From: Planctomycetota bacterium
GTDB taxonomy: Bacteria; Planctomycetota; Planctomycetia; Pirellulales; Thermoguttaceae
Reading direction: 5' to 3'
Length of the DNA: 64,000 bases
Assembly (NCBI GenBank): GCA_030612765.1
Contig: JAUWNG010000003.1
Coordinates: 1-64,000, forward strand
The notes beneath the pieces are model-generated. The model ran no database searches and was not told the DNA's origin. It saw only the letters and a program-made list of their open reading frames with translations. A program made the position numbers and the translations under genes. How positions within the stretch are numbered: position 1 is the stretch's first letter; each line of letters opens with the position of its first letter. Below, one piece after another: positions 1 to 64,000 of the stretch.

Positions 1-313
1 CCCGGGGCACCCCCCCGGGGGGCGGGTTGCCGCACAAGCGCCGGGGCGCCCCACCGGCCCACCCGTGCGCGGCGAGGCGCGGAGAATGTTGGGCCGGTTG
101 GGCCGACACGGGACGTTTGCGTTCTTTCACGCACCCTGGGCGATGCCCAGGGCTGGGAGAACGTGGCCCCTTAGGGGCGTCAATTCCGCCCCGTAATCCA
201 GTCGCCCCAACCACTTGAGGCCGCCAGAAAATCTTGCCGCACACGGCACTTGTTGCCGAACACAATAGCCGGTACAATTAATATAGTGGACAAGGTTGTC
301 CAGGGGTTCCGCA
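1..313. other. gene-free GC-rich stretch with short hairpins
   Basis: No convincing gene is visible. The stretch holds two short perfect hairpins, one at 134-152 (arms CCCTGGGC and GCCCAGGG) and one at 165-178 (GGCCCC/GGGGC), and a C/G-rich start. A 63-codon open frame at 27-218 has the arginine- and proline-rich look of a random GC-rich frame. The AT-rich segment at about 275-290 just before the first toxin gene probably contains its promoter, but I cannot place a clear -35/-10 pair. Confidence 0.5.
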
Positions 314-556
314 ATGTCCTCTTACGAATTCATTTGGACCGATGAGGCAATCGGGCATCTTGACGAACACGATATCTCTCCCGAGGACTTCAAAAACGTG
401 GTTTGCCGGCCGATAGGCGTCGGCAAAAGCCGCTCTTCGGGATTGCCGGTCGCCTTTGGCTACACCGAGGACGGCCGATACTTTATTGCAGTCTACGAAA
501 TGTTGGATGAAACGACGGTGTTCCCCGTGACGGCCTACGAGGTCAACGAACCTTGA
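314..556 (+). CDS. BrnT/DUF4258-like putative RNase toxin
   Basis: An 80-residue protein, mostly beta strand after an N-terminal Trp-containing strand and helix (YEFIWTDEAIGHL), as in BrnT-like toxins of the RelE/BrnT fold. The ATG at 314 is preceded by AGGGG with about 7 bases spacing; a TTG at 296 is also in frame but less likely. A homologue lies at 1961-2200 on the other strand, and the two align from residue 1 without gaps in the first 15 residues, which supports both starts. A small HTH gene follows at 589, giving a toxin-first, antitoxin-second order. Family membership is judged by eye and RNase activity is inferred, not seen. Confidence 0.65.
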   Translation: MSSYEFIWTDEAIGHLDEHDISPEDFKNVVCRPIGVGKSRSSGLPVAFGYTEDGRYFIAVYEMLDETTVFPVTAYEVNEP

Positions 557-588
557 AGGCCGCGTCGATGTACCCCGGAGGCGGTTCC

Positions 589-936
589 ATGAACGATCGA
601 AAGAACGTCGCGGCACGACGGCCGGCGACTGCCGAAGAACGCCAAAAGGTGCAGGGGTACTGCCGGCAGGTCGAGAAGGACTTGCCGGAACTGCGTCGGC
701 AAGCGACCCGGACTGAACGCCAGAGGCGCGCCTCGGCCATGCGCGAACCGACCGTCAGCGGGCAACTGCGCCGCGCCATTTCTGAAAGCGGAATGGACCA
801 TCGAGAACTAGCCGATCAAACCGGGCTGCGGCCGAAGGCGCTTGCGGAGTTCCTGGCGGGCGCCGCCGCGCTGGATTCCGCGGCCATCGACAAGCTTGCG
901 GCATTTCTCAAACACCAGTTGAAGCCCATCGGCTAG
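589..936 (+). CDS. XRE-type HTH antitoxin (partner of 314-556)
   Basis: A 115-residue protein with a charged N-terminal half and a C-terminal helix-turn-helix of the XRE/Cro type (about residues 60-110; ELADQTGLRPKALAEFL is the recognition region). The ATG at 589 follows GGAGG (577-581) with ideal spacing; upstream in-frame TTG 553 and ATG 568 lack such a site. It starts 32 bases after the putative toxin stop. Antitoxins of this order (HigA-like) usually bind their own promoter and neutralise the toxin; that role is inferred. Its sequence differs clearly from the antitoxin of the second pair at 1605-1958, although the toxins are related. Confidence 0.65.
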   Translation: MNDRKNVAARRPATAEERQKVQGYCRQVEKDLPELRRQATRTERQRRASAMREPTVSGQLRRAISESGMDHRELADQTGLRPKALAEFLAGAAALDSAAIDKLAAFLKHQLKPIG

Positions 937-974
937 TATGTTTTCGGCGTCGGGCGACCAGAGAACCGTGTACC

Positions 975-1214
975 TCATCTGTCGGCGAGGTTCTTCCAAA
1001 TTTCCGCCAACGGACGGCCGCCGGGAACCTGCTGGCGTCGGGCCAATTCCTCGTCGCCGAAAGGAGAGCGAAGCGGGCGTTGCCGGTCCTCCTCGCGCAC
1101 GGCAGCCGCGGGGTGAAAGTAGCCCGAGATGCGGCCCTGTGCGTCGCGTATCTCAATCGGCTCCTGAATTTCGCGGAGCCTGCCGCTAAGCTGGTCATCG
1201 ACAAGGACTTTCAT
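975..1214 (-). CDS. small antitoxin-like protein, orphan
   Basis: A 79-residue protein whose C-terminal part, with a SPFGDEELARR stretch and RPLAEIWKNL near the end, resembles small planctomycete proteins usually found beside PIN or RelE-like toxins. The ATG at 1214 has AAGG about 9 bases upstream, and a TATAAT box on the minus strand at 1267-1272 fits a promoter. No toxin gene lies next to it: upstream is a repeat-rich gap, downstream is the convergent HTH gene. It may be a leftover antitoxin or may act on another toxin in the genome. Function is inferred from resemblance only. Confidence 0.55.
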   Translation of the reverse strand: MKVLVDDQLSGRLREIQEPIEIRDAQGRISGYFHPAAAVREEDRQRPLRSPFGDEELARRQQVPGGRPLAEIWKNLADR

Positions 1215-1266
1215 TTCACGATACCTTACAGGGAACGGACCTTCTGGAAATCTCTTTCCATTTCAT

Positions 1267-1272
1267 ATTATA
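1267..1272 (-). promoter_or_regulatory. -10 box of the 975-1214 gene
   Basis: Perfect TATAAT on the minus strand in a locally AT-rich stretch, about 50 bases upstream of the ATG at 1214. No good -35 box is visible. Confidence 0.4.
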
Positions 1273-1350
1273 GTCTAAGTACCGTGTGCTTACCAGGGGC
1301 GAAGGGCGGGGGGTTCGGGGCGGGGTTCGAGGCTCGGGGCTCGGGGAATC

Positions 1351-1381
1351 CCGTTTAGCCGCCGCGTCCACGCGGCGTTAT
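1351..1381 (+). repeat. 31-bp interspersed palindromic repeat, copy 1
   Basis: This 31-bp segment, beginning CCGTTTAGCCGCCGCGTCC, recurs exactly on the opposite strand at 42429-42459, more than 40 kb away. Its core (CGCCGCGT/ACGCGGCG) is self-complementary. Both copies sit next to similar G-rich DNA with GGGGTTCGGGG-like motifs. The remainder of the 1215-1604 gap contains only this repeat, G-rich sequence and the terminator at 1468-1490. Confidence 0.8.
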
Positions 1382-1462
1382 GGGAATCAGGGGTCATGGT
1401 TGAGGAGCGAGGGCTGGGCACTTCAGTGCCCAGTACGGAGGGCGGAGGGCGGAAAGGGAAAC

Positions 1463-1490
1463 AAAAAGAGCCGCCGGAGGTCGGCGGCTC
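1463..1490 (-). terminator. rho-independent terminator after the second TA pair
   Basis: A perfect 9-bp stem (GAGCCGCCG/CGGCGGCTC, 1468-1476 and 1482-1490) with a 5-base loop is followed on the minus strand by TTTTTGT. It lies about 115 bases beyond the stop codon of the antitoxin gene at 1605, in the right orientation to end that operon. Confidence 0.75.
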
Positions 1491-1604
1491 GGGATTGGTC
1501 GAGCGGGTGATGCTAAATGGTCAACATGGGGCGCCGCGGGTGATGATCTCGTGGATCGCCTGGCGGTTCTCCGTCGACCAGGGCTGCCGGCCGCCGATTC
1601 ACGG

Positions 1605-1958
1605 TTACCTGAAGTTCACCACGACTTCCTTCCCGAGGGCTTCCGCATAACGGGTCAGAGTCACCACCGTGGGATTCAACTCGGCCTCGTTTTCCAACCG
1701 TGAGAGGGCCGTTCGACCGATGCCGGTCCTTTTCTCCACGTCGGATAGGCTCAGCCCTTGGGCCTGCCGCTCGCGTTTCAGGGCCTTCATGGCCTCGTGG
1801 ACCGCCGCGTTAACCTTCTTGCGGGCGGCCTTAATGCGGCGGGCCTTGGCAAGAATGTCCTCTTTTCGGCTCTCGGCGGCTTGGTTGGCCCGATCCCAAC
1901 GTTGCCGTTCCTCGGCGGTTAGCTCGCGATGAATACGTTTTGCTCGTCGTTTTGCCAT
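1605..1958 (-). CDS. XRE-type HTH antitoxin (partner of 1961-2200)
   Basis: A 117-residue protein with a very basic, helical N-terminal half (Arg/Lys/Ala rich, possibly a coiled or nucleic-acid-contacting extension) and a clear XRE helix-turn-helix in the C-terminal half (LSLSDVEKRTGIGRTALSRLEN, about residues 70-91, then a YAEALGKEV dimer segment). It starts 2 bases after the toxin stop, so the two genes are translationally coupled. Toxin-first order matches HigBA-like systems. Autoregulation at the promoter at 2228-2255 is likely but inferred. Confidence 0.75.
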   Translation of the reverse strand: MAKRRAKRIHRELTAEERQRWDRANQAAESRKEDILAKARRIKAARKKVNAAVHEAMKALKRERQAQGLSLSDVEKRTGIGRTALSRLENEAELNPTVVTLTRYAEALGKEVVVNFR

Positions 1959-1960
1959 TC

Positions 1961-2200
1961 TCAGTCCTCCACTTCAAAAGCCGTGACAGGCAGCACCGTC
2001 GTGTCGTCGAGCAACTCATAGACACAAGCGATAAACCTGCCGGTCGATGTCTCGCCGAACGCGATTGTTCGGTCGGACGACTGACTTTGATCCGCCTCGT
2101 CCGGATCGCACACTACCTCTTCAAACTCGTCGGGGGCGACGCCGTGTTGAGCCAGATGCTCCTCGATCCGGTCATTCCAAACGAAATAGTAGAAAGGCAC
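1961..2200 (-). CDS. BrnT/DUF4258-like putative RNase toxin, second copy
   Basis: A 79-residue homologue of the protein at 314-556, with the same pattern of Phe/Trp-containing first strand, helix ending in EHLAQHG, and C-terminal strands ending LPVTAFEVED. I chose the GTG at 2200 because GGGAG lies 6-8 bases upstream and because the product then matches its paralogue in length; an ATG at 2224 would add eight residues. The toxin role is inferred from gene order and the neighbouring XRE antitoxin. The two toxins are diverged, so this is not a recent duplication. Confidence 0.65.
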   Translation of the reverse strand: MPFYYFVWNDRIEEHLAQHGVAPDEFEEVVCDPDEADQSQSSDRTIAFGETSTGRFIACVYELLDDTTVLPVTAFEVED

Positions 2201-2227
2201 GAACCATCTCCCAAGGTGTTGCATTAT

Positions 2228-2255
2228 ATTATAACATCCGGGAGACGGCAGTCAA
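2228..2255 (-). promoter_or_regulatory. sigma-70-like promoter of the second TA operon
   Basis: On the minus strand TTGACT (2250-2255) and TATAAT (2228-2233) are separated by 16 bases, pointing into the toxin gene that starts at 2200. It is the only strong promoter-like sequence in this intergenic gap. Confidence 0.6.
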
Positions 2256-2289
2256 GAAAAATCGTTTTGGGCGTTTCGGGCGGAAAAGA

Positions 2290-2317
2290 AAAGGGCCGCC
2301 CGCGTGGGAGGCCCTTT
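2290..2317 (-). terminator. terminator after the PEP-CTERM gene
   Basis: An 8-bp perfect stem, AAAGGGCC/GGCCCTTT (2290-2297 and 2310-2317), is followed on the minus strand by TTCTTTTCC. It lies 75 bases past the stop codon of the beta-helix gene and about 35 bases before the promoter of the downstream TA operon. Confidence 0.65.
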
Positions 2318-2391
2318 GATTGGCTTTCGGATTGTAGTTGTTCAATGTTGGGGTGGCAGTTCAACTGCCACTCCAACTATGGTTTACGTTC

Positions 2392-3624
2392 TCAGCCCGC
2401 CCGTCTCCGCCGCCAAACGCCGTAGCCGGCGGCAACCAAGCCCAGCAGCCCCCAGACGAAGATCGTGCCCGGCTCGGGAATTGGCGCGCTTAGCGGATTA
2501 CTCCAATCTACGTAGTCGCTGACTGCATCGCCCAAACTTCCAGCCGCGCCGTAAACTCCGCTAGGACCGAGGGGATCGCCCCACCAGTTGCTGAGGGCTG
2601 ATACTTCTACGGTAGAATAGTTGTAACAGCCGTATCCCGTGTTATCGTAAATGTTGTTGTGGTATATGTTGATGTTTGACGGTGTTCCATCAATCCCGAT
2701 ACCATTGCCGGTTCCATTATAGCCGTTCCATGTACCGCTATTGTTGTAGATTGTATTTCCAAAAACATCTACATTGGAGCAACCATCCTTGAGACTCAGG
2801 GCACCTATCGAATAGCCCTCCCCAGCGACGTTGGTAACGGTATTGCCGCTGATGGTGGCGTTGTCTGACGCAACGAAGCTGATGCCACCCTCACGAGCGC
2901 CATCGATAAAATTACCGGTGATGATGGCGTCTGGACAAGATGGACCGCACCAACCGGCTCCACCTACCCAAATACCGTGATCTCCCGAGTTCAGGACCAT
3001 GTTGTCCGTAATTGTCGCGCCGCTGGATCCCTTGGCGATGAACATTCCATCAGACAGATTGTTCTGAATCAGGCAGTTATGAACTGTCAAGTTCTGGTTG
3101 CAGTTTGCATACATCGGGTAGCAGTTATTCTGCGACTTGATGTTCTCGGCCGTGCAGCCGGCGTAGTAGACAAAACCTTCGACTTCCGTATCGTGGGCAT
3201 AATCGCGGAACAGGACACCGTAGCCCCAATAATTCACCGCACCAAAATTCTGAACCGTAAGGTTTTGGATGGTAACATTATCTGCCGTGGTATGGATGCC
3301 TTTGGCCCAAGCAGTAGTGCTGAGGCCACTACCATCAAGAATAACCCCGTCCCGGCTTTGACCTATTAATGTCAGGGATTTTTCGATTCTGACAAATGGA
3401 CTGCTTGGGGCATTGTAGGTTCCATCAGCTACGTCGACCGTCCCACCGGCGTCAACCATGTCAACGCCTTTTTGGATCGTCGCGTAGGGCGATGAAGAAG
3501 TCCCATCGCCTGTAAGGTCGCTGCCCGTCGTAGAGACGTAAATGTAAATGGCAGCGCGTGCGTCTGTGCCGAGTAGCAGGACCACTCCCACAAGCCCAGT
3601 CACCGCAATTATAGAACGTTTCAT
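2392..3624 (-). CDS. secreted right-handed beta-helix protein with PEP-CTERM anchor
   Basis: A 410-residue exported protein. It opens with a signal peptide (MKRSIIAVTG, hydrophobic to about residue 25, cleavage near ARA-AI), followed by a DUF1565-like start (YVSTTGSDLTGDGTSSSPY) and repeated Asn/Gly-rich turns such as ITGNFIDGA and ISGNTV typical of PbH1 parallel beta-helix repeats. The C-terminus is a classic PEP-CTERM signal: IPEPG, a hydrophobic helix and RRRRAG. The ATG at 3624 is chosen because AGGAGA lies just upstream and it begins exactly at the signal peptide; the frame is open further upstream to 3747 without a site. It is probably a substrate of the exosortase encoded at 4361-5551. 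Ligand or enzymatic activity is unknown. Confidence 0.85.
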   Translation of the reverse strand: MKRSIIAVTGLVGVVLLLGTDARAAIYIYVSTTGSDLTGDGTSSSPYATIQKGVDMVDAGGTVDVADGTYNAPSSPFVRIEKSLTLIGQSRDGVILDGSGLSTTAWAKGIHTTADNVTIQNLTVQNFGAVNYWGYGVLFRDYAHDTEVEGFVYYAGCTAENIKSQNNCYPMYANCNQNLTVHNCLIQNNLSDGMFIAKGSSGATITDNMVLNSGDHGIWVGGAGWCGPSCPDAIITGNFIDGAREGGISFVASDNATISGNTVTNVAGEGYSIGALSLKDGCSNVDVFGNTIYNNSGTWNGYNGTGNGIGIDGTPSNINIYHNNIYDNTGYGCYNYSTVEVSALSNWWGDPLGPSGVYGAAGSLGDAVSDYVDWSNPLSAPIPEPGTIFVWGLLGLVAAGYGVWRRRRAG

Positions 3625-3888
3625 CTCAGTCTCTCCTGATTCTTTTCGGGCTGTTTCCCAGTTGTGTTCGCCTCGCCGTCGTCCCGCAAAGACGTTTCCG
3701 CGGCTGTGATTACTCCGGGAGGCGATACTGCATTTGTCTACAAGCATATAGACCGCCGAAGGCCGATTCCTGACAAGCGGAATAAAAAAAATCTTCTAAA
3801 ACCAAGAAAGTTCCTCCAGAGCACCTCTGCGGTGGGGAAAAAGGCGGTTTTTTGCCACCAATAGGGCGGGGTTTACCCCACAATCCGT

Positions 3889-3917
3889 TTGACAATTATT
3901 TTTGCGCTGGTTAGGGT
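3889..3917 (+). promoter_or_regulatory. possible promoter upstream of the exosortase locus
   Basis: TTGACA at 3889-3894, 17 bases, then TAGGGT, in an AT-rich patch. It points toward the exosortase operon that begins about 450 bases downstream, but the -10 box is weak and the long hairpin at 4262-4350 intervenes. Confidence 0.35.
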
Positions 3918-4261
3918 AGATATTTCTGCTACCGAGCCGCTGCTCAATGAGCCGGTTGCGTGGTTTCTGGTTTCCGCACTCCGCGTCGGTTCCTTGCAAG
4001 CGGGGGAACGTCTTGTCGAGATAGGCGAACTTGTCGGGATCGAGAAAATTTTCAATCGTTGAGAGATCAAGGGGCTATCCGAAAACTGTGCGCCACTGCT
4101 TGCGGGTAAGCGGCGGTACACGGTGGTGGATACGGTGAGTACTCGTAGATGCAGGGACGCCCATGATGGACGCGCACGGACGGGCATATTGGAATGTGGT
4201 TGTCGCACGTGCTTTTAGGCCGCGTGTGCCACCCACGGGAACGGAGTGCGCCCTGAGGTCA

Positions 4262-4350
4262 AAAAAGAGGTCAGAGATCGGAGGTCAGAGAATTTCTGAT
4301 TTCTGATTTGCCTTTCCTGCCCTCTGACCTCTGCTCTCTGACCTCTTTTT
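4262..4350. repeat. long inverted repeat built of AGAGGTC-type heptamers
   Basis: Left arm (4262-4292) and right arm (4319-4350) are complementary over about 27 bases with only a few mismatches in the middle. Each arm contains GAGGTCAGAG-type units, the same heptamer family found in the exosortase 5' region and at 43868-43918. The right arm ends in TTTTT and the left begins with AAAAA, so it could act as a bidirectional terminator. Confidence 0.65.
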
Positions 4351-4360
4351 CGTCGGCATC

Positions 4361-5551
4361 GTGAAGTTGCACCAACGCAAGAGAAAATACCGGCCACCGC
4401 AAAAAATGAGGGGCCAGAGGCCAGAGGTCGGAGGTCAGGGACCAGAGGTCGGAGGCCAGAGGTCAGAGGTCGGAGGCCAGAGGTCAGAGGTCGGAGGCCA
4501 GAGGTCAGAGATCGGAGGTCAGGGATTAGAGGCCGGAGATCGGCAATCATCAATCATCAATCATCAATCATCAATCTCCTGGCCCCCGGCCCCCGTCGTG
4601 CTGGGCGGCGCGATTCTGGCGGCGGCGTTTGTTTGGGCGTACTGGCCTACGCTGGTCAGTCTGGTCGCCACGTGGAACCGCGAGCCGGACTACTCGCACG
4701 GATTCCTCGTCGCGCCGTTGGCGGTCTATTTTCTCTGGGTCCGGCGCGACCGGTTTCCGGGCGGAAAAGGGGACAGGTCCAATTTGTGCGTAGCACCCTC
4801 CGGGTCGTTCCGGCAAATTGGACCTGTCCCCTTTTCGTGGCTGGACGTTGTCTTCGGATTGGGCTTGATCGCCGCCTGCGTCGCCGCCCGGGCGCTGAGC
4901 GCGCACTTCTATCTCGACGCGATCGACGGCTGGTCGATTCTTCCGTGGGTGGGTGGAGTGGTGTTGCTGCTGGCCGGGCGGAAGGTGTTTTGGTGGAGCC
5001 TGCCGTCGATCGCGTTTCTGTGGTTCATGGTGCCGCTGCCGTATCGTGTAGAGCGTTGGTTGAGCCTGCCGCTGCAGGGAGCGGCCACCAAGCTGAGTTG
5101 TTGGATTTTGCAGGCCCTGGGGCAGCCGGCCTTGGCCGAGGGACACGTCATCTTCCTCGGCGATCACCGGCTGGAAATCGAACAGGCCTGTTCCGGCTTG
5201 CGAATTTTCGTGGGGATCGTGGCCTTGGCGTTCGCCTACGTGATCGTGGCGCGCCGGGCCTGGTGGGAGAGGGCGCTGTTGCTGCTCAGCGCCGTTCCGA
5301 TCGCCTTGCTGGCCAACGCCGCGCGGATCGTCGCCACGGGCCTGCTCTATCAATATGTTTCGGGAGAGGCGGCGAGGAAATTCTCCCACGACGGGGCGGG
5401 CTGGGTGATGATCCTGTTGGCCGCCGGGATGTTCGGGCTGGTGTTGTGGTACTTGTGTCGGCTGGTGCAAGAAGTCGAGTTGGTCGGAGTCGGCGACGTC
5501 GTTCGCCGGGAACGAGTTGGGTCGGCGGTGCAACGGCCGACCCGGCACTAG
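4361..5551 (+). CDS. exosortase (transpeptidase sorting PEP-CTERM proteins)
   Basis: A multi-spanning membrane protein of the exosortase/EpsH family. The proposed catalytic residues are all present: Cys277 (EQACSGLR), Arg322 (NAARIVATG) and His343 (FSHDGAGW). About eight hydrophobic segments follow residue 75. The GTG at 4361 opens a 396-codon frame whose first 75 residues are encoded by heptamer repeats (GGQRSEV peptide repeats); a GTG at 4598 may be the real start, giving 317 residues. A perfect 23-bp inverted repeat at 4764-4836 is inserted in frame (residues about 134-160). Likely cargo includes the PEP-CTERM proteins at 2392 and 44909. It heads the exopolysaccharide locus, 17 bases before the Wzc-like gene. 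Family certain, start uncertain. Confidence 0.9.
   Translation: MKLHQRKRKYRPPQKMRGQRPEVGGQGPEVGGQRSEVGGQRSEVGGQRSEIGGQGLEAGDRQSSIINHQSSISWPPAPVVLGGAILAAAFVWAYWPTLVSLVATWNREPDYSHGFLVAPLAVYFLWVRRDRFPGGKGDRSNLCVAPSGSFRQIGPVPFSWLDVVFGLGLIAACVAARALSAHFYLDAIDGWSILPWVGGVVLLLAGRKVFWWSLPSIAFLWFMVPLPYRVERWLSLPLQGAATKLSCWILQALGQPALAEGHVIFLGDHRLEIEQACSGLRIFVGIVALAFAYVIVARRAWWERALLLLSAVPIALLANAARIVATGLLYQYVSGEAARKFSHDGAGWVMILLAAGMFGLVLWYLCRLVQEVELVGVGDVVRRERVGSAVQRPTRH
4411..4576 (+). repeat. heptamer tandem repeats at the 5' end of the exosortase gene
   Basis: From 4411 to about 4540 the DNA is a run of imperfect 7-bp units (AGAGGTC, GGAGGCC, GGAGGTC and variants). It is followed at 4545-4576 by four units of AATCATC. 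Three 7-bp units encode a seven-residue peptide repeat in the long reading frame. The same unit length recurs at 18372-18399, 18584-18625 and 43868-43918. Confidence 0.85.
4764..4836 (+). repeat. 73-bp perfect inverted repeat inside the exosortase gene
   Basis: Arms at 4764-4786 and 4814-4836 are perfectly complementary over 23 bases and are separated by 27 bases. The arms contain GGGGACAGGTCC. The element is translated in frame and adds a hydrophilic loop between predicted membrane helices. Related GGGGAC/GTCCCC cores occur at 34049-34069 and about 42145. Confidence 0.9.
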
Positions 5552-5568
5552 GGCTGGAGTAAAATCGC

Positions 5569-7842
5569 ATGTCTGAATTACAACCGGTGCGGGGGAAGAG
5601 CGTCGCCCGACCGGCCACCATTCCGGAACAGAACCTTTCGCCCCAGTTCGTTCTGGACGCGCTGAGGCGCTGGTGGATGGTGGCCGCGCCGATCGGTTTG
5701 CTTCTGGCGGCCGCGGGCGGCGCGACGGTCTACCTGCTCTTCGAGCCGGTCTACGAAGCGGCGGCCTGGTTCAAGATCGAAGAACGCACGCCCTTCCTGG
5801 CGTTCGAGACCAAGAACGAGGGGCGATCGAAGCTGTTTTTCCAAACGCAGATCGAGACGATCCGCAGTCCCTTGGTGCTCGGGCCGGTGATCAAGCGTCC
5901 GGAGATCGCCCGCTTGCCGGAAATCGCCCGGCAGCCCAGCAAGGCGGCGTGGCTGGCCAGACAAATCCGCGTGACCTCCGTGGGGAAGTCGGAGTTGTTC
6001 CGCGTTCTTTACGCCGGCCCGGACCCGACGGACGCCGCCAGCGTGGTCAACGCGGTGACGGAATCGTATTTCAAGCTCCGCGATCAGAGCGACACCAAAC
6101 GGAACCAACGGATCATCGACCTGCTGGGGCGGGAGAAGAATAAGCGTTCGAGGGAAGTGCTGCGGTTGCGCGACAACCTGCGCGACTTGGCCAAGGAGGC
6201 GACCGGCAAGGATCCCTTCTCGGGCAGGCTGGAAGCGAATTCGCTCCAGAAACACCCGCTGGCCGACCTCGAAGGCCGGCTGATCGCGGCGCAGGTGGAG
6301 CGCACGGTGTTGGAGGCAAGGATCAAGGCGACCGAGGAGGAATTGGAGGCGAAGAGGCGGGAAGGGGATTCGTCCGACGGCGGGGAGGACGTGTTGGCGT
6401 CGAAGCACGAGGCCGTCTTCCGGGATGCGATGGCCAACAAGATCATCGAGGACAGCGCGGAAGTGCAGCAGCAAAAGGCCCTGATCGCCGTCAAGCGGTC
6501 GAGGCTGATGGATGTCGGAGAGAAATCGGCCCGGGGCAAAAAGGCCGCCGCGTACGTGCGGCTGGCCGACGAGATCCGCGGCGACGAGCAGGCGCTCGAC
6601 CAATTGCGCGAAGAGTTGAAGCCGCGGGCGCGCCGCGAGGCGGAACTGGCCATCATCGCCAGGCGGACCGAGATGGGAGCGGCCAAGATAGAAAGACGGA
6701 TGGAAGAACTCGCCAAGATGCGGTCGGACCGAGACGCCTACCGCGTGATGGAGGAAATGCTTGAGAAGCGTTACAACGAACAGCGGAAAAACATGGAGCA
6801 AAGCAGCGGCGACACCATGGAGTTGCGGTTCAGGAGCGATGAGTTGATCCGAGCGGAAAAGGTATTTGAACTGATTGCGCAGCGGGCGCTGCAGCTTCAG
6901 ACGGAGCGTGGGGCGCCCGCCCGGGTCACGCTGATGCAGTCGGCGGTCCCCCCCGGCGCTCCCGTGGTGGTGTTTCCTTACCGCAACGTGGCGCTGGCCG
7001 TTCTGGCATGTTTCTGCCTGCCGTTTGCTTTGGCGGTTTTCTGGGAACGGCTGGTCGGGCGAGTCAGCAACTCCCAATCGCTGGAACGGCAGTCGAGTCT
7101 TACCGTTCTCGGCGAGATCGCCCACTTGCCGGTGCGCACTCCCATCGTTCACGGTTCCACCAGCGCTCGGATCCGGCACGACTTGAGGCTTTTCGAGGAA
7201 AGCATCGACAGTTTGCGCACGAGTCTGGCTCTGTCGGAAGAGCTTGGGGGCATGAGGGTGCTGGCGATTACCAGCGCGGCCAGCCGCGAGGGGAAGACCA
7301 GCGTCGCCTCGCAGTTGGCGGTGAGCTTCGCCCGAGCCACGGGGCAGCCGCTGCTGTTGATCGACGGCGACATGCGCTGCCCAGACATCCATAACGTGTT
7401 TGAGGTTCCCTTGGAACCGGGTCTGGCTAAGGTGCTTGGCGGCCAGTGCAGTTTGGAAGAGGCGATTGTCACAAGTTGGAGCGACCTGATACACCTGCTC
7501 CCGGCGGGGAAACTGGAAGTCAGTCCGCACAGCCTGTTGGGGAACGGGGCGTGGCAGTCGATGCTGGAGAAGATTCCCTCCTGCTATCGGTACGTGTTGA
7601 TCGATACCCCGCCAATGCTGTCCGCCAGCGAAGCGTTGGTGTTGGCGAAGGCCGCCGACGCGTCGTTGGTGTGCGTGATGCGCGACGTGAGCCGGGTCGA
7701 CCAAATCCGCAAGATCCTCGATCGGCTGTCGGCTGTCGGCAGCCGCCCCGTCGGCCTGGTGCTCAACGGGGTTCCGGCGAGAGACTATTCATATCGCTGG
7801 GGTGACTACAGTTACACGCACGAGGAAAGGCAAGGAGCCTGA
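5569..7842 (+). CDS. Wzc/GumC-like polysaccharide co-polymerase with BY-kinase domain
   Basis: A 757-residue inner-membrane protein. An N-terminal Wzz domain follows a membrane helix at about residues 34-54; the middle is a long charged coiled coil; a second membrane helix is at about 465-487. The C-terminal kinase has Walker A (SREGKTS, about 570), Walker A' (LLIDGDMRCPD, about 595) and Walker B (YVLIDTPP, about 672), and ends with a Tyr cluster (YSYRWGDYSYTHEE), the usual autophosphorylation tail. Such proteins control chain length and export of Wzy-dependent polysaccharides. It starts 17 bases after the exosortase stop and overlaps the next gene by one base (TGATG). Kinase and Wzz parts are fused, as in proteobacterial Wzc and exosortase-linked homologues. 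Confidence 0.93.
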   Translation: MSELQPVRGKSVARPATIPEQNLSPQFVLDALRRWWMVAAPIGLLLAAAGGATVYLLFEPVYEAAAWFKIEERTPFLAFETKNEGRSKLFFQTQIETIRSPLVLGPVIKRPEIARLPEIARQPSKAAWLARQIRVTSVGKSELFRVLYAGPDPTDAASVVNAVTESYFKLRDQSDTKRNQRIIDLLGREKNKRSREVLRLRDNLRDLAKEATGKDPFSGRLEANSLQKHPLADLEGRLIAAQVERTVLEARIKATEEELEAKRREGDSSDGGEDVLASKHEAVFRDAMANKIIEDSAEVQQQKALIAVKRSRLMDVGEKSARGKKAAAYVRLADEIRGDEQALDQLREELKPRARREAELAIIARRTEMGAAKIERRMEELAKMRSDRDAYRVMEEMLEKRYNEQRKNMEQSSGDTMELRFRSDELIRAEKVFELIAQRALQLQTERGAPARVTLMQSAVPPGAPVVVFPYRNVALAVLACFCLPFALAVFWERLVGRVSNSQSLERQSSLTVLGEIAHLPVRTPIVHGSTSARIRHDLRLFEESIDSLRTSLALSEELGGMRVLAITSAASREGKTSVASQLAVSFARATGQPLLLIDGDMRCPDIHNVFEVPLEPGLAKVLGGQCSLEEAIVTSWSDLIHLLPAGKLEVSPHSLLGNGAWQSMLEKIPSCYRYVLIDTPPMLSASEALVLAKAADASLVCVMRDVSRVDQIRKILDRLSAVGSRPVGLVLNGVPARDYSYRWGDYSYTHEERQGA

Positions 7843-10800
7843 TGGAACATCCGTCGGATACGAATCAATCGCCGCCGGCCGCGCGCCGGCCCTCCGTCAG
7901 GTCGAAGACCATGCGGATTTTCAACACCCGGCTGTTGGTGAAGACGTTGATCGCGGCCGCCGTCATCGGACCAGCGGCCTATTTCTGGTATGCCGCGCAA
8001 GTGAAATGGACCGCGGAGGCCATGCTCGAGCGGGCCGAAAAACTCGTTGAAGAGAAAGACGACGCCTCCGCGGCACAATATTATTTCCAGTACTTGAAGC
8101 TGCGGCCCGACGACGCCGGCGTGCAAGTCCTGCTGGCGGAGACGTTCGACCGCGCCGTCAAGGACGCGCCGTCAAAGGTCCAGGCGGTCGAATACTATTA
8201 CCAGGCGATAGGGGTGGCCCCGGCCGATAAGCGGCGCCCTCTGCACCGCCGCCTGGCCGAATTGCTGATCGAACTGCGGCGATTCGTTCCGGCGGAGGAA
8301 GAAGCTCGAGAACTACTCGAACTGGACCAAAACGATCCCCAGGGACGGCGGCTGCTGGCCCTGGCGCTCTACGGACAATCCCGTAGCGGCGCGGTGGGCC
8401 GAGACAGGGATTCCGTGCTGGTGAGCGAGGCGCTGCAGCGGGCGCGCGAACTGAATCCGGGCGACGCGGAGATCGCCGGCATCCTGGCCAACGTCTACCG
8501 CCACCAGCCGCAACTGCTCGGCGAGGAACAACAGGGCCTCTCAGACGCCGAGCGGCGGAAGTTGGCCGATCAGGTGGTCGACAACCTGGTGGCGGCCAGC
8601 CCGGATGACGCGAAGGCCCTGCTGACCCGCTACCGTTACCGCACCCGCTACCGCTTACCCGAGGCCAAGAACGATTTGGCGGCGGCGCTCGATCACAATC
8701 CCGACGATTTGGAGGTCGTCCTGCAAGCGGCTTACCAGGCGCGGCGCGACGCGGAGTCGGCGCAGCGGGAAGGCGGCGAGGCGAAGGACGTCCAAGCATA
8801 TTTCGAGCAAGCCCGCAAACACTACGAACACGCCATCGAGATTTCGCCGTCGGAGGAACCGGCATACTTGTGGCTTGGAGAGTTGTACGCCAGGCAGGGC
8901 AAGCCCGACCGCGCCGTGGAAACGTGGCGCCGCGGCCTGGAAAAAGGGAACAAAGAGAGCATCGACCTGAACTCCCGATTGGCGGGCCTGTTGATTGCAC
9001 AAGGACGGTTGGACGAGGCCGATAAGACCCTCGGCGGGCTGGAACGGACGACCGAGAGAATCGGTCCGATGCTGCCTCCGCCCGCAAAGCTGGCCCTGAA
9101 ACGCTCGAACGATTCGCTGCGGGCGAAATGGCTGGTGCGCAAGGGACGGTATCTCGAGGCGATTCCCCTGCTGCGGCGCGTGGCGGTCGGTAGGCAGAGC
9201 GCGGCAGCCGAGGTGGCGCGAAGCCTGCAAGCATGGCAATGGTTGGGGGTTGCCTACTCCGCGATCGGCCAATGGGATCAAGCGGCGTTGGCCTATGAGC
9301 AGGCCACCGCATTGGGACCGAAAATGGTTTCGCCGCGTTTGCAGGCCGCAGCCGCTTGGGCCATGGCCGGTCGGCCCGACGCGGCCGAAACCTGCTACGA
9401 GCAGGCGCTGTCGCTCGACGCCGCCCCGGAGACGTGGATCGCCTTGGCCCGCGCGCGGTTCCAACGGGAGGTTCGCGCGCCAAGGGCGGCCAGAAACTGG
9501 GATTCGTTTGACAAGGCCCTGGTTGAAGCCAAAAAATCCCACGAAGAAAAACCGTTTGCCAACGCGTGGCGGCTGAAGTTGCTTGAGGCCGACTACCTCG
9601 TCGCGCGCGGCCGGCAGCGGGAGCAGCCCGACCAGGCGATCCGCGACGCCGTCGAGTTGTGCCGCGCCGCCGAACGAGAGTATCCCGATGCGGCGGGTCT
9701 ATGGCGGGCGCTGGTCGCGGCCTACGAGCGGATCGATCGGCCCGCCGACGCCGATCGGGTTCTGAAGCGGCTGGAAGGGATGAAGGGGCAAGCCGGGGTC
9801 GCCTGTCTGTTGCAGGCCAGACTCCAGACCGGCCGCGAACAGTATGAACGGGCGCGAAAGACGTTGACCGCGGGCTTGGAGACGTTGCCGGACGAGATGC
9901 GCCCCGCCCTGCGGCGTGAATTCGTCCGGGTTGCGCTCCGTGAAGGCCGGCCGGACCAGATGCGCGAGCAATTGCTCGAGCTTCACCAACAGGAACCGAC
10001 AAATCTGAAACCGGTGATCCGGCTCGTGGAACTGGCCTTTGAAGCGGGGAAGTTCCCCGAAATCGAACGGTGGGAAAAGGAGCTACGCAAGCTAGAAGGC
10101 CCGGACGGCCTGTTCTGGCGGTTTTATCAAGCCCGCCGCTTGTTGGCCGAGGCAAGAGGCCCCGACGACGCCAAGCTCATCCAAGCGTCCAAGCTGCAAA
10201 CATTCATTCAGAATCAGCGTCCGGCGTGGCCAAAAGCCTACTTGCTCCTGGGGCTGTTGTCGGAGGCCCGCGGCAAGTTTGAACGGGCGGCGGAAGCGTA
10301 TCAAGAGGCGGTCCGCCTGGGCGAGCGGCTGCCCTTGGCCTACCAACGGCTGGTCTCCTTGTTGCTGCAGATGGACCGGGTCGACGAGGCGGACCACTAC
10401 TTGCTGTTGATGCAAGATCAAATCGCGCCCTCGGAAACGCTGTCTTCTCTGGAAATGGTCGTCGCCGCAAGGCGCGGGCAGATCGATCGCGCGCTGGAAA
10501 CGGCCCGCCGCGGGGTACAGCAGCGTCCCGAGGATCCGATCGCACGCCTGTGGCTGGGCCAGATGCTGCTGGCCGGCGACAAGATCGAAGACGCCGAAAC
10601 CACACTGAAGAAGGCGGTTGAGCTGGCGCCCGGCGACACGCGCACCCTCGGCGGACTGTTTGGTTTCTATATCCGCACAAACCGGCCCACTCGAGCCCGC
10701 GAAACACTCCAAGAGATTATCGAGAACGAGAAACTAAGTGAAACTCAGCGGGCGTCGATCCTGGCGCGAGGGTACGAGTTGTTGGGCGACTGGGAGCAAG

Positions 10801-12287
10801 CCAAGGCCAACTACCGGAAGGCGGCGCGGCTGGATGCGGACGACGCGGCGGCCCAACTTCGGCTGGCCAGGTATCTGCTGCGAACCAGCGCCGGCGAGGA
10901 CCGCTCGGAGCCAGAGCAATTGCTCCGCGGCGTGCTCGAGCGTTGGCCCGATTCCAGCCCCGCGCGATGGATGCTGGCCGAGTTGCTGGTGGAGCGCGGC
11001 GGCGAACAGCAGTGGCAGGAAGCGCAGCGATTGGTAGAGGAGGCGGGCAAGGACCGCACCGTGCCGGAGGTCGGCCGCCGTGTGCAGGCGATGTTGTTGA
11101 CGCGACGCGGCGGAAAAGAAAATCTCGCCAAGGCAAAGCAAATCCTCGAGGAATTGGTCGTGAGCGCCAAGAAAGCCGTCGCCTCGGATCGGCAGTGGCT
11201 GGCCCGGCTTTACGAGATCGACGGCAAGGTGGAATCGGCCCGCCGGCAGTACTTGAAATTGGTGACTCGCGAGAACCCGAGCGCCGCCCACTTGGCTTCC
11301 TACGTCGAGTTGCTCCTGCGCCACGATCTGTTCGACGAGGCCGATCCGTGGCTGAAAAAGCTGGAGGCGCTCTTGCCCGACAAGTTGGGCACGACGACGT
11401 TGCGGGCCCACTGGCTCCGCGGCAAAGGCCAATCCGCGAAAATCGAGCCCCTGGTGGAAGCCCTGGCCGAGAAATTCTTAAAAGACTTGGCAAAGAACAA
11501 ACCACGGGAGGCGGAACTCTCCTTGAGGGTAGGCAATCTGTACTCCACGGTGGACCAGAATCAGGCGGCGGAGCGATGGTATCGCCGGCTGGTCGCACTG
11601 GCGCCGGAACGATACGAACCGCTGGCAAGTGCGCTGGCGCGGCAAGGTCGGACGCGGGAGGCCGTCGAACTTTGTCGCGGCGCGGCAATATCCGACACCT
11701 CCACGCGGCCTGCCCTGATCTTGGCGGTGGTACTGCTGACGGGTAATCCATCCGCGGAAGATTTCCAGCTCGCCGAGCCGATGTTGGCCAAAGCCGCCGC
11801 GGACCACAAAGACGACGTGGACCTGCTGTCGGCCTTGGCCGGCGTCCGAGTGGTCCAGCAGCGGATCGATGAGGCGACCGGCTTGTTCCGACGGGTTCTG
11901 ACGCTGAAACCAACGGACGTCGCCACGTTGAACAACCTGGCGACCTTGCTGGCGGAGCAACCCGGCAAGAGGCAGGAAGCGCTCGAATACATCGAGCGTG
12001 CGATACGGATTGTCGGGCCGCAACCGGGATTGCTGGACACCAAGGGAATGATCTTTGTGTTCGAGGACAAGCCGGACGAGGCCGTGCCGCTGTTGGAGGA
12101 GGCGGCCGCGACGCCCCAGGCCGATCCGCGATACCATTTTCATCTCGCGGTGGCCTACGATCGGGCCGGAGAGGCCGAGAAGGCCCGCGCCGCCTTCCTC
12201 GCTGCTCGCAAGGGAAATCTTACTCGCCAGGTGCTGACGCCGTTGGACCGGCAAATGTTGGCCGATTTGGAAAAGAAGTTCGACTGA
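7842..12287 (+). CDS. giant TPR-repeat protein of the exosortase/EPS locus
   Basis: A 1481-residue protein with one N-terminal membrane helix (about residues 30-48, after a short basic cytoplasmic tail) and then tetratricopeptide repeats over almost its whole length (recognisable units such as AYLWLGELYARQGKPDRAVETW and DVATLNNLATLLAEQPG). The repeats probably form a periplasmic superhelix that scaffolds the export or polymerisation machinery, like the TPR proteins (PrsT-type) seen in exosortase polysaccharide loci. The ATG at 7842 overlaps the kinase stop. Large antisense open frames inside it are codon-bias shadows. The scaffold role is inferred. Confidence 0.88.
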   Translation: MEHPSDTNQSPPAARRPSVRSKTMRIFNTRLLVKTLIAAAVIGPAAYFWYAAQVKWTAEAMLERAEKLVEEKDDASAAQYYFQYLKLRPDDAGVQVLLAETFDRAVKDAPSKVQAVEYYYQAIGVAPADKRRPLHRRLAELLIELRRFVPAEEEARELLELDQNDPQGRRLLALALYGQSRSGAVGRDRDSVLVSEALQRARELNPGDAEIAGILANVYRHQPQLLGEEQQGLSDAERRKLADQVVDNLVAASPDDAKALLTRYRYRTRYRLPEAKNDLAAALDHNPDDLEVVLQAAYQARRDAESAQREGGEAKDVQAYFEQARKHYEHAIEISPSEEPAYLWLGELYARQGKPDRAVETWRRGLEKGNKESIDLNSRLAGLLIAQGRLDEADKTLGGLERTTERIGPMLPPPAKLALKRSNDSLRAKWLVRKGRYLEAIPLLRRVAVGRQSAAAEVARSLQAWQWLGVAYSAIGQWDQAALAYEQATALGPKMVSPRLQAAAAWAMAGRPDAAETCYEQALSLDAAPETWIALARARFQREVRAPRAARNWDSFDKALVEAKKSHEEKPFANAWRLKLLEADYLVARGRQREQPDQAIRDAVELCRAAEREYPDAAGLWRALVAAYERIDRPADADRVLKRLEGMKGQAGVACLLQARLQTGREQYERARKTLTAGLETLPDEMRPALRREFVRVALREGRPDQMREQLLELHQQEPTNLKPVIRLVELAFEAGKFPEIERWEKELRKLEGPDGLFWRFYQARRLLAEARGPDDAKLIQASKLQTFIQNQRPAWPKAYLLLGLLSEARGKFERAAEAYQEAVRLGERLPLAYQRLVSLLLQMDRVDEADHYLLLMQDQIAPSETLSSLEMVVAARRGQIDRALETARRGVQQRPEDPIARLWLGQMLLAGDKIEDAETTLKKAVELAPGDTRTLGGLFGFYIRTNRPTRARETLQEIIENEKLSETQRASILARGYELLGDWEQAKANYRKAARLDADDAAAQLRLARYLLRTSAGEDRSEPEQLLRGVLERWPDSSPARWMLAELLVERGGEQQWQEAQRLVEEAGKDRTVPEVGRRVQAMLLTRRGGKENLAKAKQILEELVVSAKKAVASDRQWLARLYEIDGKVESARRQYLKLVTRENPSAAHLASYVELLLRHDLFDEADPWLKKLEALLPDKLGTTTLRAHWLRGKGQSAKIEPLVEALAEKFLKDLAKNKPREAELSLRVGNLYSTVDQNQAAERWYRRLVALAPERYEPLASALARQGRTREAVELCRGAAISDTSTRPALILAVVLLTGNPSAEDFQLAEPMLAKAAADHKDDVDLLSALAGVRVVQQRIDEATGLFRRVLTLKPTDVATLNNLATLLAEQPGKRQEALEYIERAIRIVGPQPGLLDTKGMIFVFEDKPDEAVPLLEEAAATPQADPRYHFHLAVAYDRAGEAEKARAAFLAARKGNLTRQVLTPLDRQMLADLEKKFD

Positions 12288-12288
12288 T

Positions 12289-12954
12289 ATGAAACATCGT
12301 TGGTTCTTGTCGGGAATCGTTCTGATCGCCGCCGTGACGATCCTTTCCGGCGTCCTTCATGGACGCATGCGCAATCGCTGGGGACCGTCGCCCGATACAC
12401 TCTCCGCCGCCAACAAGCTGGCGGAGATACCATCTCAGTTTGGGGACTGGCGTTTGCAATCGTCCGGAGAATTGGGCGAGACGGCGTCGAACATGCTGGA
12501 GTGCGCGGGGTACATTATCCGCAATTACGAGAACCAGGCAACCGGCAACGTCGTTGGCTTAACACTCCTGCTCGGGCCCCCGGGGCCGATCTCGGTCCAC
12601 ATCCCCGAAGTGTGTTTCGGCACCAGAAACTACAAGAGCCTTGGTGAACGAAAGCGGGCGGTAGTCCCCCGCGAGGGAGGAGCGGACGACGAATTTTGGA
12701 CCCTGAACTACAAAGCCAACAACCTCCGTGGGGATTTGCTCCGGGTGTACTACGCGTGGACCACCGGCGACCGCTGGTCGGCCGTGAACGATCCTCGCTT
12801 CAAGTTCGCCGGGCAACCATATCTGTACAAGATTCAGCTTTCCTGTCGACTACAACCGGGGACAAACGTGCAGTCCTACGATCCCTGCCGCGAGTTCCTC
12901 GAAGAATTTCTGCCGGCGGCCGGGAAGTGTTTGATCGAGCCTTCGAGCAACTAA
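12289..12954 (+). CDS. epsI: EpsI-like exosortase-associated protein (DUF3485)
   Basis: A 221-residue protein with an N-terminal membrane helix (about residues 5-22) followed by a soluble domain. The motif SVHIPEVCF at about residue 104 and the YYAWTTGDRW region match the EpsI/DUF3485 family, which is either fused to exosortases or encoded beside them. Its biochemical role is not established. Here it is a separate gene starting one base after the TPR-gene stop, which ties it to the same transcript as the exosortase. Length is normal for a stand-alone EpsI domain. Confidence 0.85.
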   Translation: MKHRWFLSGIVLIAAVTILSGVLHGRMRNRWGPSPDTLSAANKLAEIPSQFGDWRLQSSGELGETASNMLECAGYIIRNYENQATGNVVGLTLLLGPPGPISVHIPEVCFGTRNYKSLGERKRAVVPREGGADDEFWTLNYKANNLRGDLLRVYYAWTTGDRWSAVNDPRFKFAGQPYLYKIQLSCRLQPGTNVQSYDPCREFLEEFLPAAGKCLIEPSSN

Positions 12955-13000
12955 TACACGGTATACAGTCCACCAAGGTCATCATTGCGGGAGCACCATC

Positions 13001-13900
13001 ATGTCGGGCACGAACAGTAGCACAATCGCACGGAAACCCCGCCGCACCGTCGCCGCGCCCTCTTGGCGAGTACCGACGGCTGATCCTCTGCGTCCTCCGG
13101 CGTACTTTCGCTGGAAGGTAATTCTCGACCGCACGCTAGCGGCCTTACTGCTGGCGCCGGGGCTACCGATGATCGTTCTGATGGTTCTACTGGTCCGTTT
13201 GACTTCGCGAGGCCCGGGCATCTTCCGTCAGATTCGCGTCGGCCAGCGCGGCCGGAAGTTCAAGATGTACAAAATCCGCACCATGCGTCACGACGCCGAG
13301 TCCGCCAGCGGCCCGGTGTGGACCCAGGCGCGCGATCCGCGGGTCACACTGGTCGGTAGAGTGCTTCGCAAGTTCCATCTGGATGAGTTCCCCCAACTTC
13401 TGAACGTGCTGAAAGGGGAAATGTCGCTGATCGGGCCGCGCCCCGAGCGGCCGGAGTTCGTCCACGTGTTGGCCGAGGCGATTCCGGGCTATCTGAACCG
13501 GCTTGTCGTGCCGCCGGGCGTCACGGGGCTGGCACAACTCAATCTTCCTCCGGACACCGATCTGGATAGCGTGCGCCGCAAATTGGTGCTGGATTGCGAG
13601 TACATCCGTCGGGCCGGGCCGTGGCTCGATATTCGCCTCTCCTCGGGTACTTTGCTGCGGATGTTCAAAGTGCCCGAACGCTGGCTGCTGCTCGTTTTCG
13701 GCCTTCGCAGAGAGGTGACGATTCCGGCAATTCCAGAGGGTGTGTCGTCCGGCGGAAATGGCAACGGCTCGGATCATGCCCCTGCCACGCCAACGAGCGT
13801 CCTCATTCAGGCCGCCGCGAAGTCGACCGACGACAACGGCCATCACGGCCATCAACGCAAGGACGCCCATGCTCGTCATGTCCCAGTCAAGCCGCGTTAA
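13001..13900 (+). CDS. lipid-linked sugar transferase (PglC/WcaJ-type initiator)
   Basis: A 299-residue monotopic phosphoglycosyl transferase of the bacterial sugar transferase family (PF02397). It has the membrane-embedded N-terminal segment (about residues 38-66), the motif KMYKIRTM, the catalytic Asp-Glu pair in FHLDEFPQLLNVLKGEMSLIGPRPERP and the conserved PGVTGLAQ. It probably transfers a sugar-1-phosphate to undecaprenyl phosphate, starting the repeat unit. It lacks the four-helix N-terminal domain of full WcaJ proteins. The ATG at 13001 follows a GGGAG site. The last 40 residues are low-complexity. Confidence 0.92.
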   Translation: MSGTNSSTIARKPRRTVAAPSWRVPTADPLRPPAYFRWKVILDRTLAALLLAPGLPMIVLMVLLVRLTSRGPGIFRQIRVGQRGRKFKMYKIRTMRHDAESASGPVWTQARDPRVTLVGRVLRKFHLDEFPQLLNVLKGEMSLIGPRPERPEFVHVLAEAIPGYLNRLVVPPGVTGLAQLNLPPDTDLDSVRRKLVLDCEYIRRAGPWLDIRLSSGTLLRMFKVPERWLLLVFGLRREVTIPAIPEGVSSGGNGNGSDHAPATPTSVLIQAAAKSTDDNGHHGHQRKDAHARHVPVKPR

Positions 13901-13914
13901 AGGCCGCCTCAAAA

Positions 13915-14742
13915 ATGCTCAACGTCTTTACGGTCGATGTCGAGGACTACTTTCAGGTCTCGGCGTTCGAGAAACACGTCCGCCGCGACCAATGGGGCCA
14001 GTGGGAGAGCCGAGTGGTATCCAACACCCATCGCATCCTCCAATTACTCGACCGTCATCATGTCCGAGCCACGTTCTTCGTCCTCGGCTGGGTGGCCCAG
14101 CGCCATCCCCGGCTGGTGCGCGAGATTCACGCTTGCGGGCACGAGGTCGGTTCCCACGGCTACTGGCACCGTCTGGTCTATCAACAGACGCCGGAAGAGT
14201 TCCGCACCGACCTGCGGCGGTCGCGCGACGCACTGCAAGAGACCCTTGGCCGGCCGGTGACCGCGTACCGGGCCGCCAGCTTCTCAATCACCAGGCAATC
14301 GCTTTGGGCGCTGGAAATCCTGGTTGAGGAAGGATTTCTGGCGGACTCGAGCGTCTTTCCCATCCGCCACGACCGCTACGGCATCCCCGACGCCGAGCCG
14401 GGGCCGCACCGGCTCGAAACTCCGGCTGGCTCGCTGTGGGAGTTCCCGCCGTCGGTGGCGAGGTTTGCCGGGATGAACTTGCCGGTGGGCGGCGGCGGAT
14501 ACTTCCGCCTCTCTCCGCTGCCCTGGACCCTCTTCTGCCTTCGTCGGATCAACCGTGTCCGGCGACAACCGTTTGTGTTCTACGTGCATCCTTGGGAACT
14601 CGACCCCGAACAACCCCGCATCCGCGCGGCATCGCGAACGTCCCGCTTTCGACACTGCGTGGGGCTATCAAGGAACGAAGCCAAACTCGATGGCTTGCTA
14701 CGAAGTTTCCCCTTTGGACGATTGTGCGATGCTGTCTGTTAG
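13915..14742 (+). CDS. polysaccharide deacetylase, XrtA-type (with DUF3473 tail)
   Basis: A 275-residue NodB-fold deacetylase. It begins MLNVFTVDVEDYFQV with the metal/catalytic Asp pair, has the His ligands in HEVGSHGYWH, and ends with the DUF3473 signature PFVFYVHPWELDPEQPRI. This is the architecture of deacetylases in exosortase EPS loci. It likely removes N-acetyl groups from the growing or exported polymer. The ATG at 13915 lies 15 bases after the sugar transferase stop; the frame is open upstream to 13594 within that gene, which I reject. The 3' end overlaps the next gene by 14 bases. Confidence 0.9.
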   Translation: MLNVFTVDVEDYFQVSAFEKHVRRDQWGQWESRVVSNTHRILQLLDRHHVRATFFVLGWVAQRHPRLVREIHACGHEVGSHGYWHRLVYQQTPEEFRTDLRRSRDALQETLGRPVTAYRAASFSITRQSLWALEILVEEGFLADSSVFPIRHDRYGIPDAEPGPHRLETPAGSLWEFPPSVARFAGMNLPVGGGGYFRLSPLPWTLFCLRRINRVRRQPFVFYVHPWELDPEQPRIRAASRTSRFRHCVGLSRNEAKLDGLLRSFPFGRLCDAVC

Positions 14743-15730
14743 TGTGATTATGCCCGTGCGGAACGAGGCCCAGTGGATCGAGCGCACCTTGAGTCAATTG
14801 ATCGCACAAGACTACGATCCCGACCGGTTTGAGATCCTCGTCATCGACGGCCAATCCACCGACGGCACGCCCGAGTTGATCGGGCGACTGGCCGCTTTGC
14901 ACGAAAACGTCCGTCTGTTGAACAATCCCCGGCGGCTCTCCAGCGCTGCCCGAAACATCGGCATTCGCCATGCCCGAGGAGACGTGGTGGTGATTGTCGA
15001 CGGCCACTGCGAGTTCGAGGACGATCGCTACTTGCGCAAGTTGGCGGCCGCCTTCGAGCGGAGCGGCGCCGACTGCATCGGCCGCCCGCAACCGCTGGAC
15101 ATTTCAGGCGCCAGTTCGCTTCAGCGGGCAATTGCCGCCGCCCGGTCGTCGCGGCTGGGCCATCACCCCGATTCCCACGTCTACTCGTCCGAGGAAGGTT
15201 TCGTACCCGCCGAGAGCGTGGCCGTGGCCTACCGCCGCTCGGTGTTCGATACTGTCGGCTATTTCGACGAGACCTTCGACGCCTGCGAGGACGTGGAGTT
15301 GAACCACCGCATCGACCGAGCCGGGCTGCGTTGTTTTTTCACACCCGAGGTTGCGGTCCGCTACGCCCCCCGCGACAGTCTCGGCGGCCTGTTCCGCCAG
15401 TTGGTCCGCTACGGCCGCGGCCGCGTGCGGCTGCTGCGAAAGCATCCAGCTACGTTTGCGGTGCGGAGTCTGATACCACTGCTATTCGTGGTGGGACTCA
15501 TCGTGGGTCTGCCGCTGGGCTTTGCCACGACCTGGTTGGCCCTCGTGTACATCGCGGCCTTGGGTACCTATACAACGGTTGTTCTGATGGGCGCCTCGTG
15601 GATCGGTTTCCGCTCAGGCAACAGTCGCCTCTGCCCCTGGTTGCCGCTGGTGTTTCTCGCAATCCATGTCGCCTCGGGGACGGGGATGCTTCTGGAACTG
15701 TTCCGACCAGCAGGACAGCGCCGTGGATAA
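14729..15730 (+). CDS. family 2 glycosyltransferase (ExoA-like)
   Basis: A 333-residue GT-A enzyme. It starts MLSVSVIMPVRNEAQWIERTL, has nucleotide-sugar motifs LVIDGQSTDGT and VVIVDGHCEF (DGH in the DXD position) and the acceptor-site EDVELNHRI, and ends in three or four hydrophobic helices (from about residue 255), as in succinoglycan ExoA-type transferases. It probably adds a sugar to the lipid-linked intermediate on the cytoplasmic face. The ATG at 14729 overlaps the deacetylase end by 14 bases, so the genes are coupled. Confidence 0.9.
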   Translation: MLSVSVIMPVRNEAQWIERTLSQLIAQDYDPDRFEILVIDGQSTDGTPELIGRLAALHENVRLLNNPRRLSSAARNIGIRHARGDVVVIVDGHCEFEDDRYLRKLAAAFERSGADCIGRPQPLDISGASSLQRAIAAARSSRLGHHPDSHVYSSEEGFVPAESVAVAYRRSVFDTVGYFDETFDACEDVELNHRIDRAGLRCFFTPEVAVRYAPRDSLGGLFRQLVRYGRGRVRLLRKHPATFAVRSLIPLLFVVGLIVGLPLGFATTWLALVYIAALGTYTTVVLMGASWIGFRSGNSRLCPWLPLVFLAIHVASGTGMLLELFRPAGQRRG

Positions 15731-15743
15731 TGTGGAAAAACCA

Positions 15744-16979
15744 ATGCACGTCGTCATCGTTGACGAAGAGCTTCCGTATCCGCCGAACTCGGGCAAACGG
15801 ATTCGGACCTTGAATTTGATCCTTCCACTTGCTCGGCGGCACCAAATCACCTATCTCTGTTATCCCAGTGCCGACGCCGAAGAAACCCGACAGGCCGTCG
15901 CGTTCTTTCGGCAACGGGGAATCGAAACCATATTGGTGAACCGGACTCTGCCGGGCAAGTCGGGACCGGCGTTCTACGGCCGCTTGCTTTGGAACCTATG
16001 CTCACCGCTCCCCTATTCGGTTCAATTGCACAACAGCGCGGCCTTGCGGCGTGCGATACACAACTATGCGGCTGCCCACGACGTGGACCTATGGCATTGT
16101 GAATGGACTCCCTACGGCGAAAGCCTCCGCTCACTCGCTTGCGGGCCGTGGATAGTTATGGCCCACAACGTCGAGTCGCTCATCTGGCAACGTTATTGCG
16201 AGAATGAGGCCAACCCGTTGAAACGCTGGTACATCAAGCGTCAATGGCGCAAGTTCGAGCGATTCGAGAGGCGGATGTTTTCCACTGCTCCGCTGACGGT
16301 CGCCGTCAGCGAAAGCGATTCTCGGTTAATCCGCGAACAATTCGGCGCGGACCGCGTGGAGGTTGTCGACAACGGCGTGGACGTCGCATATTTCCAGCCG
16401 AATGGGGCAGTCCGCGATCCGTCGCATCTGCTGTTTCTCGGCAGCTTGGATTGGCGGCCCAATCTCGATGCCGTGGAACTGCTGCTGAACAGCGTGTTTC
16501 CGCGAGTCTTGGCCTTGCAACCATCTGCCCGGTTGTCCCTCGTAGGCCGCAAGCCGCCGGCATGGCTTTTCGAGCGAGTACGAGCGTGCCGTGGCGTGGA
16601 ACTGCATGCCGACGTGCCGGACGTTCGGCCGTTTCTCCACGAATGCGGATTGATGGTGGTTCCGCTTCGCATCGGCGGCGGCTCGCGGCTGAAAATTCTC
16701 GAAGCGCTCGCGGCCGAGTGCCCCGTAGTGTCGACCCGCATCGGCGCCGAGGGTCTCCGGCTGACGCCCGGCCGTCATTTTGTGCAAACGGAAACGGCCG
16801 ACGAGATGGCCGTCGCTCTCGTCGAGCATATCAGAAACCCGTCGCCAATCCGCCAAATGGCCCAGGCCGGCCGGCAAGTGACGGTCGATCAGTACGACTG
16901 GCCCTCGCTTTCGGCCAAACTCGAAGCAATCTGGATGAAACAGGCACAGACGAAGTCGGGCAGCCGCGGCACTCACTAG
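15744..16979 (+). CDS. family 4 glycosyltransferase (PEP-CTERM/EpsH1-associated type)
   Basis: A 411-residue GT-B enzyme. The N-terminal domain begins MHVVIVDEELPYPPNSGKRIRTLNL, like the Stp1 group of PEP-CTERM-associated sugar transferases (TIGR03087). The C-terminal domain has LLFLGSLDWRPNLDAVE and the nucleotide-binding RIGGGSRLKILEALAAECPVV. It starts 13 bases after the previous stop; a GTG at 15723 is an alternative. Donor and acceptor cannot be told from sequence. It belongs to the operon-like run of transferases. Confidence 0.9.
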   Translation: MHVVIVDEELPYPPNSGKRIRTLNLILPLARRHQITYLCYPSADAEETRQAVAFFRQRGIETILVNRTLPGKSGPAFYGRLLWNLCSPLPYSVQLHNSAALRRAIHNYAAAHDVDLWHCEWTPYGESLRSLACGPWIVMAHNVESLIWQRYCENEANPLKRWYIKRQWRKFERFERRMFSTAPLTVAVSESDSRLIREQFGADRVEVVDNGVDVAYFQPNGAVRDPSHLLFLGSLDWRPNLDAVELLLNSVFPRVLALQPSARLSLVGRKPPAWLFERVRACRGVELHADVPDVRPFLHECGLMVVPLRIGGGSRLKILEALAAECPVVSTRIGAEGLRLTPGRHFVQTETADEMAVALVEHIRNPSPIRQMAQAGRQVTVDQYDWPSLSAKLEAIWMKQAQTKSGSRGTH

Positions 16980-17012
16980 ACAAGAGCACTTTACGAAGGC
17001 AAGGCACAAGCT

Positions 17013-17798
17013 GTGGGTGTAATAGGCGGGAGATTGGGCTACTGTTTGCTTCGAGCCGTGGCGCCAAAGCCGACGGATACGGGACGGGGAGTCCCTCATA
17101 TACCACGCACGGAACTTGGATTGCTGTTTGGACCAGAAATATGGGACGCAATCGCAGGCAAGGTCGTCATCGACTTCGGATGCGGTCGTGGGCGTGACGC
17201 GATTGAGATCGCAAAAAAAGGAGCACGCCGTGTTGTGGGAATCGACATAAGGCAGAGCATGATCCAAGCCGCAACCGAAGCGGCCCTAGAGGCCGGCGTG
17301 GCTGATCGGTGTAGTTTCATGCGGACCACCGATACTAAGGCGGACGTGATTCTGTCTGTTGATGCGTTTGAACATTTCGGCGATCCTCGTTCGATTCTGG
17401 AGTTGATGAGCGAAATGCTTGCTCCCAAAGGTAGCGTTTGGGTTTCTTTTGGGCCACCCTGGTATCATCCGCGTGGTGGGCATTTATTTTCGGTTTTTCC
17501 ATGGGCTCATTTGATCTTTACCGAATCCGCGTTGATCCGATGGCGTTCGGATTTTAAGACAGACGGCGCGAGACGGTTCTCTGAAGTGGACGGCGGCCTG
17601 AATCAAATGTCGGTGACTCGATTCCTCAATCTTGTGGCTGAAAGCCCTTTGTGCTTCAGCAATCTTGAACTGGTGCCTATTGGTGGGCTTCGTTTCTTTA
17701 CGAATACCTGCACGCGAGAGTTTATTACGTCAATAGTGCGGTGCAGGCTACTGCACAGGGAGGCAGACAGTCCGGTGCAGGGGAGTTCGCAGTCGTGA
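17013..17798 (+). CDS. class I SAM-dependent methyltransferase
   Basis: A 261-residue protein with motif I VVIDFGCGRGRDAIE at about residue 50, an acidic post-I strand (VVGIDIRQSM) and motif IV-like DVILSVDAFEHFGDP. The C-terminal half, with WYHPRGGHLFSVFPWAHLIF, is typical of methyltransferases in polysaccharide clusters. It likely methylates a sugar or a terminal group. The start is GTG 17013; the end overlaps the next gene by four bases (GTGA). It is less GC-rich than neighbouring genes and may have been exchanged as a cassette. Confidence 0.82.
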   Translation: MGVIGGRLGYCLLRAVAPKPTDTGRGVPHIPRTELGLLFGPEIWDAIAGKVVIDFGCGRGRDAIEIAKKGARRVVGIDIRQSMIQAATEAALEAGVADRCSFMRTTDTKADVILSVDAFEHFGDPRSILELMSEMLAPKGSVWVSFGPPWYHPRGGHLFSVFPWAHLIFTESALIRWRSDFKTDGARRFSEVDGGLNQMSVTRFLNLVAESPLCFSNLELVPIGGLRFFTNTCTREFITSIVRCRLLHREADSPVQGSSQS

Positions 17799-19126
17799 AA
17801 ACGGTCGTAGTTCATCTAACCGCCTCCCGTTTTTTCGGCGGACCGGAACGGCAGATGCTCGAACTGGGAAAGGCCCTGCCGCCGGAGATTCGGTCCGTAT
17901 TCGTCTCGTTTGCGGAAACAGGGCTGTGCCGGGCGTTCATCGAAAAGGTCCGCCAAGACGGTTTCGAGGCACTCGCCCTGCGATACGACACGCCGCGACT
18001 GCTGGCCGCTATGCGGGAACTCATGGGCGTTCTGCGCCGTGCGGGGGCCGACGTCATCTGCTGCCACGGATACAAAGCCGGACTGCTCGGACTCTTGGCA
18101 GCTCGACGGCTCGGAATTCCAGCTATTGCGGTATCGCGAGGTTGGACGGGTGAGAATTTCAAGGTGCGTCTCTACGAGGCCCTCGACCGCCGGGTGCTAC
18201 GCTGGATGGACAAGGTCGTCTGTGTATCGGAAGGCCAAGCCGCGAAGGTTCGCCGGGCAGGTGTTCGCGAGGACAAGATCACGGTGATCCACAACGCGAT
18301 TCGGCCCGAGCGGTTTGGAAACGCCGATCCCGTTTTTCGTGAACAACTGCGGCGGATGTTCGGTGCGGAAAAGTGGTCAGTGGTCAGTGGTCAGTGGTCA
18401 GAGCAGGCAGGCGGCAAATTTCCGACCGGCCCCGACATAATCGTCGGCGCGGCAGGCCGTCTCAGCCCGGAGAAGGGCTTCGATGTTTTGATCGACGCGG
18501 CCGCGGAGGTGCTTAAATGTAGTCGGCACACTCCGTGTGCCGAAACCCGGCAATGTAGTCCGCACACTCCGTGTGCGGTCCCCACTTCCCACGCCCCACT
18601 TCCCACTTCCCACGCCCCTCTTCCGTCGATTGGCTTCGTCCTCTTCGGCGACGGCCCCTTGCGCGAGTCGTTGGCCCGGCAGATTGAGGCCAAGGGACTG
18701 GAAGGCAAGTTCATTCTCGCCGGATTCCGTTCCGACTTGGACCAATTCCTACCGCACTTGGACCTCATGGTGCTCCCTTCCTTTAGCGAGGGCTTGCCGA
18801 ACGTGGCGTTGGAGGCGCTGGCGGCGGGCGTGCCGGTAGTGGCCACCGCCGTCGGCGGCACGCCGGAGGTGGTCGAGGACGGACTGACCGGCTACCTGGT
18901 TCCGCCGGGCGACCCGGCCGCGTTGGCCGAGCGAATGATTTTGGTCCTCTCCGATCGCACAATCCGCACACGATTCGCCGCCCAAGGCCGCGACTCCGTT
19001 GTCCGGCAGTTCTCCTTCAACACACAAGCAACACTGTACCAAGACCTGTTCGATCGTTTGTCGGCCAAAGTAACCACCCTCGCAACCGAGCCGGCACACG
19101 CCACTGAAACCGGCGCCGCATTGTAA
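17795..19126 (+). CDS. family 4 glycosyltransferase with in-frame repeat insertions
   Basis: A 443-residue GT-B enzyme: N-terminal HLTASRFFGGPERQMLEL, C-terminal VGAAGRLSPEKGFDVLIDAA and the donor-binding FSEGLPNVALEALAAGVPVVAT. The GTG at 17795 overlaps the methyltransferase stop and follows GGGGAG. Two segments do not belong to the fold: about residues 191-206, from four AGTGGTC heptamers (18372-18399), and about residues 240-277, from two palindromes (18524-18542, 18560-18578) plus six heptamers (18584-18625). Both lie at loop positions, so the enzyme may still fold, but change of one heptamer would shift the frame. Confidence 0.9.
   Translation: MKTVVVHLTASRFFGGPERQMLELGKALPPEIRSVFVSFAETGLCRAFIEKVRQDGFEALALRYDTPRLLAAMRELMGVLRRAGADVICCHGYKAGLLGLLAARRLGIPAIAVSRGWTGENFKVRLYEALDRRVLRWMDKVVCVSEGQAAKVRRAGVREDKITVIHNAIRPERFGNADPVFREQLRRMFGAEKWSVVSGQWSEQAGGKFPTGPDIIVGAAGRLSPEKGFDVLIDAAAEVLKCSRHTPCAETRQCSPHTPCAVPTSHAPLPTSHAPLPSIGFVLFGDGPLRESLARQIEAKGLEGKFILAGFRSDLDQFLPHLDLMVLPSFSEGLPNVALEALAAGVPVVATAVGGTPEVVEDGLTGYLVPPGDPAALAERMILVLSDRTIRTRFAAQGRDSVVRQFSFNTQATLYQDLFDRLSAKVTTLATEPAHATETGAAL
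18372..18399 (+). repeat. four tandem AGTGGTC heptamers inside a glycosyltransferase gene
   Basis: Four perfect copies of a 7-bp unit at 18372-18399, followed by a partial AGAG unit. They are in the coding region, and 7 is not a multiple of 3. Confidence 0.95.
18524..18625 (+). repeat. palindrome pair plus ACTTCCC/ACGCCCC heptamers inside the same gene
   Basis: Two 19-bp palindromes with the same core (GCACACTCCGTGTGC) at 18524-18542 and 18560-18578, each preceded by AATGTAGTC or a close variant, are followed by six 7-bp units of the ACTTCCC/ACGCCCC type (18584-18625). The whole block is translated. Confidence 0.9.
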
Positions 19127-19278
19127 TGTCATCGCTGCTATTCCCTTCGCCAGAAAGCCTACTGCGGCGTGATGGAATGCGCGGGATTCCATTTCGCGTC
19201 GCATCGAATAGACAAGGATCTGGGATAATTGCAGGAAGAGAGTGTTAAACCGATGCGTAGCCATGGAGGACTGATTTG

Positions 19279-21192
19279 ATGTCGACAATTTTCGGCGTCG
19301 TCGATAGTCACGAAGTACCAAGGGATCTAATCGAGAGAATGGCAGTCACTCAGGGGGAACTGTCCGGCGACCATATCGTGCATCGTGGAACTATGGCGTT
19401 CGGAATAAAGGGGGATACCTATAGCAGCGGCCGTGTTGACGGTTATGGCTGCACCCCCGATCAGCAAATACATGTGGTGTTTTCGGGGGAGATTACTAAC
19501 CGCACCGATATAATTGCAGCCGAACCAGATCATTTACGAGCAACTACCGGCAACGCAGAAATCGTCGCTGTGCTTTTCCAGCAGCAATCCACCCGCTGCA
19601 TGAAACGGCTTAATGGCCAGTTCTGCGCTGCCATTTGGGATGCGACCAGGACACGCTTGCACCTGCTTCTAGACCGCGTGGGCGGAATCAAGAACCTGTA
19701 CTATGCTTGCTCCGACACGGGATTTGCTTTCGGATCCAGATTGGCCTCCCTTCTTGTAGTTCCAGGCATCCGGAGGGAACTGGATATTTCGGCCCTAATC
19801 GACCTCTTTGCCACCGGATATATCCTCCCACCTACAAGCCTGATGAGTAACATTAGGAAGATGCGTCCGGGTGAAGAGGTGGTGTACGAAAAGGGCCAAC
19901 TCTCCACGCGCATTATCGACCGCATCGATTTTTCCTCGCGGAAAGAACCGGCGGATGAGGCTGCCGCACTGGGGCAAATGGAGGAGAAGCTGGTCTCTTC
20001 GCTCAATCGTCTCACCTTAGATCATGCGTCGGAGTCTTGTTTCCTACTTAGCGGCGGCATCGATTCAAGCCTACTCGTAGCTCTGGCGGCTCAGCGCTTA
20101 GGGAGAACGGTTCGCACGTTTTCTGCATCCTTTCCTGGCTCGGACCTTGATGAGAGCAAGTATGCCGGGATAATCGCTAGTGCAAACCAATGCGAGCATC
20201 ATCAAGTGAATCTTGCCGAGCGCCACCTACTTGACAATCTGCCCGAAATTGTGTGGTACTTGGATGAACCGTTCTTGGACTACTCGGCTATTCCGACTTA
20301 TCATCTTTTCAAAGCGGTTCGGTCATTTACGCCGGTCGTAGTTGGTGGTGACGGGCCGGACCACCTTTTCGGCAGATATTACCCGTTGGCTGCGAAGCGA
20401 CATTGTGCGAATCGTGTTGGTCCAGCCGTACGGTTATTGGCTGCGATGCCGGTTGCTTTTATACAAAAAATAGCACGAGTGTCTGGTTGCTCCATTCCGG
20501 AGGCATACCGGGAACTGTTTGTAGTTCCGAACTGGGGTCTAGATCATACCTCGACCATGCTTTCCCTATTTACTCCTGAAGTGTTGCGGTTTGACAGCAG
20601 AATTCCATATTTTGCCCCCCCTAGCCAGTTCAAGGAGTCATTGTTTACCGAAGTCTTTGACTCGGTTTGCACTGTGGATTTCTATGTGGACGGCAGTTTC
20701 GGTGTCTTCTCCAAGGTCGGCAAGATGGCTGAAGCTCACGGCCTAGTGGTACAGGAACCATATCTTGACCGGGAAGTCGCTGATTTCATTGCCAGCTTGC
20801 CGATTTCGCAGAAGGTCAGAGGAACCAAGCTGGATTTTTTGCTCAGCAGGGCTGATTCAAAGTACCTCTTGAAGAATCGATTGGCTCCACAGGTCTTGCC
20901 GCTAGAGATTATCAACAGGAAGAAAGGTGGGTTTACCCCGCCTCTGGAAGGCTGGTTGCGCGAGACGGTCTGCAGCATCCCAGTGGAAAGGATTTTTTGT
21001 CGCAGCATACTCACTGGCGGGGTGTTTAATATTGACTGTATCAAACGGATCCTAGCAGAACATGGCCGTGGACAACGAGATTGGTCCACAATCATCTTCA
21101 TGTTGTTGTGTGTTGACCTATGGACCAGAATGTTTATTGAGTCTAACTGCGAGACACCTCCGCGATGGACTTTGGAACAAGTCTACCAGTGA
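19279..21192 (+). CDS. asparagine-synthase-like protein lacking the N-terminal Cys
   Basis: A 637-residue protein with the two-domain layout of glutamine-dependent asparagine synthase: an N-terminal Ntn-like half and a C-terminal ATP-pyrophosphatase half with LLSGGIDSSLL (about residue 256) and VVGGDGPDHLFGRYY. The ATG at 19279 follows GGAGG at 19266-19270. The mature enzyme normally begins with catalytic Cys2 (MCGI); here it reads MSTIFGV, so glutaminase activity is probably lost. Homologues in capsule and O-antigen loci are thought to amidate sugars; this one might use free ammonia or form another amide or ester bond. The region is richer in AT than most neighbours. Confidence 0.85.
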   Translation: MSTIFGVVDSHEVPRDLIERMAVTQGELSGDHIVHRGTMAFGIKGDTYSSGRVDGYGCTPDQQIHVVFSGEITNRTDIIAAEPDHLRATTGNAEIVAVLFQQQSTRCMKRLNGQFCAAIWDATRTRLHLLLDRVGGIKNLYYACSDTGFAFGSRLASLLVVPGIRRELDISALIDLFATGYILPPTSLMSNIRKMRPGEEVVYEKGQLSTRIIDRIDFSSRKEPADEAAALGQMEEKLVSSLNRLTLDHASESCFLLSGGIDSSLLVALAAQRLGRTVRTFSASFPGSDLDESKYAGIIASANQCEHHQVNLAERHLLDNLPEIVWYLDEPFLDYSAIPTYHLFKAVRSFTPVVVGGDGPDHLFGRYYPLAAKRHCANRVGPAVRLLAAMPVAFIQKIARVSGCSIPEAYRELFVVPNWGLDHTSTMLSLFTPEVLRFDSRIPYFAPPSQFKESLFTEVFDSVCTVDFYVDGSFGVFSKVGKMAEAHGLVVQEPYLDREVADFIASLPISQKVRGTKLDFLLSRADSKYLLKNRLAPQVLPLEIINRKKGGFTPPLEGWLRETVCSIPVERIFCRSILTGGVFNIDCIKRILAEHGRGQRDWSTIIFMLLCVDLWTRMFIESNCETPPRWTLEQVYQ

Positions 21193-21251
21193 TCGTTGCT
21201 CCGGCCCCGTCATTTCAGTCCGGTAGAACCTCGGGCGTCCCGATTCTCACT

Positions 21252-22397
21252 ATGCCCCGTCCAATCCGCGTTTGTTTTTTAATCGACAACCTGGAAGTTG
21301 CCGGGACTGAATCCCAACTGTTGGCTTTGATTCATGGCCTGGATCGGACAAAGGTGCAACCTTTTTTGTGTCTGCTGGATGGCCGGAGCGATCTTTCGCG
21401 TTCGCTGGAACCTGCCAATTGCCCGGTACTGCGGTTGGGAGTGCGGTCGTTATGCCGTCCCTCGACACTGGCCAAGGCGTGGCGCTTCGCCCGATTCCTC
21501 CGACGGAACAAGATCGATGTTGTGCATTGCTTCTTTCCCGACAGCACACGGTTCGCGGTTCCCGTTGCACGCTTGGCCGGGGTGCGACGGATCGTGGCGT
21601 CGCGGCGGAATCTGGGCCACTGGATGACTCCCTGGGACCGGCGACTGGCGCGATTCTACCGACGCTGGATCGACGTGACGGTAGCCAATTGCGAAGCCTG
21701 CCGCCGGGCGGTGATCGAGCAGGAAGGGGTTGCCCCGGAGTCCGTCGTCGTGATCCGCAACGGCATCGACCTGGACCGCTTCGCGCGGATCCCCGCCTAC
21801 ACGCCGAGCGTCAACGGCCGGCCGCGCCGCGTGGGCATGGTGGCCAACCTCCGGCCCGTCAAGGCCCCGGACGTCTTCGTCCGCGCGGCGGCGATCGTGT
21901 CCCAATCGCACTCAAACGTTGTCTTTCAGATTGCCGGCTCGGGCGACACCGAGTCCGTCCGCCGGCTCGCCCGCGAGTGTGGAATCGAGAATCGCCTGGA
22001 ACTCCTCGGCCAAGTGCAGGACATCCCGTCATTTCTGGCAGGGCTGGAAATTGCGGTGCTCACGTCCCATTCCGAGGGTCTTTCCAACTCGCTACTGGAA
22101 TACATGGCCGCCGGCCGCCCCATCGTCGCTACAGCGGTGGGTGGAAACATGGAACTTATCGAGCATGGCATTCACGGTCTGCTTGTGCCTCCAGGAGATT
22201 CAGAAGCTGTTGCAAGTGTCGTCAACTGTTTGCTCACCGAACCTGTCCTGGGAGGGATGCTTGGTGCGGCTGCCAGATGTCGTGTGGCCGAGCATTTCGG
22301 CAAAGAAATGTTGTTCAGCAGCTACGAGGGGCTTTATCTGGATATTGTCAGAGGAGATACTTGGCCAATCAGCCGCACAACGAGGCCGGCAGGATGA
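21252..22397 (+). CDS. family 4 glycosyltransferase
   Basis: A 381-residue GT-B enzyme. It starts MPRPIRVCFLIDNLEVAGTESQ, with typical motifs VANLRPVKAPDVFVRAAAIV and SHSEGLSNSLLEYMAAGRPIVAT. I use the ATG at 21252 because the family start matches it; an in-frame start at 21165 would overlap the previous gene by 28 bases. The stop overlaps the start of the ligase-like gene (ATGA). Substrate unknown. It is one of five GT-B enzymes in the locus. Confidence 0.88.
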   Translation: MPRPIRVCFLIDNLEVAGTESQLLALIHGLDRTKVQPFLCLLDGRSDLSRSLEPANCPVLRLGVRSLCRPSTLAKAWRFARFLRRNKIDVVHCFFPDSTRFAVPVARLAGVRRIVASRRNLGHWMTPWDRRLARFYRRWIDVTVANCEACRRAVIEQEGVAPESVVVIRNGIDLDRFARIPAYTPSVNGRPRRVGMVANLRPVKAPDVFVRAAAIVSQSHSNVVFQIAGSGDTESVRRLARECGIENRLELLGQVQDIPSFLAGLEIAVLTSHSEGLSNSLLEYMAAGRPIVATAVGGNMELIEHGIHGLLVPPGDSEAVASVVNCLLTEPVLGGMLGAAARCRVAEHFGKEMLFSSYEGLYLDIVRGDTWPISRTTRPAG

Positions 22398-23599
22398 TCT
22401 GGCTTCTCGGTGGTTACATGTGGTTGTTCATCCACCGGCCTTTCGAGGTCTGGCCGTGGCTGGGCGAACTGCGCATCGAGCGGATGTACATGATCGCGAC
22501 GATCCTCTACTGGGCCATCTGTGCGGACAAACGCTGGCTGTCGTGTCGTAGCAACGTGCCAGTGTTTCTATTGGCAGGAACCCTTTTTTTGGCTTCGCTG
22601 ACAAGCCCCTACGCCGATTTCGCGTATGTCGAAGACTGGTTCAAGATTCTCGTGTTTTACGTTCTTCTGATTACGTCCATCAAGAACGATCGCGAATTGG
22701 CAATTCTCGTGGCAGCCTTCGTCTGCATTACGGCGCTGTACGAACTCCATTCATTACGGGAATTCTTCTGCGGCCGCTACCAGTACGCAATGGGTGTGAA
22801 ACGCATGGTGGGCGTCGACGTGACCCTCAGTCATCCGAACTCCTTCGGGGCGTCGGTCGTTTATGCGCTGCCGTTTCTCTATCCCGTGTGGCCCTTGTCT
22901 GTGGAAAGATGGGAGAAGCTGGCCGTGGTCGGCGCATTCGCACTGGGCGTTGCTTGTGTCATGCTGACAGGTTCCCGCTCCTCGTTCGTCGGGTTGGTCG
23001 CGTTGGTTGCTGCCGGTGTCCTGATGTCGCGGTACAGGTGGCGAGTCCTGCTCGTGCTGCTCGTTGCAGCCCCGGTCGTCTGGATAAACCTCCGGCCGGA
23101 CCTTCAGAAGCGATATCTTACTATGATTGACCCCTCCTACGGTCCCGCGAGCGCGCAGCAATCGGCAGAAGGAAGGACCAAATCGTTTTGGGAAGGCATG
23201 GAGAACTTCGCCGAGAACCCACTTTTCGGTGCAGGCCTTGGCTTGCATCGCGCCAAGACGGGCATGGCCACACACAACGTCTATAGCGAAGCGATGGGCG
23301 AACTGGGGCTTCCCGGCCTGTTGGTGCTGATCGGATTCGCTTGGGCCTATGCGGCCGACTTCCTGGAGGCCCGCCGGCTGCGCGGCGACGCTTACGAAGT
23401 GGATGAGATCTTCCTGTATCGCATCTGCATTGCGGCAACCGGAACGTGTCTCATGCTATTCCTTCTTGGCTGGGGCGGCCACAACCTGATGCGGTACAAC
23501 TGGCTGTGGTGCGGGGCCTTTGCCGGGGCCGCCGTCCACTTCCTGCGGCAAAGAGTTTGCGACCGAAAGGAAGATAACTATGAAGACATCCACGCTTAA
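22394..23599 (+). CDS. O-antigen ligase/polymerase-like membrane protein (Wzy-type)
   Basis: A 401-residue protein with about ten membrane helices and the Wzy_C/O-antigen ligase layout: a large periplasmic loop after ENPLFGAGLG with TGMATHNVYSEAMGELGLPGLL, containing the conserved His. It starts at ATG 22394, overlapping the preceding transferase stop. In this locus, which also has Wzx- and Wzc-like proteins, polymerase (Wzy) activity is the best guess, but ligases look the same. The 3' end overlaps the radical SAM gene by 20 bases. Confidence 0.85.
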   Translation: MIWLLGGYMWLFIHRPFEVWPWLGELRIERMYMIATILYWAICADKRWLSCRSNVPVFLLAGTLFLASLTSPYADFAYVEDWFKILVFYVLLITSIKNDRELAILVAAFVCITALYELHSLREFFCGRYQYAMGVKRMVGVDVTLSHPNSFGASVVYALPFLYPVWPLSVERWEKLAVVGAFALGVACVMLTGSRSSFVGLVALVAAGVLMSRYRWRVLLVLLVAAPVVWINLRPDLQKRYLTMIDPSYGPASAQQSAEGRTKSFWEGMENFAENPLFGAGLGLHRAKTGMATHNVYSEAMGELGLPGLLVLIGFAWAYAADFLEARRLRGDAYEVDEIFLYRICIAATGTCLMLFLLGWGGHNLMRYNWLWCGAFAGAAVHFLRQRVCDRKEDNYEDIHA

Positions 23600-24617
23600 G
23601 GACTTCGGCTGGGGCTCAAGCATTGGGAGTGCGCTCAATCACCTCTCGCGCCACGGAGGCAGCTTGATACGGCACATGACCGCGGCACGGCTAACAAACC
23701 TGGCGTGTCTGTCGGCCGAGCTTGCGTTGCGTCGAACCGTTGTCCGTTCGAGGCCGGTCATTATCAAGATCGAGCCGACTAATATGTGCAACTTCAGGTG
23801 CCCTGGCTGTCGTACGGGCAGCGGCGAGGACACGTCGCCGAGAGGAATGATGAAGTACGAGGACTTCGCCAAGATTATTGATCGGGTCCATCGGCATGCC
23901 CTGAAGGTCGTTTTGTACATGTGGGGAGAGCCGCTTATCAACAAAGACATCTTCCGCATGATCGAGTATGCGAGAGAGAAGAATCTGGCGGTGCAGATTT
24001 CATCGAATATGAACGTGTTCCGCGACTCCTATGCCGAGAGAATCGTCGAATCGGGGTTGGAGCATCTCATCGTGGCCATGGACGGGGTGTCGCAAGAGGT
24101 GTACGAAACCTATCGCGTCGGAGGCGATATCCAGAAAGTGATTACCAACGTCGGCAACATTCTTCGGGTGCGAAAAGCAATGAAACGCAGGTTCCCCACG
24201 GTCGAATTGCAGTACATTGTGTTTCCACACAACCGGCATGAGATTCCAGCCGCCCAAGATTTGGCAGGACGCCTGGGAGTGGATCGGATGACGATTATCG
24301 ACAGCACCGTCAACACCGACAAGAAGAATGTTAGGTTGCGAAACGACAAACCAGCAGCTCCCGACAAGTGCAACGCTCTTTGGTCTTTGGCGTGCTTCAA
24401 CTGGGACGGCAGCTTCTCGCCGTGTTGCGACTCCGTTGACGATAGCTTCGGAAATATTTTCGAGCAAGAACTGGATGAACTCTGGAACAATACAAAGATG
24501 CAGGTGTCCCGATCCTTGCACACAAACCGCCCGATCCTCGACGGCCCGCCAACCAAGTGCAGCCGGTGCCGAATCTACGGGAATTATGTGACATTCGCCG
24601 ACGAAGTGAACCAGTAA
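23580..24617 (+). CDS. radical SAM/SPASM domain protein
   Basis: A 345-residue protein. The radical SAM 4Fe-4S motif CNFRCPGC gives Cys70, Cys74 and Cys77; further motifs are MWGEPLINKDIF (GGEP-like) and the C-terminal SPASM-type cysteines in CNALWSLACFNW, CCDS and CSRCR for extra clusters. SPASM enzymes in polysaccharide loci may carry out radical changes on sugars or peptides. The start ATG 23580 has AGGAAG upstream and lies inside the end of the previous gene. No small peptide precursor gene is visible next to it, so a sugar or lipid substrate is as likely as a peptide. Confidence 0.88.
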   Translation: MKTSTLKDFGWGSSIGSALNHLSRHGGSLIRHMTAARLTNLACLSAELALRRTVVRSRPVIIKIEPTNMCNFRCPGCRTGSGEDTSPRGMMKYEDFAKIIDRVHRHALKVVLYMWGEPLINKDIFRMIEYAREKNLAVQISSNMNVFRDSYAERIVESGLEHLIVAMDGVSQEVYETYRVGGDIQKVITNVGNILRVRKAMKRRFPTVELQYIVFPHNRHEIPAAQDLAGRLGVDRMTIIDSTVNTDKKNVRLRNDKPAAPDKCNALWSLACFNWDGSFSPCCDSVDDSFGNIFEQELDELWNNTKMQVSRSLHTNRPILDGPPTKCSRCRIYGNYVTFADEVNQ

Positions 24618-24654
24618 TGCCATCCACGAAGCTGCAATAGGAAAGGGTGTCGCG

Positions 24655-25815
24655 ATGAGAGACGGAGTTCCAGCCGACGATCGGCGCGTGCTAGTTGTCA
24701 TCCGCTGGCCGGTTGGTGGACAGAAAACCTATCTTCGCTACAACTACCCAGCGCTTCTACGGGCAGGATATCGTTTTACGTTTGTTGGCCCGGGCGATGA
24801 TTGGTTTCGTGAAATGGCAAAGGAGTTCAAATCATGGGATGGTAGCGAATTCATTGAAGCGCCAGTCCACGGAAATTCATGCAAGTTGCGCCCTACAGTT
24901 CGGCACGCGTTGCGTCACAATCGGTTCGCGCTGATGCATTCAAACGGCCTGACTGCCGGCGTCCATGCGGTTCTCGCAAATATTGGAATCGGTGTTCCGC
25001 ACGTCATGACCCTGCATGACGTCATCCGTGCCGATCAGTTTCCGGGCGTTTTTGGCCGAGTCAAGCGTCGAGCGCTCGCGGAAGTTCTCCGTCGCGCGAC
25101 TGCCTTGATTGCTGTGGGAGACGATTGCCGCGAAAATCATTTGGAGTATTTTCCCGCGTCGGGACGAGGTCCGTGTCGAATTGTCACGATTCATAACGGA
25201 ATTGATGTCGAACGATTTTCTGAGCAGTCCCCGAGTTCCATCGAGCCACTTCGGCGTCGTTTGAATCTTGGCGAGGACGTCTTTCTAATGGGTTTTCTCG
25301 GCCGCTTCATGCCGCAAAAAGGGTTTTTGGTGCTCATTGACGCGTTGAATTGGCTCCTAGAAAATGGCATCGAGAAGGAATGCCATCTTGTGGCGGTGGG
25401 ATCGGACGACTGTTTGGGGAGATATCGGCGTGAGGTCAACCGCCGCCCACGACTTTCCGGTCGGGTTTCCTTTGTGGCACACGTGCCCGATGCAGCACCG
25501 ATCATCCGCGAACTCGATTTGATGGTCATGCCGTCGCTCTGGGAGGCTTACGGGTTACTTGCCGCTGAAGCACTGGTTTTAGGAATCCCGGTTGTGGGTT
25601 CTAATTGCATCGGTCTGCGCGAAGTCCTGCAAGGCACACCGTCCTTGACGCCGCCTGCCGGCGACGCCATAGCCTTGGCGGGGGCGTTGCTCAAGGCAAT
25701 AAACTCGCCGTGGAACGCCGAGGCTCGTGCATATCAGCCTTTGGCGAGGCAACGATTTGATGTGGCGGAGAGCGCGTTGCGCCTTCGGCGGCTATTCGAT
25801 GAATGTCTGTGTTGA
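24655..25815 (+). CDS. family 4 glycosyltransferase
   Basis: A 386-residue GT-B enzyme with a somewhat divergent N-terminus (VLVVIRWPVGGQKTYLRYNY), a linker with IVTIHNGIDVERF, the donor domain FLGRFMPQKGFLVLIDALN and the acidic motif PSLWEAYGLLAAEALVLGIPVV. The ATG at 24655 follows AAGGG. It begins 37 bases after the radical SAM gene and stands in the same operon. The base composition is closer to AT than in the first transferases, fitting patchwork assembly of the locus. Confidence 0.87.
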   Translation: MRDGVPADDRRVLVVIRWPVGGQKTYLRYNYPALLRAGYRFTFVGPGDDWFREMAKEFKSWDGSEFIEAPVHGNSCKLRPTVRHALRHNRFALMHSNGLTAGVHAVLANIGIGVPHVMTLHDVIRADQFPGVFGRVKRRALAEVLRRATALIAVGDDCRENHLEYFPASGRGPCRIVTIHNGIDVERFSEQSPSSIEPLRRRLNLGEDVFLMGFLGRFMPQKGFLVLIDALNWLLENGIEKECHLVAVGSDDCLGRYRREVNRRPRLSGRVSFVAHVPDAAPIIRELDLMVMPSLWEAYGLLAAEALVLGIPVVGSNCIGLREVLQGTPSLTPPAGDAIALAGALLKAINSPWNAEARAYQPLARQRFDVAESALRLRRLFDECLC

Positions 25816-25878
25816 GATGACCATTGCCCCGACCGGCATTACTTCCTCGATAGTCCTAGCCTTACAAGGATCGCTTCA

Positions 25879-26616
25879 ATGAAACCGATACCCGGCCTAG
25901 ACGGTTCCCGACGGCTAAATCCGCGAATATGGGATTACAACTGGTATCAGCTTCGCTTGATCCGCCGCGCTATCGAACACACCTTGTCCGTTGCACTCAA
26001 ACCTGACAAGTCTACAGTGGCAATCGATCTCGGATGCGGGGAACGACCGTACGAACCGCTCCTCTCCGATCAGGTCGCCCGGTATGTGGGCGTCGATCTC
26101 ATCGGGAATCCAAGAGCCGACGTGACGTTCGCCCCAGGGGAGCAGGTGCCGATGGAGGACGGTTGCGCGGATCTCGTCCTTTCATCCCAGGTACTGGAGC
26201 ACGTACTGGACGTAGACGCGTATTTGTTGGAATGCCGCCGCCTGCTTAAACCTGGCGGGCTTCTCCTACTGTCTACGCACGGATTCTGGGTGTACCATCC
26301 TTATCCGGTGGATGTCCGGCGATGGACTTGTTGGGGCCTGAAGTATGAGTTGGAGAGGCACGGGTTTCACGTTGAAGAACAAGTGGGCTGCATGGGCCCC
26401 CTCGCGTACACCACGCAGTTGCGACTACAATTGATTAGAGGAGTGCTTTGGCAAGTCGGACGCGGAATGATCCCCCTTATTGGCTTGCTCAGTATTTGCG
26501 CACAGGTTTGCATGATGTTGGAGGACTGGATTACGCCGCGAAAGGTGCGGCGTGAAAACTCGGCGGTCTATGTGGTAGCCGCTCGCAAGACGGCAGATTC
26601 TTCAATAACTCCATGA
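25879..26616 (+). CDS. class I SAM-dependent methyltransferase
   Basis: A 245-residue protein with motif I VAIDLGCGERPYEPLL at about residue 52 and motif IV-like LVLSSQVLEHVLDVDAYLLEC followed by LKPGGLLLLSTHG. The pattern GCGERPYEPL is common in sugar-cluster methyltransferases that act near a polyprenyl carrier. A weakly hydrophobic stretch near residues 195-215 may bind the membrane. The ATG at 25879 has AGGA 8 bases upstream. Target unknown. Confidence 0.82.
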   Translation: MKPIPGLDGSRRLNPRIWDYNWYQLRLIRRAIEHTLSVALKPDKSTVAIDLGCGERPYEPLLSDQVARYVGVDLIGNPRADVTFAPGEQVPMEDGCADLVLSSQVLEHVLDVDAYLLECRRLLKPGGLLLLSTHGFWVYHPYPVDVRRWTCWGLKYELERHGFHVEEQVGCMGPLAYTTQLRLQLIRGVLWQVGRGMIPLIGLLSICAQVCMMLEDWITPRKVRRENSAVYVVAARKTADSSITP

Positions 26617-26647
26617 TCTTCGCGGTCTCCGACAGCAACCGAACGAC

Positions 26648-28045
26648 ATGCATGGACTTGCGATAGTCACCCGACACTTAATTGCCCCGGCCTGGGCAAT
26701 CTGGGAGCGGAGTCCGTACCTGCGGCACCATCGGCAACTGGTGCGGACGCAGTTCGATCCGCCCGAGACGATCCGCCGCCGGCAGTGGGAAATGGTCGAA
26801 TCGCTGCTGGTGCATGCCTATCTGACGACCCGTTTTTGGCGGTCGCGGCTGCAAGAGGCAGGGCTGGAAATAGGGCGGATACGCTCGTTCGACGATTTTC
26901 GCAAGATACCGCTGTTGACCAAGGCCGACCTCCGCAGCCGTCAGAACGACATGCTTTCGGACCAGTACAGAGATATTCCGCTAAATAGCAAAAAAACCTC
27001 TGGCTCGACCGGCGTCTCCGTGGAAGTCCTGGTCGATGAAGCTGCCCAACAGTTCAAGCGGGCCTGCACGCTGCGGGCCGACCAGTGGAGCGGCTGGCGG
27101 TTGGGCGAGCGGATTGCATCCATCTGGGGCAACCCGCAAATCAGAACGGATTGGAAGGGGCGTCTGCGCCGCGCACTGTTGGAACGGAATTACGCCTACC
27201 TCGACACGCTCAAGATGGATGAGGCGGCGATGGGCGATTTCGCCGACGCCCTGGTCAGCAAGCCGCCGTCGCTGTTGTTCGGTCACGCGCACTCGCTGCA
27301 CCTCTTCGCCACATACCTCAAGGCAAAACGCCCGAGCGTCGCCATTTGCCCGAGGGCCATTATCTCAACCTGCATGGTGCTGCACGATTGGGAACGCCGC
27401 ACGATCGAAGAGGTGTTCCAGTGCCCGGTGACTAATCGTTACGGGTGCGAAGAGGTCAGCCTCATCGCCTGCGAGTGTGAGCGGCACGACGGATTGCACG
27501 TCAACGCGGATGGCATCTACCTTGAGATCCTTCGCCCGGACGGCACACCCTGCCCGCCGGGCGAGCCGGGCACGATCGTCGTGACAGACCTGATGAACCG
27601 GGCCATGCCGATGATTCGCTACCAGGTGGGCGACATGGGCGTGCTGGCCGACCGGCAGTGCCCTTGCGGTCGAGGGCTGCCGCTACTGGAAAAGGTTGAA
27701 GGGCGCGTGGCCGACTACGTGGTCACTCCTCGCGGCAAGTTGATCTCGGGCATTTCGCTGACCGAGAACTTCGCCGTCAAAGTGCCGGGGCTTGCCCAAT
27801 TGCAGATTGTCCAGGAAGAGGTCGATCGGTTCCTGTTCCGCATCGTCCGGGGACCGGATTTCGGCCCGGCAAGCCTCGATACGATCGGCCGGCTGGTGGC
27901 CGAGCGGTTCGGCCCAGAGGTCCGTTACGAGTGCGAGTTCGTCGACCGCATCCCCCAAGAGCCTTCGGGCAAGTACCGATTTTGCATCTCGAAGGTGGAG
28001 CGACCATTTTTGTATGGTCTGAATTCACCAGGACGCGATGGCTAG
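26648..28045 (+). CDS. PaaK/CapK-like adenylate-forming protein
   Basis: A 465-residue member of the phenylacetate-CoA ligase/CapK branch of the ANL superfamily. It shows the phosphate-binding loop KKTSGSTGVSVEV (about residue 117), the TNRYGCEEV region, a Cys-containing CECERHDG and VTDLMNRAMPMIRYQVGDMG. The C-terminal lid has ECEFVDRIPQEPSGKYRF. Such proteins in capsule loci are thought to activate a carboxylic acid for attachment to the polymer or its anchor. It overlaps the flippase gene by eight bases. The acid is unknown. Confidence 0.85.
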   Translation: MHGLAIVTRHLIAPAWAIWERSPYLRHHRQLVRTQFDPPETIRRRQWEMVESLLVHAYLTTRFWRSRLQEAGLEIGRIRSFDDFRKIPLLTKADLRSRQNDMLSDQYRDIPLNSKKTSGSTGVSVEVLVDEAAQQFKRACTLRADQWSGWRLGERIASIWGNPQIRTDWKGRLRRALLERNYAYLDTLKMDEAAMGDFADALVSKPPSLLFGHAHSLHLFATYLKAKRPSVAICPRAIISTCMVLHDWERRTIEEVFQCPVTNRYGCEEVSLIACECERHDGLHVNADGIYLEILRPDGTPCPPGEPGTIVVTDLMNRAMPMIRYQVGDMGVLADRQCPCGRGLPLLEKVEGRVADYVVTPRGKLISGISLTENFAVKVPGLAQLQIVQEEVDRFLFRIVRGPDFGPASLDTIGRLVAERFGPEVRYECEFVDRIPQEPSGKYRFCISKVERPFLYGLNSPGRDG

Positions 28046-29702
28046 CATTCCTTACGAAGAACCGACGCAGGATGTCTTGGCATCCGAGGCAGCAGACAGC
28101 GGCCTACCGTACGGCGTCCCCGCGGACATGGAATCGGCCGGGCGCGAGAAACGGCGCGTGTTGGTTAACGCCGCGGCCAATTGGCTGGGGTACGCCGTGG
28201 CCATCGCCGTGGCGTTCTTCATGTCGCCCATCCTGGTACACAGTCTGGGAGATAGCCGGTATGGGATCTGGGTACTGGTGGATTCGGTTCTGGCATATCT
28301 GGCGTTGGCTGACTTGGGGGTTGGGGCCGCGGTGCTCCGCTACGTGGCCCGATTCGAGGGGCTTCGCGATCGCGTGAACTTGAACCGCCTGTTCAGCACG
28401 AGTCTTGCGATCTTTCTTGCGGCGGGCATTGTTGCGCTCAGCACCACGTTGGCACTTGCGTTCCTTTTCTCCAATCCACTCGGAGTCGCCGACGAACTGG
28501 TCAGCGATACCCGTTGGCTGTTGGTTCTGCTGGGTGTGAACTTGGCGATGGGTCTGCCCCTGGGGATCTACGGCACAGTGCTATCGGCGCTGCGGCACTA
28601 TCCGTTGAAGAACGGCATCCATGTTGCGGTGCTCTTAGTGCGCAGCGGTCTTCTCTTGTTAGTGCTTTACTACGGTGGCGGCATTCCCGGCATCGCGATT
28701 GTGATCACCGCGTGTAGCCTCGGTGAGCACTTGCTCTATGCCTGGGCGGCTCACTGCTACCTTCCCGGACTGCGGTTTTCCCCCCGGTTGGCCAACCGCA
28801 CTACTCTAAAAAGCATTTTCGGCTACAGTACGTTTGTGTTCATCGCGCTGATTGCGGGCCGGGTTTCCTTCCAGTCAGACGCGATCGTGATTGCCGCGTT
28901 CCTTACGCCCGAGCACATCACCTATTTTGCCATCGCCGCTGGTCTTATGTCCCGGGCCCGCGACTGTGTGATAACTTTGACCGCTGTGCTCACGCCCACG
29001 ATCAGCAATTTGGAGGCGCTTGGCGACCAGGCCGGAGTTCGCACGGTGCTTGTGACCGGCACGCGTTATGTGCTGTATCTAGCGATGCCGATCCAGATTG
29101 GCGGCCTCCTATTTGGGTATTCATTCTTGTCGCTGTGGATGGGGCCACGCTACGCGGATATGTGCTATCTCACCTTGGCGATCCTTTTGGCGCCGCTCCC
29201 CATTACAATGTCAAAAAACGTGTCGTTACGGGTGCTGCACGGCTTGGGGCGCGTGAAGCTCTATTCCGCCTTTACTGTGGCCGAGGCGGTCGTGAACTTG
29301 CTCCTAAGCATCTTGCTGGTGCTATGGTTGAGGAGTATCGAAGGGCCGGCGTTGGGTACCGCGATTCCCGCGGTCGTCCAATCATTGGCCGTAACGGTTT
29401 TGGCATGTCGGGTGGTTGGGATTCACACCGGCATACATCTTGCACGGTCGTTCGCCCGACCGCTGTTGGCATCGGGCGCGCTCTTGTTGGTTTGGTTTTT
29501 CGTACTCCGTTGGATGCCGCCGCAAAGTTGGGGGACGTTAATCACGGCGGGCTTGTTGGGGATTGTGCCATACGCAGCCGTAGTTGTTGCTTTGGAGCCA
29601 CAAGTACGGAATGCGATTTTTCATTTTGCTGCTTTCTGGAGTTTAGGAAGGTCAGCCACAACCAATACTTCAGGAGTAGAATCTGCTTTTTTAGATAGTT
29701 GA
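28038..29702 (+). CDS. Wzx-type polysaccharide flippase (MATE/MVF-like)
   Basis: A 554-residue membrane protein with a hydrophilic N-terminal 45 residues and then about 12-14 hydrophobic helices. NAAANWLGYAVAIAVAFFMSPILVHSLG and the later YGIWVLVDSVLAYLAL match the start of polysaccharide biosynthesis (RfbX/Wzx) transporters. It would flip the lipid-linked repeat unit to the periplasm, working with the Wzy-like protein at 22394 and the Wzc-like protein at 5569. It overlaps the preceding gene by 8 bases. Confidence 0.88.
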   Translation: MASIPYEEPTQDVLASEAADSGLPYGVPADMESAGREKRRVLVNAAANWLGYAVAIAVAFFMSPILVHSLGDSRYGIWVLVDSVLAYLALADLGVGAAVLRYVARFEGLRDRVNLNRLFSTSLAIFLAAGIVALSTTLALAFLFSNPLGVADELVSDTRWLLVLLGVNLAMGLPLGIYGTVLSALRHYPLKNGIHVAVLLVRSGLLLLVLYYGGGIPGIAIVITACSLGEHLLYAWAAHCYLPGLRFSPRLANRTTLKSIFGYSTFVFIALIAGRVSFQSDAIVIAAFLTPEHITYFAIAAGLMSRARDCVITLTAVLTPTISNLEALGDQAGVRTVLVTGTRYVLYLAMPIQIGGLLFGYSFLSLWMGPRYADMCYLTLAILLAPLPITMSKNVSLRVLHGLGRVKLYSAFTVAEAVVNLLLSILLVLWLRSIEGPALGTAIPAVVQSLAVTVLACRVVGIHTGIHLARSFARPLLASGALLLVWFFVLRWMPPQSWGTLITAGLLGIVPYAAVVVALEPQVRNAIFHFAAFWSLGRSATTNTSGVESAFLDS

Positions 29703-29737
29703 ACTGCCTGAGATCCTAGAAATGTGTATGTTGTATT

Positions 29738-29767
29738 TTGACGCAATCTTTAGAAAGCTTGTTATCT
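29738..29767 (+). promoter_or_regulatory. possible promoter before the pyruvyl-transferase-like gene
   Basis: TTGACG (29738-29743), 18 bases, TTATCT (29762-29767), in an AT-rich 110-base gap that breaks the otherwise tightly packed operon. The ATG is 46 bases downstream. Confidence 0.4.
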
Positions 29768-29812
29768 CATCTTTCCAGGAACATGAATAGGCACGCTTAA
29801 AACGAGCATGAT

Positions 29813-30925
29813 ATGAAAGTCTTTTACGCGAATTGTACTGCGCATGTTCCACACACGGGATGTCTTGCAGTTACCGACAGCCAGATACGAGCCCTTTTTC
29901 GTGCGGGATGCGAATTGACATTTATTGCGTACGGTGACGAAATTCTTCGGTTCTGGACCGGTCGCCGTGCCACTTCGGTGCCAGCGTTGCTTGAATCACA
30001 AATCGGTAAGAAATTGGAAGAATGCGATGTCGTTGTGGTCAATGGAGAGGGAACAATTCATCACGGACGTGGCTTGCACCTCCTCTGTCTGCTTGCAGCA
30101 GCTCAGCACATGGGTAAGCGAACTTTCCTCGTCAATGCCATTATGCAAGATACCGATGGTTTTGACGATGTGCTTCGTGCTTTAAATGATCTCAACGTAC
30201 GGGATCGATGCAGTGCAGAATATTTAGAGCGCAAGGGGATTCCACATCGGCTAGTTCCAGATTCAATTGTCGATGCGCAGTTCGCCGATAAGCCCGATGT
30301 GAATCTGGAAGGTTGCGTGATATGCACCGACTGGCACTTTTCTCAAGACCGTGTGGTGGGCAAGGTTATCTGGGATTACTATCAAACCCATGCAAACTGC
30401 TGGTTCTATCCGCTATACCACGGATACGAGGTGTTCCGTTGGCGGCACGCGGTGGCAAATTTCCGACAGGCCCAGGTGGTGATAACGGGACGGCACCATG
30501 GTATGTACCTAGCGGGGTTGGCCGGCGTGCCTTTCGTCTCGCTTCAATCAAATTCTCATAAGGTGGAAGGACTCATCAAATTATCTGGGCTGCCACTGCC
30601 TCTATGCCGCAAGGCGCAAGATATGGAAAAGGCATTAGCCTTCGCCCGGAAAAACGCAAATCTCTTTCGGGAGTTTCAACACTTCCTAATCTCCCAGCGA
30701 CCGCTTAGCACTCTCGATAAACTTGCCGAGCCTGTGTCGGCGTCCTCAAATGTTGAGGATAAGGTAGAAGCCTTCTTCTGTAGTGTTAGAGCAGACTACC
30801 TCATGCGACCTTGGATATACAATCCATATAATCGTTCCTTCTTCCGATCGCGGAGACTTCGTAAGAAATTAGTTCCCATGCTTACCTGCCCCTTGCGGTG
30901 GATCACCAGGTGGTTTCAGGAATAA
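29813..30925 (+). CDS. polysaccharide pyruvyl transferase family protein
   Basis: A 370-residue protein with the family's GT-B-like features: VVVNGEGTIHHGRGLHL in the first half and the signature VVITGRHHGMYLAGLAGVPFV in the second. Members transfer pyruvate from PEP to sugars, forming acidic ketals, although some act as other sugar transferases. The gene is clearly more AT-rich than the flanking genes and is bordered downstream by a MITE-like element. The upstream site is weak and the ATG at 29813 is the first good start. Confidence 0.85.
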   Translation: MKVFYANCTAHVPHTGCLAVTDSQIRALFRAGCELTFIAYGDEILRFWTGRRATSVPALLESQIGKKLEECDVVVVNGEGTIHHGRGLHLLCLLAAAQHMGKRTFLVNAIMQDTDGFDDVLRALNDLNVRDRCSAEYLERKGIPHRLVPDSIVDAQFADKPDVNLEGCVICTDWHFSQDRVVGKVIWDYYQTHANCWFYPLYHGYEVFRWRHAVANFRQAQVVITGRHHGMYLAGLAGVPFVSLQSNSHKVEGLIKLSGLPLPLCRKAQDMEKALAFARKNANLFREFQHFLISQRPLSTLDKLAEPVSASSNVEDKVEAFFCSVRADYLMRPWIYNPYNRSFFRSRRLRKKLVPMLTCPLRWITRWFQE

Positions 30926-30936
30926 TTGATGGTATC

Positions 30937-31230
30937 ATCTCGTCTGCACTTTCTGAAAAACCACCTGGCTTACCCAGGTTACAATAGCCAAATTTCAAAG
31001 ATTTCGGAATTACTGTGTGTTCGGTGATCGAGGCCAAGAGTACGGAAAATGTGTGCCGAGCCTGTTGCACTGTAAGTACTTACGGCGTGGTTCATGTAAA
31101 TGACTTCAGCGACGGAACCTTGATTTTAGGGAACTTTGGGCCAGGACGAGCCGGTCTTGCCGACCTCCAGCGGCTAATCAACGCATAAGATGGGAAGATT
31201 GGGTGTTTTTTCAGAAAGTGCAGATCTCGT
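30937..31230. mobile_element. MITE-like element with terminal inverted repeats and target duplication
   Basis: The element spans 30944-31223 (280 bp). Its ends are inverted repeats: the first 17 bases, CTGCACTTTCTGAAAAA, are identical at both ends and 21 of 22 match in total. It is flanked on both sides by the direct repeat ATCTCGT (30937-30943 and 31224-31230), a 7-bp target-site duplication. There is no transposase gene; the only open frame is about 60 codons. It fills the gap between the pyruvyl-transferase-like gene and the next transferase. The structure fits a non-autonomous element moved by a transposase encoded elsewhere. Confidence 0.85.
31012..31188 (+). CDS. small open frame inside the MITE-like element (doubtful)
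   Basis: A frame open from a TAG near 30986 to the TAA at 31186-31188 gives about 58 residues if it starts at the GTG near 31012; a second GTG lies at about 31024. The product contains CRACC near its start and a Gly/Asn-rich stretch (FSDGTLILGNFGPGRAGLADL) before LQRLINA. I do not recognise it. No clear ribosome site is seen. It could be a relic of a longer gene captured by the element. Confidence 0.25.
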   Translation, partial: TVCSVIEAKSTENVCRACCTVSTYGVVHVNDFSDGTLILGNFGPGRAGLADLQRLINA

Positions 31231-31287
31231 CAACACGGCTTAATTATGTCTTGAGTTACTTCTGTATTATCGCATAAGTATTAGCCC

Positions 31288-32505
31288 ATGAACGTTCTCT
31301 TCACTCCTGGCAATCGTTCTCATGTGGCCAGTATGCTTCCCATTGCCGAAGAACTCCGGCGGCGCGGGCACGATTCCTCGTTTCTGACTCGCGACGCCGT
31401 CATCGAGCCTGAGTACCGCACCGCGGAGGCCGTAAAGGGGGCCGGCTTCCCCTGCTATGAATACTCAGGCTACTACGAGAGCGACGTCTCGCGACTACTG
31501 CCTAAGGTAGCATCCTATGTCCGGTCCAAACGCGAAGTTTTCGCCTTTCTGTCTTCGATCCCCTTCGACGTGGCCGTTTTCTGCAACGACAATAGCGCGC
31601 TGTTCGATCGTCTGGTGATTGCTTTCAGCCGCCGAGAACACAAGGAAGTCTTACTGGTCCAGGAGAGCGTTCGGCCCGCGCATCGACCGGCGTCGCTGGC
31701 CACTCAGATTCGGCGGCGAGGACTCTCGGCCGTCGCTGCTTGGGGCTCGCGCATCCTCGCGCGGTGCGCCCCGCCCGGGGCGTTTGTGCGGAGGGGATAT
31801 GGGCGGTCCGGTTGTACGATGATTGCGGCGGCGGGAGATCGGTTTCGACGACAATTGATGCGACAAGGGGTCGCGGGCAAGAATATTCGCGTGACCGGGC
31901 AACCACGCCTCGATGGTACGATGAAATCTACCCCGCGCCTCTCGGATAACGGCGACGGCAAGACGGAGCGCGTGTTGCTGTTCTGCAATCAGCCCATTCC
32001 CGAGTCGCACCTCCTGGACCGTCTCTTCGTGGACCTGGTGACCGCCTGCGACGCCTGCGACAACGTGCGATTGCTGGTGAAACTGCATCCCCGCGACCTG
32101 CCCGTCGATCATTGGCTACGGCTGCTGCCGGCCGACGCGGGCCACAGCCTTTTGGAGGTGACCAACAGTCGTAAGTTGGACGAGTGCTTCCAGCTTGCCG
32201 ATGCGATGATGACCGTGGCGTCAACAACGAGCCTGGAGGCCATGGCCGCCGGGCTGCCCGTGGCACTGGTGAACTATTTGCCCATCTCTTGGCACCTGCC
32301 CTACGACGAGCTAGGCGCAGCCCTGTCGATCGACTCAGCATGTACCCTAAAGGAATCGATCTTGCGTTTGTTGTTCGACTGCTCGGTTTGCGAGAGCCTC
32401 CGCGCGCGTGCGGAGACCGTTCTGCAGGACGAGCTATACTTGCGCGATGGAGGGAGCGCGAAACGAATCGTGGACTTTATCGAAGAGCGTTTGGAAAGGT
32501 CGTGA
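31288..32505 (+). CDS. GT-B-fold glycosyltransferase/capsule biosynthesis protein
   Basis: A 405-residue protein beginning MNVLFTPGNRSHVASMLPIAEELRRRGH, the usual nucleotide-sugar GT-B start. Late motifs, KLHPRDL and MMTVASTTSLEAMAAGLPVALVN, recall the CDP-glycerophosphotransferase and UDP-GlcNAc 2-epimerase-like groups and capsule KpsC/S-type proteins. It likely transfers a sugar or polyol phosphate. It sits just after the MITE-like element and 13 bases before the arabinose-phosphate isomerase gene, which might point to Kdo transfer. The exact activity is open. Confidence 0.78.
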   Translation: MNVLFTPGNRSHVASMLPIAEELRRRGHDSSFLTRDAVIEPEYRTAEAVKGAGFPCYEYSGYYESDVSRLLPKVASYVRSKREVFAFLSSIPFDVAVFCNDNSALFDRLVIAFSRREHKEVLLVQESVRPAHRPASLATQIRRRGLSAVAAWGSRILARCAPPGAFVRRGYGRSGCTMIAAAGDRFRRQLMRQGVAGKNIRVTGQPRLDGTMKSTPRLSDNGDGKTERVLLFCNQPIPESHLLDRLFVDLVTACDACDNVRLLVKLHPRDLPVDHWLRLLPADAGHSLLEVTNSRKLDECFQLADAMMTVASTTSLEAMAAGLPVALVNYLPISWHLPYDELGAALSIDSACTLKESILRLLFDCSVCESLRARAETVLQDELYLRDGGSAKRIVDFIEERLERS

Positions 32506-32518
32506 AGAAAGTGAAACG

Positions 32519-33487
32519 ATGAGTACGCCGATCGAGCTGGCACGAATCACAATCAGTAGGGAAATCGACGCGCTGCAGGCCGCCATGGGCCGGATCGACG
32601 CCAGCTTTGAGAAGGCGGTGGACATGCTTCTTGCCACTTCGGGCAAGGTGGTGACCACGGGCCTCGGCAAGTCGGGCCTCATCGCCCGCAAGATAGCGGC
32701 CACGTTGTGTGGGACCGGCACCGCCGCGGTGTTCGTGCATCCCGTAGACGCCATGCACGGTGATTTCGGCGCAGTGCAGAAGGGCGACATCATGATATTG
32801 CTCAGCAAGAGCGGCGAGACTGCCGAGATATTGACGTTTCTGAAACTCGTGAAGGCGGCGGATTGCAAAACAATTGGAATCGTGGGGCAGCACGGCTCAA
32901 GCCTGATGACCGGCTGCGACGTCGCCTTGGATGCCAGCGTCGAAAACGAGGCATGTCCGCTCAACCTTGCCCCCACCAGCAGTGCCATGGTTGCCATGGC
33001 ACTCGGTGATGCATTGGTTGCATGCCTCGTCGATCGCCGGGGATTCACGTCGGATGGGTTCAGCAAGCTGCATCCCTCCGGCTCGCTTGGCAAGAGACTC
33101 CTACTTCGAGTCAAAGACGTGATGCATCAGGGAACTGCGATCCCGATCATCAGCCCCGGAAGTTCGATGAAACAGGTGGTGCTTCTGTTGAGCGCCAAAG
33201 CGATGGGAATTGTCATTATTGCCAATCGCCAGCGGGATCTTCTGGGCATCTTTACCGACGGCGATTTGCGCCGTTGTCTGGAAAAACATGACGACGTTTT
33301 GCACAGGACGATCGACGAATTGATGACGCAGACTCCAATCGTATGTAGGGAAGACCAGATGGCCGTGGAAGCGGTTGAACTCATGGAAAATAGACCCTCG
33401 CAAATCTCGGTCCTTCCCGTGCTTGACGCGAACCGAAAGGTGGTTGGTGTTGTGCGTATCCACGATCTGGTGCGATCTGGTCTGTGA
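32519..33487 (+). CDS. kdsD: D-arabinose 5-phosphate isomerase (KdsD/KpsF type)
   Basis: A 322-residue protein with an N-terminal SIS domain (TSGKVVTTGLGKSGLIARKIAATL, then LLSKSGETAEIL) and two C-terminal CBS domains (from about residue 205; one ends FTDGDLRRCLEK). It interconverts ribulose 5-phosphate and arabinose 5-phosphate, the first step to Kdo. The ATG at 32519 matches the family start; the longer frame from 32408 lies inside the previous gene. Being the last gene of the locus suggests that Kdo is part of the polymer or its lipid anchor, an inference. Confidence 0.92.
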   Translation: MSTPIELARITISREIDALQAAMGRIDASFEKAVDMLLATSGKVVTTGLGKSGLIARKIAATLCGTGTAAVFVHPVDAMHGDFGAVQKGDIMILLSKSGETAEILTFLKLVKAADCKTIGIVGQHGSSLMTGCDVALDASVENEACPLNLAPTSSAMVAMALGDALVACLVDRRGFTSDGFSKLHPSGSLGKRLLLRVKDVMHQGTAIPIISPGSSMKQVVLLLSAKAMGIVIIANRQRDLLGIFTDGDLRRCLEKHDDVLHRTIDELMTQTPIVCREDQMAVEAVELMENRPSQISVLPVLDANRKVVGVVRIHDLVRSGL

Positions 33488-33534
33488 ATAGCAGTCAATT
33501 CATCATTCCAACAAGGCTTGGTTCATCGAATGTG

Positions 33535-35430
33535 TCACTTATATCCCGGCAGGGCGAGGATGCGCTTCAGCAGCAACGCGCGCCGGCGAGATAAACGGGC
33601 GTCCGGAGGATAGCCGTAGCTGCCCACGAACTCGTTCCAGCCGATCCCTTCTTTCAATCCGCCCACCTCGGGCAGGAAATCCCCGACGGAAAAACTATCC
33701 TCCAGGCGGGATAGAGGTATCTTGCCTTTGCCGACGGCAACGGCAAACACGATGCCGGCCAGATCGGCCGACAAATCGGCGAAGCTGAACCCGCTGCCGC
33801 TGCGCATGTCGGCCAGTTCCTTGAGGATTCCGGCCCCTTCGGCGACCCGAGGGCCGACGAGAACCACCAGAGCGGCAGAGACCGCGAAATGCCGGAGCAA
33901 GTCGCGGCGGGCGTGCATGGTGGGGGCGCCGAGCACCGCCAGCCGCGCCGCCCGTTCGGAGGCCGACTCGAGCTGCGCCACGGAAGGGAACAGGGCCATG
34001 TCTTCGGCCCATCGTCTGTCCGCAAAAGGGGTTTCCACGCCGAAAAATGGACCAGTCCCCGACTGGTCCGGCAGCGGCGAATCGTTCAGGGCCACTCCCA
34101 ACCCCAGCAGAAATGCCGCTCCGGCAACCTCTCGGGGAAGTCGCCTGGCAGCAGCGGCAGCTTGGCGGACGTAGTACACGGTTAGCTCGTCCCCGTCCAG
34201 TCGGACTTGGCGCTCGGGGTCCAGGACGCCCTCACCCCCTGTTCCTTTCCCAGAGGGAGAGGGGAGTTTCTTGGGCAACTGCCGGTTTTTCTGGGCGGCC
34301 TTGGTCACTGCCCGCACCACGGTCCGCGCACCGGCGATCACGGCTTGGCAACGTCCGGGCAACTCCCCGGCCAATCCCAGCGACTGGTCGAGCATGGCCA
34401 AGTAGCGCGGCGCCGCCGAATCGCCCGGCATCGCGGCGGCGAGCGAGCGGTACACCGCCCGCAGGTGGTCCTTGGAGGCAGAGGGAAGCTGGCAAAGATG
34501 CATCAGCGGACGGGTACGGCTGCGAAGCTCTTCGCCCACCAGGAACATGGCGAGCGTGTTCGGGGCGTCGAACCCGATGCGGAAGGCGCGTGCCCGCGAT
34601 TGCCGGTCGCCGACATCGGGCCGCATCACGGACTGGTGCTCGGGCGAATGTACCGCGCCGAGGAAGTGCCCCAACTCGTGTACCAGCATCTCGAGCCGCT
34701 CCGGCTCGGCGAGTTGGCGGCCCCATTCGCGGATCAAGATGTGCGAGTGGAACGGGCCCCGTATCCCGCCCATGCGTTTCTCGTCTCGCAACGTATGGTA
34801 CTGGCCGGTGAAGCCGATCGCCAGCCGCGCCGGGGCCGGATTGACTTTTCGCTCGAACTCCTCGATGAACTGCCGCAACTCGCGGGCGCCGTCGTTGGAG
34901 GTCCAGACGCCGACCGCCACCACCTGAAAGCGAACCCGGCAATGTCGCTCGATGATCTCGGACGCCTCGGCCATCCGCTCCCGGTATCGCTTCTCCCACA
35001 CACGCCGCACCGTCGGCTCTTTGTCGTCGACCAGAATCTTGACCGGGATGGTACACAAGTCATCCCGCGGGCGGGAAAGCGGTTTCGGCATTGGCCGGTC
35101 GGCCGGAAGACCGGGAAGCGGATGTTGGACCAGATCGAGCTTATTGCCGTCGGTGTGGAAGTAGTAGATGCCGTTGGCCTGAAGCAGACGCCGTCGCGGC
35201 TCGCCACCGGCATTGAAAACGATGGTGACGGCGGCGGCAACGGGCACCGGAAGCACCTCGCCGCGATCCAAGCCGTGGCGGGTCTGCCGACCGTCTGGCT
35301 GGATGATGGTCAGCGCAACCTTGCCCTCCGCGCGGTTGGTCAGCACGACAACACCCGCACTGGCCGGCGACCAAAACGCCCCAGCCGCGACGACCAGTCC
35401 CATCGCGATCGGCAGCCCGCGGAGCATCAT
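33535..35430 (-). CDS. secreted metzincin-type metalloprotease with repeat insertions
   Basis: A 631-residue exported protein: signal peptide to about residue 26, then a domain with the zinc motif HELGHFLGAVH (His251, His255, His261) and a Met-turn-like SVMRP. This is a HExxHxxGxxH metzincin. The C-terminal half, with Ala/Leu-rich helices, is not recognised. The ATG at 35430 follows GAGG. Two short stretches look foreign: one at 34230-34266 (GKGTGGEG region) and one at 34049-34069 (a GGACCAGTC/GACTGGTCC palindrome); both match repeats seen elsewhere. It ends 47 bases from the convergent isomerase gene. Substrate unknown. Confidence 0.75.
   Translation of the reverse strand: MMLRGLPIAMGLVVAAGAFWSPASAGVVVLTNRAEGKVALTIIQPDGRQTRHGLDRGEVLPVPVAAAVTIVFNAGGEPRRRLLQANGIYYFHTDGNKLDLVQHPLPGLPADRPMPKPLSRPRDDLCTIPVKILVDDKEPTVRRVWEKRYRERMAEASEIIERHCRVRFQVVAVGVWTSNDGARELRQFIEEFERKVNPAPARLAIGFTGQYHTLRDEKRMGGIRGPFHSHILIREWGRQLAEPERLEMLVHELGHFLGAVHSPEHQSVMRPDVGDRQSRARAFRIGFDAPNTLAMFLVGEELRSRTRPLMHLCQLPSASKDHLRAVYRSLAAAMPGDSAAPRYLAMLDQSLGLAGELPGRCQAVIAGARTVVRAVTKAAQKNRQLPKKLPSPSGKGTGGEGVLDPERQVRLDGDELTVYYVRQAAAAARRLPREVAGAAFLLGLGVALNDSPLPDQSGTGPFFGVETPFADRRWAEDMALFPSVAQLESASERAARLAVLGAPTMHARRDLLRHFAVSAALVVLVGPRVAEGAGILKELADMRSGSGFSFADLSADLAGIVFAVAVGKGKIPLSRLEDSFSVGDFLPEVGGLKEGIGWNEFVGSYGYPPDARLSRRRALLLKRILALPGYK
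34049..34069. repeat. GGACCAGTC/GACTGGTCC palindrome inside the metzincin gene
   Basis: Nine-base perfect arms with a CCC loop. It is related in sequence to the 23-bp inverted repeat inside the exosortase gene, which contains GGGGACAGGTCC. It is translated in frame. Confidence 0.7.
34230..34266. repeat. CCCTGTTCCTTTCCCAGAGG-type insert in the metzincin gene
   Basis: A stretch with CTCACCCCCTGTTCC followed by AGAGGGAGAGGGG has the look of interspersed planctomycete repeats that carry CCCTCTCCC/GGGAGAGGG. It codes for a low-complexity SPSGKGTGGEG linker in the protein. Confidence 0.5.
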
Positions 35431-35547
35431 CACTTCGACCTCGATATGCGAAGATTCACGTAGCGTTCACGGGGTGTCCCTCTCGACACGCTTGGCGTCC
35501 ATTATACCATAGTTGCTTGGGGTCGTGGGCGGTGGTAGGCTGATGTC

Positions 35548-36612
35548 ATGAAGCCACGATTCCACCGCAACTCCGCGGCCCCTAAAAGCCCCGAGCGGCG
35601 GCGCTGGCCGGTCACGGCTGTGGTGATCTGCACCTGGTTGTACGTGGCGGCGGTGCTGGCCGTGTGGCTGCTGCTGTGGCTGGGCGGAGACCGGTGGTGG
35701 TTCCCCACAGTGATGCTCTTTGGGCCGAAGTGGCCCTACGCGGCGCCTTGGCTGGTGCTCGTGCCCGTGGCGGTCTGGGTGCAGCCGCGGATGCTTTGGC
35801 CGCTGGCGGGCGCGGCCATCGTGTTGCCGGGGCCGATCATGGGTCTGTGCCTGCCCTGGGCCAAACTGGTTGCGCATGACGGCCCGATGGTCCGGGTGCT
35901 GAGTTGCAACATCGATGGAACGGACGTGGACGCGCACCGCCTGGCGGCGCTGGTGGCCGCCACGAAGCCGGACGTAGTCGCTTTCCAGGAATGTCCGGCG
36001 GACCTCGCCTTAAGCTGGCCAAAGGAATGGCACGTGCTGCGTGCCGGGCAGTTGATGGTGGCCTCGCCGCACCCGCTGCGCAATATGGAATCTGCCCAGC
36101 GGCGTTACCCTCCCAGCCCTTGGCCACCCGTCAACGCGCTGCGGTGCATCGTGGAAATGCCGCAAGGTCCGGTCGGGTTCTGCTGTATTCACTTGCGCAC
36201 TCCGCGTGCGGGGCTGAGCAAGGTCCTTGATCGACGAACAGTCGTCAGCCCGACAAGAAGTATGGAACTGGCGACTGAAATCGTCGATCGCCGCCGGGAA
36301 TCGGAGGAACTCGTCGAGTGGCTGCGGGGCTGGTCGGCCGCGTGGATTGCAGCGGGCGATTTCAACATGCCGGTCGAAAGCACCATCTACCGCGCCTCTT
36401 GGGCCAGGTATCTCAACGCGTTCTCCGTTTCCGGGTTTGGGCTCGGCCACACCAAGTGGACGCCCGTCGGCGGTTGGCGATTCGGCCTGCGGATCGACCA
36501 CGTCTTGGCGACGCCGGGTTTGAAGGCTTGTCGCTGCTGGGTAGGGCCGGACGTCGGCTCCGACCATCTTCCGCTGTTGGCCGAACTTGCGCTGCCTCCG
36601 GCCGGCTCGTGA
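35548..36612 (+). CDS. endonuclease/exonuclease/phosphatase-family membrane protein
   Basis: A 354-residue protein: three N-terminal membrane helices (about residues 22-45, 50-75, 80-105), then an extracytoplasmic EEP domain. Motifs include VLSCNIDGTDVD, VVAFQECP (catalytic Glu), AGDFNMPVES and GSDHLPLLAEL at the end, the metal-binding Asp-His. This architecture (membrane anchor plus EEP) is common in planctomycetes and may act on phospholipids, sugar phosphates or extracellular nucleic acids. It is divergent from the metzincin gene (114-base gap). Confidence 0.85.
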   Translation: MKPRFHRNSAAPKSPERRRWPVTAVVICTWLYVAAVLAVWLLLWLGGDRWWFPTVMLFGPKWPYAAPWLVLVPVAVWVQPRMLWPLAGAAIVLPGPIMGLCLPWAKLVAHDGPMVRVLSCNIDGTDVDAHRLAALVAATKPDVVAFQECPADLALSWPKEWHVLRAGQLMVASPHPLRNMESAQRRYPPSPWPPVNALRCIVEMPQGPVGFCCIHLRTPRAGLSKVLDRRTVVSPTRSMELATEIVDRRRESEELVEWLRGWSAAWIAAGDFNMPVESTIYRASWARYLNAFSVSGFGLGHTKWTPVGGWRFGLRIDHVLATPGLKACRCWVGPDVGSDHLPLLAELALPPAGS

Positions 36613-36679
36613 CAAGCGACGGTTTCTGACCTTCCGACTGGTACTGGTCCACACGATCTGGTATGTTCTCTCGATTGGT

Positions 36680-36868
36680 ATGGCACACAAAATCGCCAAG
36701 CTCATGTTGGAACATGCGGGTACGTTCCTGGAGCGTGCCGAGGCGATACGGACCGCCCTGTCGCTGGGTATGCCCCTTCACGAAATCGAGGAATATCTCG
36801 ACTGGTTGGATGCGACCAGAGGCCCGATACCCGATTCGCCGGATGAAGACTCGAACGCCGAGGATTAG
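36680..36868 (+). CDS. small conserved-looking acidic protein
   Basis: A 62-residue helical protein starting MAHKIAKLMLEHAGTFLERAE, with GMPLHEIEEYLDWLD in the middle and an acidic tail (SPDEDSNAED). I use the ATG at 36680; the frame is open further upstream to 36587 in the preceding gene's end. The GMPLHEIEEYLDWLD segment reads like a real conserved motif, but I cannot assign a function. It is followed by a C-rich gap and the promoter of the sigma factor gene. Confidence 0.55.
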   Translation: MAHKIAKLMLEHAGTFLERAEAIRTALSLGMPLHEIEEYLDWLDATRGPIPDSPDEDSNAED

Positions 36869-36974
36869 AGGTTGAATCCCGGAATCGTAAATCATTTACC
36901 TGCAAGTGGTTAGTGCAAACCGCCCCCCCGCCCCATCGTGACACACAACCCCCCCAAGAGTTTTATGGAAATGT

Positions 36975-37003
36975 TTGACAGACTTGTGCCGGCTCGCTAG
37001 ACT
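36975..37003 (+). promoter_or_regulatory. strong sigma-70-like promoter of the sigma-factor gene
   Basis: TTGACA (36975-36980), 17-base spacer, TAGACT (36998-37003). It lies 25 bases upstream of the GTG at 37028, so the leader would be short. One of the best promoter matches in the window. Confidence 0.65.
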
Positions 37004-37027
37004 TAGAGGTGTGCCGGTCGCCACCTA

Positions 37028-37711
37028 GTGCTATCGCATTTTGCCCGTGAATTGACTGTGAAGAAAAAGCAATTGCCGATTGACGTGCTTGAGGAATCGC
37101 TTGCCGCGTCACTCGATGACGAAGGAGACATTCACTCCAGCGAAGGCGACATGGACAAGGCGGGCGTGCATGCCGATTCGCTGCTGGCCAAACGGTGCCT
37201 TGCCGGCGAAGTGGCCGCATGGGAACAGTTTTACACGCAGTGTCATGAACCGTTGCTGATGTCGGTCAGGATCATGCTCGGTCCTAAGAGCAGTGACGCG
37301 AACCTGGTGGACGAGATTGCCGCTCGGGTGTGGTATGCGCTGGTTGCCAACGACGGCAAGTTGCTGGCGCGGTACAAGTCCGACCGGGGCGCCAGGTTGA
37401 TCACGTTTATGCGCATACTGGCGAAGGATGAAAGCGTTCGCTACTTTCGCGCGGAAATCCGTCGCCGAAATCGCGAATTGACGGCACTGCGCGAAAGACC
37501 GCAGCATCGAAGCGAAAACGCCAGACAGCCGGTCAACCCCCTACCGGAATTCCTCGGCACTCTTACTCCTCACGAGAGAGTCTTTTGCAGCGACTACCTG
37601 TTGACCGAGCCGTCGGGCGCGGTGGAACAGAAATACTCCAAGGCGAATATCTGGCAGCTCAGCCACCGCATCCGCGGCAAGCTGCTCCAGTTTCTGGACC
37701 CCCGGTCGTGA
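37028..37711 (+). CDS. ECF-like RNA polymerase sigma factor
   Basis: A 227-residue protein with sigma-2-like region (WEQFYTQCHEPLLMSVRIMLG, then ARVWYALVANDG and LITFMRILAKDESVRYFRAE) and a C-terminal sigma-4-like region (LTPHERVFCSDYLLTEPSGAVEQKYSKANIWQLSHRIRGKLLQFL), the HTH that reads the -35 box. It has an acidic N-terminal extension of about 45 residues. The start is GTG 37028, or GTG 37058. Planctomycetes carry many such divergent ECF factors. No anti-sigma gene or carboxy-terminal signalling domain is adjacent, so its trigger is unknown. Confidence 0.75.
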   Translation: MLSHFARELTVKKKQLPIDVLEESLAASLDDEGDIHSSEGDMDKAGVHADSLLAKRCLAGEVAAWEQFYTQCHEPLLMSVRIMLGPKSSDANLVDEIAARVWYALVANDGKLLARYKSDRGARLITFMRILAKDESVRYFRAEIRRRNRELTALRERPQHRSENARQPVNPLPEFLGTLTPHERVFCSDYLLTEPSGAVEQKYSKANIWQLSHRIRGKLLQFLDPRS

Positions 37712-37780
37712 TGTTCCGAGTTGAATGTGCTGAAATCATCCGGTACAAAGCCGGCCAAGAATACAGCAGAAAAAAACGGT

Positions 37781-38536
37781 CTATTCCGGCCCGCCCGCGA
37801 TTGTCCGGCCGCCGTCGATCGGCAGACAAACTCCGGTGACGTAGTCGTTTTCCACCAGGAAAAGTACGGCTTGTGCGACGTTCTCCGGTTTTCCGAGGCG
37901 TTTCAAGAGCGTGCCGGCCACCGCCCCTTTGACTTCGTGTTCCGAGAGGTTTTCGGGCAACATCACCGGTCCCGGCAGGATGCAGTTGACCCTTACCGCC
38001 GGGTTGCGCTGGGCCAATTCCACGGCAAAGACGCGGGTGATTGTTGGAATCGCCCCCTTGCCGGCGAAATAGGCCGCATAGTCGGCGTAGGGTCGGGCGG
38101 CGGCCCAGTCGCCGATCGTGACAATCGAGCCTCCTGAAGGCTGCTTTACCATAATCAAGCCCGCCCGCCGGCAGAAGAGGAACGTGCCGAGCGTGTTTAC
38201 CGAAAACTGCCGACGCACGTCGTCCGCGGTCACTTCCTCCAACCGTTTCCGCTCCCACACCGCGGCGGCAGTGACGAGCACGTCGAGCCGGCCGAAAGAA
38301 CCGAGCACCGCGTCGAAGAGCCGGTCGACCTCGGCTTCCTCCGTCACGTCGGCCTGAAACGCCTCGGCGCGGACCCCTTGCTCTTCCAATTGCCGCGCCG
38401 TTTGCCGCGCCTCGTCGGCCGAGCGGTTGTAGTGCAGGGCGACGTCGTAGCCGTGGGCGGCCAACGTCCGGGCAATGCAATTGCCCACGCGACGTTTGCC
38501 GCTGCCGGTTATCAGGGCAAGTTTCTTAATGGACAT
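37781..38536 (-). CDS. SDR oxidoreductase, pteridine reductase/FolM-like
   Basis: A 251-residue short-chain dehydrogenase. The NADPH-binding start is ALITGSGKRRVGNCIA, with HYNRSADEA in the second strand, as in PTR1-like enzymes. The catalytic set is Asp143-Tyr156-Lys160 (GDWAAARPYADYAAYFAGK), with Asp at the position usually held by Ser; pteridine reductases show this same D-Y-K triad and spacing. It may reduce dihydropterins or an acyl/quinone substrate. It is head to tail with rmlD, 19 bases downstream. Confidence 0.82.
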   Translation of the reverse strand: MSIKKLALITGSGKRRVGNCIARTLAAHGYDVALHYNRSADEARQTARQLEEQGVRAEAFQADVTEEAEVDRLFDAVLGSFGRLDVLVTAAAVWERKRLEEVTADDVRRQFSVNTLGTFLFCRRAGLIMVKQPSGGSIVTIGDWAAARPYADYAAYFAGKGAIPTITRVFAVELAQRNPAVRVNCILPGPVMLPENLSEHEVKGAVAGTLLKRLGKPENVAQAVLFLVENDYVTGVCLPIDGGRTIAGGPE

Positions 38537-38555
38537 GGTGGATAGTGGATAGTTG

Positions 38556-39425
38556 TTATTCGCCGCTTGCGGCTTCGCAAAAATACTCCGTCAAAGCCGC
38601 TTTCCAATCGGGCATTGGAGGACCGCCCAACCGACGGTAGGCCCCCGTGTCGAGCACGCTATACGACGGTCGCGGCGCGGGCGCGCCGTACTTGGCCGTG
38701 CCGATCGGCTGGACGGCCACTCGCATCTGGGCCAGCCGGAATATCTCGACGGCGAACTCGCGCCAGGTCGTTTCTCCGTCGTTGGTTACGTGGTACGTTC
38801 CCCATGGAACCGTCGCTTCGGCTTGGCCAAGCAAGAACAACACTGCTCGGGCAAGGTGCGGAACGTAGGTCGGCGTACAGCGTTGATCGTCGACCACGCG
38901 CAGTTCCGACCGAGTATCGCCAAGCCGGAGCATCGTGCGGACGAAGTTCGACGCCCGCCGATCGGAAGCCCGGGCATAGAGTCCGCAAGTGCGGATAATA
39001 AAATGCTTCGGGTGTCGGGCGGCGGCCCGCTCGCCCTCCAGCTTCGTCCGCGCATAGACCCCTTGCGGCGACGGCGGATCGTCCTCGCGCCACGGCCGCG
39101 GCAACGCGGGCGCAGTGCCGAACACGTAGTCGGTGCTGATCTGCACCAACGGGCAATCCAACTCGCCGCACGCCCGGACCAGGTGCTCGACGGCCGCGAC
39201 GTTTACCGCCCGGCATTTCTCCGGCTGCTCCTCGGCCTTGTCCACCAGCGTGTATGCTGCGCAATTGACGATCGCCTCCGGCCGCAGGGCGAGCATTCTC
39301 TCCAGCACCGCCCTACCGTCGGTCAGATCGAGTGAGTCGATGTCCAGCCCCTTTGCGCGGTCGCCGAGTTGCCGGCACAACTCGCTGCCCAACTGACCGT
39401 ATGCTCCGGTGACGACGATGCTCAT
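38556..39425 (-). CDS. rfbD: dTDP-4-dehydrorhamnose reductase
   Basis: A 289-residue extended SDR. It begins MSIVVTGAYGQLGSELCRQLG (NADPH loop GAYGQLG), with the RmlD-typical VNCAAYTLVDKAEEQPEKCRAVN, the STDYVFG segment and the catalytic Tyr-x3-Lys in YARTKLEGE. It makes dTDP-L-rhamnose in the last step of that pathway. RmlA/B/C are not in the window. It pairs with the SDR gene in a two-gene minus-strand unit and could supply rhamnose to the EPS locus. Confidence 0.9.
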   Translation of the reverse strand: MSIVVTGAYGQLGSELCRQLGDRAKGLDIDSLDLTDGRAVLERMLALRPEAIVNCAAYTLVDKAEEQPEKCRAVNVAAVEHLVRACGELDCPLVQISTDYVFGTAPALPRPWREDDPPSPQGVYARTKLEGERAAARHPKHFIIRTCGLYARASDRRASNFVRTMLRLGDTRSELRVVDDQRCTPTYVPHLARAVLFLLGQAEATVPWGTYHVTNDGETTWREFAVEIFRLAQMRVAVQPIGTAKYGAPAPRPSYSVLDTGAYRRLGGPPMPDWKAALTEYFCEAASGE

Positions 39426-39618
39426 GCGAATGATTGGGGGGTATAGGCTAGAGATTCAACTACAGGGATAAGCATATTGGACACGGCCGTTTTCGACAAG
39501 AACACAACCACCCCCATTCAGGGAAACGCTGCACTTTTTGCTCTCGCTTGTCTGGCTTAATAAGCAGCAGGAAAGTACAATATAATAGTGCTGTTCCATG
39601 TTTGGAGGAAGTGACGTT
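39426..39618. other. gap between rmlD and vapB with a -10 box
   Basis: This 193-bp gap contains a TATAAT at about 39580-39585 oriented toward vapB, which is likely its -10 box, and little else recognisable. The AT content rises toward the TA operon. Confidence 0.4.
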
Positions 39619-39873
39619 ATGTGTCCCATTGAGATCAAGTCGCGGGTTGGCGCCGACGGCGTACTGCTGATCTCCCTTCCTCTCGGTCTCGGCGAGGCCA
39701 ATCGGGAAGTGAAGGTCTTGGTGGAACCGGCCGACGCTTCCATGTCGCCGTCGCCTCCTAGTCGTGAGGAGTGGCGGGAGTTCGTCGATAGCATGGCGGG
39801 CTGCATCTCCGATTCGACCTTCCAGCGCCCGGATCAAGGAGAATACGAGAGACGTAGCGAGGCTTTCTCGTGA
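39619..39873 (+). CDS. vapB: VapB-like antitoxin
   Basis: An 84-residue protein. The N-terminal half (IEIKSRVGADGVLLISLPLG) suggests a short beta-rich DNA-binding fold of the AbrB/MazE type, the C-terminal half is the charged, flexible toxin-binding tail. The ATG at 39619 follows GGAGGAAG; the ATG at 39598 lacks such spacing. It overlaps vapC by four bases, the usual coupling in VapBC modules, and would bind and neutralise the PIN toxin and repress the operon. Confidence 0.75.
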   Translation: MCPIEIKSRVGADGVLLISLPLGLGEANREVKVLVEPADASMSPSPPSREEWREFVDSMAGCISDSTFQRPDQGEYERRSEAFS

Positions 39874-40277
39874 AGTGGTTGCTCGACACAAACGCCTGCG
39901 TCGATTATCTCCGTTCGGGAAGCGGATCGAGAATCGCCCAGCATTTGGCCGAAAGGAATGCCGAAGACGTTGTGTTGTGTTCCGTGGTGAGAGCGGAGTT
40001 ATTGTTCGGCGCGCTTAGAAGCCGTGACGCCGCCGAAAACTATGCCAAGGTGGGCCAGTTTCTATCCCGGTTTACGTCTCTTCCGTTCGACGACGCGGCT
40101 GCGGAAATATACGGACGAATCCGAACGGATTTAACGGGTCGCGGGCTGACCATCGGACCCAACGATTTATTTATCGCGTCGATTGCACGTGCCCGCGATC
40201 TTACGCTCGTCACTCACAATCTCAGTGAGTTCGGTCGCGTGGAGGGGTTGAAGATCGAGGATTGGGAGGCAGCTTAG
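39870..40277 (+). CDS. vapC: VapC-type PIN-domain RNase toxin
   Basis: A 135-residue PIN domain. The acidic catalytic residues are visible: Asp6 (MKWLLDTNAC), Glu43 (VVRAELLFGA) and Asp99 (IGPNDLFIASIA), followed by LVTHNLSEF at the usual position of the fourth residue. It is expected to cleave RNA (often initiator tRNA or rRNA loops in other VapCs) when VapB is degraded. The GTG start overlaps the vapB stop. The HEPN-like gene follows after 20 bases, an unusual companion. Confidence 0.88.
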   Translation: MKWLLDTNACVDYLRSGSGSRIAQHLAERNAEDVVLCSVVRAELLFGALRSRDAAENYAKVGQFLSRFTSLPFDDAAAEIYGRIRTDLTGRGLTIGPNDLFIASIARARDLTLVTHNLSEFGRVEGLKIEDWEAA

Positions 40278-40297
40278 GCATCGGACAAATTCAATCA

Positions 40298-41128
40298 ATG
40301 GTTCTCCACTGTCACACCAAAGTGCCCCGGTTTCCACCGGAACGACTGGAGGCAATTGCCAAAGTGCTTGGCAATACGGATAATGGTCTTACGGGAACCG
40401 AAATCGGTCACATACTTCGCCAGATCAACGTGAGTGATCCCACGCCTAATATTACAAAGTGGAAACGACTATACAACGCTTTGGCCGAATTTCAGAATGA
40501 GCATGCAGTTGGCAATCACGTTGTCGTCTTTGTCACCAGCGCGATGGATCCCGCGAAATACACCGCCAACATAGAAACGTTCCATTGGCGTCGAGAGCAA
40601 TTGAACCCGGTTCTCGCTTTTTGCGGCATGAATCTTGGCGAGAATGGGAAAGTACGTTACGTCCAAACGGCATCCAGTCTCGACGAAGCCCTCAAACGAG
40701 CGGATCGGTTTCAGGGGCAACTGCGTCAACGGAATGTTCACGCGGACATACTTCGCTTTTGCAGCGCCGAGATTCTTGCCAAGAACTATTTTCATGCCGT
40801 GTTCGAGGCAATGAAGAGCGTCACGGAGAAAATCCGTTCGCTATCTGGTCTTACAACGGATGGCGCCACACTTATCGATCAAGCCTTCGGCCTCGGAGGG
40901 AGCGGTTGCCCGCTACTTGCGATCAACGCGCTTGATACCGAGACGCTCAAAGGAGAGCAACGAGGCTTCGTAAGCCTATTGAAAGGACTCTACGGAACGG
41001 TACGCAACCCGCTTGCACACAACCCCAAGATTGAATGGGATATGTCAGAGCAAGACGCCTTGGATATTTTCACCATGTTTTCACTCATTCATAGAAAACT
41101 CGATCAAGCACATAAGGACCACCCATGA
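40298..41128 (+). CDS. TIGR02391-type (Ymh) abortive-infection-like protein with HEPN motif
   Basis: A 276-residue protein with an N-terminal stretch VPRFPPERLEAIAKVLGNTDNGLTGTEI typical of AbiJ-like N-terminal domains and a C-terminal Ymh/TIGR02391-like domain. The C-terminal RNPLAH (R-x4-H) is the catalytic signature of HEPN-type RNases. Such proteins are suspected abortive-infection effectors against phage. The ATG at 40298 is chosen; an in-frame TTG at 40262 overlaps vapC. It ends four bases inside galE, so it may be co-transcribed with vapBC. Confidence 0.75.
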   Translation: MVLHCHTKVPRFPPERLEAIAKVLGNTDNGLTGTEIGHILRQINVSDPTPNITKWKRLYNALAEFQNEHAVGNHVVVFVTSAMDPAKYTANIETFHWRREQLNPVLAFCGMNLGENGKVRYVQTASSLDEALKRADRFQGQLRQRNVHADILRFCSAEILAKNYFHAVFEAMKSVTEKIRSLSGLTTDGATLIDQAFGLGGSGCPLLAINALDTETLKGEQRGFVSLLKGLYGTVRNPLAHNPKIEWDMSEQDALDIFTMFSLIHRKLDQAHKDHP

Positions 41129-42114
41129 ACGTCATGGTTGCCGGCGGGGCCGGATACATCGGCTCGCACGCCGTCAGACAGTTGATCAAGGCCGGACACC
41201 GCGTCGTGGCCGTCGATAACCTCTACCGAGGACACGGACAGGCCGTCGATCGCCGGGCGGTATTCCACGAAATCGATCTGGCGGAGACCCGCCCCCTGGC
41301 CGATGTCCTGGCCAAAGAGAAGATCGACTGCGTGATGCACTTCGCCGCCTTGACCTACGTGGGCGAGTCGGTCACCGACCCGCTGGCCTACTACGACAAC
41401 AACACCGCCGGAACGATCAGCCTGTTGAAGGCCATGAAGACCGCCGGCGTGAAGCGGATGGTGTTCAGTTCGACGGCAGCCATCTACGGCGAGCCGGACT
41501 CGACGCCCATCGTCGAGACCGCCCGGCTCGAACCGGTCAATCCCTACGGCTGGTCGAAGTGGTGCGTCGAGCGGGTGTTGCGCGACTACGCCGCATCGGA
41601 CCGAGACTTCGCGTTCGTCGCCCTGCGATACTTCAACGTTGCCGGTGCCGCCGCCGACGGCGTCCTGGGCGAGGACCACGACCCGGAAACCCACCTGATC
41701 CCCATCCTGATGCAAACGGCCTTGGGCAAGCGCGACAAGATCACGGTTTTTGGGACCGACTATCCCACGCCGGACGGCACCTGCATCCGCGACTACATCC
41801 ACGTCGAGGACCTTTGCGCCGCCCACATCGTGGCGATGAACGCGCTTCGGCCCGGCGACACTCGTTGTTACAACCTCGGCATCGGCAAGGGCTATTCGGT
41901 GAAGGAGGTTATCGAATCGGCTCGGCGGGTGACCGGCCGTGACATTCCGGTCGAATACGGCCCTCGTCGGGCGGGCGACCCGGCCGTTCTGTTCGCCGAC
42001 GCGGATAAAATCCAACGAGAGCTTGGCTGGTCTGCCCGCCACACCGAGCTGGACGCCATAATAGCCACCGCCTGGAAGTGGTTCGAGAGGCATCCGGGCG
42101 GATATGAGACGTAG
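41125..42114 (+). CDS. galE: UDP-glucose 4-epimerase
   Basis: A 329-residue extended SDR: GGAGYIGSHAV NAD loop at the N-terminus, MHFAALTYVGESV, catalytic Ser in FSSTAAIYG and Tyr-x3-Lys in YGWSKWCVE, and the GalE-typical RYFNVAGA and GTDYPTPDGTCIRDYIHV. It interconverts UDP-glucose and UDP-galactose and could feed galactose to the EPS locus. The start overlaps the preceding stop by four bases; AAGGA lies upstream. Normal length. Confidence 0.93.
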   Translation: MNVMVAGGAGYIGSHAVRQLIKAGHRVVAVDNLYRGHGQAVDRRAVFHEIDLAETRPLADVLAKEKIDCVMHFAALTYVGESVTDPLAYYDNNTAGTISLLKAMKTAGVKRMVFSSTAAIYGEPDSTPIVETARLEPVNPYGWSKWCVERVLRDYAASDRDFAFVALRYFNVAGAAADGVLGEDHDPETHLIPILMQTALGKRDKITVFGTDYPTPDGTCIRDYIHVEDLCAAHIVAMNALRPGDTRCYNLGIGKGYSVKEVIESARRVTGRDIPVEYGPRRAGDPAVLFADADKIQRELGWSARHTELDAIIATAWKWFERHPGGYET

Positions 42115-42252
42115 GGTTGCGCGCAGGCCCTTTTCATCGGTTCACAGGGGACTGTCCCCCTGACGTCCGGAAAATTGCCGAATTGCCCGCGGGTGGTATC
42201 CACCATGTTTACCCACGGGGAGTTTCATGTTAGGATTGCTCGGATTGATTTT

Positions 42253-42325
<73 letters not shown>

Positions 42326-42328
42326 CTC

Positions 42329-42360
42329 GAACCTACGGACTTACAATCCGTTGGTCCGCG
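42329..42360 (+). other. anticodon-arm-like duplicate next to tRNA-Lys
   Basis: Just after the tRNA, the segment ACGGACTTACAATCCGTTGG at about 42336-42355 repeats the tRNA anticodon arm with a CTTACAA loop. Nothing else of a tRNA is recognisable, so it is either a fragment from duplication or an attachment-site-like remnant. Confidence 0.45.
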
Positions 42361-42428
42361 CGATGAATGGAATACTTCGTTTCTGTCGCGGATGGGCAAG
42401 CGCAAATGATAAGCGCGGCTTATCGCAC

Positions 42429-42459
42429 ATAACGCCGCGTGGACGCGGCGGCTAAACGG
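42429..42459 (-). repeat. 31-bp interspersed palindromic repeat, copy 2
   Basis: An exact reverse-complement match to 1351-1381. It sits in the gap between tRNA-Lys and the FAD oxidoreductase gene, with similar G/C-rich flank (CCCCAGCCCCGAATCCCC). Confidence 0.8.
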
Positions 42460-42495
42460 CTCACCCAACCCCCAGCCCCGAATCCCCCGCCCCGC

Positions 42496-43869
42496 TCATT
42501 TCAACAGATACCGGTTGGCGATGCTGATGCCGCTGATGATTGCGCCGACGATGCCGACCAGGCCCTGATCGTTGCCGCAGATGTAGAGATTCTTTAGATG
42601 CGAGGTGCCGTCGTGCCGCTTATCGGCCGCGCCGTAGACGGAACCGCCGGTATGGCCGGTGAAACGGTGGATCGTCAAAGGCGTGAACATGTCGCCGCCG
42701 ATCACCGAGTCGCTGAAATCGGGGACGAATCGGGCCGCCGACTCCATCATCCGCTTTCCCCAATCCTGCTTTGCGCGGCGATACGCCTCGGCGTCCAAGG
42801 CGGCCCAACGCTCGTAGTTGGCCAACGCCGAGATCCGCAAAATCCCCTCGTCCAACGGCTCGGGATAGGCGAAGTTGTTCGGCGAACAGATCATGCCGCT
42901 GCGCAGATCGACCAGGTCGTCCGGCTTCTCGTAGTGAAACTTATCCGAATCGTTGTAGAAGATGATCGTCTGTTCGTGGCCCAGGGCGTGGGGCTGCGAA
43001 TCGAGGACCGAGATCGACTCGACCACGGAAATCCGGTTCGGCGCCGTGGCATCTTCGGCGTGCCCGTCGTCGCAGAGCCGCATGGTTTCGGTCCAGCCGG
43101 CCGAGGAGAGTACGTTTTGGGCCTCCATTTCCGAGCCGTCTTCCAGGACGATCTTTTGCACCGTGTCCCGCTCGACGACGATCCGCGCCACGCCCGCCTT
43201 CAGCCGCAGTTCGCCCCCCTGTTCCTTGAAGCGGCGGGACAATATCGTCAGGATGCGTTGGATTCCGGCCAGCGGCCGGGCAAGCCCCTCCAGAAAGATC
43301 GAGCGGAAGAGGATGCTGAACTGATCGAAGTCGATGTCGTGTTCCCGCGAGCCGCCGTAGAACAGCACCGGGCAGAAGATCATCTCGACCAGCAGCGGGT
43401 CGTCGATAATCTCGGAGACCACCTGCCGGGCGGAACGGCCCGCGCCCGATTGGCCGAGTTGGTCGTAGTCGTGCAGCGAAGCGACCAGGCGGCGGAAGTT
43501 GTCCGTCTGGCGGGGGAACCGGCAGCGGACCTCCGATTCCAGCAGCGAGAAATCGTTCGAGAACCGCAAGCCGGCGGCGGGGAACATGATAACCGAGCCG
43601 AGCTGCGGCGCCAGCGCCCATTCGTCCCAGGCGAGGCGCAATTGGCGGAACAGCCGGGCCATCGGTCCGGTCCGGGCGCCCTTGACGGCGTAGTTGGTCA
43701 CGGCGTGCAGCCCGACGTCGTAGGTCCGGCCGCGTTGCCGATAGAAGGAGTTCAGCCCTCCGATCGCGCTATGGCGTTCGAGGATGCAGACCTTTCGTCC
43801 GAAGTGGGCCAAACGGACTCCGGCCGCCAACCCCGACATTCCGGCGCCGATGATAATCGTGTCGTACAT
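42496..43869 (-). CDS. CrtI/retinol-saturase-like FAD oxidoreductase
   Basis: A 457-residue flavoprotein. The N-terminal dinucleotide fold is MYDTIIIGAGMSGLAAGVRLAHFGRKVCILERH followed by the GG motif (SAIGGLNSFY). The C-terminus has the FAD-closing GSVYGAADKRHDGTSHLKNLYICGNDQGLVGIVGA. This is the phytoene-desaturase/all-trans-retinol 13,14-reductase superfamily. In planctomycetes such genes often neighbour acyl-carrier-protein and ketosynthase genes, as here (49149-50733), so it may desaturate or saturate an acyl chain rather than a carotenoid. It starts with a tight heptamer-repeat block just upstream (43868-43918). Confidence 0.83.
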   Translation of the reverse strand: MYDTIIIGAGMSGLAAGVRLAHFGRKVCILERHSAIGGLNSFYRQRGRTYDVGLHAVTNYAVKGARTGPMARLFRQLRLAWDEWALAPQLGSVIMFPAAGLRFSNDFSLLESEVRCRFPRQTDNFRRLVASLHDYDQLGQSGAGRSARQVVSEIIDDPLLVEMIFCPVLFYGGSREHDIDFDQFSILFRSIFLEGLARPLAGIQRILTILSRRFKEQGGELRLKAGVARIVVERDTVQKIVLEDGSEMEAQNVLSSAGWTETMRLCDDGHAEDATAPNRISVVESISVLDSQPHALGHEQTIIFYNDSDKFHYEKPDDLVDLRSGMICSPNNFAYPEPLDEGILRISALANYERWAALDAEAYRRAKQDWGKRMMESAARFVPDFSDSVIGGDMFTPLTIHRFTGHTGGSVYGAADKRHDGTSHLKNLYICGNDQGLVGIVGAIISGISIANRYLLK

Positions 43870-43918
43870 GAGGGGTCAGGGGTCAGAGGTCAGAGGTCAG
43901 AGGTCAGAGGTCAGAGGG
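43868..43918 (+). repeat. GGGGTCA/AGAGGTC heptamer repeat
   Basis: Seven or so near-perfect 7-bp units of the AGAGGTC type, the same family as in the exosortase gene 5' region. It begins at the very start codon of the FAD oxidoreductase gene and occupies its upstream region. Confidence 0.9.
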
Positions 43919-44002
43919 TAATGGGATTTTCCGCAACAGAAACAATATGGATATATTATCTCGACGGCGGCGATTCCGGCAAGAGTTGCAGGACGGGTTA
44001 GC

Positions 44003-44128
44003 AGCCTGTTGAAAAAGCCGGTTCCCGAGAGTTCGGGTGCCACTGCTGGCTTGTCCAGCAGTGTTTTTCCGGGTGTTTCTCCCCACACTGCGGGACAAGC
44101 CAGCAGTGGCACCCTTTTTCAACGGGCT
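44003..44128. repeat. nested palindrome element
   Basis: Outer arms AGCCTGTTGAAAAAG (44003-44017) and its complement (44114-44128) match at 14 of 15 bases. Inner arms at 44035-44056 and 44093-44114 match perfectly over 22 bases and contain CACTGCTGGCTTGTCC. A further short hairpin of the same repeat lies at 44041-44063. The gap 43870-44908 has no credible gene; it also holds the repeat of AGGTTGATCAACCT and a hairpin near 44158-44190. Confidence 0.9.
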
Positions 44129-44513
44129 GTTAGGAAATCCGTCCTACGGATGATTTTTGGGCGGGAAAAACGGTTTTTGCGCCCGCCATAGCCCCATGCA
44201 AAAAAGACCGAAAATGCCGGCGGCCAGAAAACAGCCTTTTTATAGGCGTTTTCGGCTGGTAGAATGACCTCGTCGCACATACCTCGCAGGAGGGGTAATT
44301 GCATAGGATTTCGCGCCCGTCGCCGCAAGCCCATGTTGTTATTCATGTTACAGTCGATTTTCCGGCCTGAATTAACTGGAAAAGATTCCCGATTTCGCCA
44401 CTTAATTCTTGCGTCGATTCGCCGAGGGCCGACGATGCTCTCAAACCGCCTGAACCACGGGCTATTCATTTCGCATCGCGGCCGCGCTTTAGACGTAAGT
44501 GCGGTTAAACCCC

Positions 44514-44549
44514 AGGTTGATCAACCTGAAGCGCCAGGTTGATCAACCT
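44514..44549. repeat. two copies of the perfect palindrome AGGTTGATCAACCT
   Basis: Copies at 44514-44527 and 44536-44549, 8 bases apart. Each is self-complementary over 14 bases. They could be an operator for a dimeric regulator or a simple repeat. Confidence 0.85.
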
Positions 44550-44908
44550 GGGGGCGCGGGGTTGAATTGACCCCTAAAAACCGATTTAGCGCTCAAAAAC
44601 CGGTTTGGATGATTTTCTGGAAAGTCAGCGCAAAACTGAGGCTGTCCGAGCATTTACCTTTTGTAGGAGGCGACTCCAGTCGCCGATTGTGGAGCTTCCC
44701 CAAAAGCCGCGAAGATTTCGACCCGGAGGGTCGTTTGACAATAGCCCAACGATTCATCGCTGGGGAGGAGGGAATACCAAAACCCATTCCGTTTCTACGG
44801 GACTTTTGGGAAGGATCGGACGTCCCGGCGACCCAACAGTAAACCGCCGGGCTATTTTCGGCTGCCCCTTCGGGACGAAATTGTGCCGATGCGTTCTGCT
44901 TTCCAGTG

Positions 44909-45706
44909 TTACGGTTGACGACGACGCCTGGCGAAAACCAAGACGCCGACGGCGCCGATGAACAACATAACGAGGGTCGAAGGCTCGGGGACCAGTTGGT
45001 ACCCATAAGCGAGTTGAAGCATGTCCAAGTCGGTAGTGCTGATGTCGCGACGGACGTTGTTAACCAGAGCGGGCACCATAAGGTCTCCCGCCGTTGAGCC
45101 GTCGTCCAACACGTGACTAAGGTTGTCGGCGGCCGCCATCGAGACATTCAGCCCACCGAGATCGAACGTGGTTCCCGTGATGTGCGACGTCCACTTGTCA
45201 ATTCCCCCACCCATAGAGGCATTGTCTACGAAAAAGTTTGTGGCGAATCCCAGAGCGTGCCCTAATTCGTGGCGAGCCACACTCAACGCGTCCCATGCCG
45301 CAAAAGGCTGGTCGCCGCTGGTTCCGGGAGTTGGATCCCACCACGTGTAGTTCGCACTGCTATCGTCAAAGTAGTCCACGTTAAAGTGAATCGTGTGAGT
45401 CACTCCCGATGTCCAGGGGTAGATGTCAGTGCCAGCCGGAATGTCATAATAAGAACCCGCCCACGTGGCCAAGTAACCGGAAGTCCCGGCGTTGGTAAAA
45501 TCGAACGTGATGTTGACCGTCTGGTCGTCCAAAATATTTGACTCCCAATCGTCGATTGACTGCTGGATGACGCCTATCCGATCCGAGGTCCAAGTCTGAC
45601 CGGCGCTATTGACATAATCGGGAACGATCGTCATTGCCTGCGAAGGCAGCGACAGCCACACAATACATAGAGCTACCACGATCGCGCGAGTCAAAGTTGT
45701 GTTCAT
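44909..45706 (-). CDS. PEP-CTERM-anchored zinc metalloprotease-like protein
   Basis: A 265-residue exported protein: signal peptide to about residue 24, then a compact domain with zinc motif HELGHALGF (His146, Glu147, His150) and a C-terminal PEP-CTERM tail (VPEPSTLVMLFIGAVGV, then ARRRRQP). It resembles the small PEP-CTERM metalloprotease families in planctomycetes that lack a clear third His. It is a likely exosortase substrate; its target proteins are unknown. Downstream and upstream gaps are repeat-rich. The ATG at 45706 has a GGAGAAATT site. Confidence 0.82.
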   Translation of the reverse strand: MNTTLTRAIVVALCIVWLSLPSQAMTIVPDYVNSAGQTWTSDRIGVIQQSIDDWESNILDDQTVNITFDFTNAGTSGYLATWAGSYYDIPAGTDIYPWTSGVTHTIHFNVDYFDDSSANYTWWDPTPGTSGDQPFAAWDALSVARHELGHALGFATNFFVDNASMGGGIDKWTSHITGTTFDLGGLNVSMAAADNLSHVLDDGSTAGDLMVPALVNNVRRDISTTDLDMLQLAYGYQLVPEPSTLVMLFIGAVGVLVFARRRRQP

Positions 45707-45846
45707 CGTCCAATTTCTCCGGTTGAGTATGCAAAGCCGGTTGTGCCCTCTTTAGGCTAGTATATCCAATCGTTACAAATCAAGCAATATGCTCATGGCG
45801 GCTATCACGATACCCACAGCAACGAAAAACAGATTCGCCCGGCCGC

Positions 45847-45869
45847 CACTGCTGGCTTGTCCAGCAGTG
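45847..45869. repeat. 23-bp palindromic interspersed repeat
   Basis: CACTGCTGGCTTGTCC followed by the matching right half. Identical copies occur at 44041-44063 and 58896-58918, and variants at 46021-46043 and 48626-48648. The 45707-46082 gap holds this repeat and its variant but no recognisable gene. Confidence 0.9.
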
Positions 45870-46020
45870 ACCGTTGTGGGTAAAACGGCGGACATGAAAC
45901 AGCGTCTGGGACATCGAAAACGAATTCGGAGGGGGCTTGGGGTCAGACCCCCACTCTGTCACCATTCACAGCCTGCCGGTCGAATGGCTGGATGCAACCG
46001 ATTAGCCCTCCGCACACGGG

Positions 46021-46043
46021 CACTGCTGGAGGGGCCAGCAGTG
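46021..46043. repeat. variant of the 23-bp palindromic repeat
   Basis: CACTGCTGG, a GGGG loop and CCAGCAGTG. It lies about 40 bases from the 3' end of the CDP-alcohol phosphatidyltransferase gene. Confidence 0.85.
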
Positions 46044-46082
46044 GCACCCAAACTCACACACCGTCGGCAATGTCACCCGCCG

Positions 46083-46817
46083 TCACGAAGGCGTCTCGGC
46101 CTTTGCGTTTTTGATCCACCAGATACCTCCCCAGGCGAACGAAAGCAGATAGCCGAGAAGAAAGGCCGCCGCGATCGGGGATACAAAGGCCGCCGCGATC
46201 AACGGCGGTGCGTATGAAACCAGCCAAGCCGCTATCAGTGACACATTGACCAGACAGATGGCGGTGGCCGACTTCGTCAGGCTTCGGATCAGCCAGGGCA
46301 TCCGGTACGGCACGAGCATCGACACGGTGTGCAACACGAACACCGCGATCAGCAGCGGCGCGGGGGCAAAGTCGAAAATCCGTGCCAATAGAAGGATGAA
46401 AAACAAATGGCGCGCCAACTCGTTGGTCGGCGAACCCGTGCCCGTGACGGCGGCCGGATCGAGCCGGGAGGCAACACGCAGGACGAGTGAGGTTGCCGCC
46501 ACGAGACTCAGCACGGCGCAGACGCCGCCGCACACACCGCCTTGCTCCGTCCAAACCTGCATCCCGACCACCATCACGAACACGGTATGTGCAAGCGCAT
46601 CGCAGACGTTGTCCAAAATGGCGCCGAACCGGCTCCTGATATTCAGCTTGTTAGCCAGGATGCCGTCCAGATCGTCCATAACGTTGTTGTATACGATCAA
46701 GGGAATCAGGTACTGGCAGCCGTCTTTCAGAAAGAGAATGGCGACCGGGAGGATTCCGAGAATCGACACGACGTTCGCCAGATTCTTGTAGACCGTCTTT
46801 CCCAGTGAATTCAACAT
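46083..46817 (-). CDS. CDP-alcohol phosphatidyltransferase family protein
   Basis: A 244-residue integral membrane enzyme with about six helices. The family motif DxxDGxxA...GxxxDxxxD is present: Asp48, Asp51, Gly52, Ala55, Gly65, Asp69, Asp73, with Asn56 where Arg is usual. It would join a CDP-activated alcohol or lipid to a second alcohol. The upstream nucleotidyltransferase gene (47616-48422) could supply the CDP-alcohol. It overlaps the methyltransferase gene by seven bases. Together they suggest a dedicated phospholipid-headgroup or phosphodiester pathway; the substrate is unknown. Confidence 0.85.
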   Translation of the reverse strand: MLNSLGKTVYKNLANVVSILGILPVAILFLKDGCQYLIPLIVYNNVMDDLDGILANKLNIRSRFGAILDNVCDALAHTVFVMVVGMQVWTEQGGVCGGVCAVLSLVAATSLVLRVASRLDPAAVTGTGSPTNELARHLFFILLLARIFDFAPAPLLIAVFVLHTVSMLVPYRMPWLIRSLTKSATAICLVNVSLIAAWLVSYAPPLIAAAFVSPIAAAFLLGYLLSFAWGGIWWIKNAKAETPS

Positions 46818-47623
46818 GTGCCGGCCTGAAGAACAAAGAAGTGGTTTGTCAATTCAGGAAAGGCACGGCCCAGCACGGCGGGAACCCGGGTCAGCCAGGG
46901 ATTGCCGAGTCGCAGCATCCAGTAGATCAGGCGGCCGACTACGGGGATGAACTGCAACCGGCGGGGAACGGTCGCCTTCCATTTTTTGACCAGCTCGCAG
47001 CCCATCTGCATCAGAACGTACGGCACGTTGGTTTCCACGTGCGTCACGGAAAGCCCGCACTGCTGGAAGATGCGACGGTACGTGGAAACGCATCGGTACA
47101 CCGCCTGATACTCGCCCTGGCGAGTGACGGTTCCTTTCCGCACGGTGGTTTCGCGGCAGAGGATGATACCTCCCGAGTCAAGGAAGGGGATGAGCTTCCG
47201 CAGCAGGGAAATCACGTCGCCCTCATTGAGATACATCAACATGCCGCCGAGGAACACCAGTTTATAGTGGTCCTCCGGCTCGAACGCCGGCACGTCGCCG
47301 TGAACGGCCGCGACATTAGGATAGGGAGTACATCGCCGCCGAGTGGCTTCGTACAGCGGCAGGCTCGCCTCGACGGCAACGACCTTGGCAAAATGCCGGG
47401 CGAAATACTCGGCCCAGTAGCCGACGCCGCAACCCAAGTCCAACGTGGTTCCGCCGCGATCCAACTTCCGGATCAACCGCGAGACGATTTTCGATTCGCC
47501 GTGGAAACGAAACCGGCCGGCGCCGGCGGGGAAACCGAAGCCGTCCATCATGTACGGTCCCAGGATCGAAGGCCGGGCCTTGCTCCAATACTGGTTGACT
47601 CCCGCATAATCGAGTTCAGCCAT
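46811..47623 (-). CDS. class I SAM-dependent methyltransferase
   Basis: A 270-residue methyltransferase. Motif I is TTLDLGCGVGYWAEYFA (about residue 60), post-I strand VVAVEASLPLYE and a later LVFLGGMLMYL. The ATG at 47623 is preferred; the frame is open upstream inside the nucleotidyltransferase gene, which it overlaps by eight bases. Located between nucleotidyltransferase and CDP-alcohol phosphatidyltransferase genes, it might methylate a headgroup or an amine; this is inferred from context only. It ends with a hydrophobic-basic stretch that might touch the membrane. Confidence 0.83.
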   Translation of the reverse strand: MAELDYAGVNQYWSKARPSILGPYMMDGFGFPAGAGRFRFHGESKIVSRLIRKLDRGGTTLDLGCGVGYWAEYFARHFAKVVAVEASLPLYEATRRRCTPYPNVAAVHGDVPAFEPEDHYKLVFLGGMLMYLNEGDVISLLRKLIPFLDSGGIILCRETTVRKGTVTRQGEYQAVYRCVSTYRRIFQQCGLSVTHVETNVPYVLMQMGCELVKKWKATVPRRLQFIPVVGRLIYWMLRLGNPWLTRVPAVLGRAFPELTNHFFVLQAGTC

Positions 47624-48422
47624 GCTTTTCAACCAGTTGAGAAGTCGACGGCCCGAAACCATCCGAGAACAGGTGTTCGGCTTCATGCACGTCCGCGAGC
47701 GTGTCCACTTCGTACCAATGGCCGTCGTCGAAGAAGACGGGCTCGAAAGAGAGGCTTCCGTCGGCCACCATTTCGGCGAAGACGGTCTCATAGTAGTCGT
47801 TCACTCTGCCCGCCGAGATGCACCGGTCCAACCGCTCGACAACCCGCCGCCACGACGGCAGCGAAAGACTGTAGATGTTCACGGTCTTGTAGCGGGAGTC
47901 GTCGGGAATCTCGCCGTGGCCAATGCGGAAGTCCGAGATTCGCTGAAAACGATCGAGGCCCACCGTGGAGCCCATCATCCAGGGTTGCACGCGGGCAACG
48001 GCCATCTTGTCGGGAAGAAGCATGTCCGCGAGCAAGAACGGCTTGAAGACCAGATCGCACTCAAGCAGCAGGAAGGACTCGCGGATTTTCTTTCTGGCCA
48101 GCCACAGCGAATAGATATTGTTGGTCGTGCGGTATCGCGGATTGACGACGTATTCGATCCTCAGGCCGCCCGTCCATGCGTCGAGAAACTCGCGGATACG
48201 ATGCTCCATGTAGCCCACGACGACAACAAGCCGCTTGAAGCCCCATTGGCGGAGGCAGCGGATCTGTCGTTCCAGGATGGGTATCCCGTCGATCTCCGTG
48301 AGGCATTTGGGTGCGTCGTCGGTCAAGGGCTGGAGCCGGCTTCCCGTGCCGGCCGCAAGGAGTACTGCCGTCGTAACCGAAGCGCGTGGATGGTCACGAT
48401 GGTTGAAGTGGTTGATTTCCAT
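47616..48422 (-). CDS. sugar/alcohol-phosphate nucleotidyltransferase
   Basis: A 268-residue NTP transferase: LLAAGTGSRLQPLTDDAPKCL carries the GxGxR loop and catalytic Lys39, followed by VVVGYMEHRI and DLVF. It resembles LicC-type phosphocholine and inositol-phosphate cytidylyltransferases as well as sugar nucleotidyltransferases. The ATG at 48422 gives the normal family start; upstream the frame runs through repeat sequence. Its place just before a CDP-alcohol phosphatidyltransferase makes CTP-dependent activation the most attractive guess. Confidence 0.82.
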   Translation of the reverse strand: MEINHFNHRDHPRASVTTAVLLAAGTGSRLQPLTDDAPKCLTEIDGIPILERQIRCLRQWGFKRLVVVVGYMEHRIREFLDAWTGGLRIEYVVNPRYRTTNNIYSLWLARKKIRESFLLLECDLVFKPFLLADMLLPDKMAVARVQPWMMGSTVGLDRFQRISDFRIGHGEIPDDSRYKTVNIYSLSLPSWRRVVERLDRCISAGRVNDYYETVFAEMVADGSLSFEPVFFDDGHWYEVDTLADVHEAEHLFSDGFGPSTSQLVEKHG

Positions 48423-48625
48423 AATTCTGATGATGTATCCCTTCTTTTCCTGAAACGAGGGACCGTCGGTAGACAAGTCCTGCCCTCGCTCGATAAACGT
48501 ATTCTTTTCAGAGATGATGCCGTTGTTGCGATCGATCCCGTCCAGGATGAGACCGGCAACCATCTCCCGGTTCGTGGCGTTGTCCTGCCGGCGCAACGCA
48601 CCGGTGGAAGTCCACGCACAAGTGC

Positions 48626-48648
48626 CGCTGCCGGATTGTCCAGCAGTG
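48626..48648. repeat. divergent copy of the 23-bp palindromic repeat
   Basis: CGCTGCCGGATTGTCC followed by AGCAGTG; the right half and the following CCGTTCGG match the copy at 58896-58918. Confidence 0.75.
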
Positions 48649-48788
48649 CCGTTCGGTAAGGCTAGTGGGACTCGTTCAGCTATTCGGCCGGCAAGCGATG
48701 GACGATTGACAAAGTGGCACACAAACTCAGCACCACCTGCCGACTCCCAACTACAAAAGCTCCTTTTGTCCCACGACCCTTTTCGACC

Positions 48789-48819
48789 AAAAAAAGAGCC
48801 GGGCCATCATTGAAGGCTC
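48789..48819 (-). terminator. possible terminator downstream of the ACP gene
   Basis: On the minus strand a GAGCC/GGCTC stem with a 14-base loop is followed by seven T residues. It lies 330 bases after the ACP stop. The stem is short, so strength is uncertain. Confidence 0.4.
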
Positions 48820-49066
48820 GGCGCAGTCACGATGTAGACCTTGGCCTTTTAGACAATGTGATTTTACACCAGCAACGGAAAAACGCAAGCGGTAAACCTA
48901 AACCCACTCACTTCCTCCCCCGCCTTTTTACCCCCCCTGATTGAAAATACTCGTAGCCCCCGTTTTTTTGCTTGCCTAAGCATAGCGCGCAACATAAGGG
49001 ATTTGAGATATTCAATTAAGATGCATGAATAGAGAAGGTGCTTGTGCAACCGTTCACGGGTCGATA

Positions 49067-49141
49067 GTCATCCTGAGCGTAGCGGAGGATGTCGCCCACA
49101 ACGCACCTTCATCCGAGATCCTTCGCTGCGCTCAGGATGAC
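49067..49141. repeat. composite inverted repeat
   Basis: GTCATCCTGAGCG (49067-49079) is the exact complement of 49129-49141; inside it GCGGAGGAT and ATCCTTCGC (49082-49090, 49118-49126) also pair imperfectly. It lies just after the ACP stop codon at 49149. Confidence 0.8.
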
Positions 49142-49148
49142 AGATACC

Positions 49149-49400
49149 CTACATATCCTTCATCTTCGGCTCGAGATATTTTACCGTGCTTGCCATGCTG
49201 GCCAGTTCGGTGTATTCCTCCTCGGGAATCTGGATGCGGTATCGCTTGCGGAGTTCCATCACGATGTCGAGGAAGTCCATGCTGTCCAGGGGGAGTTGAT
49301 CGCGGAGCGGGACTTCGTCCTTCAAACCGCTGAGGTCTTCGTCGGGGGCGATGTCGTGGAGGATTTCGAGGATGGCTTTTCTTATCTCATCAGCCGTCAT
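49149..49400 (-). CDS. acyl carrier protein
   Basis: An 83-residue ACP. The phosphopantetheine-attachment Ser is Ser40 in LPLDSMDFLDIV; the protein is acidic with the usual four-helix pattern (EIRKAILEILHDIAPDEDL at the start). It ends in a hydrophobic-basic tail (KYLEPKMKDM). It lies 86 bases from the ketosynthase stop, separated by a 49421-49480 hairpin, and would carry acyl intermediates for that enzyme. Distinct from a housekeeping ACP by its DSMDFLD rather than DSLD core. Confidence 0.92.
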   Translation of the reverse strand: MTADEIRKAILEILHDIAPDEDLSGLKDEVPLRDQLPLDSMDFLDIVMELRKRYRIQIPEEEYTELASMASTVKYLEPKMKDM

Positions 49401-49420
49401 GGCGGGTCAGGGGTCAGGGG

Positions 49421-49480
49421 TAGGGTGCGTCCGCGACGCACCACAAAACCGGAATATCGGTGCGTCGCGGACACACCCTA
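49421..49480. repeat. TAGGGTGCGT-type inverted repeat
   Basis: Arms 49421-49442 and 49459-49480 match at 21 of 22 bases. The same design with different arms occurs at 55883-55940 and 57719-57754. Situated between the ketosynthase and ACP genes. Confidence 0.9.
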
Positions 49481-49485
49481 CTATG

Positions 49486-50733
49486 CTAAATTCGTTTCAC
49501 AATCACCACCGAGTTGATGCCCAACATCCCGAACGAATTGTTCAGGATCGTATTGATTGTTCCCACTTCCCGTGGCCGGTTGGCCACCAGGCCGGGCAAC
49601 GCGCACTGCTGGTCGAGCCGGTCGAGATTGATCGAGGCGTGGCAGACGCCGTCGTCGAAGGCGGGCAAGTTGCCGGCCAGTTCCAACGCGCCGGCCGCGC
49701 CCATCGCGTGGCCGATGAAACTCTTCGTGTTGTTCATCAGCGTGTGACAGCCGTTGTCGCCCCACACCCGCCGCAGAGCTTGGCACTCCTGGGCGTCGCC
49801 GGAGACGGTGCTCGTGGCGTGCGTGCTGACGATGTCGATATCCTCGGGGTTCATTCCCGCCCGACGCAACGCCAAATGAATGCACTCGGCCTGCCGGCCG
49901 GGGTCGGGCAGGACGAAATCGGTCGCGTCGCTGTTCATCGCGTAGCCGGCGATTTCGCCGTGGATTTTCGCCCCTCGGGCACGAGCCGCGTCGAGCCGTT
50001 CGAGCACGAACATGCAACCGCCCTCGGCCACCACGATGCCGTTGCGATCGGCGTCGAACGGCCGTGAGGCCCTCTCGGGCAATTCGTGCTTGGCCAGTGC
50101 CCCTTGGCTGTTGAAGCTGGCGAAGATGCCGAAGGAGTGGATGCTTTCCGACACTCCGCCGCAGAGCGCGACGTCGCACTCCTCGAGCCGAAGCATCTGC
50201 ACGCCCTGGATAATGCCGGCGTTTCCGGCGGCGCAGGCCGCGCCGAGCGTGTAATGCGGCCCGGTGACGCCGAGGTTCAGCGAGATTTCGCCCGCCGGGT
50301 TGTTGGCCACCGTACGGGGGTTGTGGTGGTGCGACCAGTATTGGGTGTCGTAGTCGAAACCCTTGATGAGAAAGATTTCGTTCTCGGTCTCGACGTTGCC
50401 GTGTTCGGTCACGCCGACGTAGATGCCGACGGTCGAGCGGTCGACGTTTTCCCAATCCAGGCCGGAGTCGGCCACGGCCTCACGGGCGCAGAAGATACCG
50501 ACGCTTCCGGCGCGGGTTCCGCGTCGGACTTCCTTTCGCTTCTGATGGCGGAGTTCGTCGAAGTCGCATACCCCCGCCACGGTAGGGCCGAAGTAGCGTG
50601 TCTCGAAGGCACTCACACCGCTACGGCCTTCCAACAGCGCGTGGCGGAACTCGGGCAGGGAGTTCCCGTTCGGCGCGGAAAGACCCACGCCGGTAATCAC
50701 GATTCGCTGATGATCCGGCCGCTCGGTTGCCAT
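49486..50733 (-). CDS. beta-ketoacyl-ACP synthase (KAS II-like)
   Basis: A 415-residue condensing enzyme. The catalytic residues are in place: Cys167 (LGAACAAGNAG), His305 (VSTHATST), Lys337 and His342 (NTKSFIGHAMGAAG). The ATG at 50733 follows AAGGG, while the longer frame to 50835 adds unrelated sequence. The region before the Cys is longer than in FabF, with a YWSHHHNPRTVANN segment. It would elongate an acyl chain held by the neighbouring ACP. The set ketosynthase-ACP plus lipid-headgroup enzymes suggests a specialised lipid or polyketide-like product. Confidence 0.9.
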   Translation of the reverse strand: MATERPDHQRIVITGVGLSAPNGNSLPEFRHALLEGRSGVSAFETRYFGPTVAGVCDFDELRHQKRKEVRRGTRAGSVGIFCAREAVADSGLDWENVDRSTVGIYVGVTEHGNVETENEIFLIKGFDYDTQYWSHHHNPRTVANNPAGEISLNLGVTGPHYTLGAACAAGNAGIIQGVQMLRLEECDVALCGGVSESIHSFGIFASFNSQGALAKHELPERASRPFDADRNGIVVAEGGCMFVLERLDAARARGAKIHGEIAGYAMNSDATDFVLPDPGRQAECIHLALRRAGMNPEDIDIVSTHATSTVSGDAQECQALRRVWGDNGCHTLMNNTKSFIGHAMGAAGALELAGNLPAFDDGVCHASINLDRLDQQCALPGLVANRPREVGTINTILNNSFGMLGINSVVIVKRI

Positions 50734-50926
50734 CGAAATCCCTTCTTTTGCCAAACTAGATAAGCTACCCGGTCGCCGACCGATTGACAAGCGGTCCCGT
50801 GGCGGATAGAAGGCGGTTCTCGCCGGGGGATACATTACCCGCCGCCGAGAAAGTTAAGAAAAAACCATCGCCCGGCGGCAAATCATCGGTCCCCGGCAAC
50901 GAATAGATGTTAAGGGCGCGATTTAC

Positions 50927-51601
50927 GTGTGCGAGGGGACAGTCCACAACCACATTGAGGAAGGGCAACGCGGATTGAACGCCAAAGACATCGAACTACT
51001 CGTTTGGAAGAACAACGTCCAACAAATCATCTTTGGGATAGCGATGGTGGCCGGATCGGTGATTCTTTGGCCGCTCTCGTATTGGATTTTTTACTTCCTG
51101 TTCCGCTTTTTCTTAGTACTGCTCGACGTTGGGAACTCCGGCACGATCAGTTGTTGCCTGGCCTGGGGAGGGATTATTCTCCTGGTTGTCGAGGGGTATT
51201 GGTACTATCGGGCCGGCCTTGATCTTCATGACTCCAGCCGATCGGAATATGCCCGAAACGCCACGGGGGGGATCGGTAGCGGGCAGACGGCCAGCCTCGC
51301 GATGTTCGGCATCTCCAACCCGATGGGCTTGGCTTTCATTGTCTCGCAGGTGCTCTTTTGCGCTCCGACGATGACTATTTCGGCCGTCAGGACATTCAAG
51401 TCGTTTATCCGAACGACGCCCGAGTCCTTTGAGCAGGCCGCCAGTGTGTATAGCGATCTGGCGCGGCATAGGAAGTGGATACCGGCTTCCGAATATCGCC
51501 AAAACATGGCGGGCGTAATGTTGCTCGATCGGCTGAAAATGATCTGGAAGGAATCGAAAGAAGGAACAATGCAACTCCGTATTCCGCCCGGCGAGGGATA
51601 G
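50927..51601 (+). CDS. membrane protein of unknown function
   Basis: A 224-residue protein with two long hydrophobic segments (about residues 35-70 and 75-100) and an uncharacterised C-terminal part with GIGSGQTASLAMFG and an amphipathic segment containing WIPASEYRQNM. No domain recognised. The GTG at 50927 is taken from the frame; a TTG further in is possible. It stands alone between opposite-facing genes, with a GGGGACAGTCC repeat fragment at its 5' end. Confidence 0.6.
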   Translation: MCEGTVHNHIEEGQRGLNAKDIELLVWKNNVQQIIFGIAMVAGSVILWPLSYWIFYFLFRFFLVLLDVGNSGTISCCLAWGGIILLVVEGYWYYRAGLDLHDSSRSEYARNATGGIGSGQTASLAMFGISNPMGLAFIVSQVLFCAPTMTISAVRTFKSFIRTTPESFEQAASVYSDLARHRKWIPASEYRQNMAGVMLLDRLKMIWKESKEGTMQLRIPPGEG

Positions 51602-51643
51602 CAGCACGCCGGCTAAACATAGGCGAGAAACGCCGGTTGGATA

Positions 51644-52636
51644 TTACTTATCCAACTCGAAGCGGAACTGGCTGCCGGGATCCGACAGGTAACTGTCGTA
51701 TAGCGGCGAGTACGACTTGGCCTGGACCGTTTTGCCGTCTGGCAGGAACTCGAGGATCCGCAGGTATCCCTCGCCGCCGAGTTCCCGCGATTGGTAATCG
51801 ACCAGCATTTGGTGCGTTTTCTTTTCCTTGTCGTTAAGGCTGGTCAGAAACCCTCGGCCGCTGCCGATGTGGCCGCAGACGACCAGCGCGACGTTGTTCT
51901 TACGGACCAGTTTTTCCCAGAGCTCCTCGCCGTCGTTGGCCGAGGTGTTGCAGGGATAGCCGTGTGGAGAAGCCACCTGCTTTTTTTCCTTCTCGGCGAA
52001 GTTGTAGCGGGCGCCGTTCTGGTACAGATAGGCGTGGGTCACGAAGATCGCCTTCCGGTCGGGATGTTTCGCCAGCACTTCGTTGGCCCAGACGACGGTC
52101 TCGTCGCGGGGCGCCCATTCCAAGGCCAGCACGATCCAATCGGTCCCGCCGGCCGAGAAGAGGTGATAGCTGTTGCACATATCGTCGTTCATCGCCCCGC
52201 CGAAGGTCGGCCAATCCTTGTATTTCGAGAGCGGAAAATACTCATTCAATCTCGTGCGGCGGTCGGCCAGCGCGTGGTAGTCGTGATTGCCGGGAACCAG
52301 CGCGTAGGGCACCCGTCCGTCCAGTTCGCTCATGGCCTCTTGCGAACGTTGCCATTCAAACTTTTTGCTGTTGTTGGTGATGTCGCCCAAGTGCAGCACG
52401 TAGCGGATGTTGTACTTGTCCTTGTTTTTGGCGATCCAGTGCGTTTGCATCGTGAACAGCCCCGGATAATCCTCGGCGTACATCTGCGTGTCTGGCAGAA
52501 GCACCAAGGACCACGAACCGGGCACGAAATCGGGCGTCTTCCGCGGCGTTTGCCCGACGGCCACCGAAACGGCCAACAACGACACCGCCACGGTTAATAT
52601 CACCAGCCCATGCAGAAACTTGCGGTTGCGAAACAT
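51644..52636 (-). CDS. secreted calcineurin-like metallophosphoesterase
   Basis: A 330-residue exported phosphoesterase: signal peptide (LHGLVILTVAVSLLAVSVAVGQ), then the metal-binding motifs DTQMY, HLGDITNN, PGNHDYH, FVTHAY and VVCGHIGSGRG. ATG 52636 follows GGAGAA. The mature protein ends with a short beta segment rather than a PEP-CTERM anchor. It probably hydrolyses phosphomonoesters or diesters outside the cell. No functional link to its neighbours is evident. Confidence 0.88.
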   Translation of the reverse strand: MFRNRKFLHGLVILTVAVSLLAVSVAVGQTPRKTPDFVPGSWSLVLLPDTQMYAEDYPGLFTMQTHWIAKNKDKYNIRYVLHLGDITNNSKKFEWQRSQEAMSELDGRVPYALVPGNHDYHALADRRTRLNEYFPLSKYKDWPTFGGAMNDDMCNSYHLFSAGGTDWIVLALEWAPRDETVVWANEVLAKHPDRKAIFVTHAYLYQNGARYNFAEKEKKQVASPHGYPCNTSANDGEELWEKLVRKNNVALVVCGHIGSGRGFLTSLNDKEKKTHQMLVDYQSRELGGEGYLRILEFLPDGKTVQAKSYSPLYDSYLSDPGSQFRFELDK

Positions 52637-52833
52637 AAGTTGTTCTCCGTTTCCAATTGTGGCTTGCGCAATTATGGTCAACGCCGCGGTTGTCCCCCAG
52701 TTTACACGAACATGACGCCGTTTTCAACATACTGCGCGTCAAATCAATGTTTAGCGGCCGTCGGCACACGGCGGCCTGCGGCGGAACACGGATCGCCGTG
52801 CCGGCGGTCGCTAAACGAACACGTCATCGGCCG

Positions 52834-53277
52834 TCATTCCTCCGACAGGGTAACCACCGTGAACCAAAAATCCTTGATGGACTGGACCACTTTTATGAAT
52901 TGATTAAATTCCACCGGCTTGGTGATGTAGCAGTTGGCGTGTAGATTGTAGGTTTTCAGCACGTCCTCTTCGTTCTTGGAAGTGGTCAGGATTACCACGG
53001 GGATGCGTTTCAGCGAACCGTCGGTCTTGATTTCCCGCAGGACTTCGCGGCCGTCCTTGCGGGGCAGGTTGAGGTCCAGCAGGATCAGGTCCGGGCGCGG
53101 CACGTCGGCGTAATCGCCGCGCCGGTAGAGGAAATCCAAGGCCTCCACTCCGTCCTCGACCGCCCAGAGGCGATTCCGTATTTTCGCGTCGCGGAACGCT
53201 TCCTTCGTCAAGCGCACGTCCGGTTCGCTGTCCTCGACCAACAGAATCTCGATGGGCCTTGCCGATATGATGTCCAT
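52834..53277 (-). CDS. CheY-like response regulator (Rcp1-type)
   Basis: A 147-residue single-domain receiver: acidic pair Glu15/Asp16, phospho-acceptor Asp68 ([13 protein letters not shown]), Thr98 and Lys120 (CYITKP). It lacks an output domain, like Rcp1 partners of phytochrome-type kinases. It starts 15 bases after the histidine kinase gene with a GGAGG site, so the two form an operon. Its target must be another protein, possibly a phosphorelay protein. Confidence 0.93.
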
Positions 53278-53292
53278 GGAACTCCTCCGGGA

Positions 53293-55695
53293 TTACCGAA
53301 TTGTGAAGTAGAAAGTGGTCCCTTGATCGGGTTGGGAATCGATCCAGATTTTTCCGTCGTGGCGTTCGACGATGCGTTTGCAGACGGCCAGCCCGATGCC
53401 GTTCCCCTTGTATTTTTGTCGCGTGTGCAGCCGTTGGAAGATCACGAAGAGTCGGTCCCAGTATTGCCGATCGATGCCGATGCCGTTGTCGCGCACGGCG
53501 AAGAGCCAATGGTCGTCCTCGCGTCGCGCCGAAACGTCGATCTCCGGGCGGCGATCGCTGCGGAACTTGACGGCGTTGCCGATCAGGTTCTGGAACAATT
53601 GGACCAATTGGGTTTCGTCGCCACGGACCTCCGGCAGCGAGTCGTGCGTGACGACCGCGCCGCTCTCCTCGATCACGGCATTCAGGTTCGACAACGCACA
53701 ATCCAATACCGCGCCCAGGCCGATATTACGAAATGGCTTGCCGCGGGTCCCCACGCGGGAGAAGTCCAGTAGATCGGTTATCAATTGCTGCATCCGCGTG
53801 ACGCCCTCGACGACGTAATGGATAAACTGGTCGGCGTCGGCGTCGAGTCGGTCCTTGTACCTCCGCTCGATCAACTGCACGTAACTGCCCACTACCCGCA
53901 GCGGCTCCTGAAGGTCGTGCGAGGCGACGTAGGCGAACTGTTCCAGCTCTTCGTTGGAGCTGGCCAACTGATCGGTCGTCCGGCGGAGCCCTTTCTCGGC
54001 TGCTTTGCGCTCGGCGATCTCCTTTTCCAATTCCCTGTTGACCGATTCCAATTCCGCCGTCCGTAGGGCTACCATTTCCTCCAAATGCTCGCGGTGCCTG
54101 GCCAGTTCTTCCTCGACTTGTTTCCGTTCGGTGATATCGGTGCAGGTTCCGATCCATTCGCGGGTATTGCCGTCATTGTCCATCACGGGTACGCCGCGGA
54201 CGGCGAAGGTGCGGAACTGTCCGTCGTGCCGTCTTATGCGGTATTCGGTGTCGTATAGGGTGCGTGTTTCGACCGCCCGCCGCCAGATTTCCCTGGCCCG
54301 CTGCCGGTCGTCGGGATGGAGCGAATCGTTCCATCCCGACCCCAACACTTCCTGCTTGCTCTGTCCGGTGAAGGCCCGCCACGAAGGAAGGTCCACGACT
54401 GCCTCGCCGTTGGCGTCGCTGGTCCACACGATTGACGTGGTGGCGATCGTCAGTGAGCGGTAGCGTTGTTCGCTTTCCTGCAAGGATCGTTCGGCGTGAA
54501 TCCGCTCGTGGGCCTCGTCTTCCAAACACCGAACGGTCGTCGCAAGTTCGGCCGTCCGCTCGCGGACGCGCCGATCGAGAGCCGCGTTGGCCGCTTCCAG
54601 TTCCCGCCGGGCGTATTGGAGCGAGGCGCCCATCTGATTGAAAGAGATCGCCAGATCGGCGAGTTCCCGGACTCCCGCCCCTTCGATAGAATGTCCCAAT
54701 TCCCCTTTGCCTATGGCGACGGCTTGTGTCTGCAAGCGTCGCAGTTGGCGGATCAGGCCGCCGCTGACCTTTGCCGCGATGAGCACCGAGCCGATCGCCA
54801 CCAGCAAGTTCAATCCGCCGGCGATCCACAGTCCCGTGTAGACGTCCGACATGGCCGTGCTTACCGGCAGGCCCGCGCCCGCCACCCAGCCGATGTCCCG
54901 AACGGGGACGCGAGCCGAAATGTACGCTTCGCCGTCGGTCGGCATCCGAAGCGTCCCCGACTTCGCCAAGTTGGTTTCGAGCGCGGCGGCCAGCAGCGGA
55001 TCCTTATCGCGCCGGTTTTCATGGCCGGTCGTTTTTGAGTTGGTGTCGTAGGCCAACACGCCTCGACGGTCGAACAGAGTAAAGACCGTGTCGTCGGTTT
55101 TACCGCGATGAAGCCCGGCAACGCGGTTCTTCAGGCTGCTGGCCGTGATAATGGCGCAGACCACGCCGTGAAGCGAGCCGTCGGGTTCGTCGACGCGGCA
55201 GGCGACAACAAAAGCCAGCTCGCCGCTGCCCCGGTCCCATAGAACGTTGCTAATCGCCCAGGGACGGCCCGCGAGCAATTCCTGGAAATATGGCCTGTCG
55301 GCAGTATCCACGCCGATCGCTTTTTCCTGACTCGACGCGAGAATCTTTCCCTCCGCGGAGACCCAATTTATCAAACGGACCGAGTGATACTGTTGGGCGG
55401 CGGTGGCGAGAAACGAGTTGGCCTGACGGGGATCGTAGGGCTTTAGGCCAAGCAGCGCCGCGCCGATCGCCGTCTCTTGTCGACGCACGTCAAAGACGTA
55501 CGCTTTGAAGGTCGCCGTCAACGCCCGGGCCTGCTCCAGGTTGGACTGTTCTTGCTGCGTCCAGCGGCTGAAGTACCAAGCCGTGTATATGCCCGCTTGC
55601 ACGGCCAGCAACGGCATAAGCACCACCAGCACCAGCAGTACCAGCGTGCCGCGCATGGTAACCGGGAATCGTCGATGGCCGGCGGCGTGGATCAC
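53293..55695 (-). CDS. membrane histidine kinase (dCache-HAMP-PAS-HisKA-HATPase)
   Basis: An about 800-residue sensor: membrane helix (RGTLVLLVLVVLMPLL), a periplasmic dCache-like domain (NWVSAEGKILASSQ ... RPYFQELL), second helix, HAMP (about residue 345 on), coiled coil, PAS domain with ITERKQVEEELARHREHLE, then the dimerisation helix with VASHDLQEPLR and a C-terminal ATPase with NAVKFR, DNGIGID and GNGIGLAVCKRIVERH. The GTG at 55695 follows GGGGGG; ATG 55656 is possible. It likely senses a small extracellular ligand and phosphorylates the receiver next to it. Confidence 0.9.
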   Translation of the reverse strand: MIHAAGHRRFPVTMRGTLVLLVLVVLMPLLAVQAGIYTAWYFSRWTQQEQSNLEQARALTATFKAYVFDVRRQETAIGAALLGLKPYDPRQANSFLATAAQQYHSVRLINWVSAEGKILASSQEKAIGVDTADRPYFQELLAGRPWAISNVLWDRGSGELAFVVACRVDEPDGSLHGVVCAIITASSLKNRVAGLHRGKTDDTVFTLFDRRGVLAYDTNSKTTGHENRRDKDPLLAAALETNLAKSGTLRMPTDGEAYISARVPVRDIGWVAGAGLPVSTAMSDVYTGLWIAGGLNLLVAIGSVLIAAKVSGGLIRQLRRLQTQAVAIGKGELGHSIEGAGVRELADLAISFNQMGASLQYARRELEAANAALDRRVRERTAELATTVRCLEDEAHERIHAERSLQESEQRYRSLTIATTSIVWTSDANGEAVVDLPSWRAFTGQSKQEVLGSGWNDSLHPDDRQRAREIWRRAVETRTLYDTEYRIRRHDGQFRTFAVRGVPVMDNDGNTREWIGTCTDITERKQVEEELARHREHLEEMVALRTAELESVNRELEKEIAERKAAEKGLRRTTDQLASSNEELEQFAYVASHDLQEPLRVVGSYVQLIERRYKDRLDADADQFIHYVVEGVTRMQQLITDLLDFSRVGTRGKPFRNIGLGAVLDCALSNLNAVIEESGAVVTHDSLPEVRGDETQLVQLFQNLIGNAVKFRSDRRPEIDVSARREDDHWLFAVRDNGIGIDRQYWDRLFVIFQRLHTRQKYKGNGIGLAVCKRIVERHDGKIWIDSQPDQGTTFYFTIR

Positions 55696-55838
55696 GAAAT
55701 ACCCCCCATTTGACCTCTCGATTCTCACAGTGTACCAAGTGACCGGAAATTTATTAGCCGGTATCCTCAATAATCCCGAGGATGTCCGAAATTTCGTCCA
55801 TTTCTCGACTTTTCACTGATTCCTGGTTCCCACGCTCT

Positions 55839-55957
55839 GAGGTTGTGAATTTTTCAAATTGGCGCCATCACGACCACAATTCGTAGGGTGCGTGAAACGC
55901 ACCATGTGCTACCGGTTGTGGTGCGTTTCACGCACCCTACAAAAAATTCACAACCTC
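55839..55957. repeat. nested palindrome with TAGGGTGCGT-type core
   Basis: Outer arms GAGGTTGTGAATTTTT (55839-55854) and its complement (55941-55957), inner arms GTAGGGTGCGTGAAACGC... (55883-55904 and 55919-55940, perfect over 22 bases), with a 14-base loop. The rest of the 55696-56068 gap is not coding. Confidence 0.9.
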
Positions 55958-56068
55958 TCTGCGTCGCCTGTCGCTGGTTCCCTTGACCCGCTTATGTTGC
56001 TTTTTTCGGATGTGCGACTTGCTCTCCGAATGCCGATAAAAACGATATGCGGGATTACACATAGGCTC

Positions 56069-57613
56069 ATGAGCGTGTCGCAAAACAAAATGCGTAGTGC
56101 ATTTGCTTTATTTTTCGTTGTCTTGTTTGCCGTCGGGGGGTGTGTATCGCCCGGCGAGTATTTCCGCAACGACCTGAAGGTCGGCCCTAACTACTGCCCC
56201 CCCCAGGCAGCCGCCGCAAAGGACTGGATCGACGCCGCCGATAGCCACGTCAGCAGTGAGCCGGCCGATCTGGCCCGATGGTGGTCGATTTTCCACGACC
56301 CCAAGCTGGACGCCCTCGTCCAGACGGCCGTCCGGCAGAACCTCACGCTGCGCGAGGCGGGCTACCGTGTGCTCCAAGCCCGCGCGGCCAGGGCCATCGC
56401 CAGCGGAAACCTCTTCCCGCAACAGCAAGATGCCTTCGGTTCCCAGGCCCGAAACGCCGCCGGCATTGCCGCGGCCAACACCCAGTTTCTCACCGAGCGG
56501 TTCTACGATCAGTGGGACGCCGGATTCAATCTGGCCTGGGAACTCGATTTCTGGGGTCGCTTCCGTCGGGCGATCGAAGCGGCCGACGCCGACCTGGACG
56601 CACGGGTCGCCAACTACGATCAGGCGATGGTTACGCTTCTGGCCGATATCGCGTCCACCTACGTCGAAATCCGCACGCTACAGCAGCGAATCGTGCTGAT
56701 CCGGGAAAACGTAAAACTTCAACGGGAAACGTACATCATCGCCGACGCGCGGTTTCGCGGCGGTCAGGTGAGCGAGTTGGACGTGGATCAGGCCATCAGC
56801 ACGCTGTCCCAAAACGAGGCCCGTATCCCGAGGCTCAAATTGCAGCTCCGCGAGGCGTCGAACCGGCTTTGCGTGTTGCTCGGAGTGCCGCCGGTCGATT
56901 TGAGGGCGATGCTGGGCACCGGGCCGATCCCCGCCGCGCCGTCGGAGGTGGTCGTCGGCGTCCCCGCCGATCTGTTGCGGCGTCGCCCCGACGTTCGCCG
57001 CGCCGAACGCGAGATTCAGGCGCAAAGCGCGCGGGTCGGCATCGCCACCGCGGAACTCTATCCGCACATCGGCATCACCGGCACGCTCGACTATTCGGCC
57101 CAAAACTTCGACGACCTGTTCAGCAATCGCGCGTTTCAGGGTGGGATCGGTCCCTCGTTCCGATGGAACATTCTGAACTACGGCCGGCTGTTGAACTACA
57201 TCCGGCTGCAAGACGCCAAGCTGGCCGAGCGAATCGTTTCCTATCAGCACCTCGTATTGCAGGCCAACGCCGAGGCGGAAAACGGGATCGCGCGGTTTCT
57301 ACGCGGCCGGCAGCGCACGCAATGGCTCAACAAGAGCGTCGTCGCCTCGCAAAAGGCGGCGAAAATCGCCATCGCACAGTATAAAGGCGGACTGATCGAC
57401 TTCAATTGGGTCGCCATTGTCGAGCAGAACCTCGTCAACCAGCAAGAGTTGCTGGCCCAATCGCAAGGCGACACGACGCTGGGGCTGGTCCAGACATACC
57501 GCGCGCTGGGCGGCGGATGGCAGAGCGCCTACGAGTCGTCGTCGGTCATTCCGGCATCGGTCGTCGAACCGATTCCCGCGCCGCTCGAACGGTTGCCGCC
57601 GGTCGGGCCATGA
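56069..57613 (+). CDS. RND efflux outer-membrane factor lipoprotein (NodT/OprM family)
   Basis: A 514-residue outer-membrane channel protein. A lipobox-like AVGGC follows the hydrophobic FALFFVVLF; the body contains the two OEP repeats with typical starts (LARWWSIFHDPKLDALVQTAVRQNLTL and a second half ending PADLLRRRPDVRRAEREIQAQSARVGIATAELYP). It would form the outer channel for the RND pump encoded on the other strand at 59295-64000. The start is ATG 56069 or ATG 56090; the longer frame to 55859 reads through repeats. Not in the pump operon. Confidence 0.88.
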   Translation: MSVSQNKMRSAFALFFVVLFAVGGCVSPGEYFRNDLKVGPNYCPPQAAAAKDWIDAADSHVSSEPADLARWWSIFHDPKLDALVQTAVRQNLTLREAGYRVLQARAARAIASGNLFPQQQDAFGSQARNAAGIAAANTQFLTERFYDQWDAGFNLAWELDFWGRFRRAIEAADADLDARVANYDQAMVTLLADIASTYVEIRTLQQRIVLIRENVKLQRETYIIADARFRGGQVSELDVDQAISTLSQNEARIPRLKLQLREASNRLCVLLGVPPVDLRAMLGTGPIPAAPSEVVVGVPADLLRRRPDVRRAEREIQAQSARVGIATAELYPHIGITGTLDYSAQNFDDLFSNRAFQGGIGPSFRWNILNYGRLLNYIRLQDAKLAERIVSYQHLVLQANAEAENGIARFLRGRQRTQWLNKSVVASQKAAKIAIAQYKGGLIDFNWVAIVEQNLVNQQELLAQSQGDTTLGLVQTYRALGGGWQSAYESSSVIPASVVEPIPAPLERLPPVGP

Positions 57614-57974
57614 TGACTCGTTCCCATGCTCCGCATGGGAACGCACTGCCCGGACGCTCCGCGTCCGCGGGATGTGGGTAACAACTGGGTAGCACGTCCC
57701 TAAGCGAAGCGAAGTCGAGTAGGGTGGGGCTTCGTTTCGCTCGACCCACCCTACGTTCCTTTCCTTGAGGCGTATCACAAGCCACTCAAGTCTGCCAATG
57801 GTGATGACCGAGTGGGTATCATGCTTCAGGGCGTCGATAAGGAGCGAATTCCATTGTCTGCGACTATCGAAGGCCGTAACGAATAGGATATAATAAGCGG
57901 CTCCTACGGACGCGCTATCGCGCGCCGCAGAACTGTGCCGTTATGTCGCAAAGGGAACTAGGATAAAAATAGAT
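57614..57974. other. 361-bp gap rich in palindromes
   Basis: Hairpins at 57619-57643 (CGTTCCCATG/CATGGGAACG), 57651-57667 and 57719-57754 (GTAGGGTGGG/CCCACCCTAC), then an AT-rich segment with TATAAT at 57889-57894 that may be the -10 box of the next gene. No coding frame is credible. Confidence 0.7.
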
Positions 57975-58877
57975 ATGTTTGAAAATCGACCATCTGTGTT
58001 TATCGGTTCTTCAACCGAAGGTTTGCCGATTGCTGAAGCAATACAGGTAAACCTTGACCATGCCTGCGAAATCGTGATTTGGAGCCAAGGTGTCTTTGGA
58101 TTAAGCAGCAATACTTTGATATCGTTGGTTGAACGGCTGCCAGACTTCGATTTTGCGATCCTTGTCCTTACACCAGACGATCTGGTGCAGAGTAGGGGCG
58201 ATACTCAACAGTCACCACGCGACAATGTGCTTCTCGAACTTGGGCTCTGCATTGGTGCTCTTGGACGCCAACGGACGTTTGCCGTATTCGATAGGACATC
58301 AAATATCAAGATTCCCTCCGACTTGGCTGGTGTAACCCTTGCAAATTACCAACCGCACTCAGATGGAAATCTTCAAGCGTCGCTTGGCGCCTCCTGCACA
58401 ATAATCAAAGCAGCAATCCAGAAGCTTGGTGTTAAACCGCAGCGCTCGCCAGAAACCGAAATCAATCAAAACACGCAATTCCAAATTATCCACGATTTGC
58501 TGGACGATTCCATAGAACAGCTTTTCATATTGATGGACGAAAGGAACATTGTGGTACAACGTGACAACATGTTTGGACTGGGGCTGCGATACCAATTCAG
58601 CAAACATAACGGCAGCGCTGGTAAGGGATCTTTGTCCGTCAATGATATGTGCCGCAAGATGCCGGACGCAGGACTCTTGCAGCAAGACCTACGAAACAAC
58701 GTAAGCCTGACTGATCGTGGTAAACAATTCGTTGATTGGTTAATCGAACGCGGTCACAAGGCCGAGTATTTCAGTTCCGACATTGGTGGATGGGGCAATC
58801 CACCTGATGGTTGGCCCGACATGTGGAGTTTGTCACCGCCATTGGGACCTGGTGATGTGCCCGGTAAGTCGACATAA
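57975..58877 (+). CDS. TIR-like (Cap12/PF10137-type) nucleotide-binding defence protein
   Basis: A 300-residue protein whose first 125 residues match the bacterial TIR-like domain: RPSVFIGSSTEGLPIAEAIQ, VLTPDD and SPRDNVLLELGLCIG with the probable catalytic Glu88. Related proteins (for example the TIR part of Cap12) cleave NAD+ as anti-phage effectors. The C-terminal 130 residues are unlike STING; they include a helical stretch and a winged-helix-like end (LTDRGKQFVDWLIERGHKAEYF). The gene is more AT-rich than its surroundings and is flanked on both sides by palindromic repeats, consistent with horizontal transfer. No partner cyclase gene is seen. Confidence 0.8.
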   Translation: MFENRPSVFIGSSTEGLPIAEAIQVNLDHACEIVIWSQGVFGLSSNTLISLVERLPDFDFAILVLTPDDLVQSRGDTQQSPRDNVLLELGLCIGALGRQRTFAVFDRTSNIKIPSDLAGVTLANYQPHSDGNLQASLGASCTIIKAAIQKLGVKPQRSPETEINQNTQFQIIHDLLDDSIEQLFILMDERNIVVQRDNMFGLGLRYQFSKHNGSAGKGSLSVNDMCRKMPDAGLLQQDLRNNVSLTDRGKQFVDWLIERGHKAEYFSSDIGGWGNPPDGWPDMWSLSPPLGPGDVPGKST

Positions 58878-59294
58878 TAAATCGCTAGCGGGTGTCACTG
58901 CTGGCTTGTCCAGCAGTGCCGTTCGGGACAGCGCATTGTTGCGGAGGATTGAACAAGTAATATCGAGCAAATCGTTGCTGGAAAACAGGCCCGTTCACGG
59001 GCGTTTCCGCGGCAGCGGTATTAGGCCCGGCATTTATGCCGGGTTGGTGAAGCGGCGTCCCGTTTGTTTTCTTTGTCACGCCCGTTCACGGGCGTCCTCG
59101 ATGTTGCGGCGGCATGGAGAGAGGAGCCCCGTGAACGGGGCTGACAACCGATGACCGTGGTGTTGCTCATCTCACCCGGCGTAAACGCCGGGCCTATTAC
59201 CGCCTTCGGCGGAAAGGGTCGTAAACGACCCTCTCGACTGGTCCTGACGTAATGTCGTCGAGCAATCGTAGGCCGGGTTGCAACCCGGCGATAA
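58878..59294. repeat. cluster of short palindromic repeats
   Basis: At least nine perfect hairpins in about 420 bases: 58896-58918, 58989-59002, 59026-59043, 59078-59095, 59125-59142, 59175-59192, 59200-59212, 59215-59232, 59272-59289, with a tenth at 59299-59316 reaching into the pump gene. Arm sequences differ (CCCGTTCACGGG, CCCGGCAT, GCCGGGTTG and others). They look like REP-type elements; spacing and sequence are not those of a CRISPR array. Confidence 0.85.
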
Positions 59295-62200
59295 TTATGC
59301 CGGGTCTTGACCCGGCCTACATTGTTTCCGTCCCAGCCTCACCCGCATAATGACGTAGAAGAAAACGGGCGTCAGTATGACGCCGAAGAAGGTGACGCCG
59401 ATCATGCCGCTGAAGACGGCGGTGCCGAGCGAGTGGCGCATTTCGGCTCCCGCGCCCGTGCCGACCAACAACGGCACCACGCCCAGAATGAAGGCGAACG
59501 AGGTCATAATGATCGGCCGCAACCGGAGCCGGGCGGATTCCACCGTGGCCTCGTGGAGCGGCTTGCCTTCCTTGCGCAGTTGTTCGGCGAACTCGACGAT
59601 GAGGATCGCGTTTTTGGCCGCCAGCCCGACCAACACCAGGAACCCGATCTGCACGAAGATGTCGATCGGCAAGGAAGTGATCAACATGCCGGTGGCCGCG
59701 CAGAGCAGGCACATCGGGATGACCATGATGACGGCCATCGGCAGTTTCCAGCTTTCGTATTTCGCCGCCAGCACCAGGAAGATCAGGGCCGTGCCGATGG
59801 CGAAGATGTAGATGCCCACGTTGCCGGCCAGGATTTGCAGATACATGATCTCGGTCCATTCGTAGGTGGCGTCTTCCTTGTCGGCCAGATTCTGCATGGT
59901 GTCGATCACCTGGCCGGAGCTGATGCCCTCGGCTGGGTTTCCGATCACCGGCGAGGAGGCGTACATGTTGTAGCGCATGACCATCACCGGGCCGCCGATG
60001 CTTTCGGCCTTGAAGAGCGTGGCCAGGGGCACCATTTGGCCTAGCTTGTTGCGCACCTTCAGTTGCGAGAGTTTCGAGACCTGCGTGCGGTAATCTTCCT
60101 CGGCCAGCACGTTCACCTGCCAGGTGCGGCCGAACTTGTTGAAGAGGTTGACGAAGTATCCGCCCATGTATACTTGCAGGGTGTTGAAAACGTCGTTCAT
60201 GGCCACGCCCAGCGATTCGCATTTCGTGCGGTCGATGTCGAGGTAATACTGGGGCGTGTCGGCGCGGAACATGGTGAACACGCCGATCAGACTCGGATCG
60301 TCGTTGGCCTCGGCGACCAGTTTATCGGTGGATTTTTGCAGCTCGTCGAGATCGACGTATCCGCGCTGCTCGACTTGCAGTTTGAACCCGCCGCCGTTGC
60401 CCAGCCCTTGGATCGGCGGGGCGCGAAAGACCTGAATCTCCGCCTCGTCGATCTCGGCGGCGAACCGTTTCCGCAGCTTTTCGGCGATCACGGCGTCGTA
60501 CTCTTCGTGGCTGTGCCGATCCCCGAACGGTTCGAGGATGACGAAGCAGGAGCCGAAGTTCGAGCTGTTGGCGTTGAGCATAAACGACTGCCCGGCGACA
60601 GAAAGCGTATGGGCAACGCCGGGGATGCGGGGATAACGCTTCGGGTCGGACGGGTCGCCAAGCACGATCCGGTCGACCTGGGCCATCACTTCTTCGGTCC
60701 GTTGGACCGAAGCCGAGTCGGGCAACTGGACGTTGACCAGCAGATAGCCCTGGTCCTGCTCGGGAATGAACGCCTTGGGCGCTATGTTTATCGTCCAGCC
60801 GGTCAGCAGCAGCAGTCCGCCGTAGACCAGCAGGACGATGACGCACAGACGGACCAACCGCCCGATTGTCCGGCCGTAAAACTCCGTGAATATGTCGAAC
60901 AGCTTGTTGAACGCCTTGAAAAACTTCGACAGGACCGCGTTGACCGGCGAGACGATAAACCAACCGATCGCTCCGCCGAGCAGCGCGCCGGGCGTCGTCA
61001 CGGCGAAGAACATCGGCCAGGGCAGCCCGCCCCCTTCACCTCCGCCTTCGGTGTGCAAGCCGAGTTGGGCGGCAAAATACTTCTTCGCCGCCCAGACCGC
61101 CAGCACCCCGCCGATGATGCCGAATATCCACCAGGGCAACGCCTCGTGGATCGGGCGGCCGTGCTCGTCGAGCTTCTGCTTCTCGAAAATCGCCACCGCG
61201 CGAGACGGAGTGAGCGTCATCGCGTTGATGGCCGAGATAATCATCGCCGACGAAATGACCAGGGCGAACTGACGGAAAAACTGGCCCGTAACGCCGGGAA
61301 CGAACACGCTCGGCAGAAAGACCGAACAGAGCACCAGCGTGATGGCGATGATCGGCCCGGTGACTTCCGACATCGCCTTGATCGTGGCCTCCTTGGGCTT
61401 CAGGCCGAGCGACATCTGCCGCTCGACGTTTTCCAATACGACTATCGCGTCATCGACGACTATTCCGATGGCGAGCACCATTCCGAACAGGGTGAGGTTG
61501 TTCAGGCTGAATCCCATCACGGCCATCACCGCGAAGGTGCCGACCAGCGAGACCGGCACGTCGATCATCGGCAGGATCATCGCCCGCCAGTCCTGGAGGA
61601 ACAGCAGCACGACGATCGCCACCAGTATCACGGCGTCGAGGAGTGTTTTCAGCACCTCGTCGACCGATTCCTGAATGAACGGAGTGGTGTCGTAAACGAT
61701 GCGGTATTCGAGACCCGCGGGAAACGACTTGCTCAACTCGCGCATCTTGGCCTTGATCTTATCGGCCACGTCCAGGGCGTTCGAGCCGGGCAATTGGAAG
61801 ACGGCCAGGCCGACCGACGGTTGGCCGTCGAGCCGGCAGGTCTGGTCGTACATCTGGGCGCCGAGTTCGACGCGGCCCACGTCGCGAAGCCGGACAATCT
61901 GGCTCGACATGCGCCCCTCCGCCTCGTTTCCCTGGTCGGTCTTGATGATGATGTCGGCGAACTGATCGGGGTCGGCCAATCGCCCCAGCGTGCTGAGTGT
62001 GAACTGGAATACCTGGCCGGGCGGCGCCGGCGGCTGGCCGATCTGACCGGCCGCCACCTGCACGTTCTGGCTCTGGATCGCCTGAAGCACGTCTATCGTG
62101 GCCAGGTTGCGGGTAGCCATTTTCTGCGGGTCGAGCCAGACCCTCATGCTGTAGTCCCGCTGGCCGAGATAGGTCACGTCGCCCACGCCGTCGATCCGCG

Positions 62201-62702
62201 CGATTTCGTCCTTGATCTGAATGGTGGCGTAGTTCGACAGGTAGATGTCGTCGTAGCGTCCGTCGGGCGAGATCAAATTGACGCACAACAGGATGCTCGG
62301 CGATTTCTTCTTGGTGTTTACTCCTTGGACCTGCACCTCGCGGGGAAGCTGGGGCATCGCCAACGCCACGCGGTTCTGCACCAACACCTGGGCCATGTTC
62401 AGGTCGGTGCCCAACTCGAAGGTGACGGTCAGGTTGTATGCCCCGTCGTTGGTGCATTGCGACGACATGTAGAGCATTCGCTCGACGCCGTTGACCTGCT
62501 GTTCGATCGGGGCGGCGACGCTGTCGGCCACCACCTTGGCGCTTGCCCCGGGGTAACTGGCAGTGACCGAAACGGTCGGCGGCGTGATGTCGGGATACTG
62601 AGCGACCGGCAGCAGAAACGCCGTCACTCCGCCGGCCAGCAAAATGACCAGCGAGATGACCCAGGCGAATATCGGACGTTCGATGAAAAACTTGGCGAAC
62701 AT
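59295..62702 (-). CDS. RND efflux pump inner-membrane protein (HAE1/AcrB family)
   Basis: A 1135-residue pump with the AcrB layout: FFIERPIFAWVISLVILLAGG at the N-terminus, a large periplasmic loop, helices with GIVVDDAIVVLENVERQM (the proton-relay Asp pair), a second periplasmic loop and a C-terminal GLAAKNAILIVEFAEQLRK. It exceeds AcrB by about 85 residues, mainly from an insertion at about residues 530-605 with two extra hydrophobic stretches and a Gly/Glu-rich loop (HTEGGGEGGGLPW). It exports hydrophobic compounds by proton exchange. The last few codons lie in a palindromic repeat. The adaptor gene is upstream, 20 bases away. Confidence 0.93.
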   Translation of the reverse strand: MFAKFFIERPIFAWVISLVILLAGGVTAFLLPVAQYPDITPPTVSVTASYPGASAKVVADSVAAPIEQQVNGVERMLYMSSQCTNDGAYNLTVTFELGTDLNMAQVLVQNRVALAMPQLPREVQVQGVNTKKKSPSILLCVNLISPDGRYDDIYLSNYATIQIKDEIARIDGVGDVTYLGQRDYSMRVWLDPQKMATRNLATIDVLQAIQSQNVQVAAGQIGQPPAPPGQVFQFTLSTLGRLADPDQFADIIIKTDQGNEAEGRMSSQIVRLRDVGRVELGAQMYDQTCRLDGQPSVGLAVFQLPGSNALDVADKIKAKMRELSKSFPAGLEYRIVYDTTPFIQESVDEVLKTLLDAVILVAIVVLLFLQDWRAMILPMIDVPVSLVGTFAVMAVMGFSLNNLTLFGMVLAIGIVVDDAIVVLENVERQMSLGLKPKEATIKAMSEVTGPIIAITLVLCSVFLPSVFVPGVTGQFFRQFALVISSAMIISAINAMTLTPSRAVAIFEKQKLDEHGRPIHEALPWWIFGIIGGVLAVWAAKKYFAAQLGLHTEGGGEGGGLPWPMFFAVTTPGALLGGAIGWFIVSPVNAVLSKFFKAFNKLFDIFTEFYGRTIGRLVRLCVIVLLVYGGLLLLTGWTINIAPKAFIPEQDQGYLLVNVQLPDSASVQRTEEVMAQVDRIVLGDPSDPKRYPRIPGVAHTLSVAGQSFMLNANSSNFGSCFVILEPFGDRHSHEEYDAVIAEKLRKRFAAEIDEAEIQVFRAPPIQGLGNGGGFKLQVEQRGYVDLDELQKSTDKLVAEANDDPSLIGVFTMFRADTPQYYLDIDRTKCESLGVAMNDVFNTLQVYMGGYFVNLFNKFGRTWQVNVLAEEDYRTQVSKLSQLKVRNKLGQMVPLATLFKAESIGGPVMVMRYNMYASSPVIGNPAEGISSGQVIDTMQNLADKEDATYEWTEIMYLQILAGNVGIYIFAIGTALIFLVLAAKYESWKLPMAVIMVIPMCLLCAATGMLITSLPIDIFVQIGFLVLVGLAAKNAILIVEFAEQLRKEGKPLHEATVESARLRLRPIIMTSFAFILGVVPLLVGTGAGAEMRHSLGTAVFSGMIGVTFFGVILTPVFFYVIMRVRLGRKQCRPGQDPA

Positions 62703-62722
62703 GCTGCTCGTACCCCGGACTG

Positions 62723-64000
62723 CTACTTAGACTTCTCGTTCCCGCGCTCTGAGTGTGAACCGGAAACAGCCGCTTGCGGTTTCGCAATGCGCGAAGTTGC
62801 CGGTTTGCTCTCGTTGCTCGATTCGTCCTTCTCGGCGGCGTCCGACTTTATCGGTCGCGGCTGCACGTGCATCCCCGAGTGGACAAACTGTAGCCCGTCG
62901 ACAATGACCCGCTCGCCGAGCTTTATGCTGTCGATTGTTTTCCCGCCGGATAACTCTTTTTCGTCCGCCTGCCGCAGACCGTCCTTCGTGCGGACCATCT
63001 TCACGGGTATCACGACTTGCAGCCCGTCGGGCTGTTGTGCGCCCAAAGTGACCGGACGATATTCGACGATGTCTTTGTCGTCAACGACTTTCAGATATTT
63101 CTTTCCCTGATCGGTCCCGATCGCCTTCTGGGGCACGAGAATCGCATCGTGCGGACTGCCGATCGGCAGCCGGATGCGGACGAACATACCGGGCGTCAAC
63201 AGGCGGTAGTTCTTGTAATCCAGCGAAGGATTGGCGAACGTGCCGCGGACCTGAAGCGTGCCGGTGCTGGGGTCGATGCGGTTGTTGATGAAATCGATCT
63301 TGCCCTCGTGCGGAAAACGGTCTTCCTCGTCGGACAACCCCATCTCGACCGGGAAACCCTTCTTTTCCTCTTTCCGATCGACGTCTCCCTTTTCGATCAT
63401 CCGTTGGATGCGGAGATAGGCGTGTTCGTCGATGTCGAAGTAGGCGTACATCGGGTTCTGCGAGACGACGGTGGTCAGCAGCGATTCGTCCTGCTTGACC
63501 AGATTGCCGATGGTCAGCAGGTTTCGCCCCACGACGCCGTCGATCGGAGAGATGATCCGCGTGAACTCGACGTTCAGCCGGGCGGCCTCCGAGTTGGCCT
63601 TGGCGGCGGCCACCGCCGCGCTGGCTTCGTCCCTTGCGGCGGCGTATTTGTCGACGTCCTGCTTGCTGATCGCGCCCGGGGTCTTGGCGATTTCCAACGC
63701 CCTGGCATAGTCGGCCTTGGTCAGCTTCAAGTGGGCTTCGGCCAAACGGACCCGGCCAAGCTCTCTGTCCAAGGCGGCTTTGTAGGGACGCGGATCAATC
63801 AGGAACAGCCGCTGATCGACCTTCACTTCGGCGCCCGGGGTGAAATCCACGGTATCGAGATATCCCGTCACTCGGGCTTGAATCTTGACCGACTCGGGCG
63901 CCTCGATACGTCCCGTAAAATACGCATAATCGGTAACTTTCCGCGCGGTCGGCTTAGTTACTCTGACTACGGGCCCGGCGTCTTTCGAGTCCGACTGCTC
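62723..64000 (-). CDS. RND periplasmic adaptor (MFP family), 5' end cut by window
   Basis: The frame is open to position 64000, so the N-terminal signal or lipobox is outside the window. The visible 425 residues include the lipoyl-like halves (KIQARVTGYLDTVDFTPGAEVKVDQRLFLIDPRPYKAAL ... RIISPIDGVVGRNLLTIGNLV), a helical hairpin between them, a beta-barrel region with LTPGMFVRIRLP and a membrane-proximal domain. It links the pump and an outer-membrane factor, perhaps the one at 56069-57613. It ends 20 bases before the pump gene, so it is the first gene of that operon. Confidence 0.9.
   Translation of the reverse strand, partial: EQSDSKDAGPVVRVTKPTARKVTDYAYFTGRIEAPESVKIQARVTGYLDTVDFTPGAEVKVDQRLFLIDPRPYKAALDRELGRVRLAEAHLKLTKADYARALEIAKTPGAISKQDVDKYAAARDEASAAVAAAKANSEAARLNVEFTRIISPIDGVVGRNLLTIGNLVKQDESLLTTVVSQNPMYAYFDIDEHAYLRIQRMIEKGDVDRKEEKKGFPVEMGLSDEEDRFPHEGKIDFINNRIDPSTGTLQVRGTFANPSLDYKNYRLLTPGMFVRIRLPIGSPHDAILVPQKAIGTDQGKKYLKVVDDKDIVEYRPVTLGAQQPDGLQVVIPVKMVRTKDGLRQADEKELSGGKTIDSIKLGERVIVDGLQFVHSGMHVQPRPIKSDAAEKDESSNESKPATSRIAKPQAAVSGSHSERGNEKSK

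Follow-up and report, generated by a model that had tools for sequence, protein, structure and literature searches.

An in-frame heptanucleotide repeat tract at the 5' end of a planctomycete exosortase gene: one member of a dispersed repeat population and probable source of a variable N-terminal tail

Heptanucleotide repeats are known from Xanthomonas, Nostoc, Calothrix and Beggiatoaceae, and in many bacterial genomes they are reported to outnumber every other repeat class; their over-abundance has no accepted cause, the standing guess being a footprint of DNA polymerase (PMC4692102, PMC4679880, and work cited there). Known representatives are GGGAATC in Xanthomonas and GGGGA(C/T)T in Nostoc, whose G-rich strand tends to be the non-coding one upstream of genes and the coding one downstream (PMC4692102). 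The tract considered here lies at the 5' end of an exosortase gene in a Planctomycetota bacterium of the family Thermoguttaceae, within a stretch of 64,000 nucleotides (the window). A preliminary description of this sequence had proposed that slippage in the tract could turn the exosortase on and off, or alternatively that the tract acts on transcription or leader structure. In a partial literature search, no paper devoted to exosortase phase variation was found, the yield being three papers with one or two mentions each. By the features tested, the tract belongs to the bacterial heptanucleotide repeat kind, and its family has further copies dispersed across the whole genome.

The assignment of the gene as an exosortase was borne out: within the long open reading frame that contains the tract (4361-5551), PF09721 matches from residue 87 (E 2.9e-60) and the NCBIfam profile TIGR02602 scores 131.9 bits against a cut-off of 105.55, while C262, R307 and H328 are invariant across 15 aligned sequences. 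It is not the only sorting enzyme, as a second exosortase (C175) is encoded in the same genome. The adjacent divergent gene (2392-3747, minus strand) has a C-terminus that resembles a PEP-CTERM sorting signal (IPEPGT...RRRRAG), and its product is a likely exosortase substrate on the strength of this motif.

Table 1. Features in and around the exosortase gene (positions in the window).
Feature	Position	Strand	Basis or remark
Heptamer pair upstream of the gene, purine-rich arm first, pyrimidine-rich arm second	4262..4346		hairpin z -6.8
GTG 4361, upstream start of the preliminary description	4361..4363	+	weak context, LR about 0.18
Exosortase gene, likeliest start ATG 4406, 381 aa	4406..5551	+	start-context model; ortholog tails; Pfam/NCBIfam
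Purine-rich heptamer array, AGAGGTC/GGAGGTC/GGAGGCC variants	4412..4538	+	Tandem Repeats Finder period 7; autocorrelation
Pyrimidine-rich heptamer array CAATCAT, 4.7 perfect copies	4544..4576	+	Tandem Repeats Finder
GTG 4598, start of the preliminary description	4598..4600	+	poor context, LR about 0
REP-like palindrome, GGGGACAGGTCCAATTT plus inverted copy, in frame inside the exosortase	4767..4839		

Tandem Repeats Finder confirms that the 7-bp repeats are genuine and located where they had been reported (Table 1). The program reports the purine-rich array at period 7 and fits it better at 21 or 42, with scores of up to 198; by autocorrelation the AGAGGTC part reaches an identity of 0.87 at 21/42 bp versus 0.73 at 7 bp. 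A slippage unit of 7 bp, which is not a multiple of three, applies to the AATCATC part, the main tract being best described at 21/42 bp. Read in the exosortase frame, the purine-rich array encodes repeats of the (RSEVGGQ) type. RNA folding shows nothing unusual for the tract (z -0.46), which leaves the leader-structure alternative unsupported; no promoter was found at the tract, and terminator-like sites there barely exceed chance.

Both GTG codons put forward as starts are in frame with the long reading frame (GTG 4598 at residue 80), but each is weaker than a previously missed in-frame ATG at 4406, which borders the tract. Start contexts were scored with a model trained on 59 unambiguous starts among predicted genes of the own genome (G000) and of a sister species (G002); these starts came from a home-made gene caller, and gene calls throughout derive from its simple codon model. 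ATG 4406 has the best context, with a score resembling that of a weak genuine start (LR about 4), and the same ATG in the sister species reaches an LR of about 6. The score of GTG 4598 falls under all 59 reference starts and under 85% of internal start-like codons, and a start there would leave one residue ahead of the first helix. Among the ATG-led orthologs, most have 12-60 residues ahead of the corresponding position; counted from the shared ATG, this tail comprises 64 aa here versus 36 aa in the sister. Against such a tail, the nearest outside relative (L010/L017) is without an ATG-led one and its start would be GTG or TTG, and two relatives have an internal ATG near the GTG 4598 position as well. 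In the predicted structure, nearly all of residues 1-56 have a pLDDT below 50, and the first helix spans residues 62-92. Given the context of ATG 4406 and the tails of the ATG-led relatives, the tract is most likely translated as a disordered N-terminal tail, a reading that combines start context, orthologs and the structural model. With ATG 4406 as the start, the tract would probably fall between the start codon and the functional domain; with GTG 4598 it would not.

That the tract is variable was confirmed by the sister species, in which it is 12 units shorter (84 bp, 28 codons). The frame is open in both, and the difference is not the one or two units anticipated from a switch; in a single sister species the frame would be kept by chance one time in three. 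The AATCATC part has the same length in both species and differs by one substitution. The genomes of the genus are drafts in hundreds of contigs, and the sister at least is metagenome-assembled.

The tract is far from alone. Used as a query, the 400-bp tract region gave 74 matches in its own genome, itself included, and two further genomes of the genus carry tract-like arrays. In 289 kb sampled from the own genome there are 29 exact tandem arrays of period 7 versus none in an order-2 shuffle; among the other periods from 2 to 30, eight arrays were found at 14, two at 21, three at 9, one at 30 and none elsewhere. The density of exact heptamer arrays per 100 kb is about 10 in G000, 3.4 in a further genome (G001), and 13 in the small, partly match-selected contig set of the sister. 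Four other genera of the family range from 2 to 13, and stretches of about thirty genomes across family and order, all combined, yielded just a handful. The motifs are diverse (AGAGGTC, TAGTGGG, CCCGAAC, AAGGTCC, GAGGGGC, AATCATC, TCAGTTG and others). Predicted genes hold 48 of 146 sampled arrays, the remaining 98 lying outside genes or at contig edges; with 80% of the sequence coding, this amounts to an excess of arrays in intergenic DNA together with tolerance of arrays in genes.

Between G000 and G002, where the array flanks are about 94% identical, the clean cases differ in array length by -84, -7, +7, +7, -21 and +21 bp, and other loci show mixed lengths. Some of these pairs are of doubtful orthology: L075/L104 and similar ones belong to a gene family present in several copies, and the L052 and L059_6174 pairs include inserted palindromes. 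The family in question (L071, L075, L092, L100-L104; FecR-like in two members) carries heptamer arrays at two recurrent positions, with motifs that differ by copy. All coding arrays keep frame between the two species; since several intergenic arrays do so too, these frame statistics are weak evidence. A general 21-bp preference of coding arrays was considered and dismissed, lag 21 beating lag 14 in just 2 of 17.

In-frame arrays reside within genes for MutL, SMC, UvrA, a penicillin-binding protein and a DegT aminotransferase, and further ones in squalene/phytoene synthase, M50 peptidase and glycosyltransferase genes. The DegT insertion occupies one exact loop, where it is present in G000, G001, G002 and G015 and absent from G017, G006 and G047. 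Such insertions in conserved genes look tolerated and not regulatory. Within the window, two arrays (18366-18407 and 18579-18624) lie in frame in a glycosyltransferase gene (17855-19126) between two Pfam domains, and the sister gene has an additional REP-like palindrome beside the first of them. Another window array (43866-43926) stands directly upstream of the apparent start of a minus-strand gene and is 15 bp shorter in the sister.

Other repeats accompany the heptamers. The pair upstream of the exosortase can fold into a very stable hairpin that ends in a T run, and its first arm is lost in the sister species. The REP-like palindrome lengthens the exosortase by about 23-27 aa, is absent from orthologs outside the genus and encodes a disordered loop in the predicted structure; copies of its core number in the dozens in G000 and G002, with none in G001, and Y1-type transposase genes are present. 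At 43998-44500 of the window, two dispersed repeat families of about 134 bp (partly self-complementary) and about 370 bp each have many matches in the sister genome.

Neighbouring arrays follow a strict strand order. Among close pairs, a purine-rich array precedes a pyrimidine-rich one in 25 cases and never the reverse, with three same-type pairs. Of the ordered pairs, 23 come from the catalogue and two from G002 contigs taken regardless of arrays; the unselected part alone gives seven ordered, no reversed and two same-type pairs. Examples come from loci of G000, G002 and G001 (L059 812-1021, L063 10234-10324, L095 3070-3177), and the exosortase tract itself conforms. A purine-then-pyrimidine pair reads in the same order on the opposite strand, so that the order cannot stem from how the strand was chosen. 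Pairs in genes and intergenic pairs both show it, and in about half of the pairs the two arms have unrelated motifs; in one case (L090 versus L047) the motif of both arms changed together between species. Orientation near genes shows the same lean, weakly (38 versus 27 downstream of stops, 37 versus 23 upstream of starts). Selection for bidirectional terminators was rejected as a general cause, since pairs within genes obey the order too and many arms are non-complementary. The order might conceivably have been left by some enzyme that starts at a single point and adds 7-base units outward on both strands, for example during break-end extension, an idea we offer as speculation to which we give little credence. 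In G000, G001 and G002 (88-94% complete), neither a reverse transcriptase (PF00078), as a telomerase-like origin would suggest, nor Ku (PF02735), as would fit end joining, was found.

These observations bear on how the exosortase tract should be understood. We consider it probable, with some reserve, that the array changes the length of the exosortase tail in a near-neutral manner as one member of a lineage-wide heptamer population, and that it is not a dedicated on/off switch. The competing proposal of translational phase variation, in which slippage by one or two heptamers toggles the exosortase frame and thereby PEP-CTERM sorting in a subpopulation, has several points in its favour: the start-context model makes translation of the tract probable, array length differs between species, the AATCATC part repeats perfectly at 7 bp, and the claim that a 7-bp change breaks the frame is correct, given that removal of one unit in silico yields products of 38 or 126 aa. 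Removal of three heptamers, by comparison, gives an intact product of 374 aa. The switch is nevertheless improbable and the slippage claim goes unsupported, for both species keep the frame, the AATCATC length is constant, the main tract is regular at 21/42 bp and a second exosortase is available. Moreover, like arrays stand in frame in many ordinary genes such as those for MutL, SMC, UvrA, the penicillin-binding protein and DegT, where switching is implausible.

Somewhat more credible, albeit still unlikely, is that translation begins at GTG 4598 and that the tract belongs to an untranslated 5' region, whose length changes would be neutral or of slight effect on expression. The conserved domain starts at about residue 80-87 of the long reading frame, arrays are enriched between genes, and pyrimidine-rich arrays directly upstream of start codons in other genes of the same genome make an untranslated position possible. 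On the other hand, the context of GTG 4598 is the worst of the three starts, the single residue it leaves before the first helix departs from what most ATG-led relatives show, and the folding of the tract is unremarkable. That the copy number is an artefact of short-read assembly in metagenome-assembled genomes is highly improbable: repeats can collapse, and the name of the sister contig denotes a k141 metagenome assembly, but the longest exact 21-bp-periodic stretch (68 bp) is shorter than a 141-base k-mer, and the array lies between the same flanks in two separate assemblies.

Under the favoured reading of a length-variable tail, dispersed heptamer arrays would change in copy number and sequence through replication slippage and point mutation. 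The exosortase array would lie within the coding sequence, right after ATG 4406 and in a stop-free orientation, and would be translated as a disordered tail preceding the first membrane helix, as start context, orthologs and the model suggest. Length changes in multiples of 21 bp would keep the frame and be tolerated, others being lost to selection, and the resulting changes in tail length are probably neutral or nearly so. For the exosortase itself this is a modest matter of a variable, probably disordered tail. Of wider relevance is that many motifs share the 7-bp rule and the strand-order rule and enter conserved genes in frame. An insertion common to a related genus with an empty site in other genera makes the origin of an array directly testable, and how far enzymes tolerate low-complexity insertions can likewise be tested with these arrays. 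In a partial literature search, no description of the motif diversity, the in-frame insertion into genes or the strand order in planctomycetes was found.

Comparison with known systems places the tract among the heptanucleotide repeats. Like those of Xanthomonas and Nostoc, the arrays have a 7-bp unit, are dispersed and mostly intergenic, vary in copy number among close relatives and show an orientation lean on the sides of genes; unlike in those genera, where one or two motifs occur, each genome here holds many unrelated ones (PMC4692102). About a third of the sampled arrays lying in frame within predicted genes and the strict purine-then-pyrimidine order of neighbours are further differences from these two genera. 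The TAACTGA repeats of Beggiatoaceae, cyanobacteria and Bacteroidetes likewise adjoin start codons at some loci and change in 7-nt indel steps, but they represent a single motif that is seldom found inside genes (PMC4679880). With contingency loci, the exosortase tract may share a unit indivisible by three, as in its AATCATC part, close to the 5' end of a gene for surface-protein sorting. It departs from them in the frame kept in both genomes, the 21-bp regularity and the presence of like repeats in ordinary genes. Rickettsia palindromic elements are in-frame repeats in conserved genes; the in-frame REP-like palindrome of the exosortase can be likened to them, whereas the heptamer arrays differ in being non-palindromic and variable in length.
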